Of a DNA stretch of 64,000 bases, positions 1 to 64,000 are shown one piece after another (the first letter of the stretch is position 1; each line of letters opens with the position of its first letter). The notes under the pieces are model-generated. The model had not been told where the DNA came from. It saw only the letters and a list, made by a program, of their open reading frames with translations, and ran no database searches. The stretch is taken from positions 1 to 64,000 of the forward strand of contig CALXLM010000003.1 in the NCBI GenBank assembly GCA_944389195.1. Reading direction: 5' to 3'. The position numbers and the translations under genes were made by a program. The stretch comes from an uncultured Opitutales bacterium. Its GTDB lineage: Bacteria; Verrucomicrobiota; Verrucomicrobiia; Opitutales; Intestinicryptomonadaceae.

Positions 1-2
1 TA

Positions 3-1262
3 AAACATATTGAAAACTTTTATGAATTTTTTGCGGAAACTTACGCGGATAAGAATTATTTTAAAAACAGATTAGGAAGGCAATTTCCGGTAAAGTTCAA
101 GCCAAAGAATTACATCCACGACAATCAGCCATACCATTATTGGGTTTATCTGCCAAAGAATTATGACAAAGAACCGTTGCCGCTTGTCTTTTTTCTCTGC
201 GGGATAGGAGAATTTGGCACAAGCCTTGACGCCGTGCTTACAAACGATTTGCCGAAACTGCTTGAGACGCGAACCGATTATCCATTTGTGGTAATATCCC
301 CTCAAGATAATGACATGGTCTCGCGACCTCCATATTTTAATGAGATTTTAGAGGATGTAAAACGGCGCTTTAAAATAGACGAAGATAAAATTGTTGCGAC
401 GGGATTAAGTTCGGGGGGAACCGGCGTATGGAGATGGGCATTATCTAACCCGGAAATATTTGCAGGAATAATGCCGGTTTGCGCTGTGATGCCTCTGGAG
501 GAAATCAAACAGCTCAAAGATATGCCGATATGGATATTCAACAATGAATACGATAAAATATGGATACAGGAGCTTGCGATTACAAACATGCGCGGCAATC
601 CTAATTTTAGGTACACGATATTTGAAGGCGCCAAAGGGCATGACGCTTGGAGTCGGGCTTATAAAGTAAAAGGGGTTGAGGAGTGGATTGCCAAGCTCGA
701 CCGAAAAAACAATTCAAACAATTCGGGAAAAGTTCTATCGGGTTTATCCACCGAAAATTCGTTAACCGTTCCTTGCGTTAAAAATGAAAAAATTCAAAAC
801 TATCTCGTTTTGTCTTTCGATTCGTCGTCCAAACCGGGGAAATATTCTGATGTTCTTAACGAACATTCGCTTAGATACGGTTCTGCGCACGATTCCATTT
901 TGTACGAAGCGCTCACTTCAATTTATAAATTTCAACGTTTTGAGTTGAATCAGAGTGCGACCCCCAAGCCAGTTAGATTTATCGATGCAAAAAATCCCGA
1001 AGATAACCAATTCAGCATACCGATTAAGAATATTTTAAAGATAAACGTAAAACCGCCGTTTGAAGTTCGTGAAAAGGGGCCGTACAAGTGTTATAGCGCG
1101 TATTATGTCTCGGAGAACGAGGATCCGACAGCTCCTTTGAACAGGCTTAGGCGCATGGCTGTCGAGTCCGGGCATATCCCCACAGGACAGGACAGAATAG
1201 TATATATACAGATGCTTTTTGCCGATTTTAATATTTATGAACTCCAAATAGGCATACGCTAA
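3..1262 (+). CDS. Alpha/beta-hydrolase esterase with C-terminal GyrI-like domain (5' partial)
   Basis: The frame is open from the window edge, so the true start lies upstream; 419 residues are visible. The N-terminal half is an alpha/beta-hydrolase of the PHB-depolymerase/CE1 esterase type. The nucleophile motif GLSSG has its serine at bases 408-410, an acidic loop NNEYDKIW follows, and the likely catalytic His is in KGHDAW. The last ~75 residues (GPYKCY to ELQIGI) resemble the GyrI/AraC-effector-binding ligand fold, an unusual partner for an esterase. The stop overlaps the start of the next gene (taATG), so the two are probably translationally coupled. Its neighbour is a polysaccharide ligase-like gene, so a role in cell-surface or extracellular glycan deacylation is plausible but inferred. 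The substrate cannot be told. Confidence 0.6.
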   Translation, partial: KHIENFYEFFAETYADKNYFKNRLGRQFPVKFKPKNYIHDNQPYHYWVYLPKNYDKEPLPLVFFLCGIGEFGTSLDAVLTNDLPKLLETRTDYPFVVISPQDNDMVSRPPYFNEILEDVKRRFKIDEDKIVATGLSSGGTGVWRWALSNPEIFAGIMPVCAVMPLEEIKQLKDMPIWIFNNEYDKIWIQELAITNMRGNPNFRYTIFEGAKGHDAWSRAYKVKGVEEWIAKLDRKNNSNNSGKVLSGLSTENSLTVPCVKNEKIQNYLVLSFDSSSKPGKYSDVLNEHSLRYGSAHDSILYEALTSIYKFQRFELNQSATPKPVRFIDAKNPEDNQFSIPIKNILKINVKPPFEVREKGPYKCYSAYYVSENEDPTAPLNRLRRMAVESGHIPTGQDRIVYIQMLFADFNIYELQIGIR

Positions 1263-2657
1263 TGGACGGCGTGTATTATTTCGGAGAATTTTTACGTTGG
1301 GATCTGGGGTTTCCAAATCCGAATGTGGCGGGGGCGCTCATTGCCGTGTTTATCTCCTTTTTGATTCCGTTAACAACTGAATTCCCAAAAAATAAATTGG
1401 CTCGCGCGCTATTTATATCGGTGTTTACGGTGGAAATCGCACTCTGGTTTTTGCTGGCAAAAACTTATTCAAGGGGGGGCTTTTGTTTCCGCGACTCTTT
1501 GCCAGGCGGTGGGAATTGCATTGTTTTTTAGGCAGGGTATTTCAAGGCAGATATTGCCGTCTATAATTTTTAAGATAACGCTTGTATCTATTATAATCTA
1601 TTCTACAGGATTTTTTGCGAGGATGTCGCCCGGTTATGTCAAAAGCGACGCTTCCGTAGGCGCTCGCATGGAACTGTGGCAGGGTGGGTTGAAAATGCTT
1701 GCGCAGGCACCCATAAACGGTTGGGGAGGCGGCAAATCCGGGACGGAATATATAAACTGGTATCAGAATTTGAATGATGGGCGCAGATATGCCGGAATGG
1801 TCAACGGATATCTGCTTGTCGCCGCGGAGCGCGGATTGCCCGCCCTCTATGTGCTTTTGTTTCCTTTCGCATTTTTGATATCCGCCGGTTTAAGCCTACC
1901 GCCCCGCGCTTTTAGGCTGGCTGTTGGCGGGGCGCTGGGATTATTGTCGTTCCTTATTTCGAATTTCTTTAGTTCGCTTTTGGTTTTTAAAGTATTTTGG
2001 TGGACTATGGCGGCCTTGTCCGCCTTCCCGTTGTTTTATTTGTTAAAAGCAGGGTTAAATTGCGCCATAAGATCTTTCGCCTTCGCCGTTTTTGCGTGCT
2101 CGGCATTTTGCGCGGTGGGATATATTGCAGCTTTGCAATTTTGCGACGGGCAAATACGGAAATTTTCTGGATTCGTCAGGATACAATCGGACGAAAAAGC
2201 AAATCCGGATAGAAAAATCGCCGTGTTTGTCGATAAAAGCGTGCTGGGCGAATATTGCGGAAAGACTTTGCGCCATGCCGTCGCTTTATCTGCCGGCAAT
2301 ATCTCTGTTGACGTTTTTAGAGATGGGGATTATCGGGAACTTTTAAATGAGGTCGCAGGGTACGATATTGTGATTTTATGCGGAAATAGGGCGTCGTTGT
2401 CGGACGACGATGTTTTGCAAAAGTCGAAAATCGCGCTTCTTAACCCCGTCGGAATCCCGAAAACAGGGCGCAATAGACCGTTATGCTCTTATCTTCCGGG
2501 TTTGGACGTGTTTAACCAGACAGAAATTTGGAGGCGCCATTTTGAGAAGTTTAATTTAAAATACAGGCTTATCGAGTATTCGTCGCAGCAAATTTCGGCG
2601 GAGGAATTGGCAAAGATTTTAGATAACGATTGGGGTGGCTTAAAAAAACCGCTTTGA
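1262..2657 (+). pseudogene. O-antigen ligase/polymerase-like membrane protein, frameshifted at a G7 run
   Basis: Two frames together encode a Wzy_C/WaaL-type multi-pass protein. Frame one (1262-1531) gives two membrane segments and the family hallmark TYSRG. Bases 1473-1479 are seven G; removing one G joins TYSRG to GAFVSATLCQAVGIALFF and then to 2657. The downstream part keeps the W-x-x-G-L-x-M-L-x-x-x-P-I-x-G-W-G motif and VNGYLLVAAERG, where the family usually has H before the YL. About 140 C-terminal residues after the last helix form a soluble alpha/beta-looking domain I do not recognise. The family transfers lipid-linked O-antigen or polymer in the periplasm. The break may be a mutation, a phase-variable tract or a homopolymer read error. 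Confidence 0.65.
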
Positions 2658-2857
2658 GAAACGGTAATTCTGAAATTGTCCACAAATTGCTAAAATGGCT
2701 GCGCAGAAATATATTTACAGCGTCGGTGTTTTTTATGGCGAACTCGGGCAATACAATAATAGGGGAAACGGGCGGTCGAGAAGGGTCGTTTATTAATGCT
2801 TGAAATGTTTTTATAAATAGGGAAAATCCATTCGATACATAATTTTTAAATGCCGGT

Positions 2858-3835
2858 ATGAAAAATTTTACAAAACTTTTGCCATTTTTCTCGTTGTCGT
2901 TTTTTATGCTCTTAGAAGCTGCGGCGGCTGAAAAGGTCGTACTGCAAGTCGGGCATTTCCCGAATATTTCACACGCGCAGGCGCTTGTGGCACACCAGCT
3001 TAGCAGGCAGGGAAAAGGTTGGTTCGAGGAAAGGCTTGGCAGTGACGTCGAATTGAAATGGCGTTTGTTCAATGCGGGGCCCAGCGCGATGGAATCAATG
3101 TTCGCTGGTGCGGTGGACATTACCTATGTGGGGCCAAATCCCGCCATCAATGCGTTCGCGAAAACCAGGGGAAGGGACATAAAAATTCTTGCCGGTTCGG
3201 CGGACGGGGGTGCGGCGCTCGTGGTCAATCCGAATCTCAAGATAGCAAAGCCTTCGGATTTCAAGGGGAAAAAGATAGGAACGCCGCAGCTCGGCAATAC
3301 GCAGGACGTAGCGTGTAGGGCATGGCTTATTGAAAACGGCATGAAGGTAAAGCTTACGTCGGGTGATGCGCAGGTCATAGCGACCGCGAATCCGGAGCAG
3401 CTTCCTCTGTTTAAACAGGGTGAACTCGATGCGGTTTGGACTGTCGAGCCGTGGGTGACCCGCCTCGAGAAGGAGGCCGGTGGAAAAATTTTTCTCGAAC
3501 AGAAAGAGGCTGTGACGACGATTCTTGTCACTTGCAACAGAACTCTGAAAAAATATCCCGGACTTGTTGAGAAATTTGTGCGTGCCCACAAGGAGCTTAC
3601 CGACTGGATTAATAAAAACCCGCAGGAGGCGCAAAAACTTGCGCGCATGGAGCTTGAAGCTTTGACAGGCGGAAAAATTTCAGAGGATCTCGTGAAGTCC
3701 TCGTGGCCGCGCCTGACGTTTACTTCCGAAGTAAACAAGGTCGAACTTCAGAAATTTTGCGATTATGCGTACAAGTGCGGTTTCCTAAAACGCAAGATAG
3801 ACATGAACCCGATCTATGTGGAAAACAAAAAATGA
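2858..3835 (+). CDS. ABC transporter substrate-binding protein, nitrate/sulfonate/taurine type
   Basis: 325 residues with a cleavable signal peptide (about 1-24, ending in an Ala run before EKVVLQ), so it is periplasmic. The body is a SsuA/TauA/NrtA-like type II binding protein: an early VGHFPN strand, VDITYVGPNPAI, and the hinge block SDFKGKKIGTPQLGNTQD, typical of this family. It heads a three-gene cassette with ATPase and permease joined by ATGA and TAATG overlaps, a complete importer. The substrate is not settled: sulfonate, taurine, nitrate and pyrimidine-precursor importers share this fold. No assimilation enzyme is adjacent. ATG 2858 is chosen because the signal peptide begins there; there is no clear Shine-Dalgarno. 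Confidence 0.85.
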   Translation: MKNFTKLLPFFSLSFFMLLEAAAAEKVVLQVGHFPNISHAQALVAHQLSRQGKGWFEERLGSDVELKWRLFNAGPSAMESMFAGAVDITYVGPNPAINAFAKTRGRDIKILAGSADGGAALVVNPNLKIAKPSDFKGKKIGTPQLGNTQDVACRAWLIENGMKVKLTSGDAQVIATANPEQLPLFKQGELDAVWTVEPWVTRLEKEAGGKIFLEQKEAVTTILVTCNRTLKKYPGLVEKFVRAHKELTDWINKNPQEAQKLARMELEALTGGKISEDLVKSSWPRLTFTSEVNKVELQKFCDYAYKCGFLKRKIDMNPIYVENKK

Positions 3836-4632
3836 GCGTAAATGCGGAACTGCAAAATGTGACGGCTAAGCTCTCCGTCAAGAATGTGAGCAAAACGTTT
3901 GATTCTGCGCAGGGGAAAGTCGAGGCTCTAAAAGACGTTTCCCTCGCGGTGGGCGAGGGCGAATTCGTGTGTCTCGTTGGGCCGAGCGGGTGCGGGAAGT
4001 CAACTCTTTTAAATCTCGTTGCGGGCTTGGAAAAGCCCGACTGCGGCCAAATATTGGTGGAGGATTCCCCCGTCACTGGGCCCGGACGCGATAGAATGGT
4101 GATGTTTCAGGAGCATGCGCTTTTCCCGTGGCTCGACGTAATGGGCAACGTTCTTTTCGGATTGAAATTAAAGCCTAATTTGACGGATCCGGAACGCAGG
4201 GAGGTGGCAAAGTTCTATCTGCATCTTGTCGGTCTCGAAAAATTCGAGCGGGCGTCGATACACGAATTGTCGGGAGGCATGCGCCAGCGCGTGGCATTGG
4301 CGCGTTCGCTTGCGCCCAATCCCCGCATCTTGCTTATGGACGAAACTTTTGGGGCTCTCGACGCTCTTACTCGCGAACAGCTTTACGGCGAAATACAGCT
4401 TATCTGGGAAAAACGCAAAAAGACGATACTGTTTGTGACGCACAACATTCGCGAAGCCGTGTGTTTGGGCGACAGAGTAGTTCTGTTTTCGCCACATCCT
4501 GGCAGAATAGTAAAGACTTTCGACATAGAGCTTCCGCGGCCGCGCGATATAAACGATCCAGCGTTAACGTCGCACGCTTCGGAGATAACCTCGTTCTTGA
4601 AAAACCAGTTCGGAAGGGCGGTGTCAGAGTAA
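3832..4632 (+). CDS. ABC transporter ATPase, SsuB/TauB/NrtD type
   Basis: 266 residues from the ATG that overlaps the binding-protein stop (ATGA at 3832-3835); the frame extends further upstream but only inside the previous gene. Walker A GPSGCGKST at residues 50-58, Q-loop FQEHALFPW, signature LSGGMRQR, Walker B ILLMDETFGALD and H-loop VTHN are all present. The usual MDEP is MDET here, a mild variation. It energises uptake through the permease that follows; together with 2858-3835 this is a standard three-component importer. Confidence 0.88.
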   Translation: MSVNAELQNVTAKLSVKNVSKTFDSAQGKVEALKDVSLAVGEGEFVCLVGPSGCGKSTLLNLVAGLEKPDCGQILVEDSPVTGPGRDRMVMFQEHALFPWLDVMGNVLFGLKLKPNLTDPERREVAKFYLHLVGLEKFERASIHELSGGMRQRVALARSLAPNPRILLMDETFGALDALTREQLYGEIQLIWEKRKKTILFVTHNIREAVCLGDRVVLFSPHPGRIVKTFDIELPRPRDINDPALTSHASEITSFLKNQFGRAVSE

Positions 4633-5414
4633 TGAAATTTTCTAACTACAAACGTTGGACGGTTTCGATTGCGACTTTTTGCGTGCTTATCGCCGTATGG
4701 GAGATCGCCGTAAGAAAATACGGCCTTTTTGAATACATTTTGCCTCCGCCGTCTGATGTCGCAGGCTATATATGGAACTCGACGATCGACGGCACTTTGC
4801 CGGCGGCGATATGGGTCACCATCAAGCGCCTTCTCATGGGATATGCAATCGGTTTGGGAATAGGCATACCCGTCGGAATGCTGTGTTCGCGCTTCAATTT
4901 TTTCAAGGATACTGTCGGGCTTTTGGCGCTCGGTCTGCAAGCCCTTCCGAGCGTTTGCTGGGTTCCTCTTGCGATAATGTGGTTCGGTCAGGAGGAATCT
5001 GCGATGCTTTTTGTGGTGGTCATGGGCACGGTGTGGTCGATGATATTGGCAACAGAGCACGGCGTCAAAAACATACCTCCCATATATCTTCGGGCAGCCC
5101 GCACGATGGGGTCGAGCGGAATGCACACGTGGATTAAGGTAATCCTTCCTGCGGCGTTTCCGAGCATTTTGGGCGGCATGAAGCAGGGGTGGGCATTTGC
5201 ATGGCGCTCGCTTATGGCTGCCGAGATATACGTGACGATTCTCACCGGGTTCGGATTGGGGCAGCTGCTTCATTACGGGCGGGAATTGATGGAAATGAAT
5301 CAGGTGATCGGCGTCATGTGCGTCGTGATAATGATAGGGCTGGTTGTAGATAAAGTCATGTTCTCTCCGCTTGAGGCGCATTTGCGAAAGAAATGGGGAA
5401 TTTCAAAAGACTGA
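4632..5414 (+). CDS. ABC transporter permease, SsuC/TauC/NrtB type
   Basis: 260 residues, about six membrane segments, starting at the ATG inside taATG (4630-4634). The EAA loop contacting the ATPase is seen as LRAARTMGSSGMHTWIKVILPAAFP. The end matches family length (about 250-270). It completes the importer begun at 2858; the tight overlaps indicate one transcript. The C-terminus LRKKWG is a typical cytoplasmic tail of this family. Confidence 0.87.
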   Translation: MKFSNYKRWTVSIATFCVLIAVWEIAVRKYGLFEYILPPPSDVAGYIWNSTIDGTLPAAIWVTIKRLLMGYAIGLGIGIPVGMLCSRFNFFKDTVGLLALGLQALPSVCWVPLAIMWFGQEESAMLFVVVMGTVWSMILATEHGVKNIPPIYLRAARTMGSSGMHTWIKVILPAAFPSILGGMKQGWAFAWRSLMAAEIYVTILTGFGLGQLLHYGRELMEMNQVIGVMCVVIMIGLVVDKVMFSPLEAHLRKKWGISKD

Positions 5415-5780
5415 GCGCATTTGCCGTCATGCCGTAGAGAGGCGGCGTTTGCGGTGCGGCCGGCGGCATTGGCTGCATGGGGATTCAGGGCGTGCTTTTG
5501 CGAAATTTTCGTATTTGATTTTTTAGCCGTTTGAATCAAGGTTAAAACCTCGGTTCTTCGCAGGGTGCTGAGCGGCTTGCGGTTGGGTGCTTGTTTTTTC
5601 CCTGCGCGTCCGGATTTATAACGGGTATTCGGGGAACAGATTGCTTTTTGCGCTGTGTGTGGAGGGATTTTTTTTGCCGGTTGCACCGGAGCGTTTGTTT
5701 GTTTCGCGCCGTTGGGGTCGCGCAAAAAAAGCTTTCTATTTTTAATTAGATATGGAAGATTATGGGGAAAGTTCTGCAAA
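5415..5780 (+). other. Intergenic stretch, likely promoter region of the mla-like operon
   Basis: 366 bases without a convincing gene. The downstream reading frame stays open back to about 5655, but that part codes for a low-quality peptide and is probably untranslated. An AT-rich patch TTTTTAATTAGATAT near 5740-5753 could supply a -10 region. I see no clear terminator for the preceding ABC operon. Confidence 0.4.
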
Positions 5781-6950
5781 GTGTTCGGATTTTTTTCAAA
5801 GTCATTCAATAAGAAGACGCGCGGCGGCGAGATTTCTGCTACGGCGAGGATAGTTGTTGACGGAGATTCCGCGGTAATGCAAATCGCGGGGGTATGGCTT
5901 CTTTCTCGGCGCCGCACAAGCGTGGCGAAAATACAGCGCGAAATTACGCCCGAGATAAAGGGGCTGTCGTTCGACACTTCAGGGCTTAAAGCGTACGATT
6001 CGGCGTTGATATGCATGCTGTTCAGGTGCTATGAGGTTTGCTCTCAATACGGGATATCTTTTGATTTCGACTCCCTGCCCGAAGGGCCGCGCGAATTGCT
6101 TAGGCTCGCTGTCGCCGTTCCCGAGGCGGACGCCGCAAAGAAGTCGGAGGTCCGCTTTAACATAATAAACAGCCTCGGCACGCGCGCGATAAGGTTTGCC
6201 GACTCTATGGCCGAAAGTTGCGGATTTGTTGGAGAGGTCACAATCGCTGCGTTTAAAGCGCTGTTCGGCAGGGCGCGTTATAGGGGATCGGATCTTTTGG
6301 CTGTAATGCAGGCGACAGGTCCGGCCGCGCTTCCGATAGTCGCGCTCATAAGTTTTTTAGTGGGGCTTATTTTGGCGTTTGTTGGAGCGATACAGTTGGC
6401 GAAATACGGTTCAGAAATATTCGTCGCCGATTTGGTGGGAATTGCGATGTGCCGCGAGATGGGGGCGATAATGGTGGGCATAGTAATGAGCGGCCGCACA
6501 GGCGCAGCATTTGCCGCAGAGCTCGGGTCGATGAAGGTAAACGAAGAGATTTCGGCGTTCAGGACGTTCGGCATATCTCCGATAGAATTTCTGGTTCTTC
6601 CGCGCATAATAGCGCTTGTGCTTATGTTTCCGCTTCTCACGGTCTTTGCAGATGTTATCGGCATGTTGGGCGGTTTCGTGATAGGCGCCGGAATGTTTGA
6701 CATTAGCTATGACCAATACGCCAACAGGACTCTTGCGGCCCTCAATATTGTTCAGATAACGACAGGCGTCGGGAAAAGTCTCGTATTCGGGATAATCGTA
6801 GCTTGCATCGGCTGCAGCATGGGTCTTAAATGCGACAACAGTTCGTCTGGGGTCGGCATGGCGACGACTTCAAGCGTAGTTCACAGCATAACTTGGATTA
6901 TAGTGGCGGATGCTATATTCGCCGTGATATTTGCAATTTTCGACATATGA
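5781..6950 (+). CDS. mlaE: MlaE-family lipid ABC transporter permease with STAS-like N-terminus
   Basis: About 389 residues if translation starts at GTG 5781, preceded by GGGGAAA about a dozen bases upstream; no ATG precedes the first conserved segment, so the start is uncertain. Residues ~15-115 look like a degenerate STAS/MlaB-like domain (AVMQIAGVWLL, LSFDTSGLKAYDSA). The rest is the MlaE/YrbE permease: LLAVMQATGPAALPIV, EMGAIMVGIVMSGRTGAAFAAELGSM, and five or so membrane spans. It forms the inner-membrane channel of an MCE phospholipid transporter with the ATPase and MCE protein that follow. A permease fused to the STAS part occurs in several Gram-negative groups. Confidence 0.85.
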   Translation: MFGFFSKSFNKKTRGGEISATARIVVDGDSAVMQIAGVWLLSRRRTSVAKIQREITPEIKGLSFDTSGLKAYDSALICMLFRCYEVCSQYGISFDFDSLPEGPRELLRLAVAVPEADAAKKSEVRFNIINSLGTRAIRFADSMAESCGFVGEVTIAAFKALFGRARYRGSDLLAVMQATGPAALPIVALISFLVGLILAFVGAIQLAKYGSEIFVADLVGIAMCREMGAIMVGIVMSGRTGAAFAAELGSMKVNEEISAFRTFGISPIEFLVLPRIIALVLMFPLLTVFADVIGMLGGFVIGAGMFDISYDQYANRTLAALNIVQITTGVGKSLVFGIIVACIGCSMGLKCDNSSSGVGMATTSSVVHSITWIIVADAIFAVIFAIFDI

Positions 6951-7771
6951 TTGAAAGTTCCACAAAATCCGATATCCCTCCGGAATCTGAAAATATAGCG
7001 GATTGCGCCGACGATATATTCAGGATAGAGAACCTGACGATGGCATACGGCGATTACGTGGTTATGCGCGATTTGAATTTTTCCGTCAGAAAAGGTGAGA
7101 TATTTTTTATAATGGGCGGAAGCGGGTGCGGCAAAAGCACTCTTTTAAGGCATATGATAGGCCTCTTAAAACCCGCAAAGGGTACGATATACTTCAGAGG
7201 GAAGAATTTTTCGGACGCGCCGGAAACCGAAAAAATGGAAATGTTACGCCAGTTCGGGGTGCTCTACCAAAGCGGTGCGCTGTGGTCGTCGATGACTCTT
7301 GCGGAAAACGTTTCGCTTCCTCTTCGCGAGTTTACAAAAATATCGGCGCGCGACGCCGCGGACATTGTCGATTTGAAGCTTTCACTTGTCGGTTTAAACG
7401 GGTTTGGGTCATTTTATCCCTCGGAAATAAGCGGCGGCATGTGCAAGCGGGCGGGTTTGGCAAGGGCGATAGCGCTCGATCCGCTCGTGCTTTTTTTTGA
7501 CGAGCCGTCGGCCGGGCTCGATCCGGTGTCGTCGCACAGGCTCGACGAGCTGATTGTCAGAATGCGCGATTCGCTGGGGGCGACCGTCGTGGTGGTGTCG
7601 CACGAACTTGCGAGCATATTCGCAATAGCTGATCGGGCGATTTTTCTCGACACGGCCGCAAAGACTCAGTCCGCCGTGGGCGCCCCGCGGGAACTTTTGA
7701 ATTCCGACAATAAGGATGTTAGGATTTTTCTAAACCGGGGTGTCGATCCGCGAATGCAAAAGGAAGGTTGA
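6947..7771 (+). CDS. mlaF: MlaF-family ATP-binding protein of the MCE lipid transporter
   Basis: 274 residues from the ATG overlapping the permease stop (ATGA, 6947-6950). Walker A GGSGCGKST at residues 57-65, Q-loop LYQSGALW (characteristic of the MlaF/MKL branch), signature ISGGMCKRAGLARA and Walker B FFDEPSAGLDP, then VVSHE. About 24 polar residues precede the first conserved strand. It supplies ATP hydrolysis for movement of phospholipid between inner and outer membrane, direction unknown. Confidence 0.9.
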   Translation: MIESSTKSDIPPESENIADCADDIFRIENLTMAYGDYVVMRDLNFSVRKGEIFFIMGGSGCGKSTLLRHMIGLLKPAKGTIYFRGKNFSDAPETEKMEMLRQFGVLYQSGALWSSMTLAENVSLPLREFTKISARDAADIVDLKLSLVGLNGFGSFYPSEISGGMCKRAGLARAIALDPLVLFFDEPSAGLDPVSSHRLDELIVRMRDSLGATVVVVSHELASIFAIADRAIFLDTAAKTQSAVGAPRELLNSDNKDVRIFLNRGVDPRMQKEG

Positions 7772-7772
7772 T

Positions 7773-8801
7773 ATGCAAATTAAAAACAACGTAAGTCCGG
7801 TTGCCATCGGAATGTTTGTATTGGGCGCGGCAGTAATATCGGTGGCGTCTGTCATGATTTTCGGCGCAGCGAAATTTTTTGCCAAGACCGAAACGTTCGT
7901 TTCGCTTTTTTCCGAAAGCGTCAACGGTTTGGATGTCGGCGCGCCGCTGAAATACAAGGGCGTTCCGATAGGCAAGGTTGAGCGCATACTGATAGCATCG
8001 TCCTCAAAGACGATACGCGAAAGCTCTACAGCCGTCGTGTATTCGATAGACATAGACATGCTCCGCCGCAAGGCGAGCGGGGTGGTCGGCGATTTCGACA
8101 CATGGATTCAGGCGCAAATCGCCGACGGGCTTAGGGCGAAATTAAACTACCAGAGCATAGTCACAGGAATGCTCTACATAGAGCTCGATTTTCTCGGGGA
8201 GCCTGACGAAAACTATCATTTAAAGTATAGGGGGCCGAACGATTACATCGAAATTCCGAGCGCCAAGTCGGGCCTTGCGGAACTTGCAAAGGCTGTCGAG
8301 AAAACCATAGTGCAAATTTCCGAGATAGACTTTAAGTCGATAGGCGACAATGTGGAGAAGGTTGTCGAAAATCTGAATGCAATAACGTCGAATCCGCATT
8401 TGTCGGAAATCCCTGGCGGTTTGAGCAGGCTAATTGAAAAGTCGGACAGGCTCGTGCAGCACGCCGACAGCGTTGTTTCCGATCCGGAGCTGAAGGCGGT
8501 CGCCAAAAACTTGAACGCGTTCTTAAAGAGTGCGGACGCCTTTGCGGTGTCGGCGGACGACGAATTAAAGTCGCTTTCGGCGGCGGGGAAAAACACTTTT
8601 TCAAAGCTCGACAGCGTGCTAAAAAACATAGACACCATCGTGGCTCCGCAGTCTCCGCTACGCTACGAATTGGCTGTTTTGATACGCTCTTTGAACGAAT
8701 CGTTAAATTCGATTTCGAATCTTACGGACTATCTTGAACGCAATCCGAGCGCGCTTTTAACGGGTAAACTCAAAAATCAAAAGGGCAATATAGATGAATA
8801 A
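7773..8801 (+). CDS. mlaD: MlaD-family MCE-domain protein
   Basis: 342 residues from ATG 7773, with a good Shine-Dalgarno AGGAAGG at 7761-7767. One N-terminal membrane anchor (about 10-32) is followed by the MCE domain with VNGLDVGAPLKYKGVPIGKVERI. The remaining two thirds is helical and partly coiled coil (VEKTIVQISEI, NVEKVVENLNA), longer than E. coli MlaD and closer to Mce or TtgH-type proteins. It is the periplasmic lipid-binding component, probably hexameric. Its stop overlaps the start of the lipoprotein gene by 8 bases. Confidence 0.88.
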   Translation: MQIKNNVSPVAIGMFVLGAAVISVASVMIFGAAKFFAKTETFVSLFSESVNGLDVGAPLKYKGVPIGKVERILIASSSKTIRESSTAVVYSIDIDMLRRKASGVVGDFDTWIQAQIADGLRAKLNYQSIVTGMLYIELDFLGEPDENYHLKYRGPNDYIEIPSAKSGLAELAKAVEKTIVQISEIDFKSIGDNVEKVVENLNAITSNPHLSEIPGGLSRLIEKSDRLVQHADSVVSDPELKAVAKNLNAFLKSADAFAVSADDELKSLSAAGKNTFSKLDSVLKNIDTIVAPQSPLRYELAVLIRSLNESLNSISNLTDYLERNPSALLTGKLKNQKGNIDE

Positions 8802-9393
8802 GGCAAATTTTGCGGGAATCGCACTCATGGCCGTTTTTGCGCCGTTGTTGTGTTCGTGTTTGGGCGGGTTTCTCGAACCCAAGGACGATCCCACCGTATT
8901 TTATATGATGCGCGCAAAACCCGTAGGCACGGTTGATGTAAAAAAACGCGTTAGGATAAACCTAATGCCGATAACGACGCCGTCTTATATGTCGCGCAAC
9001 CAGATTGTGACGCTCGGCGGGGGGGGGACGGTAGAGCTGTCGGAGTTTAACAGGTGGGCAGAGTCTGTGCAGAGCGGTTTTACGCGCGTGCTCATCGACG
9101 ACATCATAGGAGCGTCGAAAAATATAGATATGTTCGCATATCCTTTTGTTTCGCCGGACGCTCTGAACCTCAAAGTGTTCGTTTACGACTGCGTGGGACC
9201 ACTCGGAGGGGACTTGTCGTTTAAGGGTAAGTGGCAGTTGGACTCCGCGGATTCGAATGTGCGCGTTGCGAGGGATTTTTCGTTTAAAGTGCCGTGCGGA
9301 AATACATATTCCTCGTATGTGGAGTCGGTATGCAAGGCAGTTGGAATGCTTTCGGAGGACATAGCAAAGGCTATTTCGGAACAGTGTAAATAA
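8794..9393 (+). CDS. PqiC-like (ABC-type transport auxiliary) lipoprotein
   Basis: 199 residues. An N-terminal hydrophobic segment ends in the lipobox-like LLCSC, so Cys20 or Cys22 is probably lipidated. The body matches the ABC_trans_aux/PqiC family: the early FYMMRA segment, INLMPITTPSYMSRNQIV ('sites for binding partner' strand), FNRWAES, and a C-terminal SEDIAKAI helix. Such proteins sit in the outer membrane and assist MCE transporters, which agrees with the position after mlaD. Part of the mla operon; fabD follows after 15 bases. Confidence 0.75.
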   Translation: MNKANFAGIALMAVFAPLLCSCLGGFLEPKDDPTVFYMMRAKPVGTVDVKKRVRINLMPITTPSYMSRNQIVTLGGGGTVELSEFNRWAESVQSGFTRVLIDDIIGASKNIDMFAYPFVSPDALNLKVFVYDCVGPLGGDLSFKGKWQLDSADSNVRVARDFSFKVPCGNTYSSYVESVCKAVGMLSEDIAKAISEQCK

Positions 9394-9408
9394 CATCGGA
9401 AGGTAGAT

Positions 9409-10314
9409 ATGAAAGTAGGATTATTGTTCTCGGGCCAGGGAGCGCAAAGCGTCGGAATGGCGAAAACTCTGTATGACAACTATGGGTCGGTAAAGGAACT
9501 ATTCCAGTGCGCCGACGACACTCTCGGTTTCAAACTGTCGAGATATTGTTTCGAGGGGCCGATTTCCGATTTGACAAAAACCAGCATTTGCCAACCGGCT
9601 TTATACGTTCACGGAATCGCGGTGGTGCAAGTCCTTAAAGAGAGGGGAATGCTCGGCGATATATCTGCGGCTCTCGGCTTGTCGCTCGGAGAGCTGACGG
9701 CTCATGCAATTGCCGGAACATACACATTTGAGGACGGCTTGAAGATAGTGGCCGAACGCGGCAGGCTTATGCAGGAGGCGTGCGATGCGGAGAGGGGCGC
9801 AATGGCAAGTTTGATAGGTGGAACCGTCGAAAAGGTCCAGGAATATTGCGCGGAATTTGATATCGACATGTCTAATTTGAATTGTCCCGGACAAATCGTC
9901 ATATCTGGAGCCGCCGACAATGTGGCGCGTGCGGTTGACGCTGCAAAAGAGCGCAAGGATTTTAAGATGGTGGTTCCGCTTAAGGTGGCTGGGGCGTACC
10001 ACAGTCGTCTCATGAAGCCTGCGCGCGACGCTTTTGCAAATTTTATAGACCCGTTTGAATTTGGAGTTCCGAATGTTGCGGTCTTTACGAATGTCACCGG
10101 GGGCAGGGTTTCGGAACCCGCCGATATTAAGGTAAACCTCGTCAAACAGATAACCAGCACAGTCCGTTGGGAGGATTGCGTCAACAACGCTGCAAAGCTT
10201 GGAATAGACCAGTTTTTTGAATGCGGGCCCGGCGGGGTTCTCGCGGGAATGATGCGCCGGATAAATAAGGACTATTCAATTCGCTCGTTTGCGGAGATTT
10301 CCGATTTCGATTAA
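9409..10314 (+). CDS. fabD: Malonyl-CoA:ACP transacylase
   Basis: 301 residues, usual length. FSGQGAQ at the N-terminus, nucleophile in GLSLGE (Ser92), catalytic His198 in AGAYHSRLM, and GPGGVLAGM near the end. It loads malonyl groups onto acyl carrier protein for fatty-acid elongation in the cytoplasm. Shine-Dalgarno GGAAGG lies 5-6 bases before the ATG. It is the last gene of the mla-like operon and is followed by a strong terminator, tying lipid synthesis and lipid transport in one unit; other fab genes are not in the window. Confidence 0.95.
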   Translation: MKVGLLFSGQGAQSVGMAKTLYDNYGSVKELFQCADDTLGFKLSRYCFEGPISDLTKTSICQPALYVHGIAVVQVLKERGMLGDISAALGLSLGELTAHAIAGTYTFEDGLKIVAERGRLMQEACDAERGAMASLIGGTVEKVQEYCAEFDIDMSNLNCPGQIVISGAADNVARAVDAAKERKDFKMVVPLKVAGAYHSRLMKPARDAFANFIDPFEFGVPNVAVFTNVTGGRVSEPADIKVNLVKQITSTVRWEDCVNNAAKLGIDQFFECGPGGVLAGMMRRINKDYSIRSFAEISDFD

Positions 10315-10342
10315 TTTCTGCTTGTCTGAAAAATTTTGGAGG

Positions 10343-10377
10343 GCATACGCGTATTCTTACGGGTATGCTCTTTTTTT
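10343..10377 (+). terminator. Rho-independent terminator after fabD
   Basis: GCATAC at 10343-10348 pairs with GTATGC at 10363-10368, flanked by further weak pairs, and is followed by seven T. Confidence 0.75.
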
Positions 10378-10650
10378 CGGCGGAAATGGATAAGGCAGGC
10401 TATGGTGTTTTTGCGCCTTGCGTGAAAATAAAAAGGCGCGGACTCGTTTCTTTTGACGCGGGATTATGCCGGCAAAATGAGAGCCGTGCGACAACCTTAC
10501 GCGCTTGTCGTTTTTAGGAATATGGCTGCATGTATGCCGGAGTTTTATTGTATAGCCCAAATATGGGAATTTAAAAGCGGAGGAGGTATTAAATACGCCA
10601 CTTCTTGGAGAGGGAAGAAGGTTGTTGGGCTTTCTCTCGGGCGGATAATA
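10378..10650. other. Intergenic stretch between convergent fabD and rpmG
   Basis: About 270 bases between the fabD terminator and the rpmG terminator. An 82-codon frame runs through the plus strand but has no family resemblance, poor composition and reads into the rpmG terminator, so I do not call it. Nothing else is recognisable. Confidence 0.4.
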
Positions 10651-10680
10651 AATAAAAAAGCCCGCTTTTGTAAGCGGGCT
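10651..10680 (-). terminator. Rho-independent terminator of rpmG
   Basis: Nine-base perfect stem AGCCCGCTT (10659-10667) with AAGCGGGCT (10672-10680), loop TTGT; on the minus strand it runs into a U-rich tail (10651-10658). Confidence 0.85.
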
Positions 10681-10704
10681 GGCAAAGTCGTGCGGAAATG
10701 AATC

Positions 10705-10878
10705 CTATTTCTTAATTTCCTTATGCAGAGTTCTGCGTTTTAAAGAAGGGTTGTATTTCATCTTTTCAACCTTCTTGCCGTCCGGCTTGCGCGGATTGCG
10801 CGTAGTCATATAGCGCGACGGCGACTTGCCTTCCTTGCGCGCTTCGGTGCATTCTATTATAACTATTTCTCTGGGCAT
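10705..10878 (-). CDS. rpmG: 50S ribosomal protein L33
   Basis: 57 residues. It begins [18 protein letters not shown] and ends [10 protein letters not shown], with [15 protein letters not shown] in the middle, all typical of L33. The paired CxxC motifs of zinc-binding L33 are absent, so this is the zinc-independent form. Shine-Dalgarno AAAGGA precedes the ATG by about 6 bases, and a strong terminator follows. It stands alone: rpmB or secE, frequent neighbours, are not next to it. Confidence 0.93.
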
Positions 10879-10986
10879 TGTGTTCCTTTAATTAAAATTT
10901 GGCTTTCGATAATGCTTCGATTTTGCGGAATTTCAACATCTTTTTTTGAAAAAATCGTTTTTTTGCGATACATTTTGCTAGGAGGA

Positions 10987-13137
10987 TTAGTGCGGGCCTA
11001 TGTCGCGGCTCAGTATATGCTTTACGAGCGGATCGTTCCCGAAATATTTTTTAACGTCCCGCAAAGTTAGGTGCTGATTATTGCGAACCGCTTTGGCATC
11101 TGAGGGGCTTATGTACGAGTTCCCGTAAAGGAGAAGAAGCCCGTTTAGAGCCATCGACGAATTGAATATCTTGTTGTGGAATGCGTAGTTTATTCTCGGC
11201 TCCGACGGATCGAGAATGCGCGAAAGCCGTGGGTAGGCTTTGTGGTAGGGGCCGTTTTCGATGTCTATGCTGGCCCTCCACTTTGCCTCGCCTTGCAGCT
11301 TTTTTGCGTATTTTTCGTCGGTCCATGTTTGCGAGCCGAAAGCCGACTTGCAGTTTATGAATATGTTTTTTTCGGCGCGTGTTTCGCAGCCGCCGTGGAT
11401 ATATACGGCCCCGAAGCTCGAAGCGCCCGCATTGTTGCCCGTGTTGCAGAATATATTGTGTGACACAAGGACTCCGGCATTGGATTCGTCAACGTACACC
11501 CCGGCCGAAGGCCCGAAATTTGAGCGGTTGTTTGTGAAGAAATTATACCGTATCACATTTCCGAGCTGCGCGAGGTTGGAATAGGTGTACACAACCCCGT
11601 AGTCGTTTGCGAATTCGCAGCAGCGCTCGAAGATGTTTTTTTCTATGATATGGTTGTTGCCGGTGAATACGAGAGTGGATTGGCGTTGGTTCGATATGCG
11701 GGAGTTCGCAAAACGCACGCCGACGCCGGATATGCTAAGCGCGTAGCTCCCGCAAAAGACCCGCAGGGAGTTTTTGTTAAAAGTGCAGTTGGATATGAGC
11801 ACGTTCGAACTTTCAAGCGTGCGCCTGTTGCCTCCGCCTATCGCCGCGCCACCGGTGGCGTTGTCGAAAAATTTGCAGTTTAATATCTTGTTGTTTTTTG
11901 ACATGCGGGACGAATAGTCGCTTTCGTCGCGCCTTTTGAGGCTGACGCCGTTGAGAACCATCGGCCTCCCGCAGGAGCGAAAGAAGCACTTGTTTATTTC
12001 TATGTTGCGGCAAAATTCGCCCCTTATCGGAGAGTTGCGCGTCACGGAAAATTCTATGTTTTGTATCTTTATGTTTTCGGATCCCGAAATGGATAATATG
12101 GGGTCTGGAAGCAGAGAAAAATAGAAACAGTCGCCGTCTTTGGGCTTCGATTCAAGGATGGTGTAAAATACTAAATTTTTGCGGTCGATAAAATACTCTC
12201 CCGGCATGTCGAGTTCCTCGATGAGGTTGAAAACCTGGTATCCCCTGACTTCAAGCCCCGCCCTGTCGGCGTAATCGCGAGAACCCTTCGGAGGCGTATT
12301 CGAGCGCACTCCGTATGCGTGAAAGTCCGACAGGGTTATAGTCTTTGCGGCCGTGTCTATTTTTTTTATTTTAATTTGGTCGTAGGCCCAGCCCACGGAA
12401 AAATTTCCGCGCAAAAACGCATCTTGGGCGTTCGCCCAGCGCGCCGGACGGTCAAAGTCGTATCCGAATGTCGCGCCGCGCCGATTCTCATTTTTCAATG
12501 GTACGTATGCGTCGCTTCCTACAAAATGCGTAATCGATCCCGGGTCGAAAACCTTTCCTATCTTTAAAAGCGAGTCGTTGTTCGGGTAGCGCGCCGGAAC
12601 CATCGGCTTTCTGTTCAGAAACGCTTCGCTTTCTATCGGACGCGAATTCCACGAGCCCCAGCCGAGCCTTATTACTTCACCGAGTTTCTTAACACCGAAT
12701 TTTTTTAGGTCTATTTTATACAGCGCCCCGCGGGCGTCGGCTGGGATTTTTGACAGCACGTTTTTGTCGGAAACCCTTTCGAGATTTATCGCTTCTATTT
12801 TTATGCCTCCGATAAGGCGCACCTTCGGCTCGCTGGAGAATTTCGGGCCGGTTATTGAAAGCGTTTTGCCTTTAGTGTGGCGGGGCAGTATGGATATGCC
12901 CTTGTCGAAATAATATTCCCCCTCTGCAATGCGTATTTCAAAATCGCCTGGTTCCGCCGCGCAAAAAACCTCAATCGCCTTGGAGAGAGATGCAAACGGT
13001 TTTTCTTCGGTTCCGGTCCCGACGGTGTCAGAACCATTAGGAGATACGAATACGGTTTGGGCGCAAAAGGCGTCGCACAAGGCGGTTGCGACGGCCGCGG
13101 CCAGTGTTATTTTTACGCACTTTTGCATATGCTGCAT
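10987..13137 (-). CDS. Secreted right-handed parallel beta-helix protein, probable polysaccharide-active enzyme
   Basis: 716 residues with a signal peptide (MQKCVKITLAAAVATALC, cleavage after FCA); translation may start at the first or the fourth codon (both Met). VSPNGSD...GTEEKPFASLSKAIEV is the usual opening of secreted DUF1565/pectate-lyase-like beta-helices. The C-terminal half carries many short N-x-I/F-x-N-C turns (VLISNCTFNKNS, HIIEKNIFERCC, VLVSHNIFCNTG, TRAEKNIFINCKSA), the PbH1 repeat pattern. The architecture resembles large beta-helix glycoside hydrolases such as GH141, but I cannot assign a family or name catalytic residues. Single gene with its own upstream region. Confidence 0.7.
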   Translation of the reverse strand: MQHMQKCVKITLAAAVATALCDAFCAQTVFVSPNGSDTVGTGTEEKPFASLSKAIEVFCAAEPGDFEIRIAEGEYYFDKGISILPRHTKGKTLSITGPKFSSEPKVRLIGGIKIEAINLERVSDKNVLSKIPADARGALYKIDLKKFGVKKLGEVIRLGWGSWNSRPIESEAFLNRKPMVPARYPNNDSLLKIGKVFDPGSITHFVGSDAYVPLKNENRRGATFGYDFDRPARWANAQDAFLRGNFSVGWAYDQIKIKKIDTAAKTITLSDFHAYGVRSNTPPKGSRDYADRAGLEVRGYQVFNLIEELDMPGEYFIDRKNLVFYTILESKPKDGDCFYFSLLPDPILSISGSENIKIQNIEFSVTRNSPIRGEFCRNIEINKCFFRSCGRPMVLNGVSLKRRDESDYSSRMSKNNKILNCKFFDNATGGAAIGGGNRRTLESSNVLISNCTFNKNSLRVFCGSYALSISGVGVRFANSRISNQRQSTLVFTGNNHIIEKNIFERCCEFANDYGVVYTYSNLAQLGNVIRYNFFTNNRSNFGPSAGVYVDESNAGVLVSHNIFCNTGNNAGASSFGAVYIHGGCETRAEKNIFINCKSAFGSQTWTDEKYAKKLQGEAKWRASIDIENGPYHKAYPRLSRILDPSEPRINYAFHNKIFNSSMALNGLLLLYGNSYISPSDAKAVRNNQHLTLRDVKKYFGNDPLVKHILSRDIGPH

Positions 13138-13446
13138 TTCATTCCTTGTCTCAGGTGTTTGAAATCCGATTCGGAAACGCGCGGCTGCAATAACTTAAAT
13201 TCCAACGCATTAGCAGGGTTGAAAATCGGTTTTTCCGCCGCGGACATTTCGGTGCCCTTTTGCTGATTCTGACACTATACGGGCTTTAAAGTAAAGGTTA
13301 TTTTTTTAGCGCGCGCAAAGCATTGAAGGGGAGGCGTACCGCGGCGCGTGTCCGGCAATCCATTGCCGGAAGGGCGTGGGGCCGTTTCCGGCGTAAAAAT
13401 CAAAAAAAACGCGCCGTTTTATGGCGCGCTAAATAATAATGGCTAT
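13138..13446. other. Intergenic stretch between beta-helix gene and dapF
   Basis: 309 bases. It holds the dapF terminator (listed separately) and a perfect 9-base inverted repeat TCCGGCAAT/ATTGCCGGA with 2-base spacer at 13351-13370. The promoter of the beta-helix gene must lie in 13138-13350 but I cannot identify its boxes. Confidence 0.5.
13402..13428 (-). terminator. Rho-independent terminator of dapF
   Basis: On the minus strand CGCGCC pairs with GGCGCG (13423-13428 with 13410-13415), 7-base loop, then eight U (13402-13409). Confidence 0.85.
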
Positions 13447-14310
13447 TTAGATTTTAGGAGGAAGGTTTTGAGAGAGTACGGACGGGCTCATTTCGTAAAC
13501 GCCGACCTTTGTCGCAGGGCCGCTCATGGTTATGGAGTAGTCGGGCGCAATCCTGATTGAAAGCAGGCCTCCCTGCATGTGTACGGTGATGTCGTTGTCG
13601 CACAACCCAAGCCTTCGAGCGACGGCCGCGGCCGCGCTCGACGAACTTCCAGAAGCGAGCGTGTATCCGGCGCCGCGCTCCCAAATTTCTATTTTAATAT
13701 TGTTGCGGTCAAGCACCTGGAGAAGTTGGACGTTCGTTCGGTTGGGGAACAGAGCCGTCATGTTTTCGATAACCGGGCCTATTTCCCTCGCGAGTTCAGG
13801 GGTGGCGTTTTCCATGGGAAGCACGCAGTGAGGGTTGCCGACGGTTGCGCAGCAGTATTTGTATGCTTTCCCGCCGATTTCAAATTCCCTGTTTATGACT
13901 TCGCCGCCTTCGCCCAATACGGGAATTTTTTTCGAGTCGAAACTCGCCCGCCCCATTTCTACCGTTATAGTGTTTCCGCCGTCGGATACGACGCACTTTA
14001 CGACGCCCCCGAGCGTATCGACAGTAAACGGAGCGCCGCTTTCCACGCGTTTTGTGTCGAAGAGGTAGCGCGAAAATATGCGCAGGCCGTTTCCGCTCTT
14101 TTCCGCCTCCGAAGCGTCGGGATTGAGAATTCTCAGCTTAAAGTCCGCCCTGTCTGACTTTTCGGGTCCGTACAAAATGCCGTCGGAACCGAGTCCGAAA
14201 TTGCGGTGGCATATTTTGACGACGTCGGAGCCTTCAGGCATCTTTTTGCAGTCGGCGGGGTCAAGCACGAGATAGTCGTTTCCAAGGGCGTGGTATTTCG
14301 AAAATTTCAT
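13447..14310 (-). CDS. dapF: Diaminopimelate epimerase-like protein lacking both catalytic cysteines
   Basis: 287 residues from the ATG at 14310, which begins the conserved MKFSKYHALGNDYLVLD; the frame continues 13 codons upstream without conservation. The fold is DapF throughout: GLGSDGI, NPDASEAE, VGNPHCV, NRTNVQ. In DapF the two acid/base cysteines sit in E-x-C-G-N-G and in G-E-T-x-A-C-G-T-G. Here these read EKSGNG (Ser72) and GYTLASGSSSS (Ser220), and the Glu of GET is Tyr. Cys-to-Ser DapF is expected to lose epimerase activity, so the true substrate or chemistry may differ. It is divergent from the biotin operon across 104 bases. Confidence 0.75.
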   Translation of the reverse strand: MKFSKYHALGNDYLVLDPADCKKMPEGSDVVKICHRNFGLGSDGILYGPEKSDRADFKLRILNPDASEAEKSGNGLRIFSRYLFDTKRVESGAPFTVDTLGGVVKCVVSDGGNTITVEMGRASFDSKKIPVLGEGGEVINREFEIGGKAYKYCCATVGNPHCVLPMENATPELAREIGPVIENMTALFPNRTNVQLLQVLDRNNIKIEIWERGAGYTLASGSSSSAAAAVARRLGLCDNDITVHMQGGLLSIRIAPDYSITMSGPATKVGVYEMSPSVLSQNLPPKI

Positions 14311-14360
14311 AATTGGGAAAACTTGTAGTTTAGGCGCGCGCGTTTTCAAGATTTTTTTAA

Positions 14361-14414
14361 GGTTCGAAATATTGACACGGCGCTAAAATCTGGTTTGATT
14401 GGCTGTTTCGAACC
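14361..14414 (+). promoter_or_regulatory. Candidate operator/promoter of the biotin operon
   Basis: A perfect 9-base inverted repeat, GGTTCGAAA (14361-14369) and TTTCGAACC (14406-14414), brackets a TTGACA -35-like box (14372-14377). The right arm ends at the base before the bioB ATG, leaving no room for a Shine-Dalgarno. Each arm contains the palindrome TTCGAA, so each may be a half-site or full site. The sequence does not match the BirA, BioR or BioQ operators that I know. Confidence 0.45.
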
Positions 14415-15362
14415 ATGGATATTTCCGCAAAAATAATAGGAGGGGGAAGGCTGTCGCGCGGCGACGCAGAATCGCTGCCTAAACGGTTTTCCGTCGAAGA
14501 TATATGCGCGGAGGCCGACAAGGTTCGCGCCCACTTCCTCGGCCGCTCGGTCGACACATGCTCGATCATGAACGCCCGTTCGGGCAAATGCACTGAAGAC
14601 TGCAAGTGGTGCGCGCAGTCGGCTAGATACCGTACGGGATGCGGCGTTTACGGATATGTATCCGCGGATTCGGCGCTCGAGAGGGCGGAGTATTACAGGG
14701 GAAAGGGCATACGCAGGTTTTCGCTCGTGACAAGCGGCCGCACGGTTTCCGATTCCGATATCCAAAAGTTGTGCGAAGCATTTTCGCTTATCCGCGACGC
14801 GGGCGGAATAGAGCTGTGCGGCTCTTTCGGGCTTCTCGGCAGGCATCAGTTTGAACGTCTCGCAGCCGCTGGCATGACGCGTTTCCATTGCAATCTCGAA
14901 ACCGCGCCGTCGTATTTTCCGAGCCTGTGCACGACGCATACAATCGGCGACAAAATAGTCGCCATTAAGGCGGCCCGCAGCGCCGGGTTAAGCATTTGCA
15001 GCGGCGGAATCATAGGAATGGGCGAGACATACGCCCAAAGGGTGGAGCTTGCCGACACCCTTGCCGGGCTCGGAGTCGATTCGATACCGTTAAACATTCT
15101 CCAACCGATAAAAGGCACGCCCCTTGAAAACACTCCTCCGCTTACGCGCGACGAAATACTTTTGGCTTTTGCGGTGTTCAGGCTTATGAATCCGAGGGCC
15201 CACATACGCTTTGCGGGGGGAAGATCGGCCATAAGGGACTTTCAGGAAACGGCTTTGCGTTCGGGGGCGAGCGCAATACTAATGGGCGACATGCTCACGA
15301 CGGTGGGTTCGTCGATAGACGAAGACTTTAAAATGCTTTCAAGGTTGGGATATGAATATTGA
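14415..15362 (+). CDS. bioB: Biotin synthase
   Basis: 315 residues, usual length. The radical-SAM cluster motif CTEDCKWC places Cys59, Cys63 and Cys66; NARSGKC, CGSFGLL, HCNLETAPSYF, and the GMGET segment follow the family order. It inserts sulfur into dethiobiotin, using a [4Fe-4S] and an auxiliary [2Fe-2S] cluster. First gene of the biotin operon and overlaps bioA by 11 bases. No Shine-Dalgarno is visible because a 9-base repeat arm abuts the ATG. Confidence 0.96.
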   Translation: MDISAKIIGGGRLSRGDAESLPKRFSVEDICAEADKVRAHFLGRSVDTCSIMNARSGKCTEDCKWCAQSARYRTGCGVYGYVSADSALERAEYYRGKGIRRFSLVTSGRTVSDSDIQKLCEAFSLIRDAGGIELCGSFGLLGRHQFERLAAAGMTRFHCNLETAPSYFPSLCTTHTIGDKIVAIKAARSAGLSICSGGIIGMGETYAQRVELADTLAGLGVDSIPLNILQPIKGTPLENTPPLTRDEILLAFAVFRLMNPRAHIRFAGGRSAIRDFQETALRSGASAILMGDMLTTVGSSIDEDFKMLSRLGYEY

Positions 15363-16626
15363 GGGCTTGGTTGATTTCGATATGCGCCATGTTTGGCACC
15401 CGTACGCGGGCATGAAAAATCCGCAGCGCCCGTATTTCGTGGAGTCGGCCGAGGGCGTTTGGCTTAAGCTTGCCGACGGCAGGAAGGTTATAGACGGCAT
15501 GTCTTCGTGGTGGGCGGTCGCATACGGCTACCGCAATCCAAAAATCGACGCCGCCGTTTCGGAACAGCTGAAAAAAATGAGCCATGTGATGTTCGGAGGA
15601 CTTACCCACGAAGGGGCGGTAAAGCTCGCGGAAAAACTCGTGGAAATGACTCCCCGAAACCTTCAAAAGGTGTTTTTTTGCGATTCCGGTTCTGTTTCCG
15701 TGGAAGTCGCAATGAAGATGGCACTGCAATATTGGCGCGCGCTCGGCGACCGCAACAAGACGAAATTCGCCACCGTCCGGGGCGGCTACCACGGCGACAC
15801 ATGGCACGCGATGTCGGTGTGCGACCCGGTAAACGGAATGCACTCGCTGTTTTCCGGCGGGTTGCCGATAAACTTTTTCGTCCCCCGCCCCGAGTCTAAA
15901 TTTGGGGGCGAGTGGAATCCCGACGACATATCCCCAATGCGCCGGCTTCTTAACGAAAGCTCGTCCGAGATTGCGGCGGTGATTCTCGAGCCTGTGGTGC
16001 AGGGCGCCGGAGGAATGCGCTTTTACCATCCGCAGTACTTGCGCGAGCTCAAAAAACTTTGCGAGGCTTGCGGCGTCCTTTTAATATTCGACGAAATTGC
16101 GACCGGATTTTGGCGTTCCGGGAAAATGTTCGCGTGCCATTGGGCGGAAACCGAACCCGACATCATGTGCGTGGGCAAGGCACTAACCGGCGGATACATG
16201 AGCTTTGCGGCGACCTTGGCCGATGAAAAAATAGCCGATGCCATTTCCGATTCCGAAGCGGGCGCTTTCATGCACGGCCCGACTTTTATGGGAAATCCAC
16301 TCGCGTGCGCCGCCGCTAACGCCGCATTGGATATCGCCCGAAACGGAAATATTTTGGAAAAGGTTTTAAAAATAGAAAGCGGGCTAAAGCGTGGTTTGGA
16401 ACCGTTGAAAAACAGCGCGGCTGTAGCCGACGTGCGCGTTCTGGGCGCAATCGGCGTTTTGGAGATGCGCGAACCGATAGATGTTCCTGCCGTTCAGGAG
16501 AGGCTTGTTGAAAACGGCGTATGGCTGAGGCCTTTCGGAAAATTGTTGTATACGATGCCTCCGTATGTAATATCCGAAAGCGAACTTCGGACAGTGACGG
16601 ATGCCGTGTCGAAAGTTGTCGGATAA
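15352..16626 (+). CDS. bioA: Adenosylmethionine-8-amino-7-oxononanoate aminotransferase
   Basis: 424 residues, class III aminotransferase. MRHVWHPYAGM, SSWWAVAYGY (substrate loop of BioA), GGYHGDTWHAMS, IFDEIATGFWRSG and the PLP lysine in VGKALTGG are all present. It forms 7,8-diaminopelargonic acid from the BioF product using SAM as amino donor. Start ATG 15352 overlaps the bioB end. Confidence 0.95.
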   Translation: MNIEGLVDFDMRHVWHPYAGMKNPQRPYFVESAEGVWLKLADGRKVIDGMSSWWAVAYGYRNPKIDAAVSEQLKKMSHVMFGGLTHEGAVKLAEKLVEMTPRNLQKVFFCDSGSVSVEVAMKMALQYWRALGDRNKTKFATVRGGYHGDTWHAMSVCDPVNGMHSLFSGGLPINFFVPRPESKFGGEWNPDDISPMRRLLNESSSEIAAVILEPVVQGAGGMRFYHPQYLRELKKLCEACGVLLIFDEIATGFWRSGKMFACHWAETEPDIMCVGKALTGGYMSFAATLADEKIADAISDSEAGAFMHGPTFMGNPLACAAANAALDIARNGNILEKVLKIESGLKRGLEPLKNSAAVADVRVLGAIGVLEMREPIDVPAVQERLVENGVWLRPFGKLLYTMPPYVISESELRTVTDAVSKVVG

Positions 16627-16630
16627 AAAA

Positions 16631-17812
16631 ATGGGCCGTTTTGCAGACAGATTGGAATCGCTCAGGAGGACGGGAACGTACCGCAGCGTTGAAAACGCCG
16701 TCGTTTGCGGGGCGAAGATATGTAAAAACGGCCGCAAATACGCGGACTTTTCCAGCAACGACTACCTCGGCCTGTCTTCCCGCGTCGATTTGCAGCGGGA
16801 ATTTTTTGCGGAGCAAGCGGGTTCCAACCGCTTTTTAATGGGATCGCTTTCGTCGCGCCTTCTCGGGTGCAATTCGTTCGCGCATGCTGATTTTGAAGAT
16901 TTCATGGGCGGGGTTTATTCCGGGGCATGCGGGGTTCGGAGAGCGTGCCTTCTTTTCAATTGCGGATACCACGCAAATTCCGGGATAATTCCTGCGCTGG
17001 CAGCTTCGGGCGACCTTGTCGTCGCCGACAGGCTTTCGCACGCGAGCCTCATCGATGCGCTCAGGCTTACGGACGCCAAATGGATGCGCTTCCCTCATAA
17101 CGATATCGACCGCCTCGACGAAATTTTGGAGAAGCGGAGGGGGGAATTTAAGGACATTTACATCGTCACGGAATCCGTGTTCAGCATGGACGGGGATTTT
17201 TGCGACATTGAAAGGCTTGTCGCCTTGAAAAAAAAATACGGGGCGTTTTTGTACATAGACGAGGCGCATTCGTTCGGCATTTTTGGCGAAAGGGGGCTTG
17301 GGCGTTGCGCCGATTCGGGGCTGCTGGGCGAGATTGACGCGGTAATGTGCACGCTCGGCAAAGCAGCCGCTTCGGAGGGGGCATTCGCGATTTGTTCTGA
17401 GGAGACGCGGGAAATGATTGTAAACAAATGCCGCACCTTTATATTTTCCACGGCCCTTTCGCCGATTGCGGCAATGTGGTCCAAATTTATATGCGGTAAA
17501 ATATTTTCCATGGGCGAACAAAGGCGCCACTTAATGGAAATCTCCGAAATTTTTAGGAGGGCGGTGCGCGGTGCGGCCGGCGGAGATTCCCAGATAGTTC
17601 CTGCGAGGGTCGCGGGGGGCGCGGCGGCGGCCGCTGCCGTTTCCGGCGCAATGGCGGAAGCGGGTTTTTTTGTCCCCGCCATACGCCACCCGACGGTTCC
17701 CAAAGGTACGGAGCGTTTGCGCTTTTCGTTTACGGCGGCTCATTCGGCGGAGGACGCGCTGGCGGCGGCTTCGGCTTTTAACGCCTTTGCCGGCGGAGGG
17801 AGGCTCGCATGA
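16631..17812 (+). CDS. bioF: 8-amino-7-oxononanoate synthase
   Basis: 393 residues from ATG 16631, four bases after the bioA stop; the frame runs ten codons upstream inside bioA. DFSSNDYLGLS, GSNRFLMGSLSSRLLGC, FNCGYHANSG, DRLSHASLIDAL, ESVFSMDGD and DEAHSFG define the alpha-oxoamine synthase family. The PLP lysine is in TLGKA; the usual glycine-rich continuation is AAASEGAFA here. It condenses pimeloyl thioester with alanine. Confidence 0.92.
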   Translation: MGRFADRLESLRRTGTYRSVENAVVCGAKICKNGRKYADFSSNDYLGLSSRVDLQREFFAEQAGSNRFLMGSLSSRLLGCNSFAHADFEDFMGGVYSGACGVRRACLLFNCGYHANSGIIPALAASGDLVVADRLSHASLIDALRLTDAKWMRFPHNDIDRLDEILEKRRGEFKDIYIVTESVFSMDGDFCDIERLVALKKKYGAFLYIDEAHSFGIFGERGLGRCADSGLLGEIDAVMCTLGKAAASEGAFAICSEETREMIVNKCRTFIFSTALSPIAAMWSKFICGKIFSMGEQRRHLMEISEIFRRAVRGAAGGDSQIVPARVAGGAAAAAAVSGAMAEAGFFVPAIRHPTVPKGTERLRFSFTAAHSAEDALAAASAFNAFAGGGRLA

Positions 17813-19215
17813 AATATAAGTGGATTAAACGCACCGGCTCTCGCACACTTATTGCGTTTTTCGGAGGCTTTGCATGTGACGGGAATATTTTGTCGCGTTC
17901 GGGCATTCCCGGCGATTGCGATACTGCGCTGTTTTTCGATTATCGCGGGCTGGATACGGATTTCGACTTCGGGGCGTATAAAAAAATCGCCGTTATCGCC
18001 TGGTCTTTCGGGGTGTGGGTGGCCGATTTCCTCGCGGAAAAGACAGGAAAGGCTTTCATGCGGATCGCCATAAACGGTTCGCCGTATCCGGTTGACGACT
18101 TGAGAGGCATTCCGGAACAGGCCTTTGAAAGGACTCTCGCTCGCTTCGACGCCTCAGTTAGAGACAAGTTTTTCAGGCGGGTTTGCGGCGGGGCTTCGGA
18201 ATTTTCGGAATCGGGGGGGCTGCTCGCGTCGAGGGATCCGGGTGAGCTTGCCGAAGAGCTCGCGTTTTTAAAGTCGGCTTTTAAGCTGCGCCCCGGTTCC
18301 CCGGAAGCTTGGGACGTTTTTATCGCGTCGCGCAGCGACAGGATTTTCCCTCTTGAAAATCTGAAGCGCGCGTGGGGCGACGGCTTGCGCGTCTGCGAGG
18401 GCGACCACTTGAACGTGCCGATTTTCGGAGTGGCGCTTTCTGCCGTGTCGCGGAGAATTTCAAAAATGCGCGGCGGCTTTGAAAAATCCGCGGGAGAGTC
18501 GTATTCGCGGCACGCGTTCGTACAGCGCGAGATAGCCTCTACCCTTGCCGACATAATCGAAGATTTTGCGCCGGAACCAGCGTCTGTAAAAAATATTTTG
18601 GAAATAGGTTGCGGAACCGGCTTTCTCACTTCGGAATTGGCTTCAAAATTCGGATCAGCGCAGTGGCACTTGAACGACATTAGCCCGAAAATGTGCGAAC
18701 TGGCTGCCAAAAACCTTCCGGAAGACGCGGCGCGCGTGTTCGCCGAAAACGCAATGTCGGCCGAATTCCCAAAAAACATGGACTTGATTTTGTCTTCGTC
18801 GTGCTTTCAGTGGTTGGACGACCTGCCGTCGCTTTTTAAAAAGCTGTCGGCAATTTCAAAAAGCGGGGCGATTTTGGCTTTTTCGACATTCGGTGACAGG
18901 AATTTTTTCCAAATAAGGAGCATAACGGGCTCTGGTTTAAAATATCCCCCGCTCGGCGCCGTAAAGTCGGCCTTGGCGGACGCCGGATATTCGGTTCTGT
19001 ACGCGGCGGAGGATATTATGGACGTGGAGTTCGGCTCCCCGCGCGCCGTGCTCGAGCACATGAAAAGCACGGGCGTCAACGGAGGCTTTTCGCGCTTTTG
19101 GACGCCGAAAAAATTGGCCGATTTTTCGGCGTCGTACGCATGCGGCTTTTCGTCGGGGGGCGGGGTCGTTTTAACCTACAATCCGATTTATATAATAGCA
19201 AAGAAGACAAGTTAA
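17809..19215 (+). CDS. BioG-BioC fusion: pimeloyl-ACP methyl ester esterase and malonyl-ACP O-methyltransferase
   Basis: 468 residues. Residues 1-210 are BioG (DUF452) with FFGGFACDG, nucleophile Ser66 in AWSFGVW, acid Asp177 in SDRIFP and His200 in GDHLNVP. Residues ~233-468 are a class I SAM methyltransferase of BioC type: YSRHAFVQREIA (BioC opening), EIGCGTGFLTSEL at 265-277, and SSSCFQWLDD. BioC methylates malonyl-ACP so it can be extended to pimeloyl; BioG removes the methyl group. Having both in one chain lets priming and release be co-expressed. Similar fusions are known in Bacteroidetes. Start overlaps bioF by 4 bases (ATGA). Confidence 0.9.
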   Translation: MKYKWIKRTGSRTLIAFFGGFACDGNILSRSGIPGDCDTALFFDYRGLDTDFDFGAYKKIAVIAWSFGVWVADFLAEKTGKAFMRIAINGSPYPVDDLRGIPEQAFERTLARFDASVRDKFFRRVCGGASEFSESGGLLASRDPGELAEELAFLKSAFKLRPGSPEAWDVFIASRSDRIFPLENLKRAWGDGLRVCEGDHLNVPIFGVALSAVSRRISKMRGGFEKSAGESYSRHAFVQREIASTLADIIEDFAPEPASVKNILEIGCGTGFLTSELASKFGSAQWHLNDISPKMCELAAKNLPEDAARVFAENAMSAEFPKNMDLILSSSCFQWLDDLPSLFKKLSAISKSGAILAFSTFGDRNFFQIRSITGSGLKYPPLGAVKSALADAGYSVLYAAEDIMDVEFGSPRAVLEHMKSTGVNGGFSRFWTPKKLADFSASYACGFSSGGGVVLTYNPIYIIAKKTS

Positions 19216-19216
19216 A

Positions 19217-19849
19217 ATGAGATTTTTCGTAAGTGGAACAGATACGGGAGTCGGCAAGACGGTCGCTACCGGGTGGCTCGCAAAAAGGTTTTCCGAACGC
19301 GGGCTGAGGGTAGTCACCCAGAAATTGGTGCAGACGGGCTGTTCGGGCGTGTCGGAAGACATAATCGAACATAGAAAAATCATGGGATGCGGCATGTTGC
19401 CTTGCGACTTAGATTTTACGACGTGCAGGTACGTCTTTAAATATCCGGCTTCGCCGCATTTGGCGGCCTCTATGGAGGGGGTTGACATGGATTTCAATCT
19501 GGTTTCAAAAGACACCGACGCACTCGAAAGCCGCTTTGACGCAGTTTTCGTGGAGGGGGCAGGCGGACTTGCCGTTCCTCTCAAGCCGGGCTATCTTACG
19601 GCCGACTATGTTTGCGGGCATTCACTTCCTCTGTGGCTTGTTGTGCCCTCCAAGCTCGGAAGCCTCAACCACGCCCTCCTTTCATTGGATTTTTGCGCCG
19701 CAAGAAAAATAAGGCTTGCAGGAATCGTTTACAATGCGTTTCCGAAGGCTCCCCGCCAAATAGAGGATTCCACTCGCGAATATCTTGCGGAAACTTTAAA
19801 AAAAGACTGGCCCGGCGCCGAATTGCTCGAGATGGGGGAGGTAAAATGA
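19217..19849 (+). CDS. bioD: Dethiobiotin synthetase
   Basis: 210 residues. P-loop GTDTGVGKT at residues 7-15, catalytic-lysine segment TQKLVQTG, VEGAGGLAVPL, and PSKLGSLNHALLS. It closes the ureido ring with CO2 and ATP. One base separates it from the previous stop, and it overlaps the next gene by 4 bases. With bioB/A/F/GC the pathway from malonyl-ACP to biotin is complete here. Confidence 0.94.
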   Translation: MRFFVSGTDTGVGKTVATGWLAKRFSERGLRVVTQKLVQTGCSGVSEDIIEHRKIMGCGMLPCDLDFTTCRYVFKYPASPHLAASMEGVDMDFNLVSKDTDALESRFDAVFVEGAGGLAVPLKPGYLTADYVCGHSLPLWLVVPSKLGSLNHALLSLDFCAARKIRLAGIVYNAFPKAPRQIEDSTREYLAETLKKDWPGAELLEMGEVK

Positions 19850-20526
19850 AGGCGGATTCAAAGTATGCCGCGGTTCTTTTCGATTTGGACGGAACGCTGA
19901 TAAGCAATTATGTCGCCATCCACAAATGCCTTGCCGAGTCTTTTGGGGAGTTTGGAATTCCCGCGCCGAGCTACGATTCCGTGTTTCATACGGTCGGCGG
20001 GTCGATACTCATCACTATAAGAAAGCTTTTGAAACCGCTGGGGGCCGAGGAAAAGGCCGACGCCGTTGCGAAACGCTATCTCGAGCTTTTCCCGAGGCAT
20101 ATTTTCGACGGCTTGTCAACCATGCCGTACGCTGGCGAGCTTTTGGCGGAATTGAAGCGGCGCGGCTTCAAGCTCGCCTGTTTTACGAACAAGCAGCAGG
20201 ACGGCGCCGAACCAATTTTGGAAAGAACCAAACTTTTGCCGTACCTCGACGCCGTGATAGGCACGACCCTCCATTCCCCGCGCAAGCCCGAAAAGGCGTT
20301 CACAGAGTCGGCTTTGAAAATTCTCGGAGTGTCGGCCGCCGAAACTCTCGGGATAGGCGATTCGCCGTACGACTACATGGCAGCGCGCGTCTGCGGCCTC
20401 GACAGCGCGCTCGTGGCTACCGGCGGAGATTCGAGTGATTTTCTCAAGGCGGAATGTCCGGAGTCGGTAGGTGTGTTTTCGGATTTTAGGGAATTGGCGG
20501 AGTCTGTTTTCGGCATTGCTTTGTGA
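19846..20526 (+). CDS. HAD-family phosphatase, phosphoglycolate phosphatase-like
   Basis: 226 residues from the ATG overlapping the bioD stop (ATGA, 19846-19849). HAD motif I LFDLDGTLISN, motif II CFTNK, motif III lysine in SPRKPEKA and motif IV GIGDSPYDY are intact. The alpha-helical cap after motif I is of Gph/PGMB type. The substrate is unknown; cotranscription with biotin genes might be incidental, or it could remove a phosphate from a pathway by-product. Confidence 0.8.
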   Translation: MKADSKYAAVLFDLDGTLISNYVAIHKCLAESFGEFGIPAPSYDSVFHTVGGSILITIRKLLKPLGAEEKADAVAKRYLELFPRHIFDGLSTMPYAGELLAELKRRGFKLACFTNKQQDGAEPILERTKLLPYLDAVIGTTLHSPRKPEKAFTESALKILGVSAAETLGIGDSPYDYMAARVCGLDSALVATGGDSSDFLKAECPESVGVFSDFRELAESVFGIAL

Positions 20527-20550
20527 TTTGATTTTGCAATACTTTTTTGC

Positions 20551-22722
20551 ATGGACGATTCGGACGTGAAATTGGAGGGCGTGGTTGAGCGCATAATTTT
20601 CCTGAACGAGGAAAATTTCTACTGCATCGCCTCCGTCCGCCCGTCGGGCCGCGAAAAGCGCGAACCCGTCACCGTGGCGGGCGTCATGCCGGCCATACAG
20701 TGCGGCGAAACCGTGGAGGTAGAGGGGCAATGGCGCGCGTCGCCGTACGGCAAACAGGTAAAAGTCAAAAAATTCAAATCGCGCCTGCCTTCGGAAATTT
20801 ACGGAATAGAGAAATATCTCGGATCGGGGCTCGTTGACGGCATAGGCCCGGTCTATGCAAAAAAGATAGTAGCGCATTTCGGTTCGGACACGCTCAACGT
20901 CATAGACACAGAGTCGGCGCGCCTGACGGAGGTGAGGGGCATAGGCGCAGGACGAGCAAAAAAAATTAAGAAGTCTTGGGACGAGCAGAAGGAGCTGAGG
21001 TCTATCATGGTGTCTATGGGCGTGTACGGCGTCGGGACGGCGGCGTGCGTCAAAATCATGAGGCGCTTCGGCGCGGACGCTGCGCGGGTTGTCCGCGAGG
21101 AGCCTTACACCCTTGCGCGGGAAATCGACGGAATCGGTTTTAAGACGGCCGACATGGTGGCCCTCAACATGGGAGTTCCCAACGAAAGCCCGGAGCGCTT
21201 GAGGGCTGGCGTTATCCACTGCTTGTCCGAGGCGGAGGACGAAGGCCATACATGCGTGGCTTTCGGAGAGCTTGTGGCGCGCTCTTCGGACCTGCTGAAG
21301 GCCGACTCGCGCAAGTGCGCCGAGGCGGTGGCTGCGCTTGTGGCGGATTCGTCGCTAAAAAACGTCGGAGCGGGCTTCGTGCAAAGCGCGGCGTTCGACT
21401 TTGCCGAAAGAAACATAGCCTCCTGCCTAAAAAGGATATGGGATTCTCCTTCGGAGCTTCCGCCCATCAGGGCGGAGGCTGCGGCAAAGTGGGCCGGAGA
21501 AAGGGCGGAGTTCGATTTCGCGCCAGGGCAAACAGGAGCGATAGTGGAGGCTCTGCGCAGCAAGATTTCCGTGATAACCGGAGGTCCAGGCACCGGGAAA
21601 ACAACGATATTGCGCGCGCTGTGCGACATATTAAAAATGAAGAAAGTGATTCCGGTCCTCGCGGCGCCTACGGGCAGGGCCGCCCAGCGCATGTCGGAGT
21701 CAGCGGGTGTCGATGCAAAGACCATACACAGGCTTTTGGGATATGAAAACGGAAAGTTCGCGCATTCGGAATCAAGGCCGATTCCAGCCAAATTTGTCGT
21801 TATAGACGAATCCTCTATGCTCGACACAAAGCTCGCTTCGGCGGTGCTGTCGGCCGTTCCCGGCGGTGCTCATCTGGTGCTTGTGGGTGACATCGACCAG
21901 CTTCCGAGCGTCGGGGCGGGCAACGTGCTCAAAGACGTGATAAATTCTAAAAAATTTCCGGTTGCGCGCCTCGAGCGCGTTTTCAGGCAGGGCGAGCGCA
22001 GCCAGATAGTGAAGGCCGCCCACGACATCCTCCACGGGTCGGATTCCACTTCCGATTTTCCGCCGTGTTCGCCCGGTTTTGAGGATCCGCGCAGGGACGT
22101 CAATTTCATAAGGGCGGATTCTCCTGAAGAATGCGTTGAAACAGTCTCTAATCTGGTATGCAAAGCGATACCCAGAAGCTGCGGATACAGCCCGTTTTCA
22201 GACATTCAGGTTCTCGTGCCGATGCACAGGGGGACGGCGGGCATAGAAAAATTTAACTCCGCATTAAAGTCGGCGCTTAACCCGGACGGGCATCCGCTTT
22301 TCGGCGCGCGCCTTTCCGTCGGCGACAAAGTGATGCAGTCGCGCAACAACTACGATTTGGATGTGTTTAACGGCGACATGGGAAGAATCGTGCGCGCGGA
22401 CGCGGAATCCGGAGGCGCCGTGGCAGATTTCGACGGCAGGCGGGTGTTCGTTTCGAGGGAGGATCTGACCGACTTGCAGCCGGCTTATGCAATAAGCATA
22501 CACAAGTCACAGGGCAGCGAATTTCCGGTAGTGGTAATACCGCTAATGCGCCAGCATTTCGTTATGCTGCAGAGAAACCTGCTTTATACGGCGTTGACCA
22601 GGGCAAGAAAAAAAGTTTTCATAGTGGGGGAAGAGTCTGCGTGGAAATCTGCAGTGAGAAATTCGCGCGCCTCCATGCGCAGGACTTTTCTCGGCGAGCG
22701 CATTGAATCCATATGGGCATAA
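20551..22722 (+). CDS. recD2: RecD2-type ATP-dependent DNA helicase
   Basis: 723 residues, the length of stand-alone RecD2. N-terminal OB-like part (LEGVVERIIFLNEENFYCI), helix-hairpin-helix repeats (GIGPVYAKKI, VRGIGAGRAKKI, IDGIGFKTAD), Walker A GGPGTGKTT at 344-352, DESSMLD (motif II), GDIDQLPSVGAG, and the C-terminal AISIHKSQGSEF and LYTALTRARK motifs. No RecB or RecC is nearby, consistent with RecD2. It acts in DNA repair and replication-fork handling. Confidence 0.93.
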   Translation: MDDSDVKLEGVVERIIFLNEENFYCIASVRPSGREKREPVTVAGVMPAIQCGETVEVEGQWRASPYGKQVKVKKFKSRLPSEIYGIEKYLGSGLVDGIGPVYAKKIVAHFGSDTLNVIDTESARLTEVRGIGAGRAKKIKKSWDEQKELRSIMVSMGVYGVGTAACVKIMRRFGADAARVVREEPYTLAREIDGIGFKTADMVALNMGVPNESPERLRAGVIHCLSEAEDEGHTCVAFGELVARSSDLLKADSRKCAEAVAALVADSSLKNVGAGFVQSAAFDFAERNIASCLKRIWDSPSELPPIRAEAAAKWAGERAEFDFAPGQTGAIVEALRSKISVITGGPGTGKTTILRALCDILKMKKVIPVLAAPTGRAAQRMSESAGVDAKTIHRLLGYENGKFAHSESRPIPAKFVVIDESSMLDTKLASAVLSAVPGGAHLVLVGDIDQLPSVGAGNVLKDVINSKKFPVARLERVFRQGERSQIVKAAHDILHGSDSTSDFPPCSPGFEDPRRDVNFIRADSPEECVETVSNLVCKAIPRSCGYSPFSDIQVLVPMHRGTAGIEKFNSALKSALNPDGHPLFGARLSVGDKVMQSRNNYDLDVFNGDMGRIVRADAESGGAVADFDGRRVFVSREDLTDLQPAYAISIHKSQGSEFPVVVIPLMRQHFVMLQRNLLYTALTRARKKVFIVGEESAWKSAVRNSRASMRRTFLGERIESIWA

Positions 22723-23618
22723 AAATATTCAACATACACACCTCTAAATTCGAGGACGAAAACGTATGCGCGGAGGGGGCTCTGCGCTTTATGTACGGTT
22801 CGGCGGTCGGCAGGGCCATGACTTTCGCGCTGTTTAAAAGGGTGCTGTTTTCCCGCGTTTGCGGGGCGTGGGCGGACTCGGCGCTAAGCCGGAGGGCGAT
22901 AGGCGGCTTTATAAAGTCGAACGGCATCGACGCGGGCGAATTTAAGAACACTCCCGAGGAATACAAAACCTTCAACGAATTCTTTACTCGCGAGCTCAAG
23001 GATTCGGCGCGCCCTGCGGCATGTCCGGGGAGAAGAGGCGTGGTGTCGTTTCCGAGCGATGGGCGGCACCTGCTGTTGAGAAACGTCGGGCTGTCGGACG
23101 CGTTCGACGTTAAAAGCGCGCGCTTCAACCTGCCGTCGTTTTTGGGAGACGACTCGCTTGCTCGCCGTTTTGAGGGTGGGGACATGTTGGTGTCGCGCCT
23201 GAACCCGGCAGACTACCACCGGTTTCACTATCCGGTTTCGGGTGTCATTGCCGCGCGAAAGGCGATTAACGGCTTTCTTTTCTCCGTAAACCCGATTGCC
23301 ATTGCGCGCCGCGCGTCGGTGCTGTGGGAAAACAAGCGCATATTGACGGCGATAGAGTCGGATGTTTTCGGAATGTGCGCATTTGTTGAAATAGGCGCAA
23401 CCAACGTGGGGGGCATGGAGAATTTCGATTCCGTAGGTGCGTGCGTCGAAAGGGGGAAGCAGGCGGGAATGTTCCGTTTCGGAGGGTCGTGCGTGGTCAC
23501 TCTGTTCGAACCGTCCGCGCCGATAGATTGGGACTCCAGCCTTGTAAAAATGAGCGCCGAAGGCGTAGAGTGCTACGCAAAAGCCAATTCGCTCGCCGGG
23601 ATTGCGCGGGGGGCGTGA
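22713..23618 (+). CDS. psd: Phosphatidylserine decarboxylase
   Basis: 301 residues. The self-cleaving serine is in FGGSCVV near the C-terminus (LGST/GGS type), and the conserved FPSDGR and DYHRFHYP histidine segments supply the remaining catalytic residues. FKTFNEFFTREL-like opening (YKTFNEFFTREL) is typical. It makes phosphatidylethanolamine at the inner membrane. Start overlaps recD2 by 10 bases; it ends the rightward run begun by bioB. Confidence 0.93.
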   Translation: MGIKIFNIHTSKFEDENVCAEGALRFMYGSAVGRAMTFALFKRVLFSRVCGAWADSALSRRAIGGFIKSNGIDAGEFKNTPEEYKTFNEFFTRELKDSARPAACPGRRGVVSFPSDGRHLLLRNVGLSDAFDVKSARFNLPSFLGDDSLARRFEGGDMLVSRLNPADYHRFHYPVSGVIAARKAINGFLFSVNPIAIARRASVLWENKRILTAIESDVFGMCAFVEIGATNVGGMENFDSVGACVERGKQAGMFRFGGSCVVTLFEPSAPIDWDSSLVKMSAEGVECYAKANSLAGIARGA

Positions 23619-23689
23619 CTGACAATCGCCGGTTCTGTACCCGGACGCTTTTTGCAGAATTTATGCCTCCGCTTGCTTTCTGACGGGGT

Positions 23690-24028
23690 TCAGCCCGGAG
23701 GCCAGCCTAGTGGACGCCCCCCGAGTATGTGTATGTGCATGTGCGGCACGGTTTCTCCGGCTATGAGGCCGTTGTTTATCACGACCCTAAAACCGTCGTC
23801 CAATCCGCACATTTTCGCCACTTTGGGAACCGCGAGCATCAGGTGCGCCAGGATTTCGGCGTCGCACTCTTCTGCCTTTGCAAGCCTTTCTATCGGTTTG
23901 ACGGGAAACAGTAAAACGTGCGTGGGCGCCTGCGGGTTTATATCGTGTATGGCGGCGCACACGTCGTCACGATAGACTATTTTTGCGGGAATTTCGCCGT
24001 CCAGAATTTTCTCGAAAAGAGTTTTCAT
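23690..24028 (-). CDS. HIT-family (HINT-type) purine nucleoside phosphoramidase
   Basis: 112 residues. TLFEKILDGEIPAKIVY at the start, NPQAPTHVLLFPVKPI, VVINNG and the histidine triad HMHIHILGG, ending in a GWPPG tail as in HINT proteins. Hydrolyses adenosine phosphoramidates; physiological role in bacteria is uncertain. Last gene of a short leftward cluster (exonuclease, unknown protein, HIT). Confidence 0.92.
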   Translation of the reverse strand: MKTLFEKILDGEIPAKIVYRDDVCAAIHDINPQAPTHVLLFPVKPIERLAKAEECDAEILAHLMLAVPKVAKMCGLDDGFRVVINNGLIAGETVPHMHIHILGGRPLGWPPG

Positions 24029-24078
24029 GCAGTAAAGCGTATATCCGGCACAGGCTTTAATGCAACAGGATTTTTTAC

Positions 24079-24513
24079 TTATATGAAAATAATTTCGACG
24101 TTCGGAAGATTGTACCTGCCGAGGCAGCTTTCGATAAACTCCATGTTTTCCGAATATGCCGACTTGCGTCCGGGCGTCATTCTATCTCCCAGTGACATGC
24201 CGGCGCGTTCGAGCGACAATACGACAAGTATCCCGCGGCTGTATCCCGCCAGGCGCTTTGCGCTTTCGGAAATGCTAGCAAACGCAAAAAGCCGGTCAAA
24301 ATGCGAATTTTCAAAATCGAGCACTTCAACGCGCGCGTCCGGATCGTACAGCCGCAGTATTTTTTTTGCAAATTTTTCAAGCGGCATGTTTGCCTCCCCG
24401 TTTATTACCGCCTCGAACATTCCCGCCGACGCGTCGGCGCATATATCGTTTGCAAACGGGGAACCGGCCGCAAGCATCGCGTTTAGAAACCTGAATTTTG
24501 CGTCTTTTTCCAT
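24079..24513 (-). CDS. Small protein of unknown function
   Basis: 144 residues from ATG 24513, five bases after the stop of the exonuclease gene, so the two are probably cotranscribed. I recognise no family. It has no signal peptide or membrane segment. The middle is a mixed alpha/beta stretch (ILRLYDPDARVEVLDFENSHF, SRGILVVLSLERAG) and the end is FIESCLGRYNLPNVEIIFI. The pattern of two beta strands, GILVVLSL and NVEIIFI, suggests a small Rossmann-like domain. The frame also allows a non-ATG start at 24573. Confidence 0.55.
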   Translation of the reverse strand: MEKDAKFRFLNAMLAAGSPFANDICADASAGMFEAVINGEANMPLEKFAKKILRLYDPDARVEVLDFENSHFDRLFAFASISESAKRLAGYSRGILVVLSLERAGMSLGDRMTPGRKSAYSENMEFIESCLGRYNLPNVEIIFI

Positions 24514-24518
24514 GCCTT

Positions 24519-25166
24519 TCAAAACAGATTTGCAGACGCGCCGGACGACGGGGAAGATTGTTTTGCAAGCCAATGGAGGGTTACGTTTTCAAATCCGTCG
24601 GTGCGGCATATTCCCATAAGCAGCAGGGCGCATGCGAGGGCGTCGTAGGGGGCGCAGTGCCACTTGGAGCGCCGGGGAGGGCAGAATCTGTCTGCAAGGG
24701 CGTCGAGCTCGCCGTTAAGCGAAAACGCTTCGATGGCGTCAGACAGCTTGGCAGATTTTATAGATGGGAAAATTCTTTTTACGATGGCACATGTGTCTAT
24801 CCATGGCGACCACGCCGCGCACATTCCTCCAAACGCGAAATTTGGGACTATCGCGGGGGAGGGGAGGGCGTCGCGCAGGAGAGAGTCTTCCACGGCGGCG
24901 TTGTGGGCGGCGAATGTTCCGGAGCGCCTCATGGCGCAAAATTCGTGAACACTCGCGCTGAAAGGCTTGTGCGCGAACGCTTCGGCGTTGTCGATGCCGA
25001 AAAACTCGACGTCGCGCTCCGGAATCTTCGTTTTCGGAGCGCATATCGAAGTGTTCATACGCGCGATTTGTCCGCCGGTTATTTCCACGGCGGCGTATTC
25101 GACGACGCCGATTTTTCTGGAGCCCTCAAAATCTATGGCAAATATTGGAACATCTATGTTTTTCAT
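24519..25166 (-). CDS. DEDDh 3'-5' exonuclease, DnaQ/RNase T superfamily
   Basis: 215 residues from ATG 25166, which begins MKNIDVPIFAIDFEGS. Exo I DxE is DFE, Exo II is in HNAAVEDSLL (N-x-x-x-D), and Exo III-epsilon is in HCAPYDALA (H-x4-D), so the four acidic residues and the histidine of the DEDDh class are present. The insert WIDTCAIVKRIFP matches the DnaQ fold. It is short for a replicative epsilon subunit and is more likely a stand-alone exonuclease. Divergent from the hisN-like gene by only 37 bases. Confidence 0.8.
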   Translation of the reverse strand: MKNIDVPIFAIDFEGSRKIGVVEYAAVEITGGQIARMNTSICAPKTKIPERDVEFFGIDNAEAFAHKPFSASVHEFCAMRRSGTFAAHNAAVEDSLLRDALPSPAIVPNFAFGGMCAAWSPWIDTCAIVKRIFPSIKSAKLSDAIEAFSLNGELDALADRFCPPRRSKWHCAPYDALACALLLMGICRTDGFENVTLHWLAKQSSPSSGASANLF

Positions 25167-25203
25167 CTTGCGAAAAACCGCACCGTTTGCGATTATTACT
25201 GGT

Positions 25204-25977
25204 ATGAATACGGAAAGTTTCAAGATTTTTATTAACGAACTGGCCGATATGAGCGGCGATTACATAGCGAAGGCCTTCGGTAAGAAAATGAGGGTGGATT
25301 TAAAGAAGGACTTGTCGCCCGTCACGGAGACGGACAGGAATGTGGAAATTATGATTCGGGAGGCGGTCTCGAAAAAATTTCCGTCGCACGGCATCGTCGG
25401 TGAGGAGTTCGGAACGGAAAATCCCGGCGCGGAGTTTCAGTGGGTTATAGACCCCATAGACGGGACAAAGTCTTTTATTTCTGGGGTTCCGCTTTTCGGG
25501 ACGCTCATAGGGCTTAGATATAGGGGAGAGCCTGTTTTGGGGCTCATCAACCAGCCGGTTTTGAGGGAGCGAATTGTGGGTGACTGCCGCACATGCCTGT
25601 TCAACGGCGTTCAGACGAAACCTTTGCAAAAAACCGACGCAAAATCCATAACATTGTTGACGTCGGATTCGCGCCATTGCAGAACAATGCATTCTGCCGC
25701 CGGCTGGGCGGCGCTCGAAAACTCCGCTGCCATATCGCGCACATGGGGAGACTGCTACGGATATATGCTCGTGTGCAGGGGGCTCGCGCATGTCATGTGC
25801 GACGCCGTTTTGGAAATATGGGACTTGTCGGCGATAATCCCGGCGCTCAAAGGCTGCGGGGCCGCATTCAGCGATTGGAGCGGCGGAACTGACATAGGGC
25901 CAAACGGCCTGGTGGCTTCGTGCACGGAACGCCTGCACGGGGAAGTAATCGAGATATTGAATCCGCCCGAAAGTTGA
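25204..25977 (+). CDS. Inositol monophosphatase-family phosphatase, probable histidinol-phosphatase (HisN type)
   Basis: 257 residues from ATG 25204; the frame continues upstream only through the opposite-strand exonuclease. Metal motifs GEEFG, DPIDGTKSFISG and the C-terminal WDLSAIIPALKGCGA with its metal Asp are intact. The segment FISGVPLFGTLIGL is typical of the HisN branch that replaces HisB phosphatase. Other his genes are not in the window, so inositol-1-phosphatase or 3'(2'),5'-bisphosphate nucleotidase remain possible. Confidence 0.8.
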   Translation: MNTESFKIFINELADMSGDYIAKAFGKKMRVDLKKDLSPVTETDRNVEIMIREAVSKKFPSHGIVGEEFGTENPGAEFQWVIDPIDGTKSFISGVPLFGTLIGLRYRGEPVLGLINQPVLRERIVGDCRTCLFNGVQTKPLQKTDAKSITLLTSDSRHCRTMHSAAGWAALENSAAISRTWGDCYGYMLVCRGLAHVMCDAVLEIWDLSAIIPALKGCGAAFSDWSGGTDIGPNGLVASCTERLHGEVIEILNPPES

Positions 25978-25996
25978 CGCCTTGCCAATTAAGCCG

Positions 25997-26043
25997 CTGC
26001 GGGATATTTCTCCGGGGCGGGGCCGCAGTTTTTGCATGATTTT
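25997..26043 (+). terminator. Possible terminator of the hisN-like gene
   Basis: CTGCGG (25997-26002) can pair with CCGCAG (26033-26038), followed by five T; the loop is long (30 bases), so confidence is modest. Confidence 0.4.
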
Positions 26044-26091
26044 TCGGATTACCACGCGCCAATACGAAGGGCAGCATTATTGGCGGGGAAA

Positions 26092-26127
26092 TATAATGTT
26101 GACTATCGGGCGCGAAGGGTCAACATT
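26092..26127 (+). promoter_or_regulatory. Candidate lysC promoter with overlapping inverted repeat
   Basis: A perfect -10 box TATAAT (26092-26097) is followed by a 9-base perfect inverted repeat AATGTTGAC (26095-26103) and GTCAACATT (26119-26127) with a 15-base spacer. The arms begin inside the -10 box and would cover the transcription start, an operator-like position; a stem-loop in the RNA is also possible. No good -35 is seen. Confidence 0.45.
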
Positions 26128-26193
26128 TCCGCTTAATTTTTTCAATTTCAGGCGATTTGAATACGGACTAAATCCGAAAATCTGACAAATCTT

Positions 26194-27408
26194 ATGTCGT
26201 TGATAGTACAGAAATACGGCGGAACGTCGGTGGGCGATACCGACAGAATTTTGAACGTGGCAAAGCGGATAAAAAAATTTGTCGACGGCGGCAACAGCGT
26301 TGTGGTCGTCGTTTCCGCCAGAAGCGGCGTTACAAACGAACTTATTGCACGGGCAAAAACGTTTTCTCCGGAGCCGGACGACCGTGAGATGGACATGCTG
26401 CTCGCCGTCGGCGAGCAGGAGACGATAGCGCTTACAGCAATGGCTTTGCATTCCCTCGGCGTTAAGGCGGTTTCGCGTACGGGCGCCCAGGCGGGGATTA
26501 TCACCGACGACGCCCATACGCGCGCGCGCATTGTGGAAATAACGGGCGGAGACATACGCGAATGCCTCGACAGGGGGGAGGTCGTCATAGTCGCCGGATT
26601 CCAGGGCGTGGACAAGGCGGGAAACGTCTCCACGCTCGGAAGGGGCGGGAGCGATTTGTCGGCCATTGCGCTCGCCGCCGTGCTGAAAGCCGATATCTGC
26701 CAAATCTACACCGACGTCAGCGGTGTGTACACAGCGGATCCACGCGTTGTCAAAAACGCGCGCAAAATACCGGAAATGTCTTACGAGGAGCTTTTGGAAA
26801 TGGCGTCTTTGGGCTCAAAAGTAATGCAGGCCAGAAGCGTAGAGTTTGCGCAGAAACACAACGTCGTATTCGAAGTGCGATCAAGTTTTAACAACGAACC
26901 CGGAACAATAGTGAAATCGGAAGCACCATCATTGGAGGACGTCGTAATCAGCGGCGTGGCCATAGACAGAAACCAGACGAAAGTCACCGTAAGCGACATT
27001 CCCGACAAGCCCGGAACTGCGGCCGACATTTTCCGCGAGCTCGGCGAGGCCGGCATAGTTGTGGATATGATAGTTCAAAACGTCGGAAGGGGCGGAAGGG
27101 CAAACCTCACGTTTACGGTTTCGAAAGACGACGCAACAAAAGCCGAAAAAGTTTTGCGCGCCCATTGCGAAACCATAAAGGGGGCTACGGTTTCCATCAC
27201 GGGCGATATCGCCAAGGTTTCCGTAATAGGAACAGGAATGCGCTCGCACAGCGGCGTGGCAGCCAAGTTTTTCCAGACGCTTGCGGAAAACAGCATAAAC
27301 GTCCAGATAATCACCACGAGCGAAATAAAAATATCGGTCGGCATATCGCTTGAGGACGCCGACATGGCGGCAAACGCGCTCCATGCGGCGTTCGCCCTCG
27401 ATAAGTAA
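26194..27408 (+). CDS. lysC: Aspartate kinase
   Basis: 404 residues. VQKYGGTSVGD at the N-terminus, VVSARSGVTNELI, GRGGSDLSA, YTDVSGVYTADPR; two ACT domains follow from about residue 265 (TKVTVSDIPDKPGTAADIF and AKVSVIGTGMRSHSGVAA), giving feedback regulation by lysine and/or threonine. First step of the aspartate family. No homoserine dehydrogenase fused. Preceded by a 216-base control region with a promoter and inverted repeat, and followed by thrC after about 100 bases. Confidence 0.95.
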   Translation: MSLIVQKYGGTSVGDTDRILNVAKRIKKFVDGGNSVVVVVSARSGVTNELIARAKTFSPEPDDREMDMLLAVGEQETIALTAMALHSLGVKAVSRTGAQAGIITDDAHTRARIVEITGGDIRECLDRGEVVIVAGFQGVDKAGNVSTLGRGGSDLSAIALAAVLKADICQIYTDVSGVYTADPRVVKNARKIPEMSYEELLEMASLGSKVMQARSVEFAQKHNVVFEVRSSFNNEPGTIVKSEAPSLEDVVISGVAIDRNQTKVTVSDIPDKPGTAADIFRELGEAGIVVDMIVQNVGRGGRANLTFTVSKDDATKAEKVLRAHCETIKGATVSITGDIAKVSVIGTGMRSHSGVAAKFFQTLAENSINVQIITTSEIKISVGISLEDADMAANALHAAFALDK

Positions 27409-27510
27409 TGCTCGTTCCGTTTCCGTCCGGATTTGAGATTTAATATTGCGGGGCTTGGCGCACTGCAGATCGTTTAAAATTCTAAAAGCGCCGGGTGGCG
27501 CAAATGTGCT

Positions 27511-28872
27511 ATGGAATATACAAGTACTCGGGGACAAAGCAAAAAATTGTCGTTTTCGGAGGCGGTGGCCGAAGGTTTGGCTCCCGACGGCGGGCTGTAT
27601 GTGCCCGATTCGCTTCCGGACATATCCGGAAGCCTCGCCTCATGGGAGGGGCTGCCGTACGCGGATCTTTGCTTCGAATTCATGAAAATATTTGCCGACG
27701 ATATTCCCGAGGACGACCTGCGAGGAATAGTAAGGGCTTCATACCTGAAGTTTGACGACGGCAGGATAGCGCCTCTGTCGAAGCTCGACGATTCCCTGTA
27801 TATGCTCGAGCTTTATCACGGCCCAACGCTTGCGTTCAAGGATTTTGCGCTGCAGTTGGTGGGCAATTTGTACGAGTATTTTCTTTCATTGAGCGGCGGA
27901 AAGATAAACGTTTTGGGAGCGACCAGCGGGGACACCGGAAGCGCGGCAATAAGCGGGCTTTTGGGTAAGAAAAACGTAAACATATTCATTCTCTATCCAG
28001 AAGGCGGGATATCTCCGATACAGGAAAGGCAGATGACTTGCACGGGGGCTTCGAACGTGCATCCGATAGCCATACGCGGAACTTTCGACGACGCCCAGGC
28101 CATAGTCAAGCAGCTTTTCGGGGATTTGAAGTTCAAGGCCGAGTGGAACCTTTCGGCGGTAAACTCCATAAATCTGGCGCGCATTTTGGCGCAGTGCGTT
28201 TACTATATTTACGCTTGGCTGAACCTTCCAAAGGGCGAGCGCGCTGACGTAAGGTTTGTAGTGCCTACCGGAAACTTCGGAAACGTGTTTGCGGGGCGGC
28301 TGGCCGGCATGGCCGGGCTGCCTGTTGGGGGGTTTAGAATAGCCACAAACCGCAACGACATTCTTTGGCGCCTCTTCAATTCGGGAATTTACGAACTTTC
28401 CAAAGTGTCGCCGAGCTATGCGCCGTCGATGGACATTCAGGTGGCGTCAAATTTTGAGCGCTTTTTATACTACTTTTTGAACCGCGACACCGCTGGGGTG
28501 CGGGAAGTCATGGAGGCTTTCAAGCGCGACGGCAAATGGGTTTTCAAAAATTTTGATCCCGGCATTTTCAGCGCTTCAAGAATGTCTGACGGGGAAATAG
28601 CCGAAGCAATTTGCGAAGTTAACAAAAAATACGGCGTTGTTGTGGATCCGCATACGGCGTGCGCCTTCAAGGAGCTTCCAAAAGAGGGGACAAAAGTCGT
28701 ACTTTCAACGGCAAATGCGGCTAAATTTCCCAGGCTGATAGAGAAAACTTTGGGGTTTACCCCGAGGTCGCCGTCGCTCGAGGCTCTAATGGACAGGGAG
28801 ATTGTAAAAGAGACGTTCGACGCCGACGCCGGCAAAATAAGGTCGTACATAGAGGAGAAGGGAATTAGGTAG
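27511..28872 (+). CDS. thrC: Threonine synthase
   Basis: 453 residues. YTSTRGQ opening, DGGLYVP, the PLP lysine in ALAFKDFALQLVGN-type segment (TLAFKDFALQ), ATSGDTGSAA phosphate loop and PTGNFGNVFAG. It is of the long, E. coli/yeast-like class. Makes threonine from O-phosphohomoserine. Same strand as lysC and cimA, probably part of one amino-acid unit. No clear Shine-Dalgarno. Confidence 0.95.
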   Translation: MEYTSTRGQSKKLSFSEAVAEGLAPDGGLYVPDSLPDISGSLASWEGLPYADLCFEFMKIFADDIPEDDLRGIVRASYLKFDDGRIAPLSKLDDSLYMLELYHGPTLAFKDFALQLVGNLYEYFLSLSGGKINVLGATSGDTGSAAISGLLGKKNVNIFILYPEGGISPIQERQMTCTGASNVHPIAIRGTFDDAQAIVKQLFGDLKFKAEWNLSAVNSINLARILAQCVYYIYAWLNLPKGERADVRFVVPTGNFGNVFAGRLAGMAGLPVGGFRIATNRNDILWRLFNSGIYELSKVSPSYAPSMDIQVASNFERFLYYFLNRDTAGVREVMEAFKRDGKWVFKNFDPGIFSASRMSDGEIAEAICEVNKKYGVVVDPHTACAFKELPKEGTKVVLSTANAAKFPRLIEKTLGFTPRSPSLEALMDREIVKETFDADAGKIRSYIEEKGIR

Positions 28873-28920
28873 CCCGTCCGGATTGTGCGGGCGGGCGTTC
28901 CCCGAAAAGATGCGAAAATA

Positions 28921-28941
28921 GCGCGGAATGGATTTCCGCGC
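28921..28941 (+). other. Hairpin upstream of cimA
   Basis: GCGCGGAA (28921-28928) pairs with TTCCGCGC (28934-28941), loop of 5 bases; it lacks a T run, so it may be an mRNA stability or leader structure rather than a terminator. Confidence 0.35.
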
Positions 28942-28967
28942 CTTGTGAAAATTAAAAAATAAATACG

Positions 28968-30542
28968 ATGAGCAACGACAAGGTTTTTATATACGATACG
29001 ACTCTGCGCGACGGGACGCAGTGCGAGGGGGTGTCGCTTTCGGTGGCCTCCAAGCTGCGGCTTGCGGAAAAGATGGACAAGTTCGGTTTCGACTTCATAG
29101 AGGGCGGATGGCCCGGATCGAATCCGCGCGACATGGCTTTTTTTGCACAGGCAAAAAAGCTCGAGCTTTCGCACGCTAAAATCACGGCTTTCGGGGCTAC
29201 GCGCCGCGCGGGTTCGAGGGTTGACAAGGACGCCCAGGTGGCGCTTCTTTTGGAAGCCGACACTCCTTATGTCACGATATTCGGGAAAACGTGGCTTTTG
29301 CATGTTGAGGAGGTCATTAAGACAAGCGCCGAGGAAAATCTTAAAATGATAGAGGAGACGGTGGCGTATCTATCCGAAAACGGGCGGAAGGTGATATACG
29401 ACGCCGAACATTTTTTCGACGGGTATAAGGACGACAGCTCGTACGCACTTGAAACTCTTGAAGCTGCCAGGCGCGGGGGGGCGGAGTTCGTTTGCCTGTG
29501 CGACACCAACGGCGGGACGCTCGTGGACGAATTCGGATCGATAGTCGGGGACGTCGTTTCGCGCATGGGCGATATGCCGGTCGGGGTTCACTGCCACGAC
29601 GACAGCGGTTTGGGGGTGGCGCTTTCCCTTGAGGGTGTGCGCCGCGGGGCGTCGATGGTGCAGGGTACGATAAACGGTCTGGGCGAGCGAAACGGCAACG
29701 CCAACCTTTGCACCATAATACCCAACCTCTCCATAAAAATGCGGCGCAATCTCGATTGCGCCCCGAACCTTTCGAAATTGCGCGACCTTTCCCTGTTTCT
29801 GGACGAAATGGCGAATCTTAGGAGCGACACGCGGCTTCCCTATGTGGGGGCATCGTCATTCGCGCACAAGGGGGGTGTCCATGCGGACGCCGCAAACAAG
29901 GTGAAGCGCAGCTACGAACACATAGACCCGGCGCTCGTGGGGAACAGGACCCGCGTGCTCGTAAGCGACATGTCGGGCAGGGCGTCGGTCATGATGAAGG
30001 CGCGCGACTTGGGAGTGGACGTAGACTCGAAGGATCCGGTCATAGGGGAATTTCTGGACGAGCTCAAAAGGCTGGAGTTTAGGGGCTACGAATACGAGGC
30101 CGCCGACGCGTCTTTCGAGCTTCTTCTGTCGAAGTTTTTGAAAAAGCACAGCGACCACTTTAAGGTCCGCGGCTATAGGGTAATTGTGGAAAGGGACGAA
30201 TTTGCGCGCACGACAAAGTCGGAGGCCACAGTTAAACTGGAGATAGACGGCTCGATAGAGCATACCGTCGCGGAGGCGCACGGCCCGGTTGCGGCGCTAG
30301 ACCTCGCGCTCCGAAAAGCGCTCGTTAAAAAATTTCCGAAAATAAAGGATATTGAGCTTTCCGACTTCAAAGTCAGAATCATCGACAGCGACGCCGGCGC
30401 AAATGCCACAACGCGCGTGCAGGTAGAAACCAAGGATTCGCGCCGCGTATGGGGAACCGTCGGGGCGTCCGACAACATCATAGTGGCTTCATGGGAGGCG
30501 CTTAAGGACGCCGTCGAATACAAGCTTTCGGAAGATAGTTGA
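28968..30542 (+). CDS. cimA: (R)-citramalate synthase
   Basis: 524 residues, HMGL-like/DRE-TIM fold: YDTTLRDGTQ at the start, EGGWPGSNPRD (citramalate/CimA-type substrate segment rather than LeuA), GVHCHDDSGL, GTINGLGERNGNA, HKGGVHADA. The last ~110 residues are the LeuA allosteric dimer domain (SEATVKLEIDG, VAALDLALRKAL, TRVQVETKDS). It makes citramalate from pyruvate and acetyl-CoA, opening a threonine-independent route to isoleucine; feedback by isoleucine is expected. A-rich leader rather than Shine-Dalgarno precedes the ATG. Confidence 0.92.
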   Translation: MSNDKVFIYDTTLRDGTQCEGVSLSVASKLRLAEKMDKFGFDFIEGGWPGSNPRDMAFFAQAKKLELSHAKITAFGATRRAGSRVDKDAQVALLLEADTPYVTIFGKTWLLHVEEVIKTSAEENLKMIEETVAYLSENGRKVIYDAEHFFDGYKDDSSYALETLEAARRGGAEFVCLCDTNGGTLVDEFGSIVGDVVSRMGDMPVGVHCHDDSGLGVALSLEGVRRGASMVQGTINGLGERNGNANLCTIIPNLSIKMRRNLDCAPNLSKLRDLSLFLDEMANLRSDTRLPYVGASSFAHKGGVHADAANKVKRSYEHIDPALVGNRTRVLVSDMSGRASVMMKARDLGVDVDSKDPVIGEFLDELKRLEFRGYEYEAADASFELLLSKFLKKHSDHFKVRGYRVIVERDEFARTTKSEATVKLEIDGSIEHTVAEAHGPVAALDLALRKALVKKFPKIKDIELSDFKVRIIDSDAGANATTRVQVETKDSRRVWGTVGASDNIIVASWEALKDAVEYKLSEDS

Positions 30543-30557
30543 TTTTTCCGAAACGTT

Positions 30558-32441
30558 ATGCCAACATTGCGCCGTACCATGGATTCCGACAAACAGTTTG
30601 GACGCAAGGTCGTGGACGTGAAATCGTCCATCGGCAGCGAGGCCTTAAGGCGCGTTTACGGACTTATACAAAAGCCTTTCGAGGATTTTCTCGGCATAAC
30701 AAAGCTCAATTCGGCGTACGATTACCTGTTAAAAAACACAAGCGGCAACTTCTACGAGAGGGCGATAGAGGCGGTTGGGATAGATTTTGAAATAGACGAC
30801 GCCGATTTCAAAAAAATCCCCAGAGAGGGGCCGCTTGTGGTCGTCTCCAACCATCCGCTCGGAGGGGTTGACGGCATAATTTTGGGGGCGGTTCTTTTGC
30901 GGGCGCGTCCCGACGCGAAAGTAATAGTAAACGGGCTTTTGGCGAAAATGCCGGAAATTGTTGACTATTCCATATGCGTCGATCCTTTCGGGGGGAGTTC
31001 GGCCACGGCAAAAAACGTATCCGCCATGAAGGACACTATCCGCCATCTTAAAAGCGGGGGATGCATAGGCACGTTTCCGTCGGGCACGGTTTCCCATATA
31101 CATTTGCGCGACTGCTGCATAAGCGATCCGGAGTGGAATACGAATATAGCCCAAATTGCGAGGCGCACGCAGGCCAACATTCTTCCCGTGTATTTCGACG
31201 GGAGAAACTCTTGGCTGTTTTACCTGGCTGGTCTTGTCCATCCGCGGCTGAGAACCCTGCTTCTTTTGCGGGAGATGTTTCAGGCGGCCCGCCGCAAAAA
31301 AGTCAGGATGCGCGTGGGTGGCGTAATATCGGCGCGCAAGCTTTCGGAATTTTCGACGGATGAAGAGCTGACTTCGTGGCTTAGGATAAACTCATATGTT
31401 CTCGGCGGGCGCAACAACCGGGGGGAAAAACAGGACTCCACTCAGCTTAAGATAATACAGCGCAGCATAGAAAAGATTTTTCCCATGATGCACCGCGAAA
31501 TGCAGGATCTCATTTTGCCGATAGACTCTGCTAAGATGGCCGCGGAAATTGCCGCGCTTCCGGAATCGGCGCGAATGATTGGCGGTGATAAAATATCGGT
31601 TTACTGCGCGGAAGCCTGGCAGATTCCCTGGACGCTGCTCGAAATAGGAAGACTCCGGGAAAAAACCTTTCGCGAGGTTGGCGAGGGGTCGGGAAAAAGC
31701 GTGGACAACGACGAGTTCGACCAATACTACCTGCACATGTTTATGTGGGATTCTGAAAGCGGGAAAATCGCCGGGGCGTACAGAATAGGCCGCACCGACA
31801 AGATTATGAACTCGCTCGGAGTCCAGGGGCTTTATGCGTCGACGCTCTTTAAAATAAAAAGGGAGCTTATCGACCGCATAGCGCCTGCGCTTGAAATGGG
31901 AAGGTCGTTTATAGCAAGCGAATACCAAAAGAAGCGTTCCACGCTCGCCGTCCTATGGCGCGGCATAGGCGAGTACCTATACCGCAACCCGCATTATCGC
32001 ACGCTGTACGGTCCCGTGAGCATCAGCACCCAATACAACTCCATTTCGAAGGATTTGATGGTGCAGTTTCTTTCCGAGCGGAAAACTTCCGGGGAGCTTG
32101 CAAAATTTGTAAAGGCAAAAAAACCTCCGAAAGTTAAAATGAAGAGCGTGGATAAAAAGGCGCTGCTTGCTGGGGCGCACAATATAGACCACATATCTGC
32201 GCTCGTATCCGAAGTTGAAATCGACAACAAAGGCATACCTACGCTTCTAAAACACTACCTTAAATTGGACGGGGAACTTTTGGCTTTCAACGTGGATCCG
32301 GATTTCGGCTCGTGCATCGACGGCCTGATTATGGTCGACATGCTAAAAACCGACCCTAAGCTTTTAAAGTCCTATATGGGCGAGAAACAGGCCGCTGAGT
32401 ACAGGCGCTACCACGGCCTCGACACTCCGGAGTTCGATTGA
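30558..32441 (+). CDS. Fused O-acyltransferase / N-acyltransferase (OlsF-like, amino-lipid synthesis)
   Basis: 627 residues. Residues ~80-290 are a PlsC-type glycerolipid acyltransferase: SNHPLGGVDG (HX4D type), VDPFGGSSA and a FPSGTVS block in place of FPEG. Residues ~335-580 are a GNAT-like domain of the OlsB/hemolysin family: SVYCAEAWQIPW, LREKTFREVGEGSG, IAGAYRIGRT, GLYASTLFKI, ELIDRIAPALEMGRSFI. Two-domain OlsF enzymes make ornithine lipids by N-acylation followed by O-acylation; Bacteroides glycine lipids use separate homologues. Which amino acid is used here is unknown. Starts 16 bases after cimA. Confidence 0.8.
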   Translation: MPTLRRTMDSDKQFGRKVVDVKSSIGSEALRRVYGLIQKPFEDFLGITKLNSAYDYLLKNTSGNFYERAIEAVGIDFEIDDADFKKIPREGPLVVVSNHPLGGVDGIILGAVLLRARPDAKVIVNGLLAKMPEIVDYSICVDPFGGSSATAKNVSAMKDTIRHLKSGGCIGTFPSGTVSHIHLRDCCISDPEWNTNIAQIARRTQANILPVYFDGRNSWLFYLAGLVHPRLRTLLLLREMFQAARRKKVRMRVGGVISARKLSEFSTDEELTSWLRINSYVLGGRNNRGEKQDSTQLKIIQRSIEKIFPMMHREMQDLILPIDSAKMAAEIAALPESARMIGGDKISVYCAEAWQIPWTLLEIGRLREKTFREVGEGSGKSVDNDEFDQYYLHMFMWDSESGKIAGAYRIGRTDKIMNSLGVQGLYASTLFKIKRELIDRIAPALEMGRSFIASEYQKKRSTLAVLWRGIGEYLYRNPHYRTLYGPVSISTQYNSISKDLMVQFLSERKTSGELAKFVKAKKPPKVKMKSVDKKALLAGAHNIDHISALVSEVEIDNKGIPTLLKHYLKLDGELLAFNVDPDFGSCIDGLIMVDMLKTDPKLLKSYMGEKQAAEYRRYHGLDTPEFD

Positions 32442-32584
32442 ACGCGCAATGTCCGAATATGTGGCAATGGCATTTTTTAGGGTAGTGCCGGGCGGGGTTC
32501 GTGCTTCGCTGTCCGCAAGTGTGCGTTATTTCGGCGTGCGGAGTTTTTTGGGGGAGAAAATGTTTCCTGTTTTTGACATAAAAA

Positions 32585-32609
32585 AATACTGGCGCTCCGC
32601 CAGCGCCAG
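32585..32609 (-). terminator. Hairpin with U-tract on the minus strand
   Basis: CTGGCGC (32589-32595) and GCGCCAG (32603-32609) pair around a 7-base loop; only on the minus strand does a U-rich tract follow (32581-32587). No minus-strand gene is present to the right, so it may be a weak terminator of the upstream plus-strand gene or of an antisense RNA. Confidence 0.4.
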
Positions 32610-32627
32610 GTTGTTTGGCCTACAAAA

Positions 32628-34013
32628 ATGTTTTTGAAGCGCAAAAAATGTGAATACAGCCCTTATCATAGCAGGCGTTTGGACTGGCGCCGTTTGGGCG
32701 TTTTGATACCCGCCAATCCATTTGCGATTCTCGGCGTATTCAAATCGCTCCGCCACCGCAATTTTTTGATTTATTTTATAGGGCTCGGCGTGTCGATGAA
32801 CGGCGCGTGGATACAGCAGCTGGCAATGGGCTGGCTGGTGTTTTCCATGACAAACTCCGTGTTTATGCTGTCGCTGTCCGTATTTCTTTCCCAAATACCG
32901 ACGCTTTTCCTGACGCCGTTTGCGGGGGTTGTTTGCGACAGGTTCGACAGGCGCAAGATAATAATCGCGACGCAGGCGGCCATGATGGCCCAAAGCATAG
33001 CCCTTGCGGCGCTTACATTAAGCGGAATCATCACGATGCCTGCCGTGCTTTTTCTGTGCCTGTGGCAGGGAATTGTGATAAGCTTCGACGCTCCGGCGCG
33101 CCAGTCGTTTTATGTTCTGCTTGTGCCGAAGGAGGATTTAAGCAACGCGATAGCCATGAATTCGACCGTCATAAACGCGATGAGGTTTATAGGGCCTGCC
33201 ATCGGGGGCGTGATGGTCGCAAAGGCGGGCGAGGGAATGTGTTTTCTGATAAACGCCCTTTCGTATTTGGCAATTTTGTTTTCGCTTTCGATGATTCGCG
33301 TCCCGCACAAAAAATCGACTTTTTCCGCAAAAAACGCGCTCGCCGACATACGCGAGGGGATATCTTACGCGGCGGTTTCCGTTCCGATACGTTCGCTTCT
33401 TATAATTCTCGGCATAGCGAGCTTTTTTGGGATTCCCTTTCCGCTTTTGATGCCGGCATTCGCCAAAGGGGTGTTGGGGGGTGGAAGCGAGCTTCTGGGA
33501 ACTCTTATGAGTTTTATAGGCTCTGGAACCTTGTGCGCCGCGCTGTATCTTGCGGCGCGCAAGAGCATTTTGGGACTGGGTCGCGTGATAATAATATCGA
33601 GCGTGATATTTGGGGCGGCTTTGGTAGGAATGTCGTTTGTGCGTTTCATTCCTCTGGTTTACGCATTGTGCTTTTTTACGGGCTTTGCGATGATATCGAT
33701 TGCGGCATCGTGCAACACGATGCTTCAGGCGCTTGTTGACGACGAGAAAAGGGGGAGGGTAATGAGCATATATTCGATGGTGTTTTTCGGAATACCCCCG
33801 CTTGGAAGCATAGTGCAGGGATATCTTTCCAACTTCATACCGCTTCCGGCAGTCGTTTTTTTCTGCGGGCTTGTGTGCATAGCGGGCGGCCTGGGGCTTG
33901 AATATTTCCGGCCGCAGATCAGGGCATGCGCACGCGACATCTACGCTAAAAAAGGCATTGTGATGCCTGAAATAGCGAGAGCGCTGCAGTCGTCGAACAA
34001 CAAGAACAGTTGA
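32628..34013 (+). CDS. Major facilitator superfamily transporter (DUF894/EntS-like)
   Basis: 461 residues, about 11-12 membrane segments. Landmarks: SMNGAWIQQLAMGWLVFSMTNS, FAGVVCDRFDRRKII (MFS loop 2-3 motif), DAPARQSFYVLLV, AMNSTVINAMRFIGPAIGG, DDEKRGRVMSIYSM. These match the EntS/DUF894 branch, members of which export siderophores or drugs. No siderophore genes are near, so the substrate is open. The first ~35 residues are basic and variable and the start codon is uncertain. Confidence 0.87.
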   Translation: MFLKRKKCEYSPYHSRRLDWRRLGVLIPANPFAILGVFKSLRHRNFLIYFIGLGVSMNGAWIQQLAMGWLVFSMTNSVFMLSLSVFLSQIPTLFLTPFAGVVCDRFDRRKIIIATQAAMMAQSIALAALTLSGIITMPAVLFLCLWQGIVISFDAPARQSFYVLLVPKEDLSNAIAMNSTVINAMRFIGPAIGGVMVAKAGEGMCFLINALSYLAILFSLSMIRVPHKKSTFSAKNALADIREGISYAAVSVPIRSLLIILGIASFFGIPFPLLMPAFAKGVLGGGSELLGTLMSFIGSGTLCAALYLAARKSILGLGRVIIISSVIFGAALVGMSFVRFIPLVYALCFFTGFAMISIAASCNTMLQALVDDEKRGRVMSIYSMVFFGIPPLGSIVQGYLSNFIPLPAVVFFCGLVCIAGGLGLEYFRPQIRACARDIYAKKGIVMPEIARALQSSNNKNS

Positions 34014-34146
34014 AAGCTTAATCCTTTTGCAAAATGCGGTAAGCCGGCTCTTCTAATTGCCTTGACTTGCATTCGATAGTATTTAAACCGTATGTATAAA
34101 AATGCCGGGCTTGCTGCGCCAAACCTAACGGGGATAGGAAAATAGA

Positions 34147-35802
34147 ATGCGTTTTTTTGCAAATTTCATTACGTCCATTCTGAGACTCGCCGCCGGCGTT
34201 TTTGCATTGCTTGTGGCTGCGGGCGTTCCCGCGTATTTCGTGGCGGTCGATAAGGAGGCCGTAGTGGCTGCCGGCGCGGGGACTCCAACACCCCTTGATT
34301 TGGCGCGGGTTTATTTCGACGCCTCGAAGTTTTCAACGGCTTTGCTGGCTGCCGGCGCGGCGGCGGAAGACGATAAAATTTCCAAGGAGGTTGAGGCGGT
34401 ATATGCTTTGCATCCCAAATGGGCGGCCGCCGGCGGGGACGACCCGTATTTCGACGCATTTCTCTCGACCGTGCCGCGCGAGTATTCGTCTAAAAGCGGC
34501 GTTAAGGTTTATTCCGTATTGTCGCTCGAGGAAAACCGTAAAAAACTGCTCGAGTTTTTGTCCCAGACCGACTCAGGATTCGTAAAGAAAATCATAAGCT
34601 TAAGGGGAATGACATCGTCGGTTCTTCCGGCGGTTTATACGTCCGCGGGGGCTCCGCTTGAGGCGGCGCTTTTGTCGAGCGCGCTGCTTGCACAGACTGG
34701 GGACTTTTCGCCGATCTTTCTAAAGGATTTTTCGTCAACGTTGGAATCGATGAAAAGCGATTCCGCCGAAAAGGACAAGTTTGAAAAGTACTGCATAGGG
34801 CTTCTCGTGTTCGCCAAAAGCATGGATTGGACGAGCATGGGATCGCTTTTTGCGCATTTTTCGTCGCTAAAGGAGGTTTACGATTTTGCGCGCGTATACG
34901 AAAGGGCGCCTTCGGACGACATGAAAAAAACGCTTGTAGCCGGACTTTTAATGTGCGGCAGCGCCCCAGACTGCGTGCGCTATCTTGGCGGAGCGGACGG
35001 CCGGCGCTGGAGGGATTTTTCTTTCGCCTACATGAACGGCGAGGGTGCCCTGAAATTTCTTCTCGGGCGCGGCAAACCCATATATAGGAACTCCTATGTA
35101 GCGAAGCTGGTGCTTCCGGTATGCGCGCCGCTAAGGGAAAGCCTCGGCGCGGCTGCGGTTGATTTCCCGGTCGGGCTGCTCGTTCTAAAGGTTGCGCTGA
35201 GCCTGCTGGGTGGCTATCTTTTCATTAGGGGATTTCTCAGGATGTTTTTTTGGCGGCGCGACACGCCTTCATGGCTATCTCCGCTGGCGCTTGCGAGGGG
35301 CTTCTTGGAGGGTTCGGTGGTGGCTCTGGCATTTTTCATCGTGATAGAGCCGAATGCGTTTAGAATCAAAATAGAAAACGGCCCCGCGCCGGAATTAAAA
35401 TTTGCATTTGAAAAAGCAGTCAACACAATAGGAGAGGAAATTATGAAATTCGAAACAGACTCCGCAACTCTTGCAGCCGTAGGGCTGTTTTTGGTCCTGC
35501 AATTTACGGTGTATTTGCTTTGCGTAATACGCTTGTCCATAATCAAGCGCACTATCGCCCCGCCGAAGCTGAAGCTGAAACTGCTGGAAAACGAGGAAAA
35601 TTTTTTCGACCTCGGGCTTTACATAGGATTGGCCGGAACGGTGGTTTCCCTTATACTTTTGACGATGGGCATAGTGACGGCAAGCCTTATGGCCGCGTAC
35701 GCATCGACGCTGTTCGGCATATTGTTTACAGCGATTGTGAAAATAGTTCACGTTAGAAAATACAAGCGCAAGCTTCTTATAGAATCGGCCGGCGAAGACT
35801 AA
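34147..35802 (+). CDS. Membrane protein of unknown function, ExbB/TolQ-like C-terminus
   Basis: 551 residues. One N-terminal membrane segment (9-30), then a helical Ala/Ser-rich soluble part to about residue 340, probably periplasmic, rich in short helices (TPR/SEL1-like spacing is not clear). Three or four membrane segments follow at ~345-365, ~385-400, ~440-460 and ~483-530. The last pair, FDLGLYIGLAGTVVSLI...ASLMAAYASTLFGILFTAIVKIVHV, has the look of the TM2-TM3 pair of MotA/TolQ/ExbB. There is no recognised ExbD partner; lpxA starts 2 bases after the stop, so a link to the envelope is likely. I cannot assign a function. Confidence 0.6.
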   Translation: MRFFANFITSILRLAAGVFALLVAAGVPAYFVAVDKEAVVAAGAGTPTPLDLARVYFDASKFSTALLAAGAAAEDDKISKEVEAVYALHPKWAAAGGDDPYFDAFLSTVPREYSSKSGVKVYSVLSLEENRKKLLEFLSQTDSGFVKKIISLRGMTSSVLPAVYTSAGAPLEAALLSSALLAQTGDFSPIFLKDFSSTLESMKSDSAEKDKFEKYCIGLLVFAKSMDWTSMGSLFAHFSSLKEVYDFARVYERAPSDDMKKTLVAGLLMCGSAPDCVRYLGGADGRRWRDFSFAYMNGEGALKFLLGRGKPIYRNSYVAKLVLPVCAPLRESLGAAAVDFPVGLLVLKVALSLLGGYLFIRGFLRMFFWRRDTPSWLSPLALARGFLEGSVVALAFFIVIEPNAFRIKIENGPAPELKFAFEKAVNTIGEEIMKFETDSATLAAVGLFLVLQFTVYLLCVIRLSIIKRTIAPPKLKLKLLENEENFFDLGLYIGLAGTVVSLILLTMGIVTASLMAAYASTLFGILFTAIVKIVHVRKYKRKLLIESAGED

Positions 35803-35804
35803 AA

Positions 35805-36593
35805 ATGAATTCAATACACCCCACCGCCATTTTGGGAGAAGGCGTTTTATTGGGCGACAACGTGACTGTCGGCGCATACGCCATAGTTGAGGGCGGCGCC
35901 GAAATAGGGAACGGCTGCGTGGTCGAGCCGCACGCAAAGATATGCAAATGGGCGCGCATCGCTTCTGGCTGCCGCATATGCTCTTTTGCGGTTGTCGGAG
36001 GAGAGCCGCAGGATTTGCATTTCGACGCGTCTGTCAAGTCGTACGTCGAATTGGGGGAAGACTCCGTCGTGCGGGAGAGCGCGACGATACACAGGGCGAC
36101 TTTTGAAAACTCGTCTACTGCGATAGGTTCGCGCGCCTTCATGATGGCGTCTTCGCATGTCGGGCACGACTGTGTCGTGGGGAACGATTTTATAATAGGT
36201 TGTTTTGCCGCGCTTGCCGGCCACGTCAGGGTTGGCGACGACGTGTTTGTCAGCGGTGGGGTGATGATCCACCAGCGCGTTAGGATAGGCGACGGCGTAA
36301 TCGTAAGCGGAAATTCTGCCGCGTCCATGGATATTGCCCCGTACACGATCGCCCATTCGAGAAATAGAATAGGGGGGTTGAACATCATAGGCATGAACCG
36401 CCGAAAGACGCCGAACAGCGACATATGCGAGGTAAAATCTCTTTATGCCAAGGTGTTCGGAACTCCTGCGGCCCGCAAGACGGCGCTTGAAATATTGAAT
36501 TCAGGCGGAGCGGAAACTCCCTCCGGAAGAAATTTTTTAGAATTTTTCAAACCTGACGGGCGGCATTATCTAACCCCGTTTTCGGGCAGATAG
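35805..36593 (+). CDS. lpxA: UDP-N-acetylglucosamine O-acyltransferase
   Basis: 262 residues of hexapeptide repeats: NSIHPTAILGEGVLLGDNVTVGAYA, SHVGHDCVVGN with the catalytic-His type HVGHDC segment, and IGLNRRKT-type GMNRRKTPNSDI at the end of the helix. First committed step of lipid A synthesis, so the cell makes lipopolysaccharide or an LPS-like outer leaflet. Follows the unknown membrane protein after 2 bases and precedes pdxA. Confidence 0.92.
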   Translation: MNSIHPTAILGEGVLLGDNVTVGAYAIVEGGAEIGNGCVVEPHAKICKWARIASGCRICSFAVVGGEPQDLHFDASVKSYVELGEDSVVRESATIHRATFENSSTAIGSRAFMMASSHVGHDCVVGNDFIIGCFAALAGHVRVGDDVFVSGGVMIHQRVRIGDGVIVSGNSAASMDIAPYTIAHSRNRIGGLNIIGMNRRKTPNSDICEVKSLYAKVFGTPAARKTALEILNSGGAETPSGRNFLEFFKPDGRHYLTPFSGR

Positions 36594-36605
36594 GACTGTT
36601 TTTCA

Positions 36606-37526
36606 ATGGCTTCGGACGGCAGAAAATTGGCGATAACAATCGGCGATCCGTCGGGCGTAGGGCCCGAAATTATACTTGATTGGGCACGCGCAAACCCCGA
36701 TTTGAGGCGCCGTGTCGAGGTCATAGCGCATCCGCAATTTCTTGAAACGCTTCCTTCCGGCATGTCGGTTGTGCCGGTCGGGCCGACGGACTTCAAGGCG
36801 GTTCCGGGATCGCCATGCGAGGCCGGGGCGCGCGTCGCTTTTGAATCCCTCGAAACCGCCGCTGCGGGCTGCCTAAGCGGGCGTTATTTGGCGGTCGCCA
36901 CGGCTCCGATATCGAAGTTTCAAATGAAGGGGGTGGGGTTTGATTTTCCGGGACAGACTGAGTTTTTTGCAGCGCGCTGGGGCGGCGAGCCCGTGATGGC
37001 GTTTGCGGGCGAAAGGCTTTTGTTGTCTCTTGTCACTTGGCACGAGCCTTTAAAAAGCGTGCCTTTGTCTGTGAGTGCGGACAAAATCGAGCGCGCTGTC
37101 CGCGCGGCGTGCACGCTTGCAAGAAAAATAAAAAAAGCGGAGTTCCCGCGCATCGCCGTTTGCGGGCTGAACCCTCATGCAGGCGAAAACGGCATTCTCG
37201 GCGAAGAGGAGTCGCTGGTTATCAATCCGGCTCTCGAGGCTCTCAGATCTGAAAAATACCCGAACCTTTCGGAGGCTCTCCCTCCTGATACCGTTTTTTC
37301 AAGGACTTTAAACGGGGAATTCGACTGCATAGTTTCAATGTACCACGACCAGGGCTTGGCTCCGTTGAAAGCGTTAGAGTTTGACAGGGCGGTAAACGTG
37401 TCGATGAATCTTAAGTTTATAAGGACGAGTCCCGACCACGGCACGGGCTTTCAGATTGCGGGAAAGTCTCTGGCGTCGGCGCGCAGCTTTTCGGAGGCTG
37501 TAAACCTCGCATTTATGCTGGCATAG
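36606..37526 (+). CDS. pdxA: 4-hydroxythreonine-4-phosphate dehydrogenase
   Basis: 306 residues. ITIGDPSGVGPEI opening, ATAPISKFQM, GFDFPGQTEF, GLNPHAGENG and the metal-site YHDQGLAP segment, then TSPDHGTGF. It oxidises 4-phosphohydroxythreonine in pyridoxal-phosphate synthesis (DXP-dependent route). Short side: many PdxA are about 325 residues, but all motifs are present. Likely the last gene of a unit starting at 34147. Confidence 0.93.
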   Translation: MASDGRKLAITIGDPSGVGPEIILDWARANPDLRRRVEVIAHPQFLETLPSGMSVVPVGPTDFKAVPGSPCEAGARVAFESLETAAAGCLSGRYLAVATAPISKFQMKGVGFDFPGQTEFFAARWGGEPVMAFAGERLLLSLVTWHEPLKSVPLSVSADKIERAVRAACTLARKIKKAEFPRIAVCGLNPHAGENGILGEEESLVINPALEALRSEKYPNLSEALPPDTVFSRTLNGEFDCIVSMYHDQGLAPLKALEFDRAVNVSMNLKFIRTSPDHGTGFQIAGKSLASARSFSEAVNLAFMLA

Positions 37527-37695
37527 GGGCGCGTTTTGTCCGGCTTATTTCGTGTCTCCGCGCGGGCGGTGGGCGCTGCAGGGAGCTTAGCGCGCTTGCA
37601 TTGCCTCACCCTTTTATAAAGCTATAAAGCAGCCTGAAAAATGCGCCTATCGTGTTTAATTAAGCCGCGCATGAAGGCTGAAATATAATTTGCGA
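37527..37695 (+). other. Intergenic stretch downstream of pdxA
   Basis: No gene seen; it leads to the terminator at 37696 and contains only a short IR-rich patch (TTTATAAAGCTATAAAG). Confidence 0.35.
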
Positions 37696-37718
37696 CCGAA
37701 CGTTTTGTTCGGCTTTTT
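37696..37718 (+). terminator. Rho-independent terminator, pdxA end
   Basis: Stem CCGAAC (37696-37701) with GTTCGG (37707-37712), loop GTTTT, then CTTTTT. It lies 170 bases past pdxA, so a small 3' RNA is possible but not required. Confidence 0.8.
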
Positions 37719-37992
37719 GTTATGGGCGAGGAAAATAGATTTGGATTTAAACTTTGTCTATTTTTTCTGCAATGCGTTCGATATTTTTAAGCGTTTTTTC
37801 TCTTTTGCCGCAGCTTTTGCGCGCGTTGCCGCCGCCGTATTAACGCCGGGAACGGCGCGCATTTTTTAATGCGCAACATTATTTAGAGGCGCATCTTTTG
37901 CGCATGCGGCGCCGCGCGCCGGGATTTAGACTCCATGCGGCAGGTTGCTGCATGGCGCGCGCAGCGGGTTGGTTGATATTGCCGGGTCGGTT
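37719..37992. other. Intergenic stretch between pdxA terminator and mdh
   Basis: About 270 bases, GC-rich with repeated GCGC runs and a self-complementary GCGCATT...AATGCGC near 37857-37874 that could form a hairpin at the 3' end of mdh. No coding signal seen. Confidence 0.35.
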
Positions 37993-38979
37993 TTAAAATG
38001 CGAGGGCGTTAAAAGCGGCTGCCTCTTCGGCAAGTTCATTTACTGACGCGTCTATCTGGCAACGGGAAAATTCGTTTATTTCGAGCCCTTTTACAATCTC
38101 AACGTTTTTGCCGTCGCTCCGCACCGGCATGGACGTGATTAATCCCTTTTTTGTGCCGTACGAACCGTCGGAGCAAAGGGCTACGCTGTGAAAATCGCCC
38201 TCCGGAGTGGGGGTTATTATCGAGCGCACTGTATCGACGATTGCGCTTGCCGCGCTTGCCGCGCTTGAAGCCCCCCTCGCTTCAATGACGGCCGCCCCTC
38301 TGTTTCTGACGGTTTTTATAAAATCGTTTTTCAGCCAATTTTCGTCTTTTATGACATCCAATACGGGCTTTCCTCCGATTTTTGCGTTATAAAAATCGGG
38401 GAACTGCGTGTTTGAGTGGTTGCCCCAAACGCACATATTCGATACTTCCCTCACTGAAACTCCGGCTTTTTTTGCCAGCTGGGCTTTCGCCCGGTTTTCG
38501 TCGAGACGCGTCAGTGCGAACCAGCGGTCCGAAGGAATCCCTTCAGCATTGTTCATGGCTATCCATGCGTTTGTGTTGCACGGGTTGCCCACGACGAGAA
38601 TTTTTACGTCTTTAGCGGCGCTTCTTGCGATGCTCTTTCCCTGTTCGATGAACATTCTGCCGTTCATTTCGAGAAGATCCGAACGTTCCATGCCTTTTTT
38701 GCGCGGCGCACATCCGAGCATGATTATCCAGTTTGCCCCGCCGAAGCCTTCATCGAGATCGGTAGTAGATTCCATCGAATTGAGGGCGCCGTAGGCGCAA
38801 TCCTCGAGTTCCATGGCCAATCCGACGCGCATTGTGCCTGCTCCCGGATACACTCCGAGCATCATTAAATCGACCGGCTGGTCCGGGCCGAATATTCCGC
38901 CGTTGGCCAATTTAAACAGGAGGGAATAGCCAATATGGCCCGTTGAACCCGTCACAGTTATTTTTATGGGTTTCTTCAT
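37993..38979 (-). CDS. mdh: Malate dehydrogenase (cytoplasmic-type, MDH2-like)
   Basis: 328 residues. NAD-binding TGSTGHIGYSLL (in place of GAAGQIGY), APRKKGMERSDLLEMN, VGNPCNTNAWIAM, TRLDENRAKAQLA with the substrate Arg, and NMCVWGNHSNTQFPDF carrying the catalytic His. This is the cytosolic malate dehydrogenase branch also used by many bacteria. Stands alone on the minus strand; tex diverges 128 bases to the right. Confidence 0.92.
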   Translation of the reverse strand: MKKPIKITVTGSTGHIGYSLLFKLANGGIFGPDQPVDLMMLGVYPGAGTMRVGLAMELEDCAYGALNSMESTTDLDEGFGGANWIIMLGCAPRKKGMERSDLLEMNGRMFIEQGKSIARSAAKDVKILVVGNPCNTNAWIAMNNAEGIPSDRWFALTRLDENRAKAQLAKKAGVSVREVSNMCVWGNHSNTQFPDFYNAKIGGKPVLDVIKDENWLKNDFIKTVRNRGAAVIEARGASSAASAASAIVDTVRSIITPTPEGDFHSVALCSDGSYGTKKGLITSMPVRSDGKNVEIVKGLEINEFSRCQIDASVNELAEEAAAFNALAF

Positions 38980-39107
38980 CTTATGTGCGGTTAAATATTC
39001 GGTTGTCCGTTTTGCTTGTCAACATTTTATCATATTTTGCGAATAGTCTTTTAATTCGGCCCGTTTTTTGCGACAATCCACGCTTTTAATCAAATTGAAA
39101 TTTCAGA

Positions 39108-41402
39108 ATGAATAGGGAACACGCATCAAAAATTGCTTCTGAATTATCTTTGCCTGTGTCCGGAGTCGAGGCGGTAGCCGCGCTTCTTGAAGGCGGCGCC
39201 ACCATTCCGTTTATCGCAAGATACAGAAAGGAGGCGACCGGGTCTCTCGACGAGGTTGCCGTTATGAAGATAAGGGACGGCATGGAACGCCTTGCAGCGC
39301 TTGACGAACGTAGGTCTTCCGTAAAAAAATCCCTGGAGGAAAGGGGGCTTTTGAGTGTCGACATCGCGGCAGAACTCGATTCTGCGGAAACTCTTGCGAG
39401 AATCGAGGACATCTATCAGCCTTTTAAACCGAAACGCCGAACACGCGCGACTGCCGCAAAAGAAAAGGGTCTCGAACCGCTGGCAGTTTTCATTATGGAA
39501 AACCAGGACGCGGAGTGCTATGAAAAGGCGGCCGAATTTGTCGATGCCGGCAAAGATGTGCCAGATGCGGAGGCGGCTCTCGCGGGGGCGCGCGACATCA
39601 TAGCGGAAAATATAGCCGACAATGCGGAGGCGAGGGCGGCGGTAAGGTCGCATTTTGAGTCGGAGTCCGTAATGTCGTCTAAATGCGTGTTTGGAAAGGA
39701 GGAGGACGGGGCGAAGTACCGCGATTATTTTCATTGGTCGGAAAAGGCAAAAGACGCTCCGAGCCATAGGATTCTCGCGGTAAGGAGGGGAGAAGCCGAA
39801 GGTTTTCTGGTAATGCGCATACTTCCGGAGGACAACTCTGGAATTTTGTCGGATTTGAAGGCGATGTTTGTGAAAGGAAAGGGGGCATCAGCCGAACAGG
39901 TATCGGCGGCTTTGGAGGATTCGTATTCGAGGCTTTTATCGCCTTCCGCCGAAACATACATGCGGCTGGAGGTTAAAAAGCGCGCCGACGAGGAAGCCGT
40001 AAAGATTTTTGCTAACAACCTGCGCGAGCTGCTGATGGCCTCGCCGCTCGGCAGAAAAAACGTTTTGGCTATAGACCCGGGATTCAGAACGGGATGCAAA
40101 GTCGTGTGCCTGAACAGGCAGGGAGACCTTCTGCACAACGACGTCGTTTACCCCGAACAGGGCGCAAGGGCTTCGGAAGAAGCGAAGAACAAACTGCTGG
40201 CTTTTTGCGCCCGTTTCAAAGTCGAAGCCGTGGCCATCGGAAACGGTACTGCGGGGCGGGAAACCGAGGCGTTTGTGCGTTCTTTGGGATTGCCGTCAAA
40301 CATTCCGATTGTAATGGTAAACGAGAGCGGAGCCTCGATTTATTCGGCGTCCGAGGCTGCGCGCGAAGAGTTCCCCAACCTCGACCTTACGGTTCGCGGA
40401 GCTATTTCCATCGGGCGGCGGCTTATGGATCCGCTCGCGGAACTTGTGAAAATAGATCCGCAGTCGATCGGCGTCGGGCAGTACCAGCACGATGTAAACC
40501 AAAGCATGCTCAAACGTTCGCTCGACGACGCTGTTGTAAGCTGCGTTAACAGCGTCGGGGTAGAGGTAAACACGGCGAGTAAACAGCTGCTGTCATACGT
40601 GTCTGGCCTTAACGCTTCGACGGCGGCAAGCATCGTCGAGCATAGAAACGCAAACGGGCCGTTTAAATCGAGAAGGGAACTTTTAAAGGTCAGGGGGTTC
40701 GGCGCGAAGACCTACGAACAATCGGCGGGATTTTTGCGCATATTGGGAGGGGAAAACCCTCTCGATGCCAGCGCCGTCCACCCCGAACGCTACGAGCTTG
40801 TGGAGCGCATGGCGCGCGACACCGGAGCCGACGTGGCGGCGCTTATGCGCGATTCGTCCGCCCGCGCAAAAATAGACCTCCAAAAATACGTCGGAGACGG
40901 GATAGGCATGCCCACGCTGAAAGACATAATGCAGGAGCTCGGCAAACCGGGGAGGGATCCGAGGGAAAAATTCGAATTTTTCTCATTTGCCGAAGGCGTA
41001 AATAAAATGGAGGACTTGCGTGAGGGAATGAGGCTTCCTGGAATCGTGACAAATGTCACGGCTTTTGGGGCGTTTGTGGACATAGGGGTGCACCAGGACG
41101 GTCTCGTCCATATCAGCGAACTTTCCGATTCGTTCGTGAAGGATCCGAACGAAATTGTCAAACCGCAGCAGAAAGTGAACGTCTGCGTATTGGAGGTCGA
41201 TATACCGCGGAGACGCATTGCCCTTTCTATGAAGTCGAATCCGCAAAAGCGCTCGGCGGGCCCGGCCGGCGCGCCCGCGGGAGCGCCCGGGGCGCGGAAA
41301 CCTCTTTCGCGAGGCGGTGAAAAAGACGGCAGGCGTCGGGGATTTTCGGAGCCGTTTGGAAATTCGTTTGGAGACGCCCTTTCCAAGTTTATAAAAAAAT
41401 AG
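39108..41402 (+). CDS. tex: Tex-family RNA-binding protein (S1 domain)
   Basis: 764 residues. Tex N-terminal helices (ATIPFIARYRKEATGSLDE), ARIEDIYQPFKPKRRT, the YqgF/RNase H-like block LAIDPGFRTGCKV, HhH motifs (GLNASTAASIVEHRNANGPF, VRGFGAKTYEQSAGFLRI), and an S1 domain (GIVTNVTAFGAFVDIGVHQDGLVH) at about 655-725. It ends with an Ala/Gly/Pro-rich tail (GPAGAPAGAPGARK) and a short helix. Tex is linked to transcription elongation and gene regulation. Confidence 0.95.
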   Translation: MNREHASKIASELSLPVSGVEAVAALLEGGATIPFIARYRKEATGSLDEVAVMKIRDGMERLAALDERRSSVKKSLEERGLLSVDIAAELDSAETLARIEDIYQPFKPKRRTRATAAKEKGLEPLAVFIMENQDAECYEKAAEFVDAGKDVPDAEAALAGARDIIAENIADNAEARAAVRSHFESESVMSSKCVFGKEEDGAKYRDYFHWSEKAKDAPSHRILAVRRGEAEGFLVMRILPEDNSGILSDLKAMFVKGKGASAEQVSAALEDSYSRLLSPSAETYMRLEVKKRADEEAVKIFANNLRELLMASPLGRKNVLAIDPGFRTGCKVVCLNRQGDLLHNDVVYPEQGARASEEAKNKLLAFCARFKVEAVAIGNGTAGRETEAFVRSLGLPSNIPIVMVNESGASIYSASEAAREEFPNLDLTVRGAISIGRRLMDPLAELVKIDPQSIGVGQYQHDVNQSMLKRSLDDAVVSCVNSVGVEVNTASKQLLSYVSGLNASTAASIVEHRNANGPFKSRRELLKVRGFGAKTYEQSAGFLRILGGENPLDASAVHPERYELVERMARDTGADVAALMRDSSARAKIDLQKYVGDGIGMPTLKDIMQELGKPGRDPREKFEFFSFAEGVNKMEDLREGMRLPGIVTNVTAFGAFVDIGVHQDGLVHISELSDSFVKDPNEIVKPQQKVNVCVLEVDIPRRRIALSMKSNPQKRSAGPAGAPAGAPGARKPLSRGGEKDGRRRGFSEPFGNSFGDALSKFIKK

Positions 41403-41895
41403 ACTGTTCGGCGGTTTTTGCGCGTTTTTTTATTTTGCTTCCGGTAACGGACGGATTTCCGCGACGTTGGATAGGGAAATTGATTGTGCTTTTGAACTTC
41501 GCCGAAAGTTGGCTTTTTTGCCTTCGCTGCGACTGCGCTGAAACGCGTGCAAAAAGGGAAAACTCCGTCGGATTGCAAATAGGCTTTAAGTGCCTTAAAA
41601 AATTTGACTTTGAAAAATTGCAATGTAATTGGCTCAAATCGGTTTTTGCGGTCTTGTTTGCCAACACGGCATGAAACGCAAGTGTATATCCTGCAAAATT
41701 TCTGAAGGCGATTTTCTCATTGGAGGTTGTTTTTTTATGTGCAAGGGTAAATTAGACGTATTGAAAACAGCTTAGTGCAATTTTATTATGGAATGATTTT
41801 CATAACCTATGAAAGCGGGCACAATTGCGGTTTTCAAGTCGCAATGTAAAAATAAAGCCACTAAATATGTCAAATTGCATGGCAGTGCGCCATAA

Positions 41896-42057
41896 TATGC
41901 GGCATGCTTGAATGATTGTCGCTTTGGCTGGAATGGCAATGGCAAGACTTTGTCAGTTGTTCTTGTAAATATTCTAATCGTCGGAAAGGCAATAAGTCCA
42001 AAAGACGAAATTCGGAGCATGTTTAATTTTTGGTTGTATCAATTATTATTGCAATAA
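41896..42057 (+). pseudogene. Possible P-loop ATPase fragment
   Basis: A 53-codon open stretch encodes CRFGWNGNGKTLSVVLVNIL, in which GWNGNGKT (41926-41949) fits a Walker A loop followed by a hydrophobic helix. It is cut by stops on both sides and has no start or Shine-Dalgarno that I can defend. It could be a chance match. Confidence 0.2.
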
Positions 42058-42063
42058 TGACTT

Positions 42064-42291
42064 TTACGCATGCCGGATATAATTTTGCATAAGAGCGAAT
42101 AGCCGGTATATGTCGCCCTTGTATGGCACTTCGAACCTTACTTTAATTTCGCCTGCAATAACGTTATTTCCGTTCTGCATGCGTCCAAAATTAAGAAAGT
42201 TTTTTACTTCTTCGACTATTGCTGCCGCGATATACCTTGTGTTGTTGGCAGATTTATATGTGCCTATAGGCTTAGAAAAGACTTGGTTATG
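42064..42291 (-). pseudogene. Possible decayed gene fragment
   Basis: A 75-codon minus-strand frame without an early start codes for a well-composed peptide (RYIAAAIVEEVKNFLNFG, IKVRFEVPYKGDIYRLFALM) and ends in TAA at 42064-42066. Upstream is interrupted by a stop (42292). It looks like the C-terminus of a real protein whose family I do not recognise. Confidence 0.25.
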
Positions 42292-42468
42292 TTACGGTTC
42301 TGAACAATGCGCCGTTAAAGATTAACGCAATAATGCCGCATGGGCGAAAACACGGCTTTAAAGCGCGGATCTAAGGGATAGGGCAACTAATGTTAAAGGC
42401 GCATATTTTAAATGAATTTATAAAATGCAATAAGAGCGGCCGCAATCTTTAATGGGAAAGTCATCTTT

Positions 42469-43161
42469 TCATGTAGCGGGCGAAGGGCGGCATTTAAATT
42501 CACGCAGTTTTTTTGCCAATTCCGGCGAAGTTTTGCGCGATTCGATAATTTTTCGGACCGCTATGGAAAGCGTTTGTTGGTCTTTCATTTCCCCCGATAA
42601 TACAAATTCGGAGGTCTCGCGCGGAAATTTCGCGTGGAACGATGCCACGCACCATGCGCACGCCGTCTTTGCATAGTAAAACTCGTTGTCGAATCGTTCA
42701 AAGCTTTTAAAGGCGAATTCGATGAATTTTCTTTCCGTAAAAAAATTTAGAAACATGACGTATGCGAATCTGCATTCGTATTCGGCTTTCGAGCGGATTT
42801 TATTTTTAACGTACTTAAAATACTCTCCACTTTCGTCTTCCTTGATTTTTATTGTGGCGCAAACGCTGTCGCATACCGACCAATTTTTTATAAGGGGCAT
42901 GAATTCGCTTATGAGCTTTAGGCGCTCCTTTACGCCTATATCAGCGTAGCACAGAGCCATTCCCCGAAGCATGGTTTCCTCAAAGCTGTCGGGAGGTGGA
43001 AGTTCGCTTATGTCCTCCGCGATTTTTTTTGCCAGCCGCCTCAAAAGAGGCAACCTCACCCCGATAAGATTTTCCGATTTTGGAAGGAGTTTTCTTGCAA
43101 ACTCCCTGTATTTTTTATCGGAGAGCCGCGTCAATTCGGCGCGTATTGTTTCTTTTTCCAT
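42469..43161 (-). CDS. DNA alkylation repair protein, AlkD-like
   Basis: 230 residues from ATG 43161, where conservation begins (EKETIRAELTRLSD); an upstream ATG at 43209 would add 16 polar residues. HEAT-like all-helical protein. The AlkD motif W-x-x-x-D is seen in NWSVCDSVC, and a second Trp occurs in CAWCVASF. AlkD excises N3- and N7-alkylated bases without base flipping. It follows an OGG1-like glycosylase, forming a small repair pair. Confidence 0.8.
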   Translation of the reverse strand: MEKETIRAELTRLSDKKYREFARKLLPKSENLIGVRLPLLRRLAKKIAEDISELPPPDSFEETMLRGMALCYADIGVKERLKLISEFMPLIKNWSVCDSVCATIKIKEDESGEYFKYVKNKIRSKAEYECRFAYVMFLNFFTERKFIEFAFKSFERFDNEFYYAKTACAWCVASFHAKFPRETSEFVLSGEMKDQQTLSIAVRKIIESRKTSPELAKKLREFKCRPSPAT

Positions 43162-43252
43162 TGATGAACTTTGTTCGCTTCCGCAGGCCGAATTTTTGCC
43201 TGCGCCCATATTTTTTTATGTTGTTTACCCGACGCCACCGCAGCCAAAGGCT

Positions 43253-44137
43253 TTAAAGCAGATTTTTCCGCTTTGCCGCAAATATCAACTGCTGTGCGAA
43301 GCCGGCAAGTTTCCCGAATTTTTCTGAGGCGAACTCCCTTATTTTTGACGGATTGTCAGGGGTTCCGTAAAGTTCCGACATGGCCTTCCTTATCCACGTG
43401 TCCACCGGGAATGCCTCCATTTTTGCGGCTCCGAACAGCAGTATGCAGTCGGCGACTTTTTCGCCTATTCCGCTGAGCGAAGTCAGGTAGCTTTTCGCCT
43501 CTGAATACCGTGCGCTTCGGAGCGATTCGGCCTTAAAAGAATCGGCGCAAATTTTGCGCGCGGTCTTTTTGATGTAGTCTGAGCGGAAGCCGAGCTTGCA
43601 TTTGCGTATCGTTTCAATGTCGGCAGAGTCTATTTTTTCAAAGCTCGGGAGCGAAAATACGCCGTCGCATATTTCGTCGCCGAGTTTTTCCGACAACAGT
43701 CTTACACATTCTTTTATTTGCACAATCCTCTTGCTCGAACTGCATATGAAGCATACGAGCGCTTCCTCTGGATCCTGCCTTAAAATGCGCAATGTCGGGT
43801 GTATTTTTAGCGCCTTGCGCATTATGGGGTCTTTAGTGCCGTATAGCGATTTTCGCGCGGCGTCGTAGTCGCGCCGGCAGTCGAGGTATTCTTCGACCCT
43901 TTTTGCGGACGCGCTTCGCAGGTTTTTCGGTAGCGAGCACAAAACCCTGCCCCTCCCGTCGAGCGCCAATATGGCGGCGGTTTTACCGAAAACTCCGAAA
44001 TATTCGGGGCGAGACTCCGAAAACGAATCTGTTTTGCTCCATCTAAACGACTGCCCTCCGTCGAGTGTCTCGCAGAAGTCGTGCGGGAGAAACGGCGGAA
44101 CGTCCACCTCGAAAAATGACGACCAGTCGGCGCGCAT
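43253..44137 (-). CDS. OGG1/AlkA-type DNA glycosylase (8-oxoguanine glycosylase-like)
   Basis: 294 residues from ATG 44137; the frame upstream is the shadow of the lipoprotein gene. The N-terminal domain has the OGG1 segment LDGGQSFRW. The HhH-GPD core reads LTSLSGIGEKVADCILLFG, with the Schiff-base Lys in GEKVADC, and the catalytic Asp is in FPVDTWIRK. Together these match OGG1-like bifunctional glycosylases. The start is one base from the stop of the lipoprotein gene, so they are cotranscribed. Confidence 0.82.
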   Translation of the reverse strand: MRADWSSFFEVDVPPFLPHDFCETLDGGQSFRWSKTDSFSESRPEYFGVFGKTAAILALDGRGRVLCSLPKNLRSASAKRVEEYLDCRRDYDAARKSLYGTKDPIMRKALKIHPTLRILRQDPEEALVCFICSSSKRIVQIKECVRLLSEKLGDEICDGVFSLPSFEKIDSADIETIRKCKLGFRSDYIKKTARKICADSFKAESLRSARYSEAKSYLTSLSGIGEKVADCILLFGAAKMEAFPVDTWIRKAMSELYGTPDNPSKIREFASEKFGKLAGFAQQLIFAAKRKNLL

Positions 44138-44138
44138 C

Positions 44139-44708
44139 TTAACGCGGAACTTTAAGTTTCGAGTCTCCGTGCAAAACCGACCACAGCCATGACTGCGACT
44201 GCGTGAGAATCTTTCCCGAAGGCGACAGCAGCGTAAGCCTCCAGGCGTTGACCTTTTCCTCGGGGCCGAGCCAGTCGGAGCCCGTAAGCCCCAATTTGAC
44301 TTCCCGCAAAACGGAATGCGTTTCAGGCACATCGAACACGAACTTGCGCGTATGCGGGTGCTTCGTGGAATCGACTTCGAGGACAAAGCGGCACGCGAGG
44401 GCTATGTCGTCGGGCTCGTACCCGAACATTACAAAAAAGTACATTCCCGCCCTTTTATCGGGCCTGCTTCTCATTATGAGATGTCCGTATAAAAGCTCGT
44501 CTCCGGAGAATATCTCGGCTATCGTGCGCGTTTCGGCGTCCGTGAGGTATCGGGGAAGGCAGTAGGATATTTTCGGCTCCTCCTTGTAGTCGACGCCGAT
44601 TATGTTTTGCGATTCGCCACTGTCCTCCGACGCGCATCCAGACAAAAATAAAAACGGCAGCGCCAAAAAAATAGACGCCGAAGCAATGTGCTTTGCAAAG
44701 TTTTTCAT
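44139..44708 (-). CDS. Lipoprotein of unknown function
   Basis: 189 residues from ATG 44708 (MKNFAKHIASASIF), with a signal peptide ending in the lipobox LSGC, so Cys is lipidated and the protein sits in an envelope membrane. The mature part is a beta-rich domain (GMYFFVMFGYEPDDIALACRFVLEVD, RKFVFDVPET, KVNAWRLTLLS). I do not recognise the family. Its gene lies between the flavoprotein and the glycosylase. Confidence 0.6.
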   Translation of the reverse strand: MKNFAKHIASASIFLALPFLFLSGCASEDSGESQNIIGVDYKEEPKISYCLPRYLTDAETRTIAEIFSGDELLYGHLIMRSRPDKRAGMYFFVMFGYEPDDIALACRFVLEVDSTKHPHTRKFVFDVPETHSVLREVKLGLTGSDWLGPEEKVNAWRLTLLSPSGKILTQSQSWLWSVLHGDSKLKVPR

Positions 44709-44770
44709 ACCGTGAAAAATATATCTGAAAAAGAATCCGGTCAAGCCTTTACGGAACGGTACCGCCCGAA

Positions 44771-46111
44771 TCAGGCTATGCCGTTGAGCATGCCGTAGAA
44801 GTAGATTGGCTTTAACGCGTAAACTTTAAGCATCCACGCGAGCCTGCTTTCTTTCGACATGTCCATTAGCGAAAGGGGGAATGAGCCTTTGCGCTTTTTA
44901 TCGTAGTCGAATTCGCACATGAGAACGTGCCCGTAATCGGTTATGATAGGGCAGGCGGCATATCCGTCGTATTTCTCCTCAGGGGTTTTCTCTTCAATGA
45001 GCGAAATGAGATTCCTTGCCGCAATAGGAACCTGTTTGCGTATGGCGGCCGATGTTTTGCTCGTCGGAAGATTGGACGCGTCGCCGAACGAAACGATGTT
45101 GGGATATTTAGTGTGGACGAGCGTATATTTGTCCACTGAAACCCAGCCTTCCGCGGCGTGGCTTCCGCTTTGATCAGACAGACCAGACTCCGCCACAAAT
45201 TTCGGGGCGGTCATCGGAGGGAGAAAATGCAGGAAATCGTAGCTTTCCCATGCCGATTTCAAAATCTTTCCGCCTTTTACGGTATCGAGCCGAACCCTTT
45301 TCGAGGCGGTATCGATACCGCTTATGCGGGTGTCGGTATTTAGGTTTATTCCGCGTTCCTTATATATTTCAAGCAGGCGCGGAGTGAAATACGGAACGTC
45401 GTAAAGTTCGTGCGATGCCGTATAAAAATCGAGTTTGAGCGCGTCCCTTTTATTGTTTTTTCTGGCAAGGTGTTCGGTAAGGAGGCACATTTTTTTCGGT
45501 GCGCCGCCGCATTTGTGCTTTGTATAAGTGTCGGTGTAGATACCCCTGCCGCCGGTTTCCGCGAATTTGCGCATGGCGTCGCGGGTTTTTATGGCCCCGG
45601 AGTGGCAGTATATGCAGTGGGCGTTCCCCGCGCCCAAACTGGCTTCGTCGATGCCCTCTATCATATCCCAACGCAAGACGAGCCCCGGAGTAAGCACGAG
45701 AAAATCGTATGGCACCGAGCCGTTTTTTGCAGTCTCCACCGTTTTTTTGTCCGGATCCACCGATATTGCGGAGTCTTGAATCCATCTTACGCCTGCCGGA
45801 ATGCAGTCTTTCTGCTCCATGTAAACGTCGTCCGGCCCGTATATTCCGCCGCCTATGAGCGTGAACCCGGGCTGGTAGTAATGCCTTTGGCTGGGGTCTA
45901 TGAGCGTTATGTCGGGCGATTCGAGCCAGCGTTTTAGGCGCGCGGCCATGCTGACTCCCGCAGCTCCACCGCCGATTATTGCGATTTTTGCTTTCGCGGA
46001 TTTGGATACCGGATCTGAAGCGTATGATATTTCTCCGGTTGCAAGCGCTGACATGCCGCCAATGCCCGCCATTTTTATAAATTTGCGTCTATCGATACTA
46101 TGCTTTGACAT
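44771..46111 (-). CDS. Sulfide:quinone reductase-like FAD-dependent oxidoreductase with Tat signal
   Basis: 446 residues. The N-terminus DRRKFIKMAGIGG is a twin-arginine leader. FAD-binding IIGGGAAGVSMAARL is at about 44-58, the SQR-like YYQPGFTLIGGG segment follows, KHKCGGAPKKMC holds the central cysteines, and DASNLPTSKTSAAI is the second FAD motif. In SQR, redox cysteines pass electrons from sulfide to FAD and then quinone at the membrane. Flavocytochrome-c sulfide dehydrogenase relatives are an alternative. Divergent from the porin gene. Confidence 0.82.
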   Translation of the reverse strand: MSKHSIDRRKFIKMAGIGGMSALATGEISYASDPVSKSAKAKIAIIGGGAAGVSMAARLKRWLESPDITLIDPSQRHYYQPGFTLIGGGIYGPDDVYMEQKDCIPAGVRWIQDSAISVDPDKKTVETAKNGSVPYDFLVLTPGLVLRWDMIEGIDEASLGAGNAHCIYCHSGAIKTRDAMRKFAETGGRGIYTDTYTKHKCGGAPKKMCLLTEHLARKNNKRDALKLDFYTASHELYDVPYFTPRLLEIYKERGINLNTDTRISGIDTASKRVRLDTVKGGKILKSAWESYDFLHFLPPMTAPKFVAESGLSDQSGSHAAEGWVSVDKYTLVHTKYPNIVSFGDASNLPTSKTSAAIRKQVPIAARNLISLIEEKTPEEKYDGYAACPIITDYGHVLMCEFDYDKKRKGSFPLSLMDMSKESRLAWMLKVYALKPIYFYGMLNGIA

Positions 46112-46183
46112 TGTTCGTTCCAGTATTTTGGCATTTTTCGCCGTTAAAAAAACTTTGCGAGTTTAATGCGGCTTTGAAATTTG

Positions 46184-46206
46184 TGCAAACACTTTTTTTG
46201 TTTGCA
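46184..46206. promoter_or_regulatory. Inverted repeat between SQR-like and porin genes
   Basis: TGCAAAC (46184-46190) and GTTTGCA (46200-46206) with a T-rich 9-base spacer lie in the shared divergent control region; operator or hairpin cannot be told apart. Confidence 0.35.
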
Positions 46207-46249
46207 TTGTCACCTTTTCATTATAACTTGTGGTAAAATTAATCTGTAA

Positions 46250-47578
46250 ATGTTTAAGGCTGTTTTCCAGGGTGTAAAGTTGTTTTTTTGCCTAATAAAG
46301 GGAGCAATTTTTCGGGTTTTTTTTGCGTCGCTACTTTTTTATCCCGTATTTTCGCGCGCCCTTTCAGACAGGGCGATGCTCGACGCCCTCGTCGATAAAG
46401 GCGTAATATCGGACGAGGAGGCTCGCGCCATTTCAAAGGAGTCGGCGGGGCAGGTTGTGGCGCTGCCTCCGGAGGCGAAATCGGTCAAGTTGAGCAGCCG
46501 TTTTCAGCTTCAGTACGAATGGATTGACGACGAGGTTTATTCAGGAGCCGCTTCGCCCATGTATTCATGTTCGCAGGGATTCATATTAAGGCGTTTTTTT
46601 ATCCAGGCAGACGCTGATCTCGGAGCTGGTTGGGAAACCACCATATCGGTGGATTTGGCGCGTTCCTTTGCAAACAGCATCTTTACCGATACTTATCTTT
46701 CAAAAAAAATCGACGGCGACTACTTGTCGGGAAAGCTTTATCTCGGATATATGAAGCCCGGCTTTGCCATAGAGGACGTATTTTCCTCTTTTAGCCTCAA
46801 TGCCATCGAGCGTTCGGCGGCGACGATGTATTGGACGGGAGCCGCAAACAACCGCAGGCTTGGAATCGGCAACCGCTATATGGGCGTGCGTTGGAACGGC
46901 GAAATAAAACAGGTCGAAGGGTTATCGTACATACTCGCTATAACAAATGCCTACCAGCTTTCCCCATGCGAGATAGACCAGCTTTCCTACAACTACGATG
47001 ACAACCACCTCGCGTATTGGGCGAGCCTTCACTATGCGCTAAAAGGCGACGATTGGAGTTTGAAAGTCGGGGTGTATTCCATGTATTCGTCGGGCGCCAA
47101 TTATAATATGGGACTTACAAATTCGGCGTCGATATACTCAGTCAATCCGTATTTCGTCGCGAGATGGGGGAATTTTTATTTTTGGGGAGACTATATGGCC
47201 TCAGGAGTTTCCGACGGGAGAAAAATAGGCGCGGGGTACGCTCAGGCCAACCCGTACGGTTTGGACTTTTCGGTTGAATATCGTTTCGATATAGGCGAAT
47301 ACGGACAAATAGCGCCGACTTTTAGGTATTCGTGGGTCGATACCGGTGGGCGCGGCATCCGAATAACCGACGCGCAACGCCAATCCAGGGATATCGGCGG
47401 GCTATACAACAACGCCCAGGATTTTTATGTAGGCGTAAATTGGTATCTTCGCGGCGACAATTTTAAAATCCAGCTCGGATACACTTACGTTCAATATTCC
47501 GGTTCATTTGACGATAAAAGCGCCTCGTCGTTCGCCGATTCCAGTTCTGTTCGATTGCAGTTCCAAATGAAGCTTTAG
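46250..47578 (+). CDS. Phosphate-selective porin O/P-like outer-membrane porin
   Basis: 442 residues. Long signal region (to about 38, ...YPVFSRA), then a helical prefix AMLDALVDKGVISDEEARAI found at the start of OprO/OprP-type porins (the SHARED 'ALxxKGxITxxE' helix), then beta strands alternating aromatic and polar residues to the end (VRLQFQMKL). It ends in Leu rather than the usual Phe. It forms a passive outer-membrane channel for anions or other small solutes. No Shine-Dalgarno seen. Confidence 0.75.
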   Translation: MFKAVFQGVKLFFCLIKGAIFRVFFASLLFYPVFSRALSDRAMLDALVDKGVISDEEARAISKESAGQVVALPPEAKSVKLSSRFQLQYEWIDDEVYSGAASPMYSCSQGFILRRFFIQADADLGAGWETTISVDLARSFANSIFTDTYLSKKIDGDYLSGKLYLGYMKPGFAIEDVFSSFSLNAIERSAATMYWTGAANNRRLGIGNRYMGVRWNGEIKQVEGLSYILAITNAYQLSPCEIDQLSYNYDDNHLAYWASLHYALKGDDWSLKVGVYSMYSSGANYNMGLTNSASIYSVNPYFVARWGNFYFWGDYMASGVSDGRKIGAGYAQANPYGLDFSVEYRFDIGEYGQIAPTFRYSWVDTGGRGIRITDAQRQSRDIGGLYNNAQDFYVGVNWYLRGDNFKIQLGYTYVQYSGSFDDKSASSFADSSSVRLQFQMKL

Positions 47579-47842
47579 TCAGTAGGGGTATTGGCAAGGC
47601 GTGAAACACCGACTCCAGATGCAATGCGTGTCGGGGCCGGTTTATAATTTTGGAGCTTATAAATCGATACCGGTATGTTTACAAATAGGCATTTTGACGC
47701 ATGCCGTGGAAATGTGCCCCCAGCCATTGCGCGTTTTAAATTTAAAAACCGCAAAACCAATCAATCCTCAACATATTTCGAATTTTATGTGTAAGCTACT
47801 TCGCCTCAGATGAATATTTGTAGAGGCTGCCGCATTAAACGC
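47579..47842. other. Intergenic stretch between convergent porin and esterase genes
   Basis: About 350 bases in all lie between the porin stop and the esterase stop, with no coding or structural RNA signal. The terminator at 47843-47870 is listed separately. Confidence 0.35.
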
Positions 47843-47870
47843 AAAAATTCCGCCGCGCTTCGCGGCGGAA
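47843..47870 (-). terminator. Rho-independent terminator of the acetyl xylan esterase gene
   Basis: Perfect ten-base stem TTCCGCCGCG (47848-47857) with CGCGGCGGAA (47861-47870), loop CTT, then a U tract on the minus strand. Confidence 0.85.
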
Positions 47871-47934
47871 TCGGGGGCATAATATTGAGGTTAATCCGCA
47901 TCGGTTGCGGCTGAGGGGCATCTGCCGCGCGGCG

Positions 47935-49263
47935 TCAGTTTTTCCCCGAGGCTTCGACCCTTTCGCAAATGTTTTTAAACATGAGCTCGTTTTCCCATTC
48001 CGGAGCCGGATGTCTGGCTTCCACGACAGGGACAAGTTTCTTTTGCGTTTTTATGTTGTTGTATGCCGCGAAAGACGAGGTGGGTTCGCAAACGTCGTCG
48101 GCGTAGTGTATTGTGAAGATTGCCGGGCATTTGATGCGCTCTGCAAAATTTACGGCGTCGATGTATCGTGCGGCTTCTACGCTCTCTTTGTCATAATTTC
48201 CGTTAGCGTCCTTTTCCTTTGCGAAATGCGGCCATCCCGTGGTGCGGCCTATTACGATTCCGGTATGGTCGCATAGGGCGGGATATTTCGCCACAACAAG
48301 GGTGACTTTGTCGTTGTATAGCCCGGCTCCGGCTATGGCCTGCCCGGCTCCCTGGCTTCCGCCGTACATTACCAGATTTTTCCCGTCCCACTGGGGCTGC
48401 GCCATCACCACGTCCATCGCCCTCATGACTCTCATATATGCGGTTCTGAAGAATATCGTTTCCCTTGATTTGCTGTTCTTTTTCGCATATCCGCGAAGTT
48501 CGTTCTTTTCAAGGTTTTTGTAAAATTCCGCGTTCCTGCCGTTGGGAATCCCGTGGACGTTGAAACTTAGCGCCATAAATCCCTTGTTTGCCCAATTGAA
48601 CGCCAGCGACGACGAATATACTCCGGCTCCCTGGGGTAGAAGTATTGCCGGAAGCGACGCTTTCTTAGCGTTTTTAGGCATCACAAGGTATGCGCTGACT
48701 TTCCCGTTGAAGGTGTCGGCCTGCACGTCGAAAGCTTCGATATTTGGGTTTGACACTTTCACAGGTGTGAATTTTGCGTTCATGGGTATGGACTTCAGAA
48801 TCTCTTTTTGCTTATTCCAAAATTCGTCGAAATCGTCGGGGGCAGGCATGCTCGGCTTTATTTCAAACGGGGAGAATCCCGCGCCGGCAAGCATTTCCAC
48901 CGCTTTTTTGTCGTTTTCGCCCTTTGGCGGAACGAAGACGAATATTTGGCATTTTAGAAATCCCGGTTCGCCGAGAGTTCCTTTTACCTTAAATTTCCCG
49001 CCGGAATCGGTTTTGCCCTCGAAATTTGTGCGGGGCGCAACGGAATCCTTGGAGATATTTCCGCTTAGTTTCATTCCGGATACAGGTTTGCCGTCCTTTT
49101 TGACCGACAGTATGAACACGGCATCTTCTCCCGCTTTATAGACGGCGTTTTCCCTTTCGGCTTTCAACGTTATTTCATAGCCGTTTTTATTTTTCGTTTC
49201 GGAAAATAAAAGCGGCGCACAAAACAAAACGACAAGTATGGAGGCCTTTTTTAGCAGCTTCAT
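47935..49263 (-). CDS. Acetyl xylan esterase-like secreted esterase (AXE1 domain)
   Basis: 442 residues with signal peptide (LLKKASILVVLFCAPLLFS). Residues ~30-130 are an Ig-like beta domain, then the AXE1 alpha/beta-hydrolase begins at about 145 (DDFDEFWNKQKE). The nucleophile is in GGSQGAGQA, the acid in YADDVCEP and the His in EARHPAPEW. AXE1 enzymes deacetylate xylan, cephalosporin C or other carbohydrates. Fits a carbohydrate-degrading lifestyle. Follows rsfS by 19 bases on the minus strand. Confidence 0.85.
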   Translation of the reverse strand: MKLLKKASILVVLFCAPLLFSETKNKNGYEITLKAERENAVYKAGEDAVFILSVKKDGKPVSGMKLSGNISKDSVAPRTNFEGKTDSGGKFKVKGTLGEPGFLKCQIFVFVPPKGENDKKAVEMLAGAGFSPFEIKPSMPAPDDFDEFWNKQKEILKSIPMNAKFTPVKVSNPNIEAFDVQADTFNGKVSAYLVMPKNAKKASLPAILLPQGAGVYSSSLAFNWANKGFMALSFNVHGIPNGRNAEFYKNLEKNELRGYAKKNSKSRETIFFRTAYMRVMRAMDVVMAQPQWDGKNLVMYGGSQGAGQAIAGAGLYNDKVTLVVAKYPALCDHTGIVIGRTTGWPHFAKEKDANGNYDKESVEAARYIDAVNFAERIKCPAIFTIHYADDVCEPTSSFAAYNNIKTQKKLVPVVEARHPAPEWENELMFKNICERVEASGKN

Positions 49264-49282
49264 TTTTTAAGCCCAGTTTGAG

Positions 49283-49828
49283 TTAAAATGATATTTCCTC
49301 GGCATCTTTCCAGAGCGACTCGATACCGTACATTCCGCGCTGCTCGGGCAGAAATATGTGCGCCATAAAGTCGAACGCGTCTACCACAACCCACCCGCTG
49401 GCGGTATTATAGTCGCGGCCGACCGACTTTACGCCGAGCTCCTTCAAGGTTTTTTCGAGTTCGCCGGCCAATGCGCGCAGATGCGGTTCCGATGTGGCGG
49501 TGGCTATTATAAAGTAGTTTGTTATCGGAGATTTCCCGCGCACGTCGAGGATCTTCATATTGTCGGCCTTTTTGTCGTCGAGGGCCGAACAGCATTTTTT
49601 CACGGTGTCGAGAGTGGGATCGGAAACCTTCTTTTTTGACGCTTTTCTTTCGGGCGAGGCTTTGCAGGCGGATTTTGCCGCCGATTTTTTTGCAGCCGAT
49701 TTTTGCGGAATCGGCTTTTTACCGACGGCTTTTTTGGGGGTGTTTTTTTTTGCAGCCGTTTTTTTTGCGGCTGTTTTGGGAGAATTAGTTTTCTTTGCGG
49801 CCGTTTTTTTACCTGATGATTTTTCCAT
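49283..49828 (-). CDS. rsfS: Ribosome silencing factor RsfS with N-terminal Lys/Ala-rich tail
   Basis: 181 residues. The RsfS domain is residues ~75-181: KKADNMKILDVRGKSPITNYFIIATATSEPHLRALAGELEK, SVGRDYNTASGWVVVDAFDFMAHIF, GMYGIESLWKDA. Standard RsfS is about 105-120 residues. Here residues 1-72 are a low-complexity tail of AAKK-type repeats with Pro and Ser, highly basic, like histone H1 tails. RsfS binds uL14 and blocks subunit joining when nutrients are low. Directly downstream of nadD (5 bases), a conserved pair. Confidence 0.9.
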   Translation of the reverse strand: MEKSSGKKTAAKKTNSPKTAAKKTAAKKNTPKKAVGKKPIPQKSAAKKSAAKSACKASPERKASKKKVSDPTLDTVKKCCSALDDKKADNMKILDVRGKSPITNYFIIATATSEPHLRALAGELEKTLKELGVKSVGRDYNTASGWVVVDAFDFMAHIFLPEQRGMYGIESLWKDAEEISF

Positions 49829-49833
49829 AGTCG

Positions 49834-50436
49834 TTATGTATTATACAATCTGTTTAAAAGTATGTATCTTTCGACTTCGGGGTCGAGCATTTTTATGCGT
49901 CTTTTGCCTTCGGAAAGAAGTTTTCTGATTTCCGTGGAGCTGTACGGCACGGGTTCGAATTTGAAGAAATCGACTTTTACAAATGGGGGAAGGCTTTTGG
50001 CGCCGTTTTCAAAACCGCCGCGCACAGCGCAAAGGAAGGAGACTGTTTTTGAAATCGTTTCAATCTCGCGCCAGCCCCGCAATTTTTCCAAATGGTCGGC
50101 GCCGATAATCCATTTAAAGCTCTTTGCCGGAAATGTCGCGGAAAGGTATTTGACCGTATCGACAGCATAGCTTATTCCGCCCCGCGCAAGCTCAAATTCG
50201 GATATGGAATATGGGTATTCAAAACGTTTGAGCGCCAATTTGAGCATTTCAAGCCTATGCCTGCCGCCGGCGAGCGGGGCGGATTGGCGCATTGGAGCGC
50301 AAGCGGCCGGCACGAATACGATTTCATCGACCCGGCCGTCGCGCACGGCCGAACGGGCCAGTTCGACATGCCCCAAGTGTATGGGGTCGAAGCTGCCTCC
50401 CAATATTCCCAAAGTGCCGCGTGTGGTGTTTCCCAT
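49834..50436 (-). CDS. nadD: Nicotinate-nucleotide adenylyltransferase
   Basis: 200 residues. GILGGSFDPIHLGHVELAR (nucleotidyltransferase HxGH motif), VFVPAACAPMR, ISYAVDTVKYL, WIIGADHLEKL, and YSSTEIRKLL. It adenylates nicotinate mononucleotide for NAD synthesis. First gene of the nadD-rsfS-esterase unit. Confidence 0.94.
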   Translation of the reverse strand: MGNTTRGTLGILGGSFDPIHLGHVELARSAVRDGRVDEIVFVPAACAPMRQSAPLAGGRHRLEMLKLALKRFEYPYSISEFELARGGISYAVDTVKYLSATFPAKSFKWIIGADHLEKLRGWREIETISKTVSFLCAVRGGFENGAKSLPPFVKVDFFKFEPVPYSSTEIRKLLSEGKRRIKMLDPEVERYILLNRLYNT

Positions 50437-50615
50437 TTTTATTTTCGCGTTATGTTAGGGGGTTCTTATAAAAATACAAAAATAAAATATATTTGTAAGT
50501 TATTGAAAATGATGTAAGTTTAAATCGTTTTTATAAAAAAACGAAAAATTTTTGAACGAAAGGGTTTCGGAATAGTCTCAATAGACAAATGGTTTTGTAG
50601 TTTGCTTTAGTTTTA
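50437..50615. other. Divergent intergenic region upstream of a candidate small RNA/leader
   Basis: Very AT-rich (many A/T runs). It holds a direct repeat TGTAAGTT (50494-50501 and 50513-50520) and a hairpin CGTTTTT/AAAAACG near 50526-50543. It must contain the nadD promoter (minus), and perhaps the promoter of the RNA ended by the terminators at 50616-50687. Confidence 0.4.
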
Positions 50616-50654
50616 TGCGCCGCGGGTCGGATTCTCCGCGGCGCATTTTTTTTT
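50616..50654 (+). terminator. Strong rho-independent terminator upstream of glucokinase
   Basis: Ten-base perfect stem TGCGCCGCGG (50616-50625) with CCGCGGCGCA (50636-50645), 10-base loop, nine T (50646-50654). No plus-strand gene precedes it; nadD runs the other way. Confidence 0.85.
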
Positions 50655-50660
50655 GCGCCG

Positions 50661-50687
50661 CACAATTTTTCAATTGTGATTTTTTTT
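50661..50687 (+). terminator. Second tandem terminator upstream of glucokinase
   Basis: CACAATT (50661-50667) with AATTGTG (50672-50678), loop TTTC, one A, then eight T (50680-50687). Weaker stem, good T run. Confidence 0.6.
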
Positions 50688-50745
50688 AATCCGTGCAATG
50701 TATGTGCGCAATTTAGTTCGCATTAAATAGTCGTATAGATATATC

Positions 50746-51702
50746 ATGAAGTACGCAATCGGAGTAGATATTGGAGGCACGAATACAAAGCTCGGGGTCG
50801 TTGACGAAAAGGGAAACGTTCTCAAACGCCACGACTTTAAGACTACGGATTACAGGGATTTTGCAACGTATGCGGAGGCTCTCGAAAGGGCTATTACCTT
50901 TTTGACGTCCGATTCCTCCGGAGAGTGCGTCGGAGTGGGGATAGGCGCTCCGAACGGCAATTATTATACGGGCACCATAGAATTTGCTCCGAATCTTCCC
51001 TTTTCAAGGAGCGTTCCCATCGTTGAGACGCTTCGCATGGCGTTGGGGATAAAGACGATATGCCTTAGCAACGACGCCAACGCCGCTGCCCTCGGCGAAA
51101 AAATCTACGGCGGCGGGAGAAACCTAAACCATTTTATAGTGATTACCCTCGGTACCGGATTGGGTTCGGGAATCATCAGCGACGGCAAGCTTATTTTGGG
51201 CGCCGACGGTTTTGCCGGCGAACTCGGACACGTTTGCGCGGTTCCCAACGGGCGCTTGTGCGGTTGCGGAAAACGCGGCTGCCTTGAAACGTACGCTTCA
51301 GCCACGGGCATAAAAAGGACATATCTTGAAATGCTTGCCAAATACAACGGCGATTCGGCCATCGCGAACGTTACTTGGGAAAAACTCGACGCCCGCGTAA
51401 TCGAGGACGCCGCGCGCGCCGGCGACAGGGCTGCTTCGGAAACGTATATGATTACGGGCAGCATACTCGGGCGCTGCCTGGCGGATTTCGTCCATTTCTC
51501 GCGTCCTTCCGCCATTTTTCTTTTCGGAGGCCCGGTCAAAAGCGGAGATTTGATTCTAAAACCGACAAAAATCGCCATGGAAAAAAATCTCATGCCCGTT
51601 TTCCGCGACAAAGTAAAAGTTTTACCTTCGGAGCTTCCGGAAAGCGATGCCGCCATTTTGGGCGCTTCGGCCATGGTGTGGGACGACGTTTTAAACGCCT
51701 GA
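50746..51702 (+). CDS. ROK-family glucokinase
   Basis: 318 residues. GVDIGGTNTKLGVVD phosphate loop, ICLSNDANAAALGE, GTGLGSGIISDG, GELGHVCAVPNGRLCGCGKRGCLETYAS (ROK signature with the zinc cysteines CGCGKRGC). It phosphorylates glucose or a related sugar with ATP in the cytoplasm. N-acetylglucosamine or fructose kinase are less likely alternatives. It is preceded by two terminators, which may make its expression attenuated. Confidence 0.88.
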   Translation: MKYAIGVDIGGTNTKLGVVDEKGNVLKRHDFKTTDYRDFATYAEALERAITFLTSDSSGECVGVGIGAPNGNYYTGTIEFAPNLPFSRSVPIVETLRMALGIKTICLSNDANAAALGEKIYGGGRNLNHFIVITLGTGLGSGIISDGKLILGADGFAGELGHVCAVPNGRLCGCGKRGCLETYASATGIKRTYLEMLAKYNGDSAIANVTWEKLDARVIEDAARAGDRAASETYMITGSILGRCLADFVHFSRPSAIFLFGGPVKSGDLILKPTKIAMEKNLMPVFRDKVKVLPSELPESDAAILGASAMVWDDVLNA

Positions 51703-51799
51703 TTTTACGCGGGGGGAGAAGTATTTGCGCAGACTGCGATATGGATTCGCAGCGCTTTTTTGCGGCCGCTCGTCGCGGATTGCAGGTTTGCGGTCAAAT

Positions 51800-51835
51800 G
51801 CGACAAAAAAAACCGCAAGGCGCGGTTTTTTGTCG
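51800..51835. terminator. Bidirectional terminator between glucokinase and isomerase genes
   Basis: A long inverted repeat: GCGACAAAAAA...CCGC is matched by GCGGTTTTTTGTCGC, with the GC stem at the centre and A or T runs on both sides, so it can serve both converging genes. Confidence 0.8.
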
Positions 51836-51894
51836 CGGGCGAAACGCCCATCGGGATGTTTTGCGCATTGCCAAGCTGCGCCGCGTTTAGGCAT

Positions 51895-52845
51895 TTAGGC
51901 TGCGTCTATTTCGCGATATGCCTTCAATAGCTTTTCGTCTCCGGCGGGAGACCTGTCGCTTTGCCCGTGCTCCATTCCGTATAATCCGCGGTATCCCTTT
52001 CCGTGTATGTGGGCGATGAGATTTTTAAAGTTTATTTCGCCCGAAAGCGGTTCGGTGCGTTTTGGGACGTCGCCCAAATGGAAATAGGCGATTTCGTCCC
52101 ATGCGGCGTCTATATTGCGCAACAGGCTGCCCTCGGTATTTTGCTGGTGGTATGTGTCGAAAAGTATCTTGCACGAGGGGCTGTTTACGGCTTTGCATAT
52201 CATGTAGGCGTCGGAGGTCTTTTGCAGCCACAAACCAGGATGCGCCGTGAACGACAACGGTTCGAGAACCATAATCAGCCCGGCCTTCTCGCATATTTCC
52301 GCTGCATATTTTAGCTGCTCGACGGCGTTTGCCATCTGGTAGGAGTGTTCCAGCGAAAGGTCGGTTTTCCCGATTACAACTGTCGTCCATTTAGCGTTTA
52401 TTCTTTTTGCCACTTCAACCGTTTTTTCGGCCTCTTTCTTAATGCGTTCGACAGCCGCAGTCCTATTAGGCTTCCCTTTTTCGCCGTCTTTACAGGCCGT
52501 TAGCCAGTACATTCCGCCGATTGACGATGTAAACACCCCGAAATCCATGCCGAGGCTGGAGATCTTTTTCGACAATTCGATTTGTTTTTCGACTGGATAT
52601 TTCATCATGTCGTTGTCTTCCATCGCCCTGAATCCGCGGTCGTACCAAAACTGTATCTTGTCGGTGTCTGAAAGGCCCTTTGTCATGTTTGGGCATATGT
52701 TTGTCCATTTGTATATATTGGGGGCGAATTTGCAGGTAAACGGCTTGCCTTCGGCCTTTGAGTCCGCCGCGCGCGCCGACGCGCCCATGACCGACGCCCC
52801 TATTATCGCGCCAGCGATTTTTTTCGAAAACGATCTTCTATCCAT
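51895..52845 (-). CDS. Exported TIM-barrel sugar isomerase/epimerase-like protein (hydroxypyruvate isomerase type)
   Basis: 316 residues with an N-terminal DRRSFSKKIAGAIIGASVMG, a Tat-type leader. The TIM-barrel core shows KFAPNIYKWTN, GFRAMEDNDM, MVLEPLSFTAHPG (metal Glu), KILFDTYHQQ (metal Asp/His), AYFHLGDVPKR and a terminal GMEHGQS glutamate, as in Hyi/TIM-barrel xylose isomerase-like proteins. Substrate unknown. A Tat-exported member is common in Verrucomicrobia/Planctomycetes. Alone on the minus strand; mnmA is 97 bases upstream. Confidence 0.75.
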   Translation of the reverse strand: MDRRSFSKKIAGAIIGASVMGASARAADSKAEGKPFTCKFAPNIYKWTNICPNMTKGLSDTDKIQFWYDRGFRAMEDNDMMKYPVEKQIELSKKISSLGMDFGVFTSSIGGMYWLTACKDGEKGKPNRTAAVERIKKEAEKTVEVAKRINAKWTTVVIGKTDLSLEHSYQMANAVEQLKYAAEICEKAGLIMVLEPLSFTAHPGLWLQKTSDAYMICKAVNSPSCKILFDTYHQQNTEGSLLRNIDAAWDEIAYFHLGDVPKRTEPLSGEINFKNLIAHIHGKGYRGLYGMEHGQSDRSPAGDEKLLKAYREIDAA

Positions 52846-52942
52846 ATGTCTGCCTTATAAAACGGGTTGTTATGTAGATCCGCATTGAATTTGAGTGCGA
52901 AAAAGCGTGCGAACCTTCGCCTAACGACGGCGAAATATTGCT

Positions 52943-54046
52943 TTACGCATTTTTAAAGTCAACATAAAAGCCTCCGCCGAGCACGACGGACGGGTCGGAA
53001 TCGTGTATGGCCATAACTTGGCCGCTTGCGATGGCCCTTTGCGGCTTTTCGAATTCCACCCGCGCGCGGTTGCCGGGAAGCGGAGTGAAAAGAACTTTTA
53101 CGAGGCCGTCGCGGTATCGGACGCGGGCGTAAATTTCGCGCGGTTCGGATACCGGTTTGTTTATCCAGTTGATTTCGTCTATTACGGCGTCGCTCCGCCA
53201 CAGCCCCGGCGCTTTTGGCGAATCGAAAGCCACGACAAGCTCGTTTGTCCCAAAATTTTTGGCCACGACGACATAGCGTTTTTTGTCGGCGTTTGACGGC
53301 ACTCCGATGCCTTTGCGCTGGCCTATGGTATAATTGAAAAGGCCGCGGTGTTTGCCGAGGACTTTCCCATTGGTGTCCGTTATGTTCCCCGGCTTTTCCG
53401 GTATGTAGTGGCGGAGGAAATCCTGTATTTTTATTTTTCCGAGGAAACAGATGCCCTGGCTGTCCTTTTTTTCCGAATTGGGAAGGCCGTTTAGGCGGGC
53501 TATTTCCCTAACTTCGCTTTTTAACAGCGCCCCCACCGGAAAAGCCGCCCGCTGAAGTTGGTTTTGGGTTATCATCGAAAGGAAGTACGACTGGTCTTTG
53601 CTCGGGTCGAAGCCCGAAAGCAGGTCTCGGGAACCGTCAGGGTTTTCGCGTATCGAGCAGTAATGCCCCGTCGCCACCCGCGTGAAGCCTCTCGCTTCGG
53701 CATATTCGAGAAATTTCCCGAATTTCATCCGCCTGTTGCACATTACGTCAGGATTGGGCGTGCGCCCGAGCCGGTATCCCTCCACCATGTATTCGACGAT
53801 TTCCCTTCTATATTCTTCGATGAAATCAGCGACTTCGAAATCGGCTCCGAGCATTTCGCAGACTTTGCGGCAGTCGATAATATCTTGGTGCCACGGACAA
53901 TCGCCGAAGGCGTCGGCCCCTTCTTCGTTCATCCATGTCTTCATGTAGGCCGCCGACACGTCTTCGCCCTGCTGCTTGAGGATTGTCAGGGCGACAGAGC
54001 TGTCTATTCCGCCCGAAAGGGCCATCAATGTCTTTTGTTTTTTCAT
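52943..54046 (-). CDS. mnmA: tRNA 2-thiouridylase MnmA
   Basis: 367 residues. PP-loop ALSGGIDSSVA, PNPDVMCNRRMKFGKF with the first Cys, DSQGICFLGK with the second Cys, and the C-terminal GLWRSDAVIDEINWI and EFEKPQRAIASGQ domain. It thiolates U34 of tRNA for Lys, Glu and Gln. Its ATG overlaps the stop of the NifA-like regulator by 4 bases (ATGA), so they form a transcription unit. Confidence 0.95.
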   Translation of the reverse strand: MKKQKTLMALSGGIDSSVALTILKQQGEDVSAAYMKTWMNEEGADAFGDCPWHQDIIDCRKVCEMLGADFEVADFIEEYRREIVEYMVEGYRLGRTPNPDVMCNRRMKFGKFLEYAEARGFTRVATGHYCSIRENPDGSRDLLSGFDPSKDQSYFLSMITQNQLQRAAFPVGALLKSEVREIARLNGLPNSEKKDSQGICFLGKIKIQDFLRHYIPEKPGNITDTNGKVLGKHRGLFNYTIGQRKGIGVPSNADKKRYVVVAKNFGTNELVVAFDSPKAPGLWRSDAVIDEINWINKPVSEPREIYARVRYRDGLVKVLFTPLPGNRARVEFEKPQRAIASGQVMAIHDSDPSVVLGGGFYVDFKNA

Positions 54047-55707
54047 TTCGGGCTTTTGTACCAGGACGTTGTTATGGAATAGCGTTTGATCTTGTAGTTT
54101 ATTACGCGTTCTGTAAGGTTTAGTTTTCTTGCCGCCGCCGCCGCGTTTCCGCGGTTTGCCTTGAGTGCCTCGGTTATAAGCTCGCGTTCGAAGGAGGCCA
54201 CCATCGAATTAAAATCGGCATCTTCGCCATGCGGAGTGGAGCCGTGCGCATATCCGGCGCGGACTGCTGGCGTCAGATTGTAGCCGGATATGGCGGAGTC
54301 GTTTGACGACATTACAGCCCTTTCTATGCAGTTTTCAAGCTCTCTTACGTTGCCCGGCCACGTGTAAATTGTCATCATATTTATTGCGGGGGTCGATATG
54401 CGCTTTATGTTTTTCCCGTATATCTTATTATATTTTTCGAGAAAATGTTCGGCCAAAAGCAGTATGTCGCTTTTCCTGTCCCGGAGGGCTGGGATGTGAA
54501 TGGTGTTTTTTGAAAGCTCGGCGTATAGGCTGCCGTCGAAAGTGTTTTGTTCGAGCATTTTTTCGAGGTCGGCCGACGAGGCGCAAATAAGGCGGGCTTG
54601 CCCATGAACGTCGTTTTTGCCGTTTATTCTTCTAAAATATCCGGTCGAGAGATATTCCGATATGAGCTTTTGCACGGCAGGGGAAGTTTCCGTTATTTCG
54701 TCGAGAAAAACCGTTCCCCGGCTTTCCAAAAGCCCGGCTTTTGCGAAATGCGCGCGGGCGAAAGAATCCTTTTCGAAGCCGAAGATTTCGCCTGCAAGTG
54801 CGTAATCCGGAAGGGCGGCGCAGTTTACAACGCTGAATTTTCCGCCGAAATTTTTGTCAGACTGGCAAATGGCCCTTGCGACAAGTTCCTTGCCCGTTCC
54901 GGATTTTCCCCTTATCAATATGGGGTGCGAATGGCGCGAGAAGCGCGCTATGGAGGCGTACACCATTTGCATTGCCCCGCAGTTGCCCAAAATATCCGGC
55001 GGGCGCATTAGGGTGGAGCTTAATTCGAGTTTCAGGCGGCGGTTTTCGTCGAGAAGCTTGTTTCGCTCTTCATGATGCAAATATATGAGAGCCACGGCGT
55101 CGGCAAGAATGTTCGCCACGGTTTCGAGGAGTACTACGTCCCTGTCAAGATCGGCTTTTTTGGGCAATTTTCGGTCTATGCTCATGGTGCCGATAACCTG
55201 TTCCATATAAATTATCGGCACGCATACAAACGCGATGCCTTTCAGAGATTCTCCGCGCGTCTTCGTTCTGTCGAGAAAATCGGGATTTTTTGAAATGTCT
55301 TTGACCACAACCGATTTGCCGTCGGCGGCCACCCTGCCTGTTATGCCTTCCCCAATCCTGTAAACGCCGCGTTTTATTGATTCGTCGTCCATGCCGTGTG
55401 AGGCTTCGATAAACAGGTAGTCGCCGTCGCGCAGGGTGATTGTGCCGCGCAGAAGTCCCATTTCTCTGTATAAGATGTCGAGCGTTTCGGTTATCAGTTC
55501 GGTGACGTTTCTGCGTTGGGTAACAGCCCGGCTTATTTTATGAAGCACGGACATTTCCAAGTCGTCGTAGGAAACTTCGGAATTTTGTCTTTGCGCTGTT
55601 TCTGCGGGCATAGGGGCGGTATTAATCCACACTTGCGTTTGCGTTTCAACAATATTTTCGACAAAATCCTTGATAGAATTTGCGGTTTCGTTAAGCTTGT
55701 ATCCCAT
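54043..55707 (-). CDS. NifA-architecture AAA+ transcriptional regulator (GAF-AAA-HTH) with degenerate GAFTGA
   Basis: 554 residues if started at the ATG at 55707; other in-frame starts are 55725 and 55611, so the first residues are uncertain. A GAF domain (SVLHKISRAVTQRRN...GRVAADGKSVVV...GTMSIDRKLP) precedes an AAA+ domain with Walker A RGKSGTGKE, FSVVNCAALPD, Walker B GTVFLDEI, and arginine-finger ALRDRKSD, and a Fis-type HTH (NAAAAARKLNLTERVINYKI). The sigma54-contacting loop is DSFARA (54751-54768) instead of GAFTGA, though flanking EIFGFEK is normal. Known bEBPs that lose the loop cannot activate sigma54. Head-to-head with the metallophosphoesterase. Confidence 0.8.
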   Translation of the reverse strand: MGYKLNETANSIKDFVENIVETQTQVWINTAPMPAETAQRQNSEVSYDDLEMSVLHKISRAVTQRRNVTELITETLDILYREMGLLRGTITLRDGDYLFIEASHGMDDESIKRGVYRIGEGITGRVAADGKSVVVKDISKNPDFLDRTKTRGESLKGIAFVCVPIIYMEQVIGTMSIDRKLPKKADLDRDVVLLETVANILADAVALIYLHHEERNKLLDENRRLKLELSSTLMRPPDILGNCGAMQMVYASIARFSRHSHPILIRGKSGTGKELVARAICQSDKNFGGKFSVVNCAALPDYALAGEIFGFEKDSFARAHFAKAGLLESRGTVFLDEITETSPAVQKLISEYLSTGYFRRINGKNDVHGQARLICASSADLEKMLEQNTFDGSLYAELSKNTIHIPALRDRKSDILLLAEHFLEKYNKIYGKNIKRISTPAINMMTIYTWPGNVRELENCIERAVMSSNDSAISGYNLTPAVRAGYAHGSTPHGEDADFNSMVASFERELITEALKANRGNAAAAARKLNLTERVINYKIKRYSITTSWYKSPK

Positions 55708-56647
55708 GTTAAGAAGAAAATTCATTTCGACAGTTGTAGGCGCCGGTCTTGCGGCTCTTTGTGTAAGGGCCGCAGATTCGCACTTTTTGCCCGAAAAAAA
55801 GGCAAACGGCATAAAGATTGGGCAAATACGCATAAACGCCGGGCTTTCAAAGCCGTTAAAATTTTTGCATTTTACTGATTCGCATGTTGTTGAAATCGAC
55901 GGCAGGGATTCCGACCGCCTTGAACTGGCCGAAAAGCGCAAAAAGGCATTTTTTTACGCTCCGAGGTTTTTCCTCAGAACAATGGAATATGCACGCGCCA
56001 ACAAAATGAAAATGCTGTGCACCGGCGACACCATAGATTTTGTCAGCCATAAAAGCCTCGAATTTCTCAAGCAGAACATGGGGGCTGAGGACGTTATATT
56101 CGCCGTCGGAAATCATGAATTCAGCCGCTATGTCGGCAGCAGGCGGGAAAAAGAACATACCGAAGAGGTATGCGCCCTGATACAGTCTTGCATAGGCTAC
56201 GACATATCTTTTGCCTCAAGGCAGATAGGAGGTCTTAACATTATTACGGTTGACAACACTCAATACCAGTTTTCAAGCGGGCAAGTCGAACAGCTCAAGG
56301 CCGAAATAAGAAAGGGGCTTCCCATATTGGTTATGTTCCATATTCCCGTTTACACGGAAAAGTTTTTCAACGAAATAGTCGGCAAAACCAAAAAGCGCTG
56401 TTCGTATTTGGCGGGAGTACCGGACGAAAAACTTGCGCTTAATCCGAACGAAGGCCAGCGCAATTTACACAGGCCCCAAAAAGCCACACTCGAGTTTGCG
56501 GAAATAATAAAGAACGAGCCGCTTGTAAAGGGGATTCTATGCGGCCATGTGCACCACAATATAGCCGATGTTCTTCCGAACGGGGCCCTGATGGTGTCGG
56601 GCGCAATGGGCGCTTCGGGGAATGCTCTCGAGGTTGTGGTCGGCTGA
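55706..56647 (+). CDS. Metallophosphoesterase with Tat-like leader
   Basis: 313 residues from ATG 55706. The start MLRRKFISTVVGAGLAAL looks like a twin-arginine or Sec leader. Motifs of the calcineurin-like family: FTDSHV (D-x-H), CTGDTIDF (GD), VGNHEFSRY (GNHE), FHIPVY (H) and GHVHHN (GHxH). Function unknown; it is likely exported. Its ATG overlaps the ATG of the opposite-strand regulator (CATG at 55705-55708). Confidence 0.82.
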   Translation: MLRRKFISTVVGAGLAALCVRAADSHFLPEKKANGIKIGQIRINAGLSKPLKFLHFTDSHVVEIDGRDSDRLELAEKRKKAFFYAPRFFLRTMEYARANKMKMLCTGDTIDFVSHKSLEFLKQNMGAEDVIFAVGNHEFSRYVGSRREKEHTEEVCALIQSCIGYDISFASRQIGGLNIITVDNTQYQFSSGQVEQLKAEIRKGLPILVMFHIPVYTEKFFNEIVGKTKKRCSYLAGVPDEKLALNPNEGQRNLHRPQKATLEFAEIIKNEPLVKGILCGHVHHNIADVLPNGALMVSGAMGASGNALEVVVG

Positions 56648-56711
56648 TGTTTGCGCTAATGCGGCAAAAAAAACTTGTATTGCGGCGTGGCAGGAATAGG
56701 GTGGTTTGAAA

Positions 56712-57857
56712 ATGAGTGAAGCTTACCAAGTGATAGCGCGCAGATACCGCCCGAAGCAATTTTCGGAACTTGTCGGGCAGGAGCATATCGTCAGGACTCT
56801 CACAAACGCCATAGAATCCGGACGCATAGGGCACGCGTATCTGTTCGTCGGGCCTCGCGGCACGGGAAAGACCACGGTTGCGAGGCTTTTTGCGAAGGCG
56901 CTCAACGCGAAGGGAGGCCCGAATGTGCATCCGGACGACAACGACGACATTTCGCGTGCCATCATGGACGGCTCATGCATGGACGTTATAGAAATCGACG
57001 GCGCATCGAACCGCTCCATCGACGAAATAAGAAATCTGCGCGACGAATGCAGATACGCTCCGGCCCAGTGCACATATAAAATTTACATAATAGACGAAGT
57101 ACATTCGCTTACCCCCGACGCTTTCAACGCGCTGTTAAAGACGCTCGAGGAGCCTCCGAAGCATGTAAAGTTCATATTCGCTACAACCGAGGCCCACAAA
57201 GTTTTGGGCACTATCACTTCGCGCTGCCAGCGCTTTGAGTTCAGGCCCATACCCGAACCGCTGATAGCCGAACACCTTGCGGAAATATCGAAAAAGGAGG
57301 GCATATCCGCGACTCCCGACGCGCTTGCGGCCATAGCGCGCCTCGCCAACGGCGGAATGCGCGACGCCCAGAGCATTTTGGACCAAATGATTTCGTTTTG
57401 CGGCAAAAATATCGGCGTGGAAGACGTTATCGGCGTTTACGGTTTGGCTTCCGATTCGCAGATAGCGGGTATCGTGGCGAATATGGCAAAGGGCGACTAT
57501 TCTGCCGTGGTTAAGTCTGTCGATGAGCTTGCCGACGGCGGGTGCGACCTTTACAGGGCGCTTTGCGACATGCAAAACTACATACGTTCGGCCATGATAA
57601 AGTCTTTTTCGGAGGGCTACGGGGAGTTCGGCGGAAAGAGGCTTTCGAGCGAACAGATGATGCGCATGCTCGACGTCCTTCAAAACGCCGAACGAGGCTT
57701 GAAAAACGGGCTTTCCGAAAAGGCCAATTTTGAGGTTGCCCTTTTAAAGGCTGTCGAACAGAGCAGGTCGAGGGCGATAAACACATTGATAAGGGAAATT
57801 GAAAAGCTTTCGGCCCAGCCTGCCGAGGTTCAAAAAAAAAATAGCGGTTCTTCTTAG
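56712..57857 (+). CDS. dnaX: DNA polymerase III clamp-loader subunit, gamma-like short product
   Basis: 381 residues from ATG 56712 ([17 protein letters not shown]). Walker [45 protein letters not shown] and sensor 1 [11 protein letters not shown] and TSRCQRFEF are present, then domain III ends about EKLS. The zinc knuckle (four Cys) between Walker A and EIDGASN is missing, only one Cys remains. It stops at 57857, 5 codons after an A10 run (57832-57841) that is exactly at the gamma/tau boundary of other DnaX proteins. The tau part continues in the next frame. Confidence 0.9.
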
Positions 57858-58185
57858 GGAGGCTTTGGCGGAGTCGCGCGCGTTCGATTCCGCGCATGCG
57901 GACGAGGTCGAACGCGGGAAAGCCGCCCGTAAAGACGCGCAGGATACAGGCGTCGCCGTTCCCTGCGAAGTAAAAATATTTCCGCCGAATACGGACGAAT
58001 TCGAGAGTGCGTTGGCGTCGGTTTCAAAGGGGCTTTTAGATGTGTTGCGTTCCCAGTTCGGATGCACTCCGGTATCTTTCGTCAAGGGGGGCATAACGGA
58101 AATCGACAAGGCCCGTTCGGATTTTTCGACGTCGGTGGAAGACAATTCGGTGCTTCGCGTTTTTGAGGAGGAGGATGAGGAGTAA
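57832..58185 (+). CDS. DnaX tau-specific extension in the shifted frame
   Basis: After the A10 run (57832-57841), the +1 frame is open for ~117 codons: [31 protein letters not shown], then [27 protein letters not shown], typical of a DnaX C-terminus (a domain of bacterial tau that binds helicase/polymerase), then an acidic end. Dropping one A gives a continuous product of 490 residues from 56712. Its stop overlaps the rmuC start (TAATG at 58183-58187), so the shifted frame is translated in the natural arrangement. Slippage or an error are both possible. Confidence 0.6.
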
Positions 58186-59501
58186 TGGAGATTTTTGCGC
58201 TTTCTTTGGCGGCTGTTTCGCTTCTTGCTTTGGCGGCGTTTTTCATTGTGCGTGGAAGGGCGGTTTCAAGGTTGGAGTCGCGCGCGGCAGAACTTTCGGC
58301 GATGCTTGCGGCAGAAAGGTCCCAAAACGAGTTGCTCTGCCGGAGCAACGGCGAACTCAAGGCGGAGAAGTCGGCTTTGGACGCCTCCAAACTCGCCCTT
58401 GAAAGGTCGCTTGCGGCCGCGGAGGAGAGAATATCCGCGCTTACTGAGCGCATGAAAAACCGTTCCGAGGAGGAAAAGGCGGTGCGCGATAAGTTCGCCG
58501 CGGACTTTGAAAACCTGTCGAATAGAATTTTCGAGGCGGCGCGTGATAAAATGGCGTCTTCTAACGCCGAAAACATGGGCCTGATTCTGGCTCCGTTAAA
58601 AAACAGCCTGCGCGAGTTCCGCGAAAGGGTGGAGCATTTGAACGCCGTAAGCATTCGAAACAACGCCTCCATGGAGACGCAAATCGAATCTCTCGTAAAA
58701 ATGGGCGTGCAGCTCGGCGACGATGCTCGCAATCTTACGGCTGCGCTGCGCTCCAACAACAAAGTGGCCGGAAACTGGGGGGAAACGGTTTTGCAGCGCA
58801 TATTTGAGTCTTGCGGGTTCATGGAGGGCGTGCATTTCAGGTCCCAGAAAAGCTATGCGGATTCCGAGGGGGGACAAAAACGCCTCGTTCCAGATTTTGT
58901 GGTATATCTCCCGGATTCGCGCTCCATAGTTGTGGATTCAAAGCTTTCGCTTCTCGATTTTGCGGACTACTGTTCGGCGCAGGACGGCGTTTCCAAGCGG
59001 TCGGCGCTTGCAAAGTTTAAAAAATCGGTGCGCGAGCACTTGAGGGATTTTTCGAAAAAATATAATGATCTGCCCGATGTCTCTTGCGGATTTAAACTGA
59101 TGTTTATGCCTGTAGAGGGAGCCTACAATTTAATCGTGGAGGAGGATCCCGCGCTGTTGTCCGACGCTTATGCGGAGAATGTCCTGATTGTGGGGCCTTC
59201 AAGCGTGATGGCGGTTTTGAAGTTTGCCGAAATAGCGTACAGGAACGAGGCTTTCGCAAAAAACCTCAAGGAGATATGCAACGCCGGGCGCCTTTTGAAC
59301 GAAAGGGTGGAACTGTTTTCGCGAAAGTTTGAATCACTGGGAATAAAGATAAACTCTCTCAGGGAGGATTTCTCGAATGTGCAGAAAACGCTCTCGCAGG
59401 GAAACAGAAGCGTATTGGAGACGGCTAAAAGATTCCTCGAGAAGTCAAAGGCCGTCGGCGATGGATTTGAAAATAAGGAGTCGGATTCTGAAGATGAATG
59501 A
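58185..59501 (+). CDS. rmuC: DNA recombination protein RmuC
   Basis: 438 residues. One N-terminal membrane segment (about 4-22), a coiled coil rich in A, E, R (residues ~30-140), then the RmuC nuclease-like domain with NKVAGNWGETVLQRIFESCGF, VPDFVVYLPDSRSIVVDSKLSLLDF (PD-(D/E)xK core D...D-S-K), and VGPSSVMAVLKFAEIAYR. The family limits DNA inversions and may process DNA ends. Start overlaps the tau-frame stop; end overlaps meaB by 8 bases. Confidence 0.92.
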   Translation: MEIFALSLAAVSLLALAAFFIVRGRAVSRLESRAAELSAMLAAERSQNELLCRSNGELKAEKSALDASKLALERSLAAAEERISALTERMKNRSEEEKAVRDKFAADFENLSNRIFEAARDKMASSNAENMGLILAPLKNSLREFRERVEHLNAVSIRNNASMETQIESLVKMGVQLGDDARNLTAALRSNNKVAGNWGETVLQRIFESCGFMEGVHFRSQKSYADSEGGQKRLVPDFVVYLPDSRSIVVDSKLSLLDFADYCSAQDGVSKRSALAKFKKSVREHLRDFSKKYNDLPDVSCGFKLMFMPVEGAYNLIVEEDPALLSDAYAENVLIVGPSSVMAVLKFAEIAYRNEAFAKNLKEICNAGRLLNERVELFSRKFESLGIKINSLREDFSNVQKTLSQGNRSVLETAKRFLEKSKAVGDGFENKESDSEDE

Positions 59502-60618
59502 CATTAACAAAGTTCCCGAATGGGTTCCGGAGGGCGCCGATAAAAGCGTGTTTGCGACGTCCGTAATGCCGGGAATAAATCTGAGTAAAGACGCGAAGCG
59601 CGACGATACAGTGTCGGACGTGAAACGCCCGAAGCGTCGCCGCCTTACGCTCGACGAGTATAAGGAGGGCGTGTTGACCGCCAACAAGACGGTTTTGGCG
59701 CAAGCAATAACGCTTATAGAAAGCAATTCGGACGCGCATTTCGATATGGCTCAGGCGCTGGTTGCCGAGCTTTTACCGCATGCGGGCAAGGCGTTTAGAA
59801 TAGGAATCACGGGCGTGCCTGGAGCCGGCAAGTCGTCATTTATAGAGGCGTTCGGTTCGATGCTTTGCAACGAGTACGGAAAAAAAGTGGCGGTATTGGC
59901 GGTGGATCCGTCGAGTTCCGTGACGGGAGGCAGTATTTTGGGAGACAAAACGCGAATGGAGAATCTTTCGCGCAATGAAAGGGCGTTTATAAGGCCGTCG
60001 CCTTCGGGAGGCATGCTCGGCGGCGTCGCGCGGAAGAGCCGCGAGACCATGGTGCTTTGCGAGGCGGCGGGATACGACGTTATACTTGTGGAGACTGTCG
60101 GGGTGGGGCAGAGCGAAGTGACAGTGCGCTCAATGACAGATTTTTTCCTCTTGATTCAGTTAGCCGCGCAGGGCGACGAGCTTCAGGGCATAAAAAAAGG
60201 CGTGATTGAGCTCGCCGACGGCATACTTGTCAACAAGTGCGACGGCAACATGGTGGAGCGCTCCAACCTTAAAAAGGCAGAACTTTCGGGCGTGCTGCAT
60301 TTTTTGAATTCGCCCACTCCGAATTGGCGGCCGTTTTGCGATGTATGCTCGGCGCATACCGGCATGGGAATCAGGGAGGCGTGGACGAGGCTTGAGGATT
60401 TCCGCAGGAAACTTTCGGCGGACGGATATTTGAAAAAGCGCAGGGGCGCTCAGAAAATAGAGTGGTTTAAGTCGCTCTTGGAGCAGGAGGTTTTGCGGCG
60501 CTTCTATAAAAGCGAAGGCATGGAGAATATGATAGCGCATTATACCGGGCTTATTTCAAACTCGGAAATAACGGCGGCTGCGGCCGTTAAAAACCTGATG
60601 GCTTCCGCACAAAAATAG
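59494..60618 (+). CDS. meaB: Methylmalonyl-CoA mutase-associated GTPase MeaB (ArgK family)
   Basis: 374 residues from ATG 59494; frame extends upstream within rmuC. Switch and P-loop: GITGVPGAGKSSFIEAFG, VLAVDPSSSVTGGSILGDKTRM, RPSPSGGMLGG, VGQSEV, ILVNKCDG (GTP base recognition: NKxD). It gates cobalamin loading onto methylmalonyl-CoA mutase. The mutase genes are not in the window, so either they lie elsewhere or another cobalamin mutase is served. Confidence 0.93.
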   Translation: MNDINKVPEWVPEGADKSVFATSVMPGINLSKDAKRDDTVSDVKRPKRRRLTLDEYKEGVLTANKTVLAQAITLIESNSDAHFDMAQALVAELLPHAGKAFRIGITGVPGAGKSSFIEAFGSMLCNEYGKKVAVLAVDPSSSVTGGSILGDKTRMENLSRNERAFIRPSPSGGMLGGVARKSRETMVLCEAAGYDVILVETVGVGQSEVTVRSMTDFFLLIQLAAQGDELQGIKKGVIELADGILVNKCDGNMVERSNLKKAELSGVLHFLNSPTPNWRPFCDVCSAHTGMGIREAWTRLEDFRRKLSADGYLKKRRGAQKIEWFKSLLEQEVLRRFYKSEGMENMIAHYTGLISNSEITAAAAVKNLMASAQK

Positions 60619-60620
60619 CT

Positions 60621-61586
60621 ATGCGCTCTGGACAAAACAAAAGTTCCTCCGAAAAGGAACTCGGCTCCGGTTTTAGAAACGAGTTATATGAATTCAGGGC
60701 GTTCCTTAAAATGGAACTGGGAAGAAGCGCAAATACGGTGTCGGCGTATATGTCGGACGCCGAGCAGTTCGCGCATTTTTTGGAGTCCCGCGGAGCTTCG
60801 TCGTTCCGCGACGCCGACGCCGATTCAATCGTCGCTTGGGTGAGGGGCATATCGAAGGTTGACAAGGCCTCAACCCAGTCGAGAAAACTCAGCGCCGTCA
60901 AATCTTTGGCAGGTTTTTAAAAAAAAAAAAAAATCTGGGATAAAAACTATTGCGACCTTGTAATGCGCCCTAAGTACAGGCGCAATGTGCCGGAAGTTTT
61001 GAGCGCCGACGAGGTTTCGAGGCTGCTTGAGTCTCCGTCGGCCGATACCCCCGAGGGCCTTCGCGACCGCGCCATGCTCGAGCTTATGTACAGCAGCGGA
61101 TTGAGGGTTTCCGAGCTTTGCGGACTGAAGGAAAGCGACATTGACGCCTCCGAACGCATCATACGCATAACCGGCAAAGGGGCAAAGACCCGCCTAGTTC
61201 CGGTCGGGGAATATGCGTTGTCGGCTATCGCCGACTACAAGGCGGTGCGGCGCAGCATTCTGGGGGATTTCCGCGATGCCGACGAACTTTTCGTGACCAA
61301 GAGAGGCGGCAAGATGTCGCGCAAGACTTTTTGGTTTAACATAAAAAAATACGCCCGTTCCGTGGGCATCGAAAAAAACGTAAAGCCGCACATACTGCGC
61401 CATTCGTTTGCCACGCATCTTTTGCGCAACGGTGCCAATTTAATGTCCATTCGGGAAATGCTTGGGCATTCGGATCTCGCCACGACGCAGATTTACACCG
61501 CCTTGATGACGGACGAGATATATTCGCAGCACGCAAAAAAACACCCGCGCTCGAAAATGGATATTGCTGGCGACGGCGATTTTTAG
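60621..61586 (+). pseudogene. Tyrosine recombinase XerC/XerD-like, interrupted by an in-frame stop
   Basis: Codons 1-99 (60621-60917) give the SAM-like core-binding domain (FRAFLKMELGRSANTVSAYMSDAEQF). TAA at 60918-60920 interrupts; after it the same frame continues through 15 A (60919-60933) into IWDKNYCDLVMRPKYRR and the catalytic domain. The latter keeps R in GLRVSEL, K in GKGAKTR, HILRHS, GHSDLATT and Tyr in TQIYT. Changing A60919 to T would make TTA (Leu) and restore a 321-residue protein. Such enzymes resolve chromosome dimers at dif. An independent start at ATG 60963 is possible but would lack the N-terminal domain. Starts 2 bases after meaB. Confidence 0.75.
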
Positions 61587-61624
61587 CGTGTTTAAGCGCC
61601 GCATGATGATGGCGCTTCGACACG
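61587..61624 (+). terminator. Hairpin after the xer-like gene, possible weak terminator
   Basis: CGTGTTTAAGCGCC (61587-61600) is nearly complementary to GGCGCTTCGACACG (61611-61624), loop of 10. No T run follows, so it is at best a weak or factor-dependent stop. Confidence 0.35.
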
Positions 61625-61787
61625 CCCGTCGGGAGCTCCGCATGCTAATCGGCGCGCGCAAATTTAGCATAGTTTAACGCATGGGAACCTGTTGCCGTAT
61701 GGAATATTGCAGCCGCGCCAATTGCGTGCCGCAGCGGTGAAATTGGGCGCGCATGGAATTGCATAATGCGCGGTGATGGGCTTTATG

Positions 61788-62360
61788 CTAACCTGAAATG
61801 AGGATTTTTATTCCTATTGCCACGAGTATTATTCCTCCCAAAGCTTCGAATTTGCGGTTGTGCGACCTCCCGATTCTTCCCCCGAATTTTATTCCGAGAA
61901 AGGACAGTGCGAAAGTGGTTGCCCCGATAATCGCCGACGGGGCGAGAATCGGATATTTGGCGCACGAAAAAGATACGCCTACTGCCAGAGCGTCGAGGCT
62001 TGTCGCCACCGACAGCATTAACAAAACCTTCAAATCAATCTTCGGATAGGCGAAACTTTTACAGACACACTCGCTTTCGCTTGCGTTTTTGCGAATACTG
62101 TCGAATACCATCTTCCCGCCGACGAGTGCAAGGAGCAGAAAAGCCACCCAATGGTCGAGGGCCGTTATATGCTCGTAGGCGAATTTTCCCGCGTTCCATC
62201 CCGCCAAAGGCATGGCTGCCTGAAAAAAACCGAAGGCAGCGGCGACTATCAGCGAGTTTTTCAGGCTTATTTTTGGCGCTGAGATTCCGCATGCAACGGA
62301 TGCGGCCAAAGCGTCCATTGAGAGCGCTACCGCGACGAATGCGAGTTCAACAATGTGCAT
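61788..62360 (-). CDS. mntP: Manganese efflux pump MntP
   Basis: 190 residues, six membrane segments. ALSMDALAASVACGI and VATSLDALAVGVSFS are the duplicated MntP motifs, with the metal-binding aspartates. Exports Mn2+. A yybP-ykoY-type Mn riboswitch is often found upstream of such genes, but the 91 bases up to the divergent epimerase are too short and show no such fold that I can draw. Confidence 0.9.
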   Translation of the reverse strand: MHIVELAFVAVALSMDALAASVACGISAPKISLKNSLIVAAAFGFFQAAMPLAGWNAGKFAYEHITALDHWVAFLLLALVGGKMVFDSIRKNASESECVCKSFAYPKIDLKVLLMLSVATSLDALAVGVSFSCAKYPILAPSAIIGATTFALSFLGIKFGGRIGRSHNRKFEALGGIILVAIGIKILISG

Positions 62361-62451
62361 AGACGGCGAAATAATGCATGCGGGCCGTCGCCGAACAAGA
62401 AAATTTTTTTAATGGTTGAAAAATTTCCGGCGCTTCTGAAATATTGGCGGC

Positions 62452-63366
62452 ATGGAGACTATCGAAATAGACGGTGCTGAAATAATGAGGTTTAACATCG
62501 GGGCGTCTGCCTATCTTTTAAATCCGCGCGAAGGTGCGCGCCTTATAAATTGGAATATTTCAATGGCCGACGGCGCAGTTCGTGACGTGATATATTGGCC
62601 CGAGGGCAAGCCGCTTTCGGGGGCAGAGTTCACTTCGGCAGACGGGGGAATGTTTCCAATGTTTCCGTTCGGCGGGCCGTCGTATGTGGACGGTAAAAAG
62701 GAGTTTTGGAGGTCTCCCGACGGTTCGATACTGCCGATGAAGCTTCACGGATACGCCTACGACGGAATTTTCGAAGTCGTATTTTCTTCGGATTTCGACG
62801 TGAGACTGCATTTCTTGCCGGATGCGGCAGCCGACGAAGCGTATCCTTACGACTATGATTTTTTTGTGCAATACCGCTTCAGGGAACTTTCGTTTTCCTG
62901 CGAGCTGATCCTTAAAAACAACTCTTCAGTTAAAATTCCGTGGGGCTGCGCAATGCATCCGTATTTTTGCCTGCCGTGGAGCGGCGGGACGGAACGCAAA
63001 AATTACCGCATTGCAACCGACGCCAAAAAGGCATATTCGTTTAACGGAATTGACGGTTCGTTTGTTCCTGCGGATTTGGCGGACACCTCATTTGATTCGC
63101 CAGGCTTGGTGAATAAAATATGGACAAACCTTAAAACACCGGTGCTTAGGTTCGGTCCCAAAAACGGAGAGGAGGACGTGCTCATCAACATAGGAGGTGG
63201 AACTCCTGATGCTGGAGTTTCGGCGGTGACTTGGACAAGGTCCGAAGATTCTCCGTTCTATTGCGTCGAACCGTGGATGTCCCAGCCGAGGTCTTCAGAG
63301 AATCCGAAGCATTTTGTGGAGCCTGGGGCTACAAAGTCTTTTTTGGCCGAAATTTCCCTCGTTTAA
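62452..63366 (+). CDS. Aldose 1-epimerase-like protein
   Basis: 304 residues of the galactose mutarotase fold. GARLINWNIS, GGPSYVDGKKEFWRS, LPMKLHGYAYDGIFEVV (His), PWGCAMHPYFCLPW (catalytic His), and a C-terminal CVEPWMSQPRSSENPKHFVEPG with the catalytic Glu segment. It interconverts sugar anomers; it might act on glucose-6-phosphate, as YeaD-like members do. It is followed immediately by dtd. Confidence 0.85.
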   Translation: METIEIDGAEIMRFNIGASAYLLNPREGARLINWNISMADGAVRDVIYWPEGKPLSGAEFTSADGGMFPMFPFGGPSYVDGKKEFWRSPDGSILPMKLHGYAYDGIFEVVFSSDFDVRLHFLPDAAADEAYPYDYDFFVQYRFRELSFSCELILKNNSSVKIPWGCAMHPYFCLPWSGGTERKNYRIATDAKKAYSFNGIDGSFVPADLADTSFDSPGLVNKIWTNLKTPVLRFGPKNGEEDVLINIGGGTPDAGVSAVTWTRSEDSPFYCVEPWMSQPRSSENPKHFVEPGATKSFLAEISLV

Positions 63367-63367
63367 T

Positions 63368-63832
63368 ATGCGCGCGGTGTTTCAGAGGGTTAAATGCGCG
63401 TCGGTTGACGTGTTGGACGGCACGCGCCGCCGCGTGGGTCAGATAGGCGCGGGAGGGCTGGTCCTTGTGGCGGTAGAAACTTCCGATTCCGCCGCCGACG
63501 CCGAATGGCTCGCCTCCAAAATCGCCAACTTGAGGGTTTTTGAAGATTCAAACGGCTTAATGAACGTATCTTTGAAGGATTCTGGCGGAGACGCGCTCGC
63601 GGTTAGCCAGTTTACGTTGTACGGAAATTTGAAAAAAGGTTCGCGGCCTTCCTTTAACAGGTCGGCGAAACCGGAAACGGCGGTGCCGTTATACGGCAAG
63701 TTCGTCGAATTTTTGGAGGCGGAACTCGGGAAAAAAGTGGAGCGCGGGGAATTCGGGGCGATGATGGAGGTCTCGCTTGTAAACGACGGCCCGGTCACTA
63801 TCATTGCGGATTCCAAAAGGCGCGATATTTGA
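63368..63832 (+). CDS. dtd: D-aminoacyl-tRNA deacylase
   Basis: 154 residues from ATG 63368, one base after the epimerase stop. MRAVFQRV opening, LVLVAVE, VSQFTLYGN (catalytic SQxT type) and the NDGPVT Gly-cis-Pro motif. It removes D-amino acids mischarged on tRNA. The frame continues upstream only within the epimerase gene. Confidence 0.93.
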   Translation: MRAVFQRVKCASVDVLDGTRRRVGQIGAGGLVLVAVETSDSAADAEWLASKIANLRVFEDSNGLMNVSLKDSGGDALAVSQFTLYGNLKKGSRPSFNRSAKPETAVPLYGKFVEFLEAELGKKVERGEFGAMMEVSLVNDGPVTIIADSKRRDI

Positions 63833-63955
63833 AATTTTTCTATGCCTGCCTTCCTCGGGCAAATGCGTGGAAGAAGTTTTTTTAGGCATAAATTAAGGAT
63901 TTTCGGCTTTTCGCGCGCGCATTATGCGGAGTGCGGATGGAATAAAAACGCGCGG

Positions 63956-63967
63956 AATACCCCGCGG
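63956..63967 (-). terminator. Possible hairpin near the window end
   Basis: CGCGG (63955-63959) and CCGCG (63962-63966) around a short loop, with A-rich sequence (63945-63950) that would give a U tract on the minus strand; it may terminate a gene beyond the window. Weak. Confidence 0.2.
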
Positions 63968-64000
63968 GCCTTGCAAAGACAAGGGGGCGCGCCGTTATCC

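What the first reader, a model, noticed from the sequence alone, without database searches (positions are those of the whole stretch)
13447..14310. DapF-like protein with both catalytic cysteines changed to serine
Seen: EKSGNG instead of E-x-C-G-N-G (Ser72), ASGSSSSA instead of ACGTGACA (Ser220), and Tyr for Glu in the G-E-T segment. Known: the Cys pair is the acid/base couple of DAP epimerase; Cys-to-Ser variants lose epimerisation. Inference: altered substrate or chemistry, or a non-catalytic member. The protein is otherwise full length and not decayed.
Basis: partly seen in the sequence, partly recalled or inferred. Interest (0 to 1): 0.58.

Follow-up and report, generated by a model that had tools for sequence, protein, structure and literature searches.

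The report
Diaminopimelate epimerase with two catalytic serines
A wall-building enzyme that normally works with a pair of cysteines has a pair of serines instead in a whole branch of bacteria, and gene neighbourhoods suggest that it still does its usual job, which would mean a chemistry not expected for this enzyme.

Summary
The minus-strand ORF 13447-14310 (287 aa) is a DapF-type protein with Ser72 and Ser220 where DAP epimerases have their catalytic Cys pair, and Tyr216 in the G-x-T segment. It is not a local oddity: of 100 distinct relatives whose motifs I read, 78 are Ser/Ser, 21 Cys/Cys and 1 Ser/Cys. The Ser/Ser class spans Verrucomicrobiota, Planctomycetota, Thermodesulfobacteriota, KSB1, Fibrobacterota and Bacillota. 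All listed DAP-contact residues are invariant in it. It is the only DapF-family protein of this genome, which also has DapL, a MurE scoring as a DAP ligase and a LysA-like protein, and no Ddh. In a KSB1 genome the Ser-type gene lies between dapA and dapL in a lysC-dapB-dapA-dapF-dapL-lysA run; in two near relatives it directly follows dapL. Genomes without a DapF match mostly carry Ddh, the bypass enzyme (11 of 12 against 2 of 48 with DapF). Best reading: a working LL-DAP/meso-DAP epimerase whose two-base couple is Ser/Ser, perhaps helped by Tyr216. Activity is not shown. A decayed or re-purposed protein is unlikely. New variant of a known kind; I found no description in the papers searched.

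The parts
13447..14310 (-). Ser/Ser DapF-type gene, 287 aa, stop codon included
   Evidence: TIGR00652 220.8 bits over cut-off 114.65; PF01678 169.3 bits
14095..14097 (-). codon of Ser72 (AGC), place of the first catalytic Cys
   Evidence: Ser in 78 of 78 class members
13651..13653 (-). codon of Ser220 (TCT), place of the second catalytic Cys
   Evidence: Ser in 78 of 78 class members
13663..13665 (-). codon of Tyr216, found only with the Ser pair
   Evidence: Tyr in 78 of 78 Ser/Ser, 0 of 21 Cys/Cys genes
14098..14100 (-). codon of Lys71, next to Ser72
   Evidence: Lys in 76 of 78 Ser/Ser genes, Met in 20 of 21 Cys/Cys genes
26194..27408 (+). aspartate kinase (lysC), first step of the same pathway; context only, not adjacent
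   Evidence: NF005155 559 bits over cut-off 346

Best explanation
The gene encodes the cell's LL-DAP to meso-DAP epimerase, of a conserved class in which both acid/base cysteines are serines. Inferred mechanism: the two domains close on LL-DAP; the carboxylate sits between the N-termini of the two active-site helices; Ser72 and Ser220, at those N-termini, face the alpha-carbon from opposite sides; one hydroxyl, polarised by the helix end and by class-specific neighbours (Tyr216, Ser222-Ser225, perhaps Lys71), takes the alpha proton while the other gives one back. Tyr216 may itself share the role of base on the Ser220 side. Shown: the residues, their conservation, the genome context, the fold (as a model). 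Inferred: the activity, the Ser/Ser couple, the role of Tyr216.
For: Only PF01678 protein of its genome; one such gene in each of the 47 of 54 order relatives that have any. Own genome holds DapL (NF004937, 644.2 over 585), a MurE scoring as DAP ligase (NF001126, 519.2 over 373) and a LysA-like protein (TIGR01048, 270.1, under 297.9); no Ddh over cut-off, no DapD over cut-off. KSB1 locus L039: lysC, dapB, dapA, Ser-dapF, dapL (TIGR03542 559 over 364.7), lysA-like in one run. DapL (641.5 over 585) ends just before Ser-dapF in G017 (L012), and a like-starting ORF does so in G018 (L016). DapF and Ddh replace each other: 11 of 12 genomes without a DapF match have Ddh, 2 of 48 with one do (Fisher 2.6e-9); within the order alone 3 of 4 against 2 of 48, p 0.0018; an earlier set of genomes at least 90% complete: 3 of 4 against 3 of 42, p 0.005. 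Reduced genomes G030, G042, G043 have no LysA match but keep MurE and a Ser/Ser DapF. N11, N63, N74, N159, H161, N193, E211, R212 invariant in 78 of 78. dN/dS 0.09-0.12 in three pairs. Model pLDDT 93.3, both serines just before the helices 73-85 and 221-233; best match Anabaena DAP epimerase, TM 0.87, Z 36.0.
Against: No activity is shown. Single Cys-to-Ser changes in the related histidine racemase greatly reduce turnover (PMC11602996), and serine is a far weaker acid than cysteine (recalled). Opitutaceae contain DAP by GC/MS but TLC saw no DL-DAP; the authors blame low amounts (PMC5303756), and no stereochemistry was given in the passages read. G345 (97% complete) has neither a DapF match nor Ddh. 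Some genomes carry a Ser-type gene besides a Cys-type one (G057, G058, G408), so it is not always the only epimerase. In the window itself dapF is not among DAP genes. Related genomes share history, so the Ddh tests overstate independence.
Confidence: 0.8

Rival explanations
1. A catalytically dead DapF kept for another role, such as a binding partner of another enzyme (E. coli DapF binds RppH).
For: Both catalytic cysteines are gone; DapF-RppH complexes are in the PDB (titles).
Against: Sole DapF-family protein in most carriers; sits among DAP genes in some relatives; lost mainly where Ddh is present; DAP contacts invariant. A dead protein would not need them.
Confidence: 0.08
2. An epimerase or racemase of another or an additional substrate, for example glutamate, since glutamate racemase MurI is missing in this order.
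For: MurI over cut-off in only 1 of 54 genomes; C. trachomatis DapF makes D-glutamate (PMC5885031).
Against: G004, G009 and G015 lack DapF and also MurI, so D-glutamate there comes from elsewhere. Score to the bifunctional DapF/glutamate racemase model is 53.3, cut-off 350. DAP contacts are kept.
Confidence: 0.07
3. The organisms use LL-DAP directly in their wall and the protein does something else to DAP, such as an elimination.
For: No DL-DAP seen by TLC in Lacunisphaera (PMC5303756); a Ser/Thr relative in the superfamily is a dehydratase (PMC4113996).
Against: LysA-like protein present in the genome and 43 of 54 genomes have a LysA match, though only 3 over cut-off; LysA needs meso-DAP (recalled). 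Ddh, which makes meso-DAP (recalled), takes the place of DapF.
Confidence: 0.04
4. Assembly error or strain-specific decay.
For: Only the unusual residues themselves.
Against: 78 distinct Ser/Ser genes, both codon boxes used at both sites; dN/dS about 0.1.
Confidence: 0.01

Closest known systems
Two-cysteine DAP epimerase DapF (Anabaena, Arabidopsis, H. influenzae, E. coli)
   Same: Full-length homology (30-35% identity for these four), same fold, same DAP contacts, over the DapF equivalog cut-off
   Different: Both catalytic Cys are Ser; Tyr216, Lys71, Ser222-Ser224 replace the usual residues
4-hydroxyproline 2-epimerase of Agrobacterium vitis with a Ser93/Cys236 pair (proline racemase superfamily)
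   Same: Related fold; a serine acts as one of the two catalytic residues, at the first site (passages of PMC4113996)
   Different: Second residue is still Cys; other substrate; the A. vitis hydroxyproline epimerase 4lb0 aligns to the model at 13% identity
[quoted passage not shown]
   Same: No cysteine in the pair (passages of PMC4113996)
   Different: Dehydratase, with Ser90 the catalytic residue; 16% identity (4k7g)
C73S and C217S mutants of H. influenzae DapF (2q9h, 2q9j)
   Same: Serine at one or other catalytic site, structures solved (titles)
   Different: Engineered single mutants, without the co-varying residues of the natural class
Bifunctional DapF/glutamate racemase of Chlamydia
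   Same: DapF family; from a superphylum relative that lacks MurI (PMC5885031)
   Different: Keeps both Cys (C72, C207); window protein scores 53.3 bits against a cut-off of 350

Membership tests
DapF (DAP epimerase, TIGR00652) | Score over the curated equivalog cut-off | tested here: met
   220.8 bits, cut-off 114.65
DapF (DAP epimerase, TIGR00652) | Pair of catalytic cysteines | tested here: not met
   Ser72 and Ser220; Ser in 78 of 78 class members
DapF (DAP epimerase, TIGR00652) | DAP-contact residues (Asn, His, Glu-Arg set) | tested here: met
   N11, N63, N74, N159, H161, N193, E211, R212 invariant in 78 of 78; contacts taken from passages of PMC12039745 and PMC5885031
DapF (DAP epimerase, TIGR00652) | DapF fold with the pair at helix N-termini | tested here: met
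   By a predicted model:
DapF (DAP epimerase, TIGR00652) | Place in the DAP/lysine pathway | tested here: met
   By relatives, not by the window's own neighbours:
DapF (DAP epimerase, TIGR00652) | LL-DAP to meso-DAP epimerase activity | not testable with these tools
   needs the protein
Ser/Cys 4-hydroxyproline epimerase | Ser at first site, Cys at second | tested here: not met
   Second residue is Ser220; one distant relative, L109 of G051, does have Ser/Cys
Bifunctional DapF/glutamate racemase (NF038284) | Score over the curated cut-off | tested here: not met
   53.3 bits, cut-off 350
Histidine racemase (HisR, CntK) | Close structural and sequence match | tested here: inconclusive
   Same fold, 14-18% identity, Z 23-25 against 36 for Anabaena DapF

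The most novel reading that the evidence does not exclude
A widespread natural epimerase that removes an amino-acid alpha proton with no cofactor and no thiol, using a serine pair (with Tyr216 as helper or partner). It would show that the low thiol pKa is not required for this chemistry, and that DapF in this class cannot be hit by inhibitors that attack the catalytic cysteines.
Probability: 0.65. Interest if true: 0.75.

Novelty: new variant of a known kind. Interest (0 to 1): 0.62.

Why it matters
How cofactor-independent racemases take a proton of pKa about 29 with a thiolate of pKa about 8.5 is called unusual in the literature (abstract of PMC12039745). A natural class that does the same step with serines would test what the thiol is for, and offers matched Ser/Ser, Ser/Cys and Cys/Cys enzymes. 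It also touches the question of whether and how subdivision 4 Verrucomicrobia make meso-DAP for peptidoglycan, and it is a warning that name-by-model annotation passes a protein whose catalytic residues differ.

Tried and rejected
Second dapF in the genome: none. Ddh: none over cut-off in the own genome, best 21.9 bits. DapD: none over cut-off, best 34.4 bits with an inner stop. The plant-type DapL model (TIGR03542) did not reach its cut-off on the own DapL, which is of another class. MurI as an explanation: see rivals. Operon evidence in the window itself: none; the neighbours are a biotin operon on the other strand and a beta-helix protein. Other loci with little context help: L041, L043, L044, L053. 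L045 has an Mpl/MurC-like ORF just before Ser-dapF, but under both cut-offs.

Counting limits. The 100 genes were gathered by likeness to the window protein, so the 78:21:1 split is no frequency. Dropped: genes whose two motifs were not both in one open frame (for example L056, L058, L108, L113, L114); 6 of the 84 Ser/Ser rows were double readings and were merged. L182 and L217 were missed by the script and read (L182 Ser/Ser; L217 second motif only, Ser). In the 387-genome survey 350 matched; by my count of the list 82 at 47% identity or more, of which both motifs were read in 37, all Ser/Ser; 14 read at 38% or less were all Cys/Cys. Identity is not a clean proxy: fast-evolving members of the order at 37-45% are Ser/Ser. 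For the Ddh test I gave 12 of the 37 genomes without a match (absence judged by the search with the window protein only) and 48 of the 350 with one. Counting all 54 genomes of the first set, incomplete ones too, the Ddh link is weak (3 of 7 against 5 of 47, p 0.058). G010 gave no match in any of the searches made over that set and is not informative; leaving it out gives p 0.0014.

Tree: the careful search did not finish; only the quick tree is used, and L109 has a very long branch. Active-site geometry: I had no coordinates of the model, so the distance of Tyr216 to Ser220 is unknown.

Papers searched without finding a Ser/Ser DapF: (also 31, 48, 56 for other points). Open-access text only; a description elsewhere is possible. 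Seen: passages of PMC5885031, PMC11602996, PMC12039745, PMC8142540, PMC5303756, PMC4113996; the rest as listings.

Full report
What is there. The ORF lies on the minus strand, 13447-14310, 287 codons from an ATG. It matches PF01678 (169.3 bits) and the NCBI DapF equivalog model (220.8 bits, cut-off 114.65). Aligned with the Anabaena and Arabidopsis enzymes, Ser72 and Ser220 stand exactly where their catalytic cysteines are.

It is a class, not an accident. Among 100 distinct genes whose two motifs I could read, 78 are Ser/Ser, 21 Cys/Cys, 1 Ser/Cys (gathered by likeness, so not a frequency). Ser/Ser genes come from Opitutales and other Verrucomicrobiota, Phycisphaerae, Desulfobacteraceae, KSB1, Chitinispirillia, Christensenella and another Bacillota bin; several of these records are metagenome bins. 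Both serine codon boxes are used at both sites, so the serines have been held through codon changes. In a quick tree the Ser/Ser genes are one side of a single branch (SH-aLRT 96; careful search not finished). dN/dS against three relatives is 0.09-0.12; two further pairs were saturated at silent sites.

What changed with the serines. Tyr216 is present in 78 of 78 Ser/Ser and none of 21 Cys/Cys genes; Lys71 in 76 of 78 (Met in 20 of 21 Cys/Cys); Ser223 in 77 of 78 (Gly in 21 of 21). What did not change: N11, N63, N74, N159, H161, N193, E211 and R212 are invariant in the class; the matching residues contact DAP or its analogues, or are called essential, in the papers read (passages of PMC12039745; PMC5885031). 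In the Anabaena enzyme the amide of Gly227 lies within hydrogen-bond distance of the second catalytic sulfur; the class has Ser223 there. So the substrate pocket is that of a DAP epimerase and the differences gather at the catalytic couple.

The genome needs an epimerase. This is the only DapF-family protein of the genome. The genome has DapL, which makes LL-DAP; a MurE scoring as a DAP ligase; and a LysA-like protein a little under its cut-off. It has no DapD and no Ddh over cut-off. One DapF gene, and no more over the cut-off, is found in all 47 of 54 order relatives that have any (three of them, G025, G041, G049, are Cys/Cys, and G051 is Ser/Cys). In 13 of 17 genomes from the named collection that carry the class or a remnant of it, it is the only family member.

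Neighbours. In the KSB1 locus L039 the order is DapE/ArgE-like, lysC, dapB, dapA, Ser-dapF, dapL, lysA-like. In G017 a DapL gene ends directly before Ser-dapF, and in G018 an ORF with a like start does. In the window itself the neighbours, a biotin operon on the other strand and a beta-helix protein, say nothing.

A natural test. Ddh makes meso-DAP without an epimerase (recalled). If Ser-DapF is the epimerase, it should be lost mainly where Ddh is present. First set: of 46 genomes at least 90% complete, Ddh is over cut-off in 3 of 4 without DapF and in 3 of 42 with it (p 0.005). The prediction was then tried on 60 genomes, chiefly new: 11 of 12 without a DapF match have Ddh, against 2 of 48 with one (p 2.6e-9). 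Eight of the 12 lie outside the order, where the DapF genes read are mostly of the Cys type, so they test DapF in general; inside the order it is 3 of 4 against 2 of 48 (p 0.0018). Three of the 60 had been in the first set, and three of the 48 (G285, G351, G372) have only a distant, probably Cys-type, match. Relatedness makes the p values too small.

Other hints. Reduced genomes G030, G042 and G043 show no LysA match, yet keep MurE and a Ser/Ser DapF, as expected if its product goes to the wall. In Sporomusa acidovorans, which has an intact Cys-type DapF, the Ser-type gene is broken, and G070, also with a Cys-type gene, holds only a fragment: redundancy, then decay. G051 carries Ser at the first and Cys at the second site, a possible step between the classes, but on a long branch.

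Structure. The AlphaFold2 model is confident (pLDDT 93.3, pTM 0.88) and puts both serines just before helices 73-85 and 221-233. The best solved matches are DAP epimerases and O-ureidoserine racemase (TM 0.87; Z 36).

Mechanism, with what is shown and what is not. Shown: sequence, conservation, context, modelled fold. Inferred: LL-DAP binds as in DapF; Ser72 and Ser220 face the alpha carbon from two sides; one takes, the other gives the proton; Tyr216 and the serine cluster polarise or share the base. Precedent: a hydroxyproline epimerase of the same superfamily works with Ser93 and Cys236 (PMC4113996). Against: Cys-to-Ser mutants of HisR are greatly reduced (PMC11602996). I did not find a natural Ser/Ser epimerase described.

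Verdict. Works like DapF, very probably in the same place in the pathway; by the letter of the family it fails the two-cysteine criterion, so I call it a Ser/Ser class related to DapF by sequence, fold and context rather than an ordinary DapF. The open question is biochemical and directly testable.

Noticed in passing
window 14415-19849 +: Biotin operon divergent from dapF: bioB, bioA, bioF-like, a BioG-methyltransferase (BioC-like) fusion of 468 aa, and a bioD-like gene (Pfam). In L043 (Desulfobacteraceae) bioA also lies two genes downstream of a Ser-type dapF.
   Followed up: partly
54 genomes of the order: Glutamate racemase MurI is over cut-off in only 1 of 54 genomes; how D-glutamate is made is open.
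   Followed up: partly
G051, L109: Natural Ser/Cys DapF (EMSGNG ... GRTKSCGSG) in a 1.0 Mb genome of the same order.
   Followed up: partly
G345 (same order): Genome 97% complete with neither a DapF match nor Ddh; an exception to the replacement rule.
   Followed up: no
G408: L218 and L219: Ser/Ser and Cys/Cys DapF genes on one contig of the same genome.
   Followed up: no
Sporomusa acidovorans L056/L168: Broken Ser-type dapF beside an intact Cys-type one elsewhere in the genome.
   Followed up: partly
window 10987-13137 -: 716-aa protein with a right-handed beta-helix region next to dapF.
   Followed up: no

Follow-up and report, generated by a model that had tools for sequence, protein, structure and literature searches.

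A NifA-derived regulator without sigma54 loop 1 and arginine fingers in uncultured Opitutales, with a possible role in modulating the nitrogen regulon of an intact paralogue

Gene and domain organization of the locus

The window, which is the whole 64,000-nucleotide stretch of DNA that was analysed, contains on its minus strand an open frame of 554 amino acids (54043-55707) that encodes a NifA-like regulator, denoted A here; its genome is denoted G000. Translation probably starts at Met33 (coding sequence 54043-55611, minus strand) and not at the ATG at 55707, because residues 1 to 42 are modelled with pLDDT below 50 and appear disordered, because the far ATG overlaps the ATG of a divergent gene, and because of the lengths of the orthologues. 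The divergent gene (55706-56647, plus strand) encodes a metallophosphoesterase, which in most relatives was not found next to A. The two start codons share a single CATG at 55705-55708, and one of them is probably wrong.

Downstream of A on the same strand lies mnmA, the gene for a tRNA 2-thiouridylase (52943-54046), which overlaps the end of A by four bases such that the stop codon of A and the start codon of mnmA form ATGA (54043-54046). The same order and orientation are found in 12 of the 13 readable genomes of the genus, with gaps of up to ~450 bases; in G007, mnmA is convergent with A. In the stretches examined around three full-length broken copies from sister genera, mnmA was not seen. 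Given the overlap and the adjacency in 12/13 genomes, co-transcription of A and mnmA in their own genome is plausible.

An earlier, sequence-only reading of this DNA described A as a protein with GAF, AAA+ and Fis-type helix-turn-helix (HTH) domains, and all of these were recovered above the Pfam cut-offs (GAF, Sigma54_activat, AAA+ lid, and Fis-type HTH; the matches include PF00158, PF25601, and PF02954). On the minus strand, the GAF sensor domain spans residues 66-205 (55093-55512; PF13185/PF01590), and the DNA-binding domain spans residues 504-543 (54079-54198; PF02954). Within the ATPase module, Walker A (GKSGTGK, 54889-54909), Walker B (Asp336-Glu337, 54697-54702), and sensor II (GNVREL with Arg455, 54337-54354) are kept. 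Loop 1, the position of the GAFTGA motif, reads DSFARA (residues 314-319, 54751-54768) straight after EIFGFEK, exactly as had been reported. The structure model of A (mean pLDDT, 80.3; pTM, 0.49), with a well-modelled AAA+ fold, has sigma54 activators as its closest solved folds (1ny6_A; rmsd, 1.3; TM, 0.94 by target), and the nearest full-length solved relative is the Nif-specific regulator 9qq6.

Paralogues of A and their distribution

The assembly of G000 (2.37 Mb, 55 contigs) encodes rpoN (E = 2.1e-58), a gene that the earlier reading had singled out as worth looking for; rpoN matches were obtained in 51 of 54 related genomes, G000 included. A PF00158 search of G000 hit eight places, four of which are full enhancer-binding-type proteins: an NtrC-like paralogue (contig C15) and three NifA-like proteins, namely B (contig C12), which is intact with the loop 1 sequence GSFTGA; A (contig C3), which is broken; and C (contig C48), a second broken copy. 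GSFTGA is counted as a functional loop 1 in the cited work (PMC11999139). The genome of A thus encodes the paralogues B and C as potential partners. The best NCBIfam match of A is TIGR01817, at 320.8 bits and below the cut-off of 528.85, and no full-length NifH match was obtained in G000, where the matches to PF00142 are partial and under the cut-off. The structure model of C (mean pLDDT, 71.4; pTM, 0.44) also matches sigma54 activators; for both A and C, the models support the predicted fold rather than an activity.

A-type proteins occur in 18/18 genomes of the family (16 full length and 2 fragments). B was found in 14 of these 18 genomes, and the other 4 keep the A-type protein. C is present in all 13 readable genomes of the genus (12 full length, with a fragment in G005) and was found in none of the 5 sister-genus genomes. 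These counts leave out G010, an unreadable genome in which not even mnmA gave a candidate; the idea that this genome had lost rpoN together with every enhancer-binding protein was dropped for the same reason. In G004 (97% complete, 20 contigs), neither B nor gltB was found, and A and C are kept, so that A may not need B.

An order-wide scan, which scored at most three candidates per genome, yielded matches at E up to 1e-62 in 48 of 372 genomes, comprising the 18 of the family and 30 outside it, each of the latter with a single match at this limit. Eleven NifA-like proteins from other Opitutales genomes outside the family of A served as the outgroup, and nifH lies in the examined flank of nine of the corresponding genes. 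A further set, D, consists of NifA-like copies from genus g37 of another family, where each of four genomes has a single one (L135-L138). In a tree rooted at the midpoint, B, C, D, and the outgroup are each set apart by a single branch, and the grouping of A with C has a support of 100/98. A is not one clade: L027 lies outside A plus C, and the 16 A rows come together in 0% of 200 bootstrap trees. The three sister-genus proteins classed as A-type are about equally similar to A, B, and C, and may be copies that predate the split.

Loss of motor elements and retention of the ATP site

Loop 1 contacts sigma54, and the arginine fingers act in trans on the ATP of the neighbouring subunit, according to the cited accounts (PMC7175178, PMC7057263). 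An intact loop 1 is present in 14/14 B proteins, 11/11 outgroup proteins, and 1 of 4 D proteins; it is found in none of the 12 C proteins and none of the 16 full-length A-type proteins. No orthologue with a normal GAFTGA came to light in the alignment, and the counter-evidence named in the earlier reading did not appear. Within the genus, the ten ungapped A loops are ten different sequences, and the loop is fully deleted in 2 of 13 proteins; DSFARA is therefore not a motif. In view of this variation, the suggestion of the earlier reading that the sigma54 interface may be altered is not supported. The corresponding functional reading, that DSFARA is a working alternative contact with sigma54, draws on Phe316 and Ala319, which in A of G000 agree with two GAFTGA positions. 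With ten different loops among ten ungapped genus members, two more deleted, and the fingers gone as well, we regard it as very improbable.

The arginine fingers had been listed among the intact motifs together with Walker A and Walker B; the two Walker motifs are indeed present (GKSGTGK and DE), whereas both fingers are lost. The segment of residues 391-397 (54517-54537, minus strand) belongs to a stretch that reads FDGSLYAEL where the conserved form is FREDLYYRL, with Asp391 and Glu397 in place of arginines that are both present in 14/14 B and 11/11 outgroup proteins. The first finger arginine, which we take to be the equivalent of PspF R162, is absent from all 16 A-type proteins and present in all 12 C proteins. 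The second, equivalent to PspF R168 and NtrC1 R299, is the one that touches the gamma phosphate in NtrC1 (PMC7175178); it is found in 5 of 16 A-type and 2 of 12 C proteins. With the sigma54 contact and both fingers lost, A alone would be unable to fire the sigma54 polymerase, and from its sequence, direct sigma54 remodelling by A alone is unlikely.

The Walker A lysine and the sensor II arginine are present in 28/28 broken proteins (A-type plus C). Walker B Asp-Glu is kept in 13 of the 16 A-type proteins (13/13 in the genus and 0/3 in sister genera) and in none of the 12 C proteins; the Walker B glutamate is missing from all four readable broken copies of the sister genera and also from L029. 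K273, N295, D336, E337, and R455 are kept in every A protein of the genus (13/13). A pair of the E337-N295 type constitutes a glutamate switch (PMC7057263), and its retention suggests that the nucleotide state still matters in A. None of the 28 broken proteins has an intact loop 1, and each is also missing one or more hydrolysis elements, but the missing element differs among them.

The complementary lesions raise the reading of a mixed A-C ATPase whose active site is split between the two proteins: A would offer a complete cis pocket (Walker A, switch Asn, and Walker B Glu) without a finger, and C the first finger arginine next to a dead Walker B. Within the genus, A has Glu337 in 13/13 and the first arginine in 0/13 proteins, and C has the glutamate in 0/12 and the first arginine in 12/12; moreover, C occurs in 13/13 genus genomes and 0/5 sister-genus genomes, in which the broken copies lack the Walker B glutamate. 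Torsins offer a described precedent for a fingerless AAA+ protein that takes an arginine from its partner (PMC4999309). However, the contact with the gamma phosphate in NtrC1 is made by the second arginine (PMC7175178), which is kept in only 2/12 C proteins and which weakens C as a full finger donor, and the contrast with the sister genera amounts to one or two evolutionary events. We consider the split site improbable. In a wider reading, the ATPase was divided among all three paralogues after duplication: B would fire sigma54, A would retain a pocket competent for hydrolysis but no finger, and C a finger arginine but no catalysis. A and C would then depend on each other, and on B, to function as a mixed AAA+ ring that controls how strongly the sigma54 regulon responds. 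This appears at least as improbable.

Selection on A by protein part

Conservation was compared by part between A and B. Identity in A is much lower than in B in the loop segment (0.25 versus 0.78), the finger segment (0.46 versus 0.87), and the ATPase core overall (0.46 to 0.55 versus 0.85 to 0.87); it is 0.62 versus 0.71 in the GAF domain and essentially equal in the lid (0.81 versus 0.80) and the HTH (0.76 for both). At the level of sequence, this shows a motor that is relaxed in A and a lid and HTH that are constrained as in B. Within residues 276-405 of A, 10 of 130 positions are invariant, N295, D336, and E337 among them (P = 3e-4 from a simple draw, for a region picked after the data were seen). 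The frame of A is open in 13/13 genus genomes, and the dN/dS ratio is about 0.07 for A and 0.03 for B, each from one informative codon comparison with the nearest relative at synonymous distances near or beyond saturation (dS of 1.8 for A, near saturation). The open frame, the dN/dS ratio of about 0.07, and the consistent absence of GAFTGA (0/16) together indicate that the altered loop of A is more than a chance finding.

The weak conservation of the ATPase core relative to B is what would be expected if A were a decaying gene without function. The open frame in all 13 genus genomes, the lid and HTH conserved like those of B, and the low dN/dS, indicative of purifying selection, make this the least probable of the readings considered. 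Rather, A looks like a living, DNA-binding, and probably ATP-binding regulator, with its sensor, lid, and HTH under selection.

The recognition helix of A is most similar to that of B (likeness of 0.66), compared with NifA (0.37) and the NtrC-like paralogue (0.25). Similarity of the helix says little about which site is bound: the D helix is only 0.32 like that of B, yet a D gene carries the palindrome described below.

A candidate nitrogen regulon

The earlier reading had pointed to -24/-12 promoters near candidate targets as a check, and such promoters, together with a common palindrome, precede nitrogen genes. A -24/-12-like site of the form TGGCAY-N6-TGC lies upstream of gltB in 10/10 genomes with the start region covered (of 13 loci, 12 have a gltB match, and 2 of these end inside gltB). 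The gap upstream of gltB also contains a divergent gene, which is glnN (glutamine synthetase III) in 7 genomes and glnK in 3, as well as ACAAWWTTGT palindromes, two in most genomes, where they lie 31 to 33 bases apart, and one exact copy in some. In three genomes, ACAAWWTTGT occurs 19, 13, and 15 times, versus 3, 2, and 3 times for the reversed control. The sites common between genomes are those at gltB-glnN (3/3), at glnK-amtB (3/3, with the palindrome and -24/-12 layout in all three), and at gdhA in two genomes, one of them, G008, with gdhA identified through a near-identical N-terminus only; in G001, gdhA was not located. Many other ACAAWWTTGT sites lie within genes or are unshared between genomes. 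In G000, the loci L181, L186, and L188 make up the candidate regulon of gltB-glnN, glnK-amtB, and gdhA, all with ACAAWWTTGT, and B comes after gltB.

A first pattern for the -24/-12 sites, TGGCAN6TTGCW, gave 5 sites in G000 versus 8 for the reversed control, which is no enrichment; it missed the real sites, because in most of them the base in front of the final TGC varies, and these were recovered by comparing the gltB upstream regions. A weight matrix was then trained on the gltB sites. The high scores that it gives gltB, glnN, and glnK are therefore circular, which does not apply to the low scores found at gdhA and upstream of A, B, and C. At gdhA, no -24/-12 site was found by this matrix in two genomes (best scores of 0.7 and -2.4 versus a training minimum of 14.9). 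By eye, gdhA of G000 has a sigma70-like promoter, TTGTAG-17-TATAAT, the first hexamer of which lies inside the palindrome; repression of gdhA would fit this arrangement.

The window itself contains no ACAAWWTTGT palindrome and no -24/-12 site anywhere, so A is not visibly part of the regulon. In G009 (L130, 620-830), two palindromes lie directly upstream of B, as does a -24/-12 site in divergent orientation, and gltB, glnN, and P-II were unmatched within the 9 kb examined there. NifA-type TGT-N10-ACA sites were absent from the two nifA-nifH intergenic stretches tested.

Motor loss in the D proteins of genus g37

The loops of the four D proteins read GAFTGA, GSFSGA, GLFAGA, and GAPAGT; GSFSGA may be functional. 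Two of the four lack the first finger. The gene for the GAFTGA copy (G095) has a palindrome upstream and a palindrome with a -24/-12 site beside it. For the other three D genes, neither the palindrome nor a -24/-12 site was seen in the examined stretches, where the gene neighbourhood differs too. As far as sequences go, the D series is suggestive of a second, partial, and graded loss of the motor.

In G095, the palindrome and -24/-12 site (L138, 1240-1470) lie between D and a tRNA-like stretch after alaS. By eye, this site precedes about 90 bases that end in a G+C-rich hairpin and a T run, and the stretch is a candidate sigma54-dependent small RNA.

DISCUSSION

The explanation that we favour, with a probability of about 0.5, is that A is a NifA-derived, non-firing regulator that most likely modulates the nitrogen regulon of B (gltB, glnN, glnK-amtB, and gdhA). 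A would have kept GAF sensing, DNA binding, and probably ATP binding, and would have lost its action on sigma54. B would drive the regulon from the ACAAWWTTGT palindromes and the -24/-12 promoters, and A, which may share the palindrome, could enter mixed rings with B and C without firing itself or could compete with B while bound to DNA; at sigma70-type promoters overlapped by the palindrome, as at gdhA, A would possibly repress. The NtrC-like paralogue could own the palindrome instead of B. The proposal of the sequence-only reading that A acts without sigma54 holds insofar as loop 1 is lost, GAFTGA is present in 0/16 orthologues, and sole remodelling of sigma54 is unlikely, but it overlooked a role within a sigma54 regulon: since rpoN, an intact paralogue, and -24/-12 promoters are all present, regulation without sigma54 may mean modulation of B inside that regulon.

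The main alternative is that A is an independent activator or repressor of the sigma70 type, with its own targets and unconnected to B, like VpsR, HupR, and Caulobacter NtrC. The loss of loop 1 and the fingers fits this reading, as do the absence of the palindrome near A and the retention of A in G004, a genome in which no B came to light; furthermore, NtrC proteins of Caulobacter and Rhodobacter that lack GAFTGA are described as acting at sigma70 promoters (PMC10274813). Conversely, the HTH of A is closer to that of B than to that of the other paralogue, and the common palindrome at gdhA stands at a promoter without -24/-12 elements. On balance, an independent role seems rather unlikely.

Modulation of the regulon of B by A can be set against several known systems. 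NifA (TIGR01817, including the Opitutales copies beside nifH) has the same GAF-AAA+-Fis HTH layout; A differs in the missing loop motif and fingers, in its score below the equivalog cut-off, and in the lack of a full-length NifH match in G000. With functional sigma54 activators, A shares Walker A and B, the fold of the activation domain, and the HTH, but not a GAFTGA-type loop or the fingers. Family members without GAFTGA are well known, according to the cited account (PMC3162934). These NtrC-family regulators (NtrC of Caulobacter and Rhodobacter, VpsR, HupR, TyrR, and DhaR) resemble A in the loss or deletion of loop 1 and, in the cases covered by the cited papers, in having genomes that also encode rpoN and intact enhancer-binding proteins; Caulobacter NtrC also works in nitrogen assimilation, the context proposed for A (PMC10274813, PMC3162934). 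Unlike them, A belongs to the GAF-type NifA lineage, not the receiver type, has lost the fingers too, and is one of three paralogues of which one is intact.

Like the hetero-oligomeric enhancer-binding proteins HrpR/HrpS, VnfA1-A3/AnfA, and FleQ/FleT (PMC9542535, PMC7057263, PMC11999139), A, B, and C are paralogues of a single genome with the potential to share a ring; for A, B, and C, such mixing is putative. HrpR and HrpS keep all motifs, unlike A and C (PMC7057263), and FleT is described as having no DNA-binding domain (PMC11999139), whereas A and C appear to lose the motor and keep DNA binding. Torsins with LAP1/LULL1 are, like A, fingerless AAA+ ATPases that keep their own nucleotide site (PMC4999309), but they are eukaryotic and take their arginine from a donor that lacks a nucleotide site, unlike C with its Walker A; that C or B might donate an arginine is a guess. 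Further related literature includes PMC12316311 and PMC12054792. In the open-access literature, we found no description of a triad of one intact and two broken paralogues. The new part is this triad, in which the two broken paralogues are broken differently; relatives without GAFTGA were already known.

Annotation based on the AAA+ domain labels enhancer-binding proteins as sigma54 activators, and families of the A and C type would be misannotated as a result. The intact B, the broken A and C, the single broken copies of the sister genera, and the partly broken D form a natural series. This series allows one to ask which parts of an AAA+ activator are dispensable while sensing and DNA binding stay under selection, and also whether a sigma54 regulon is tuned by paralogues that do not fire. 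For this uncultured group of Opitutales, a concrete candidate nitrogen regulon is proposed.
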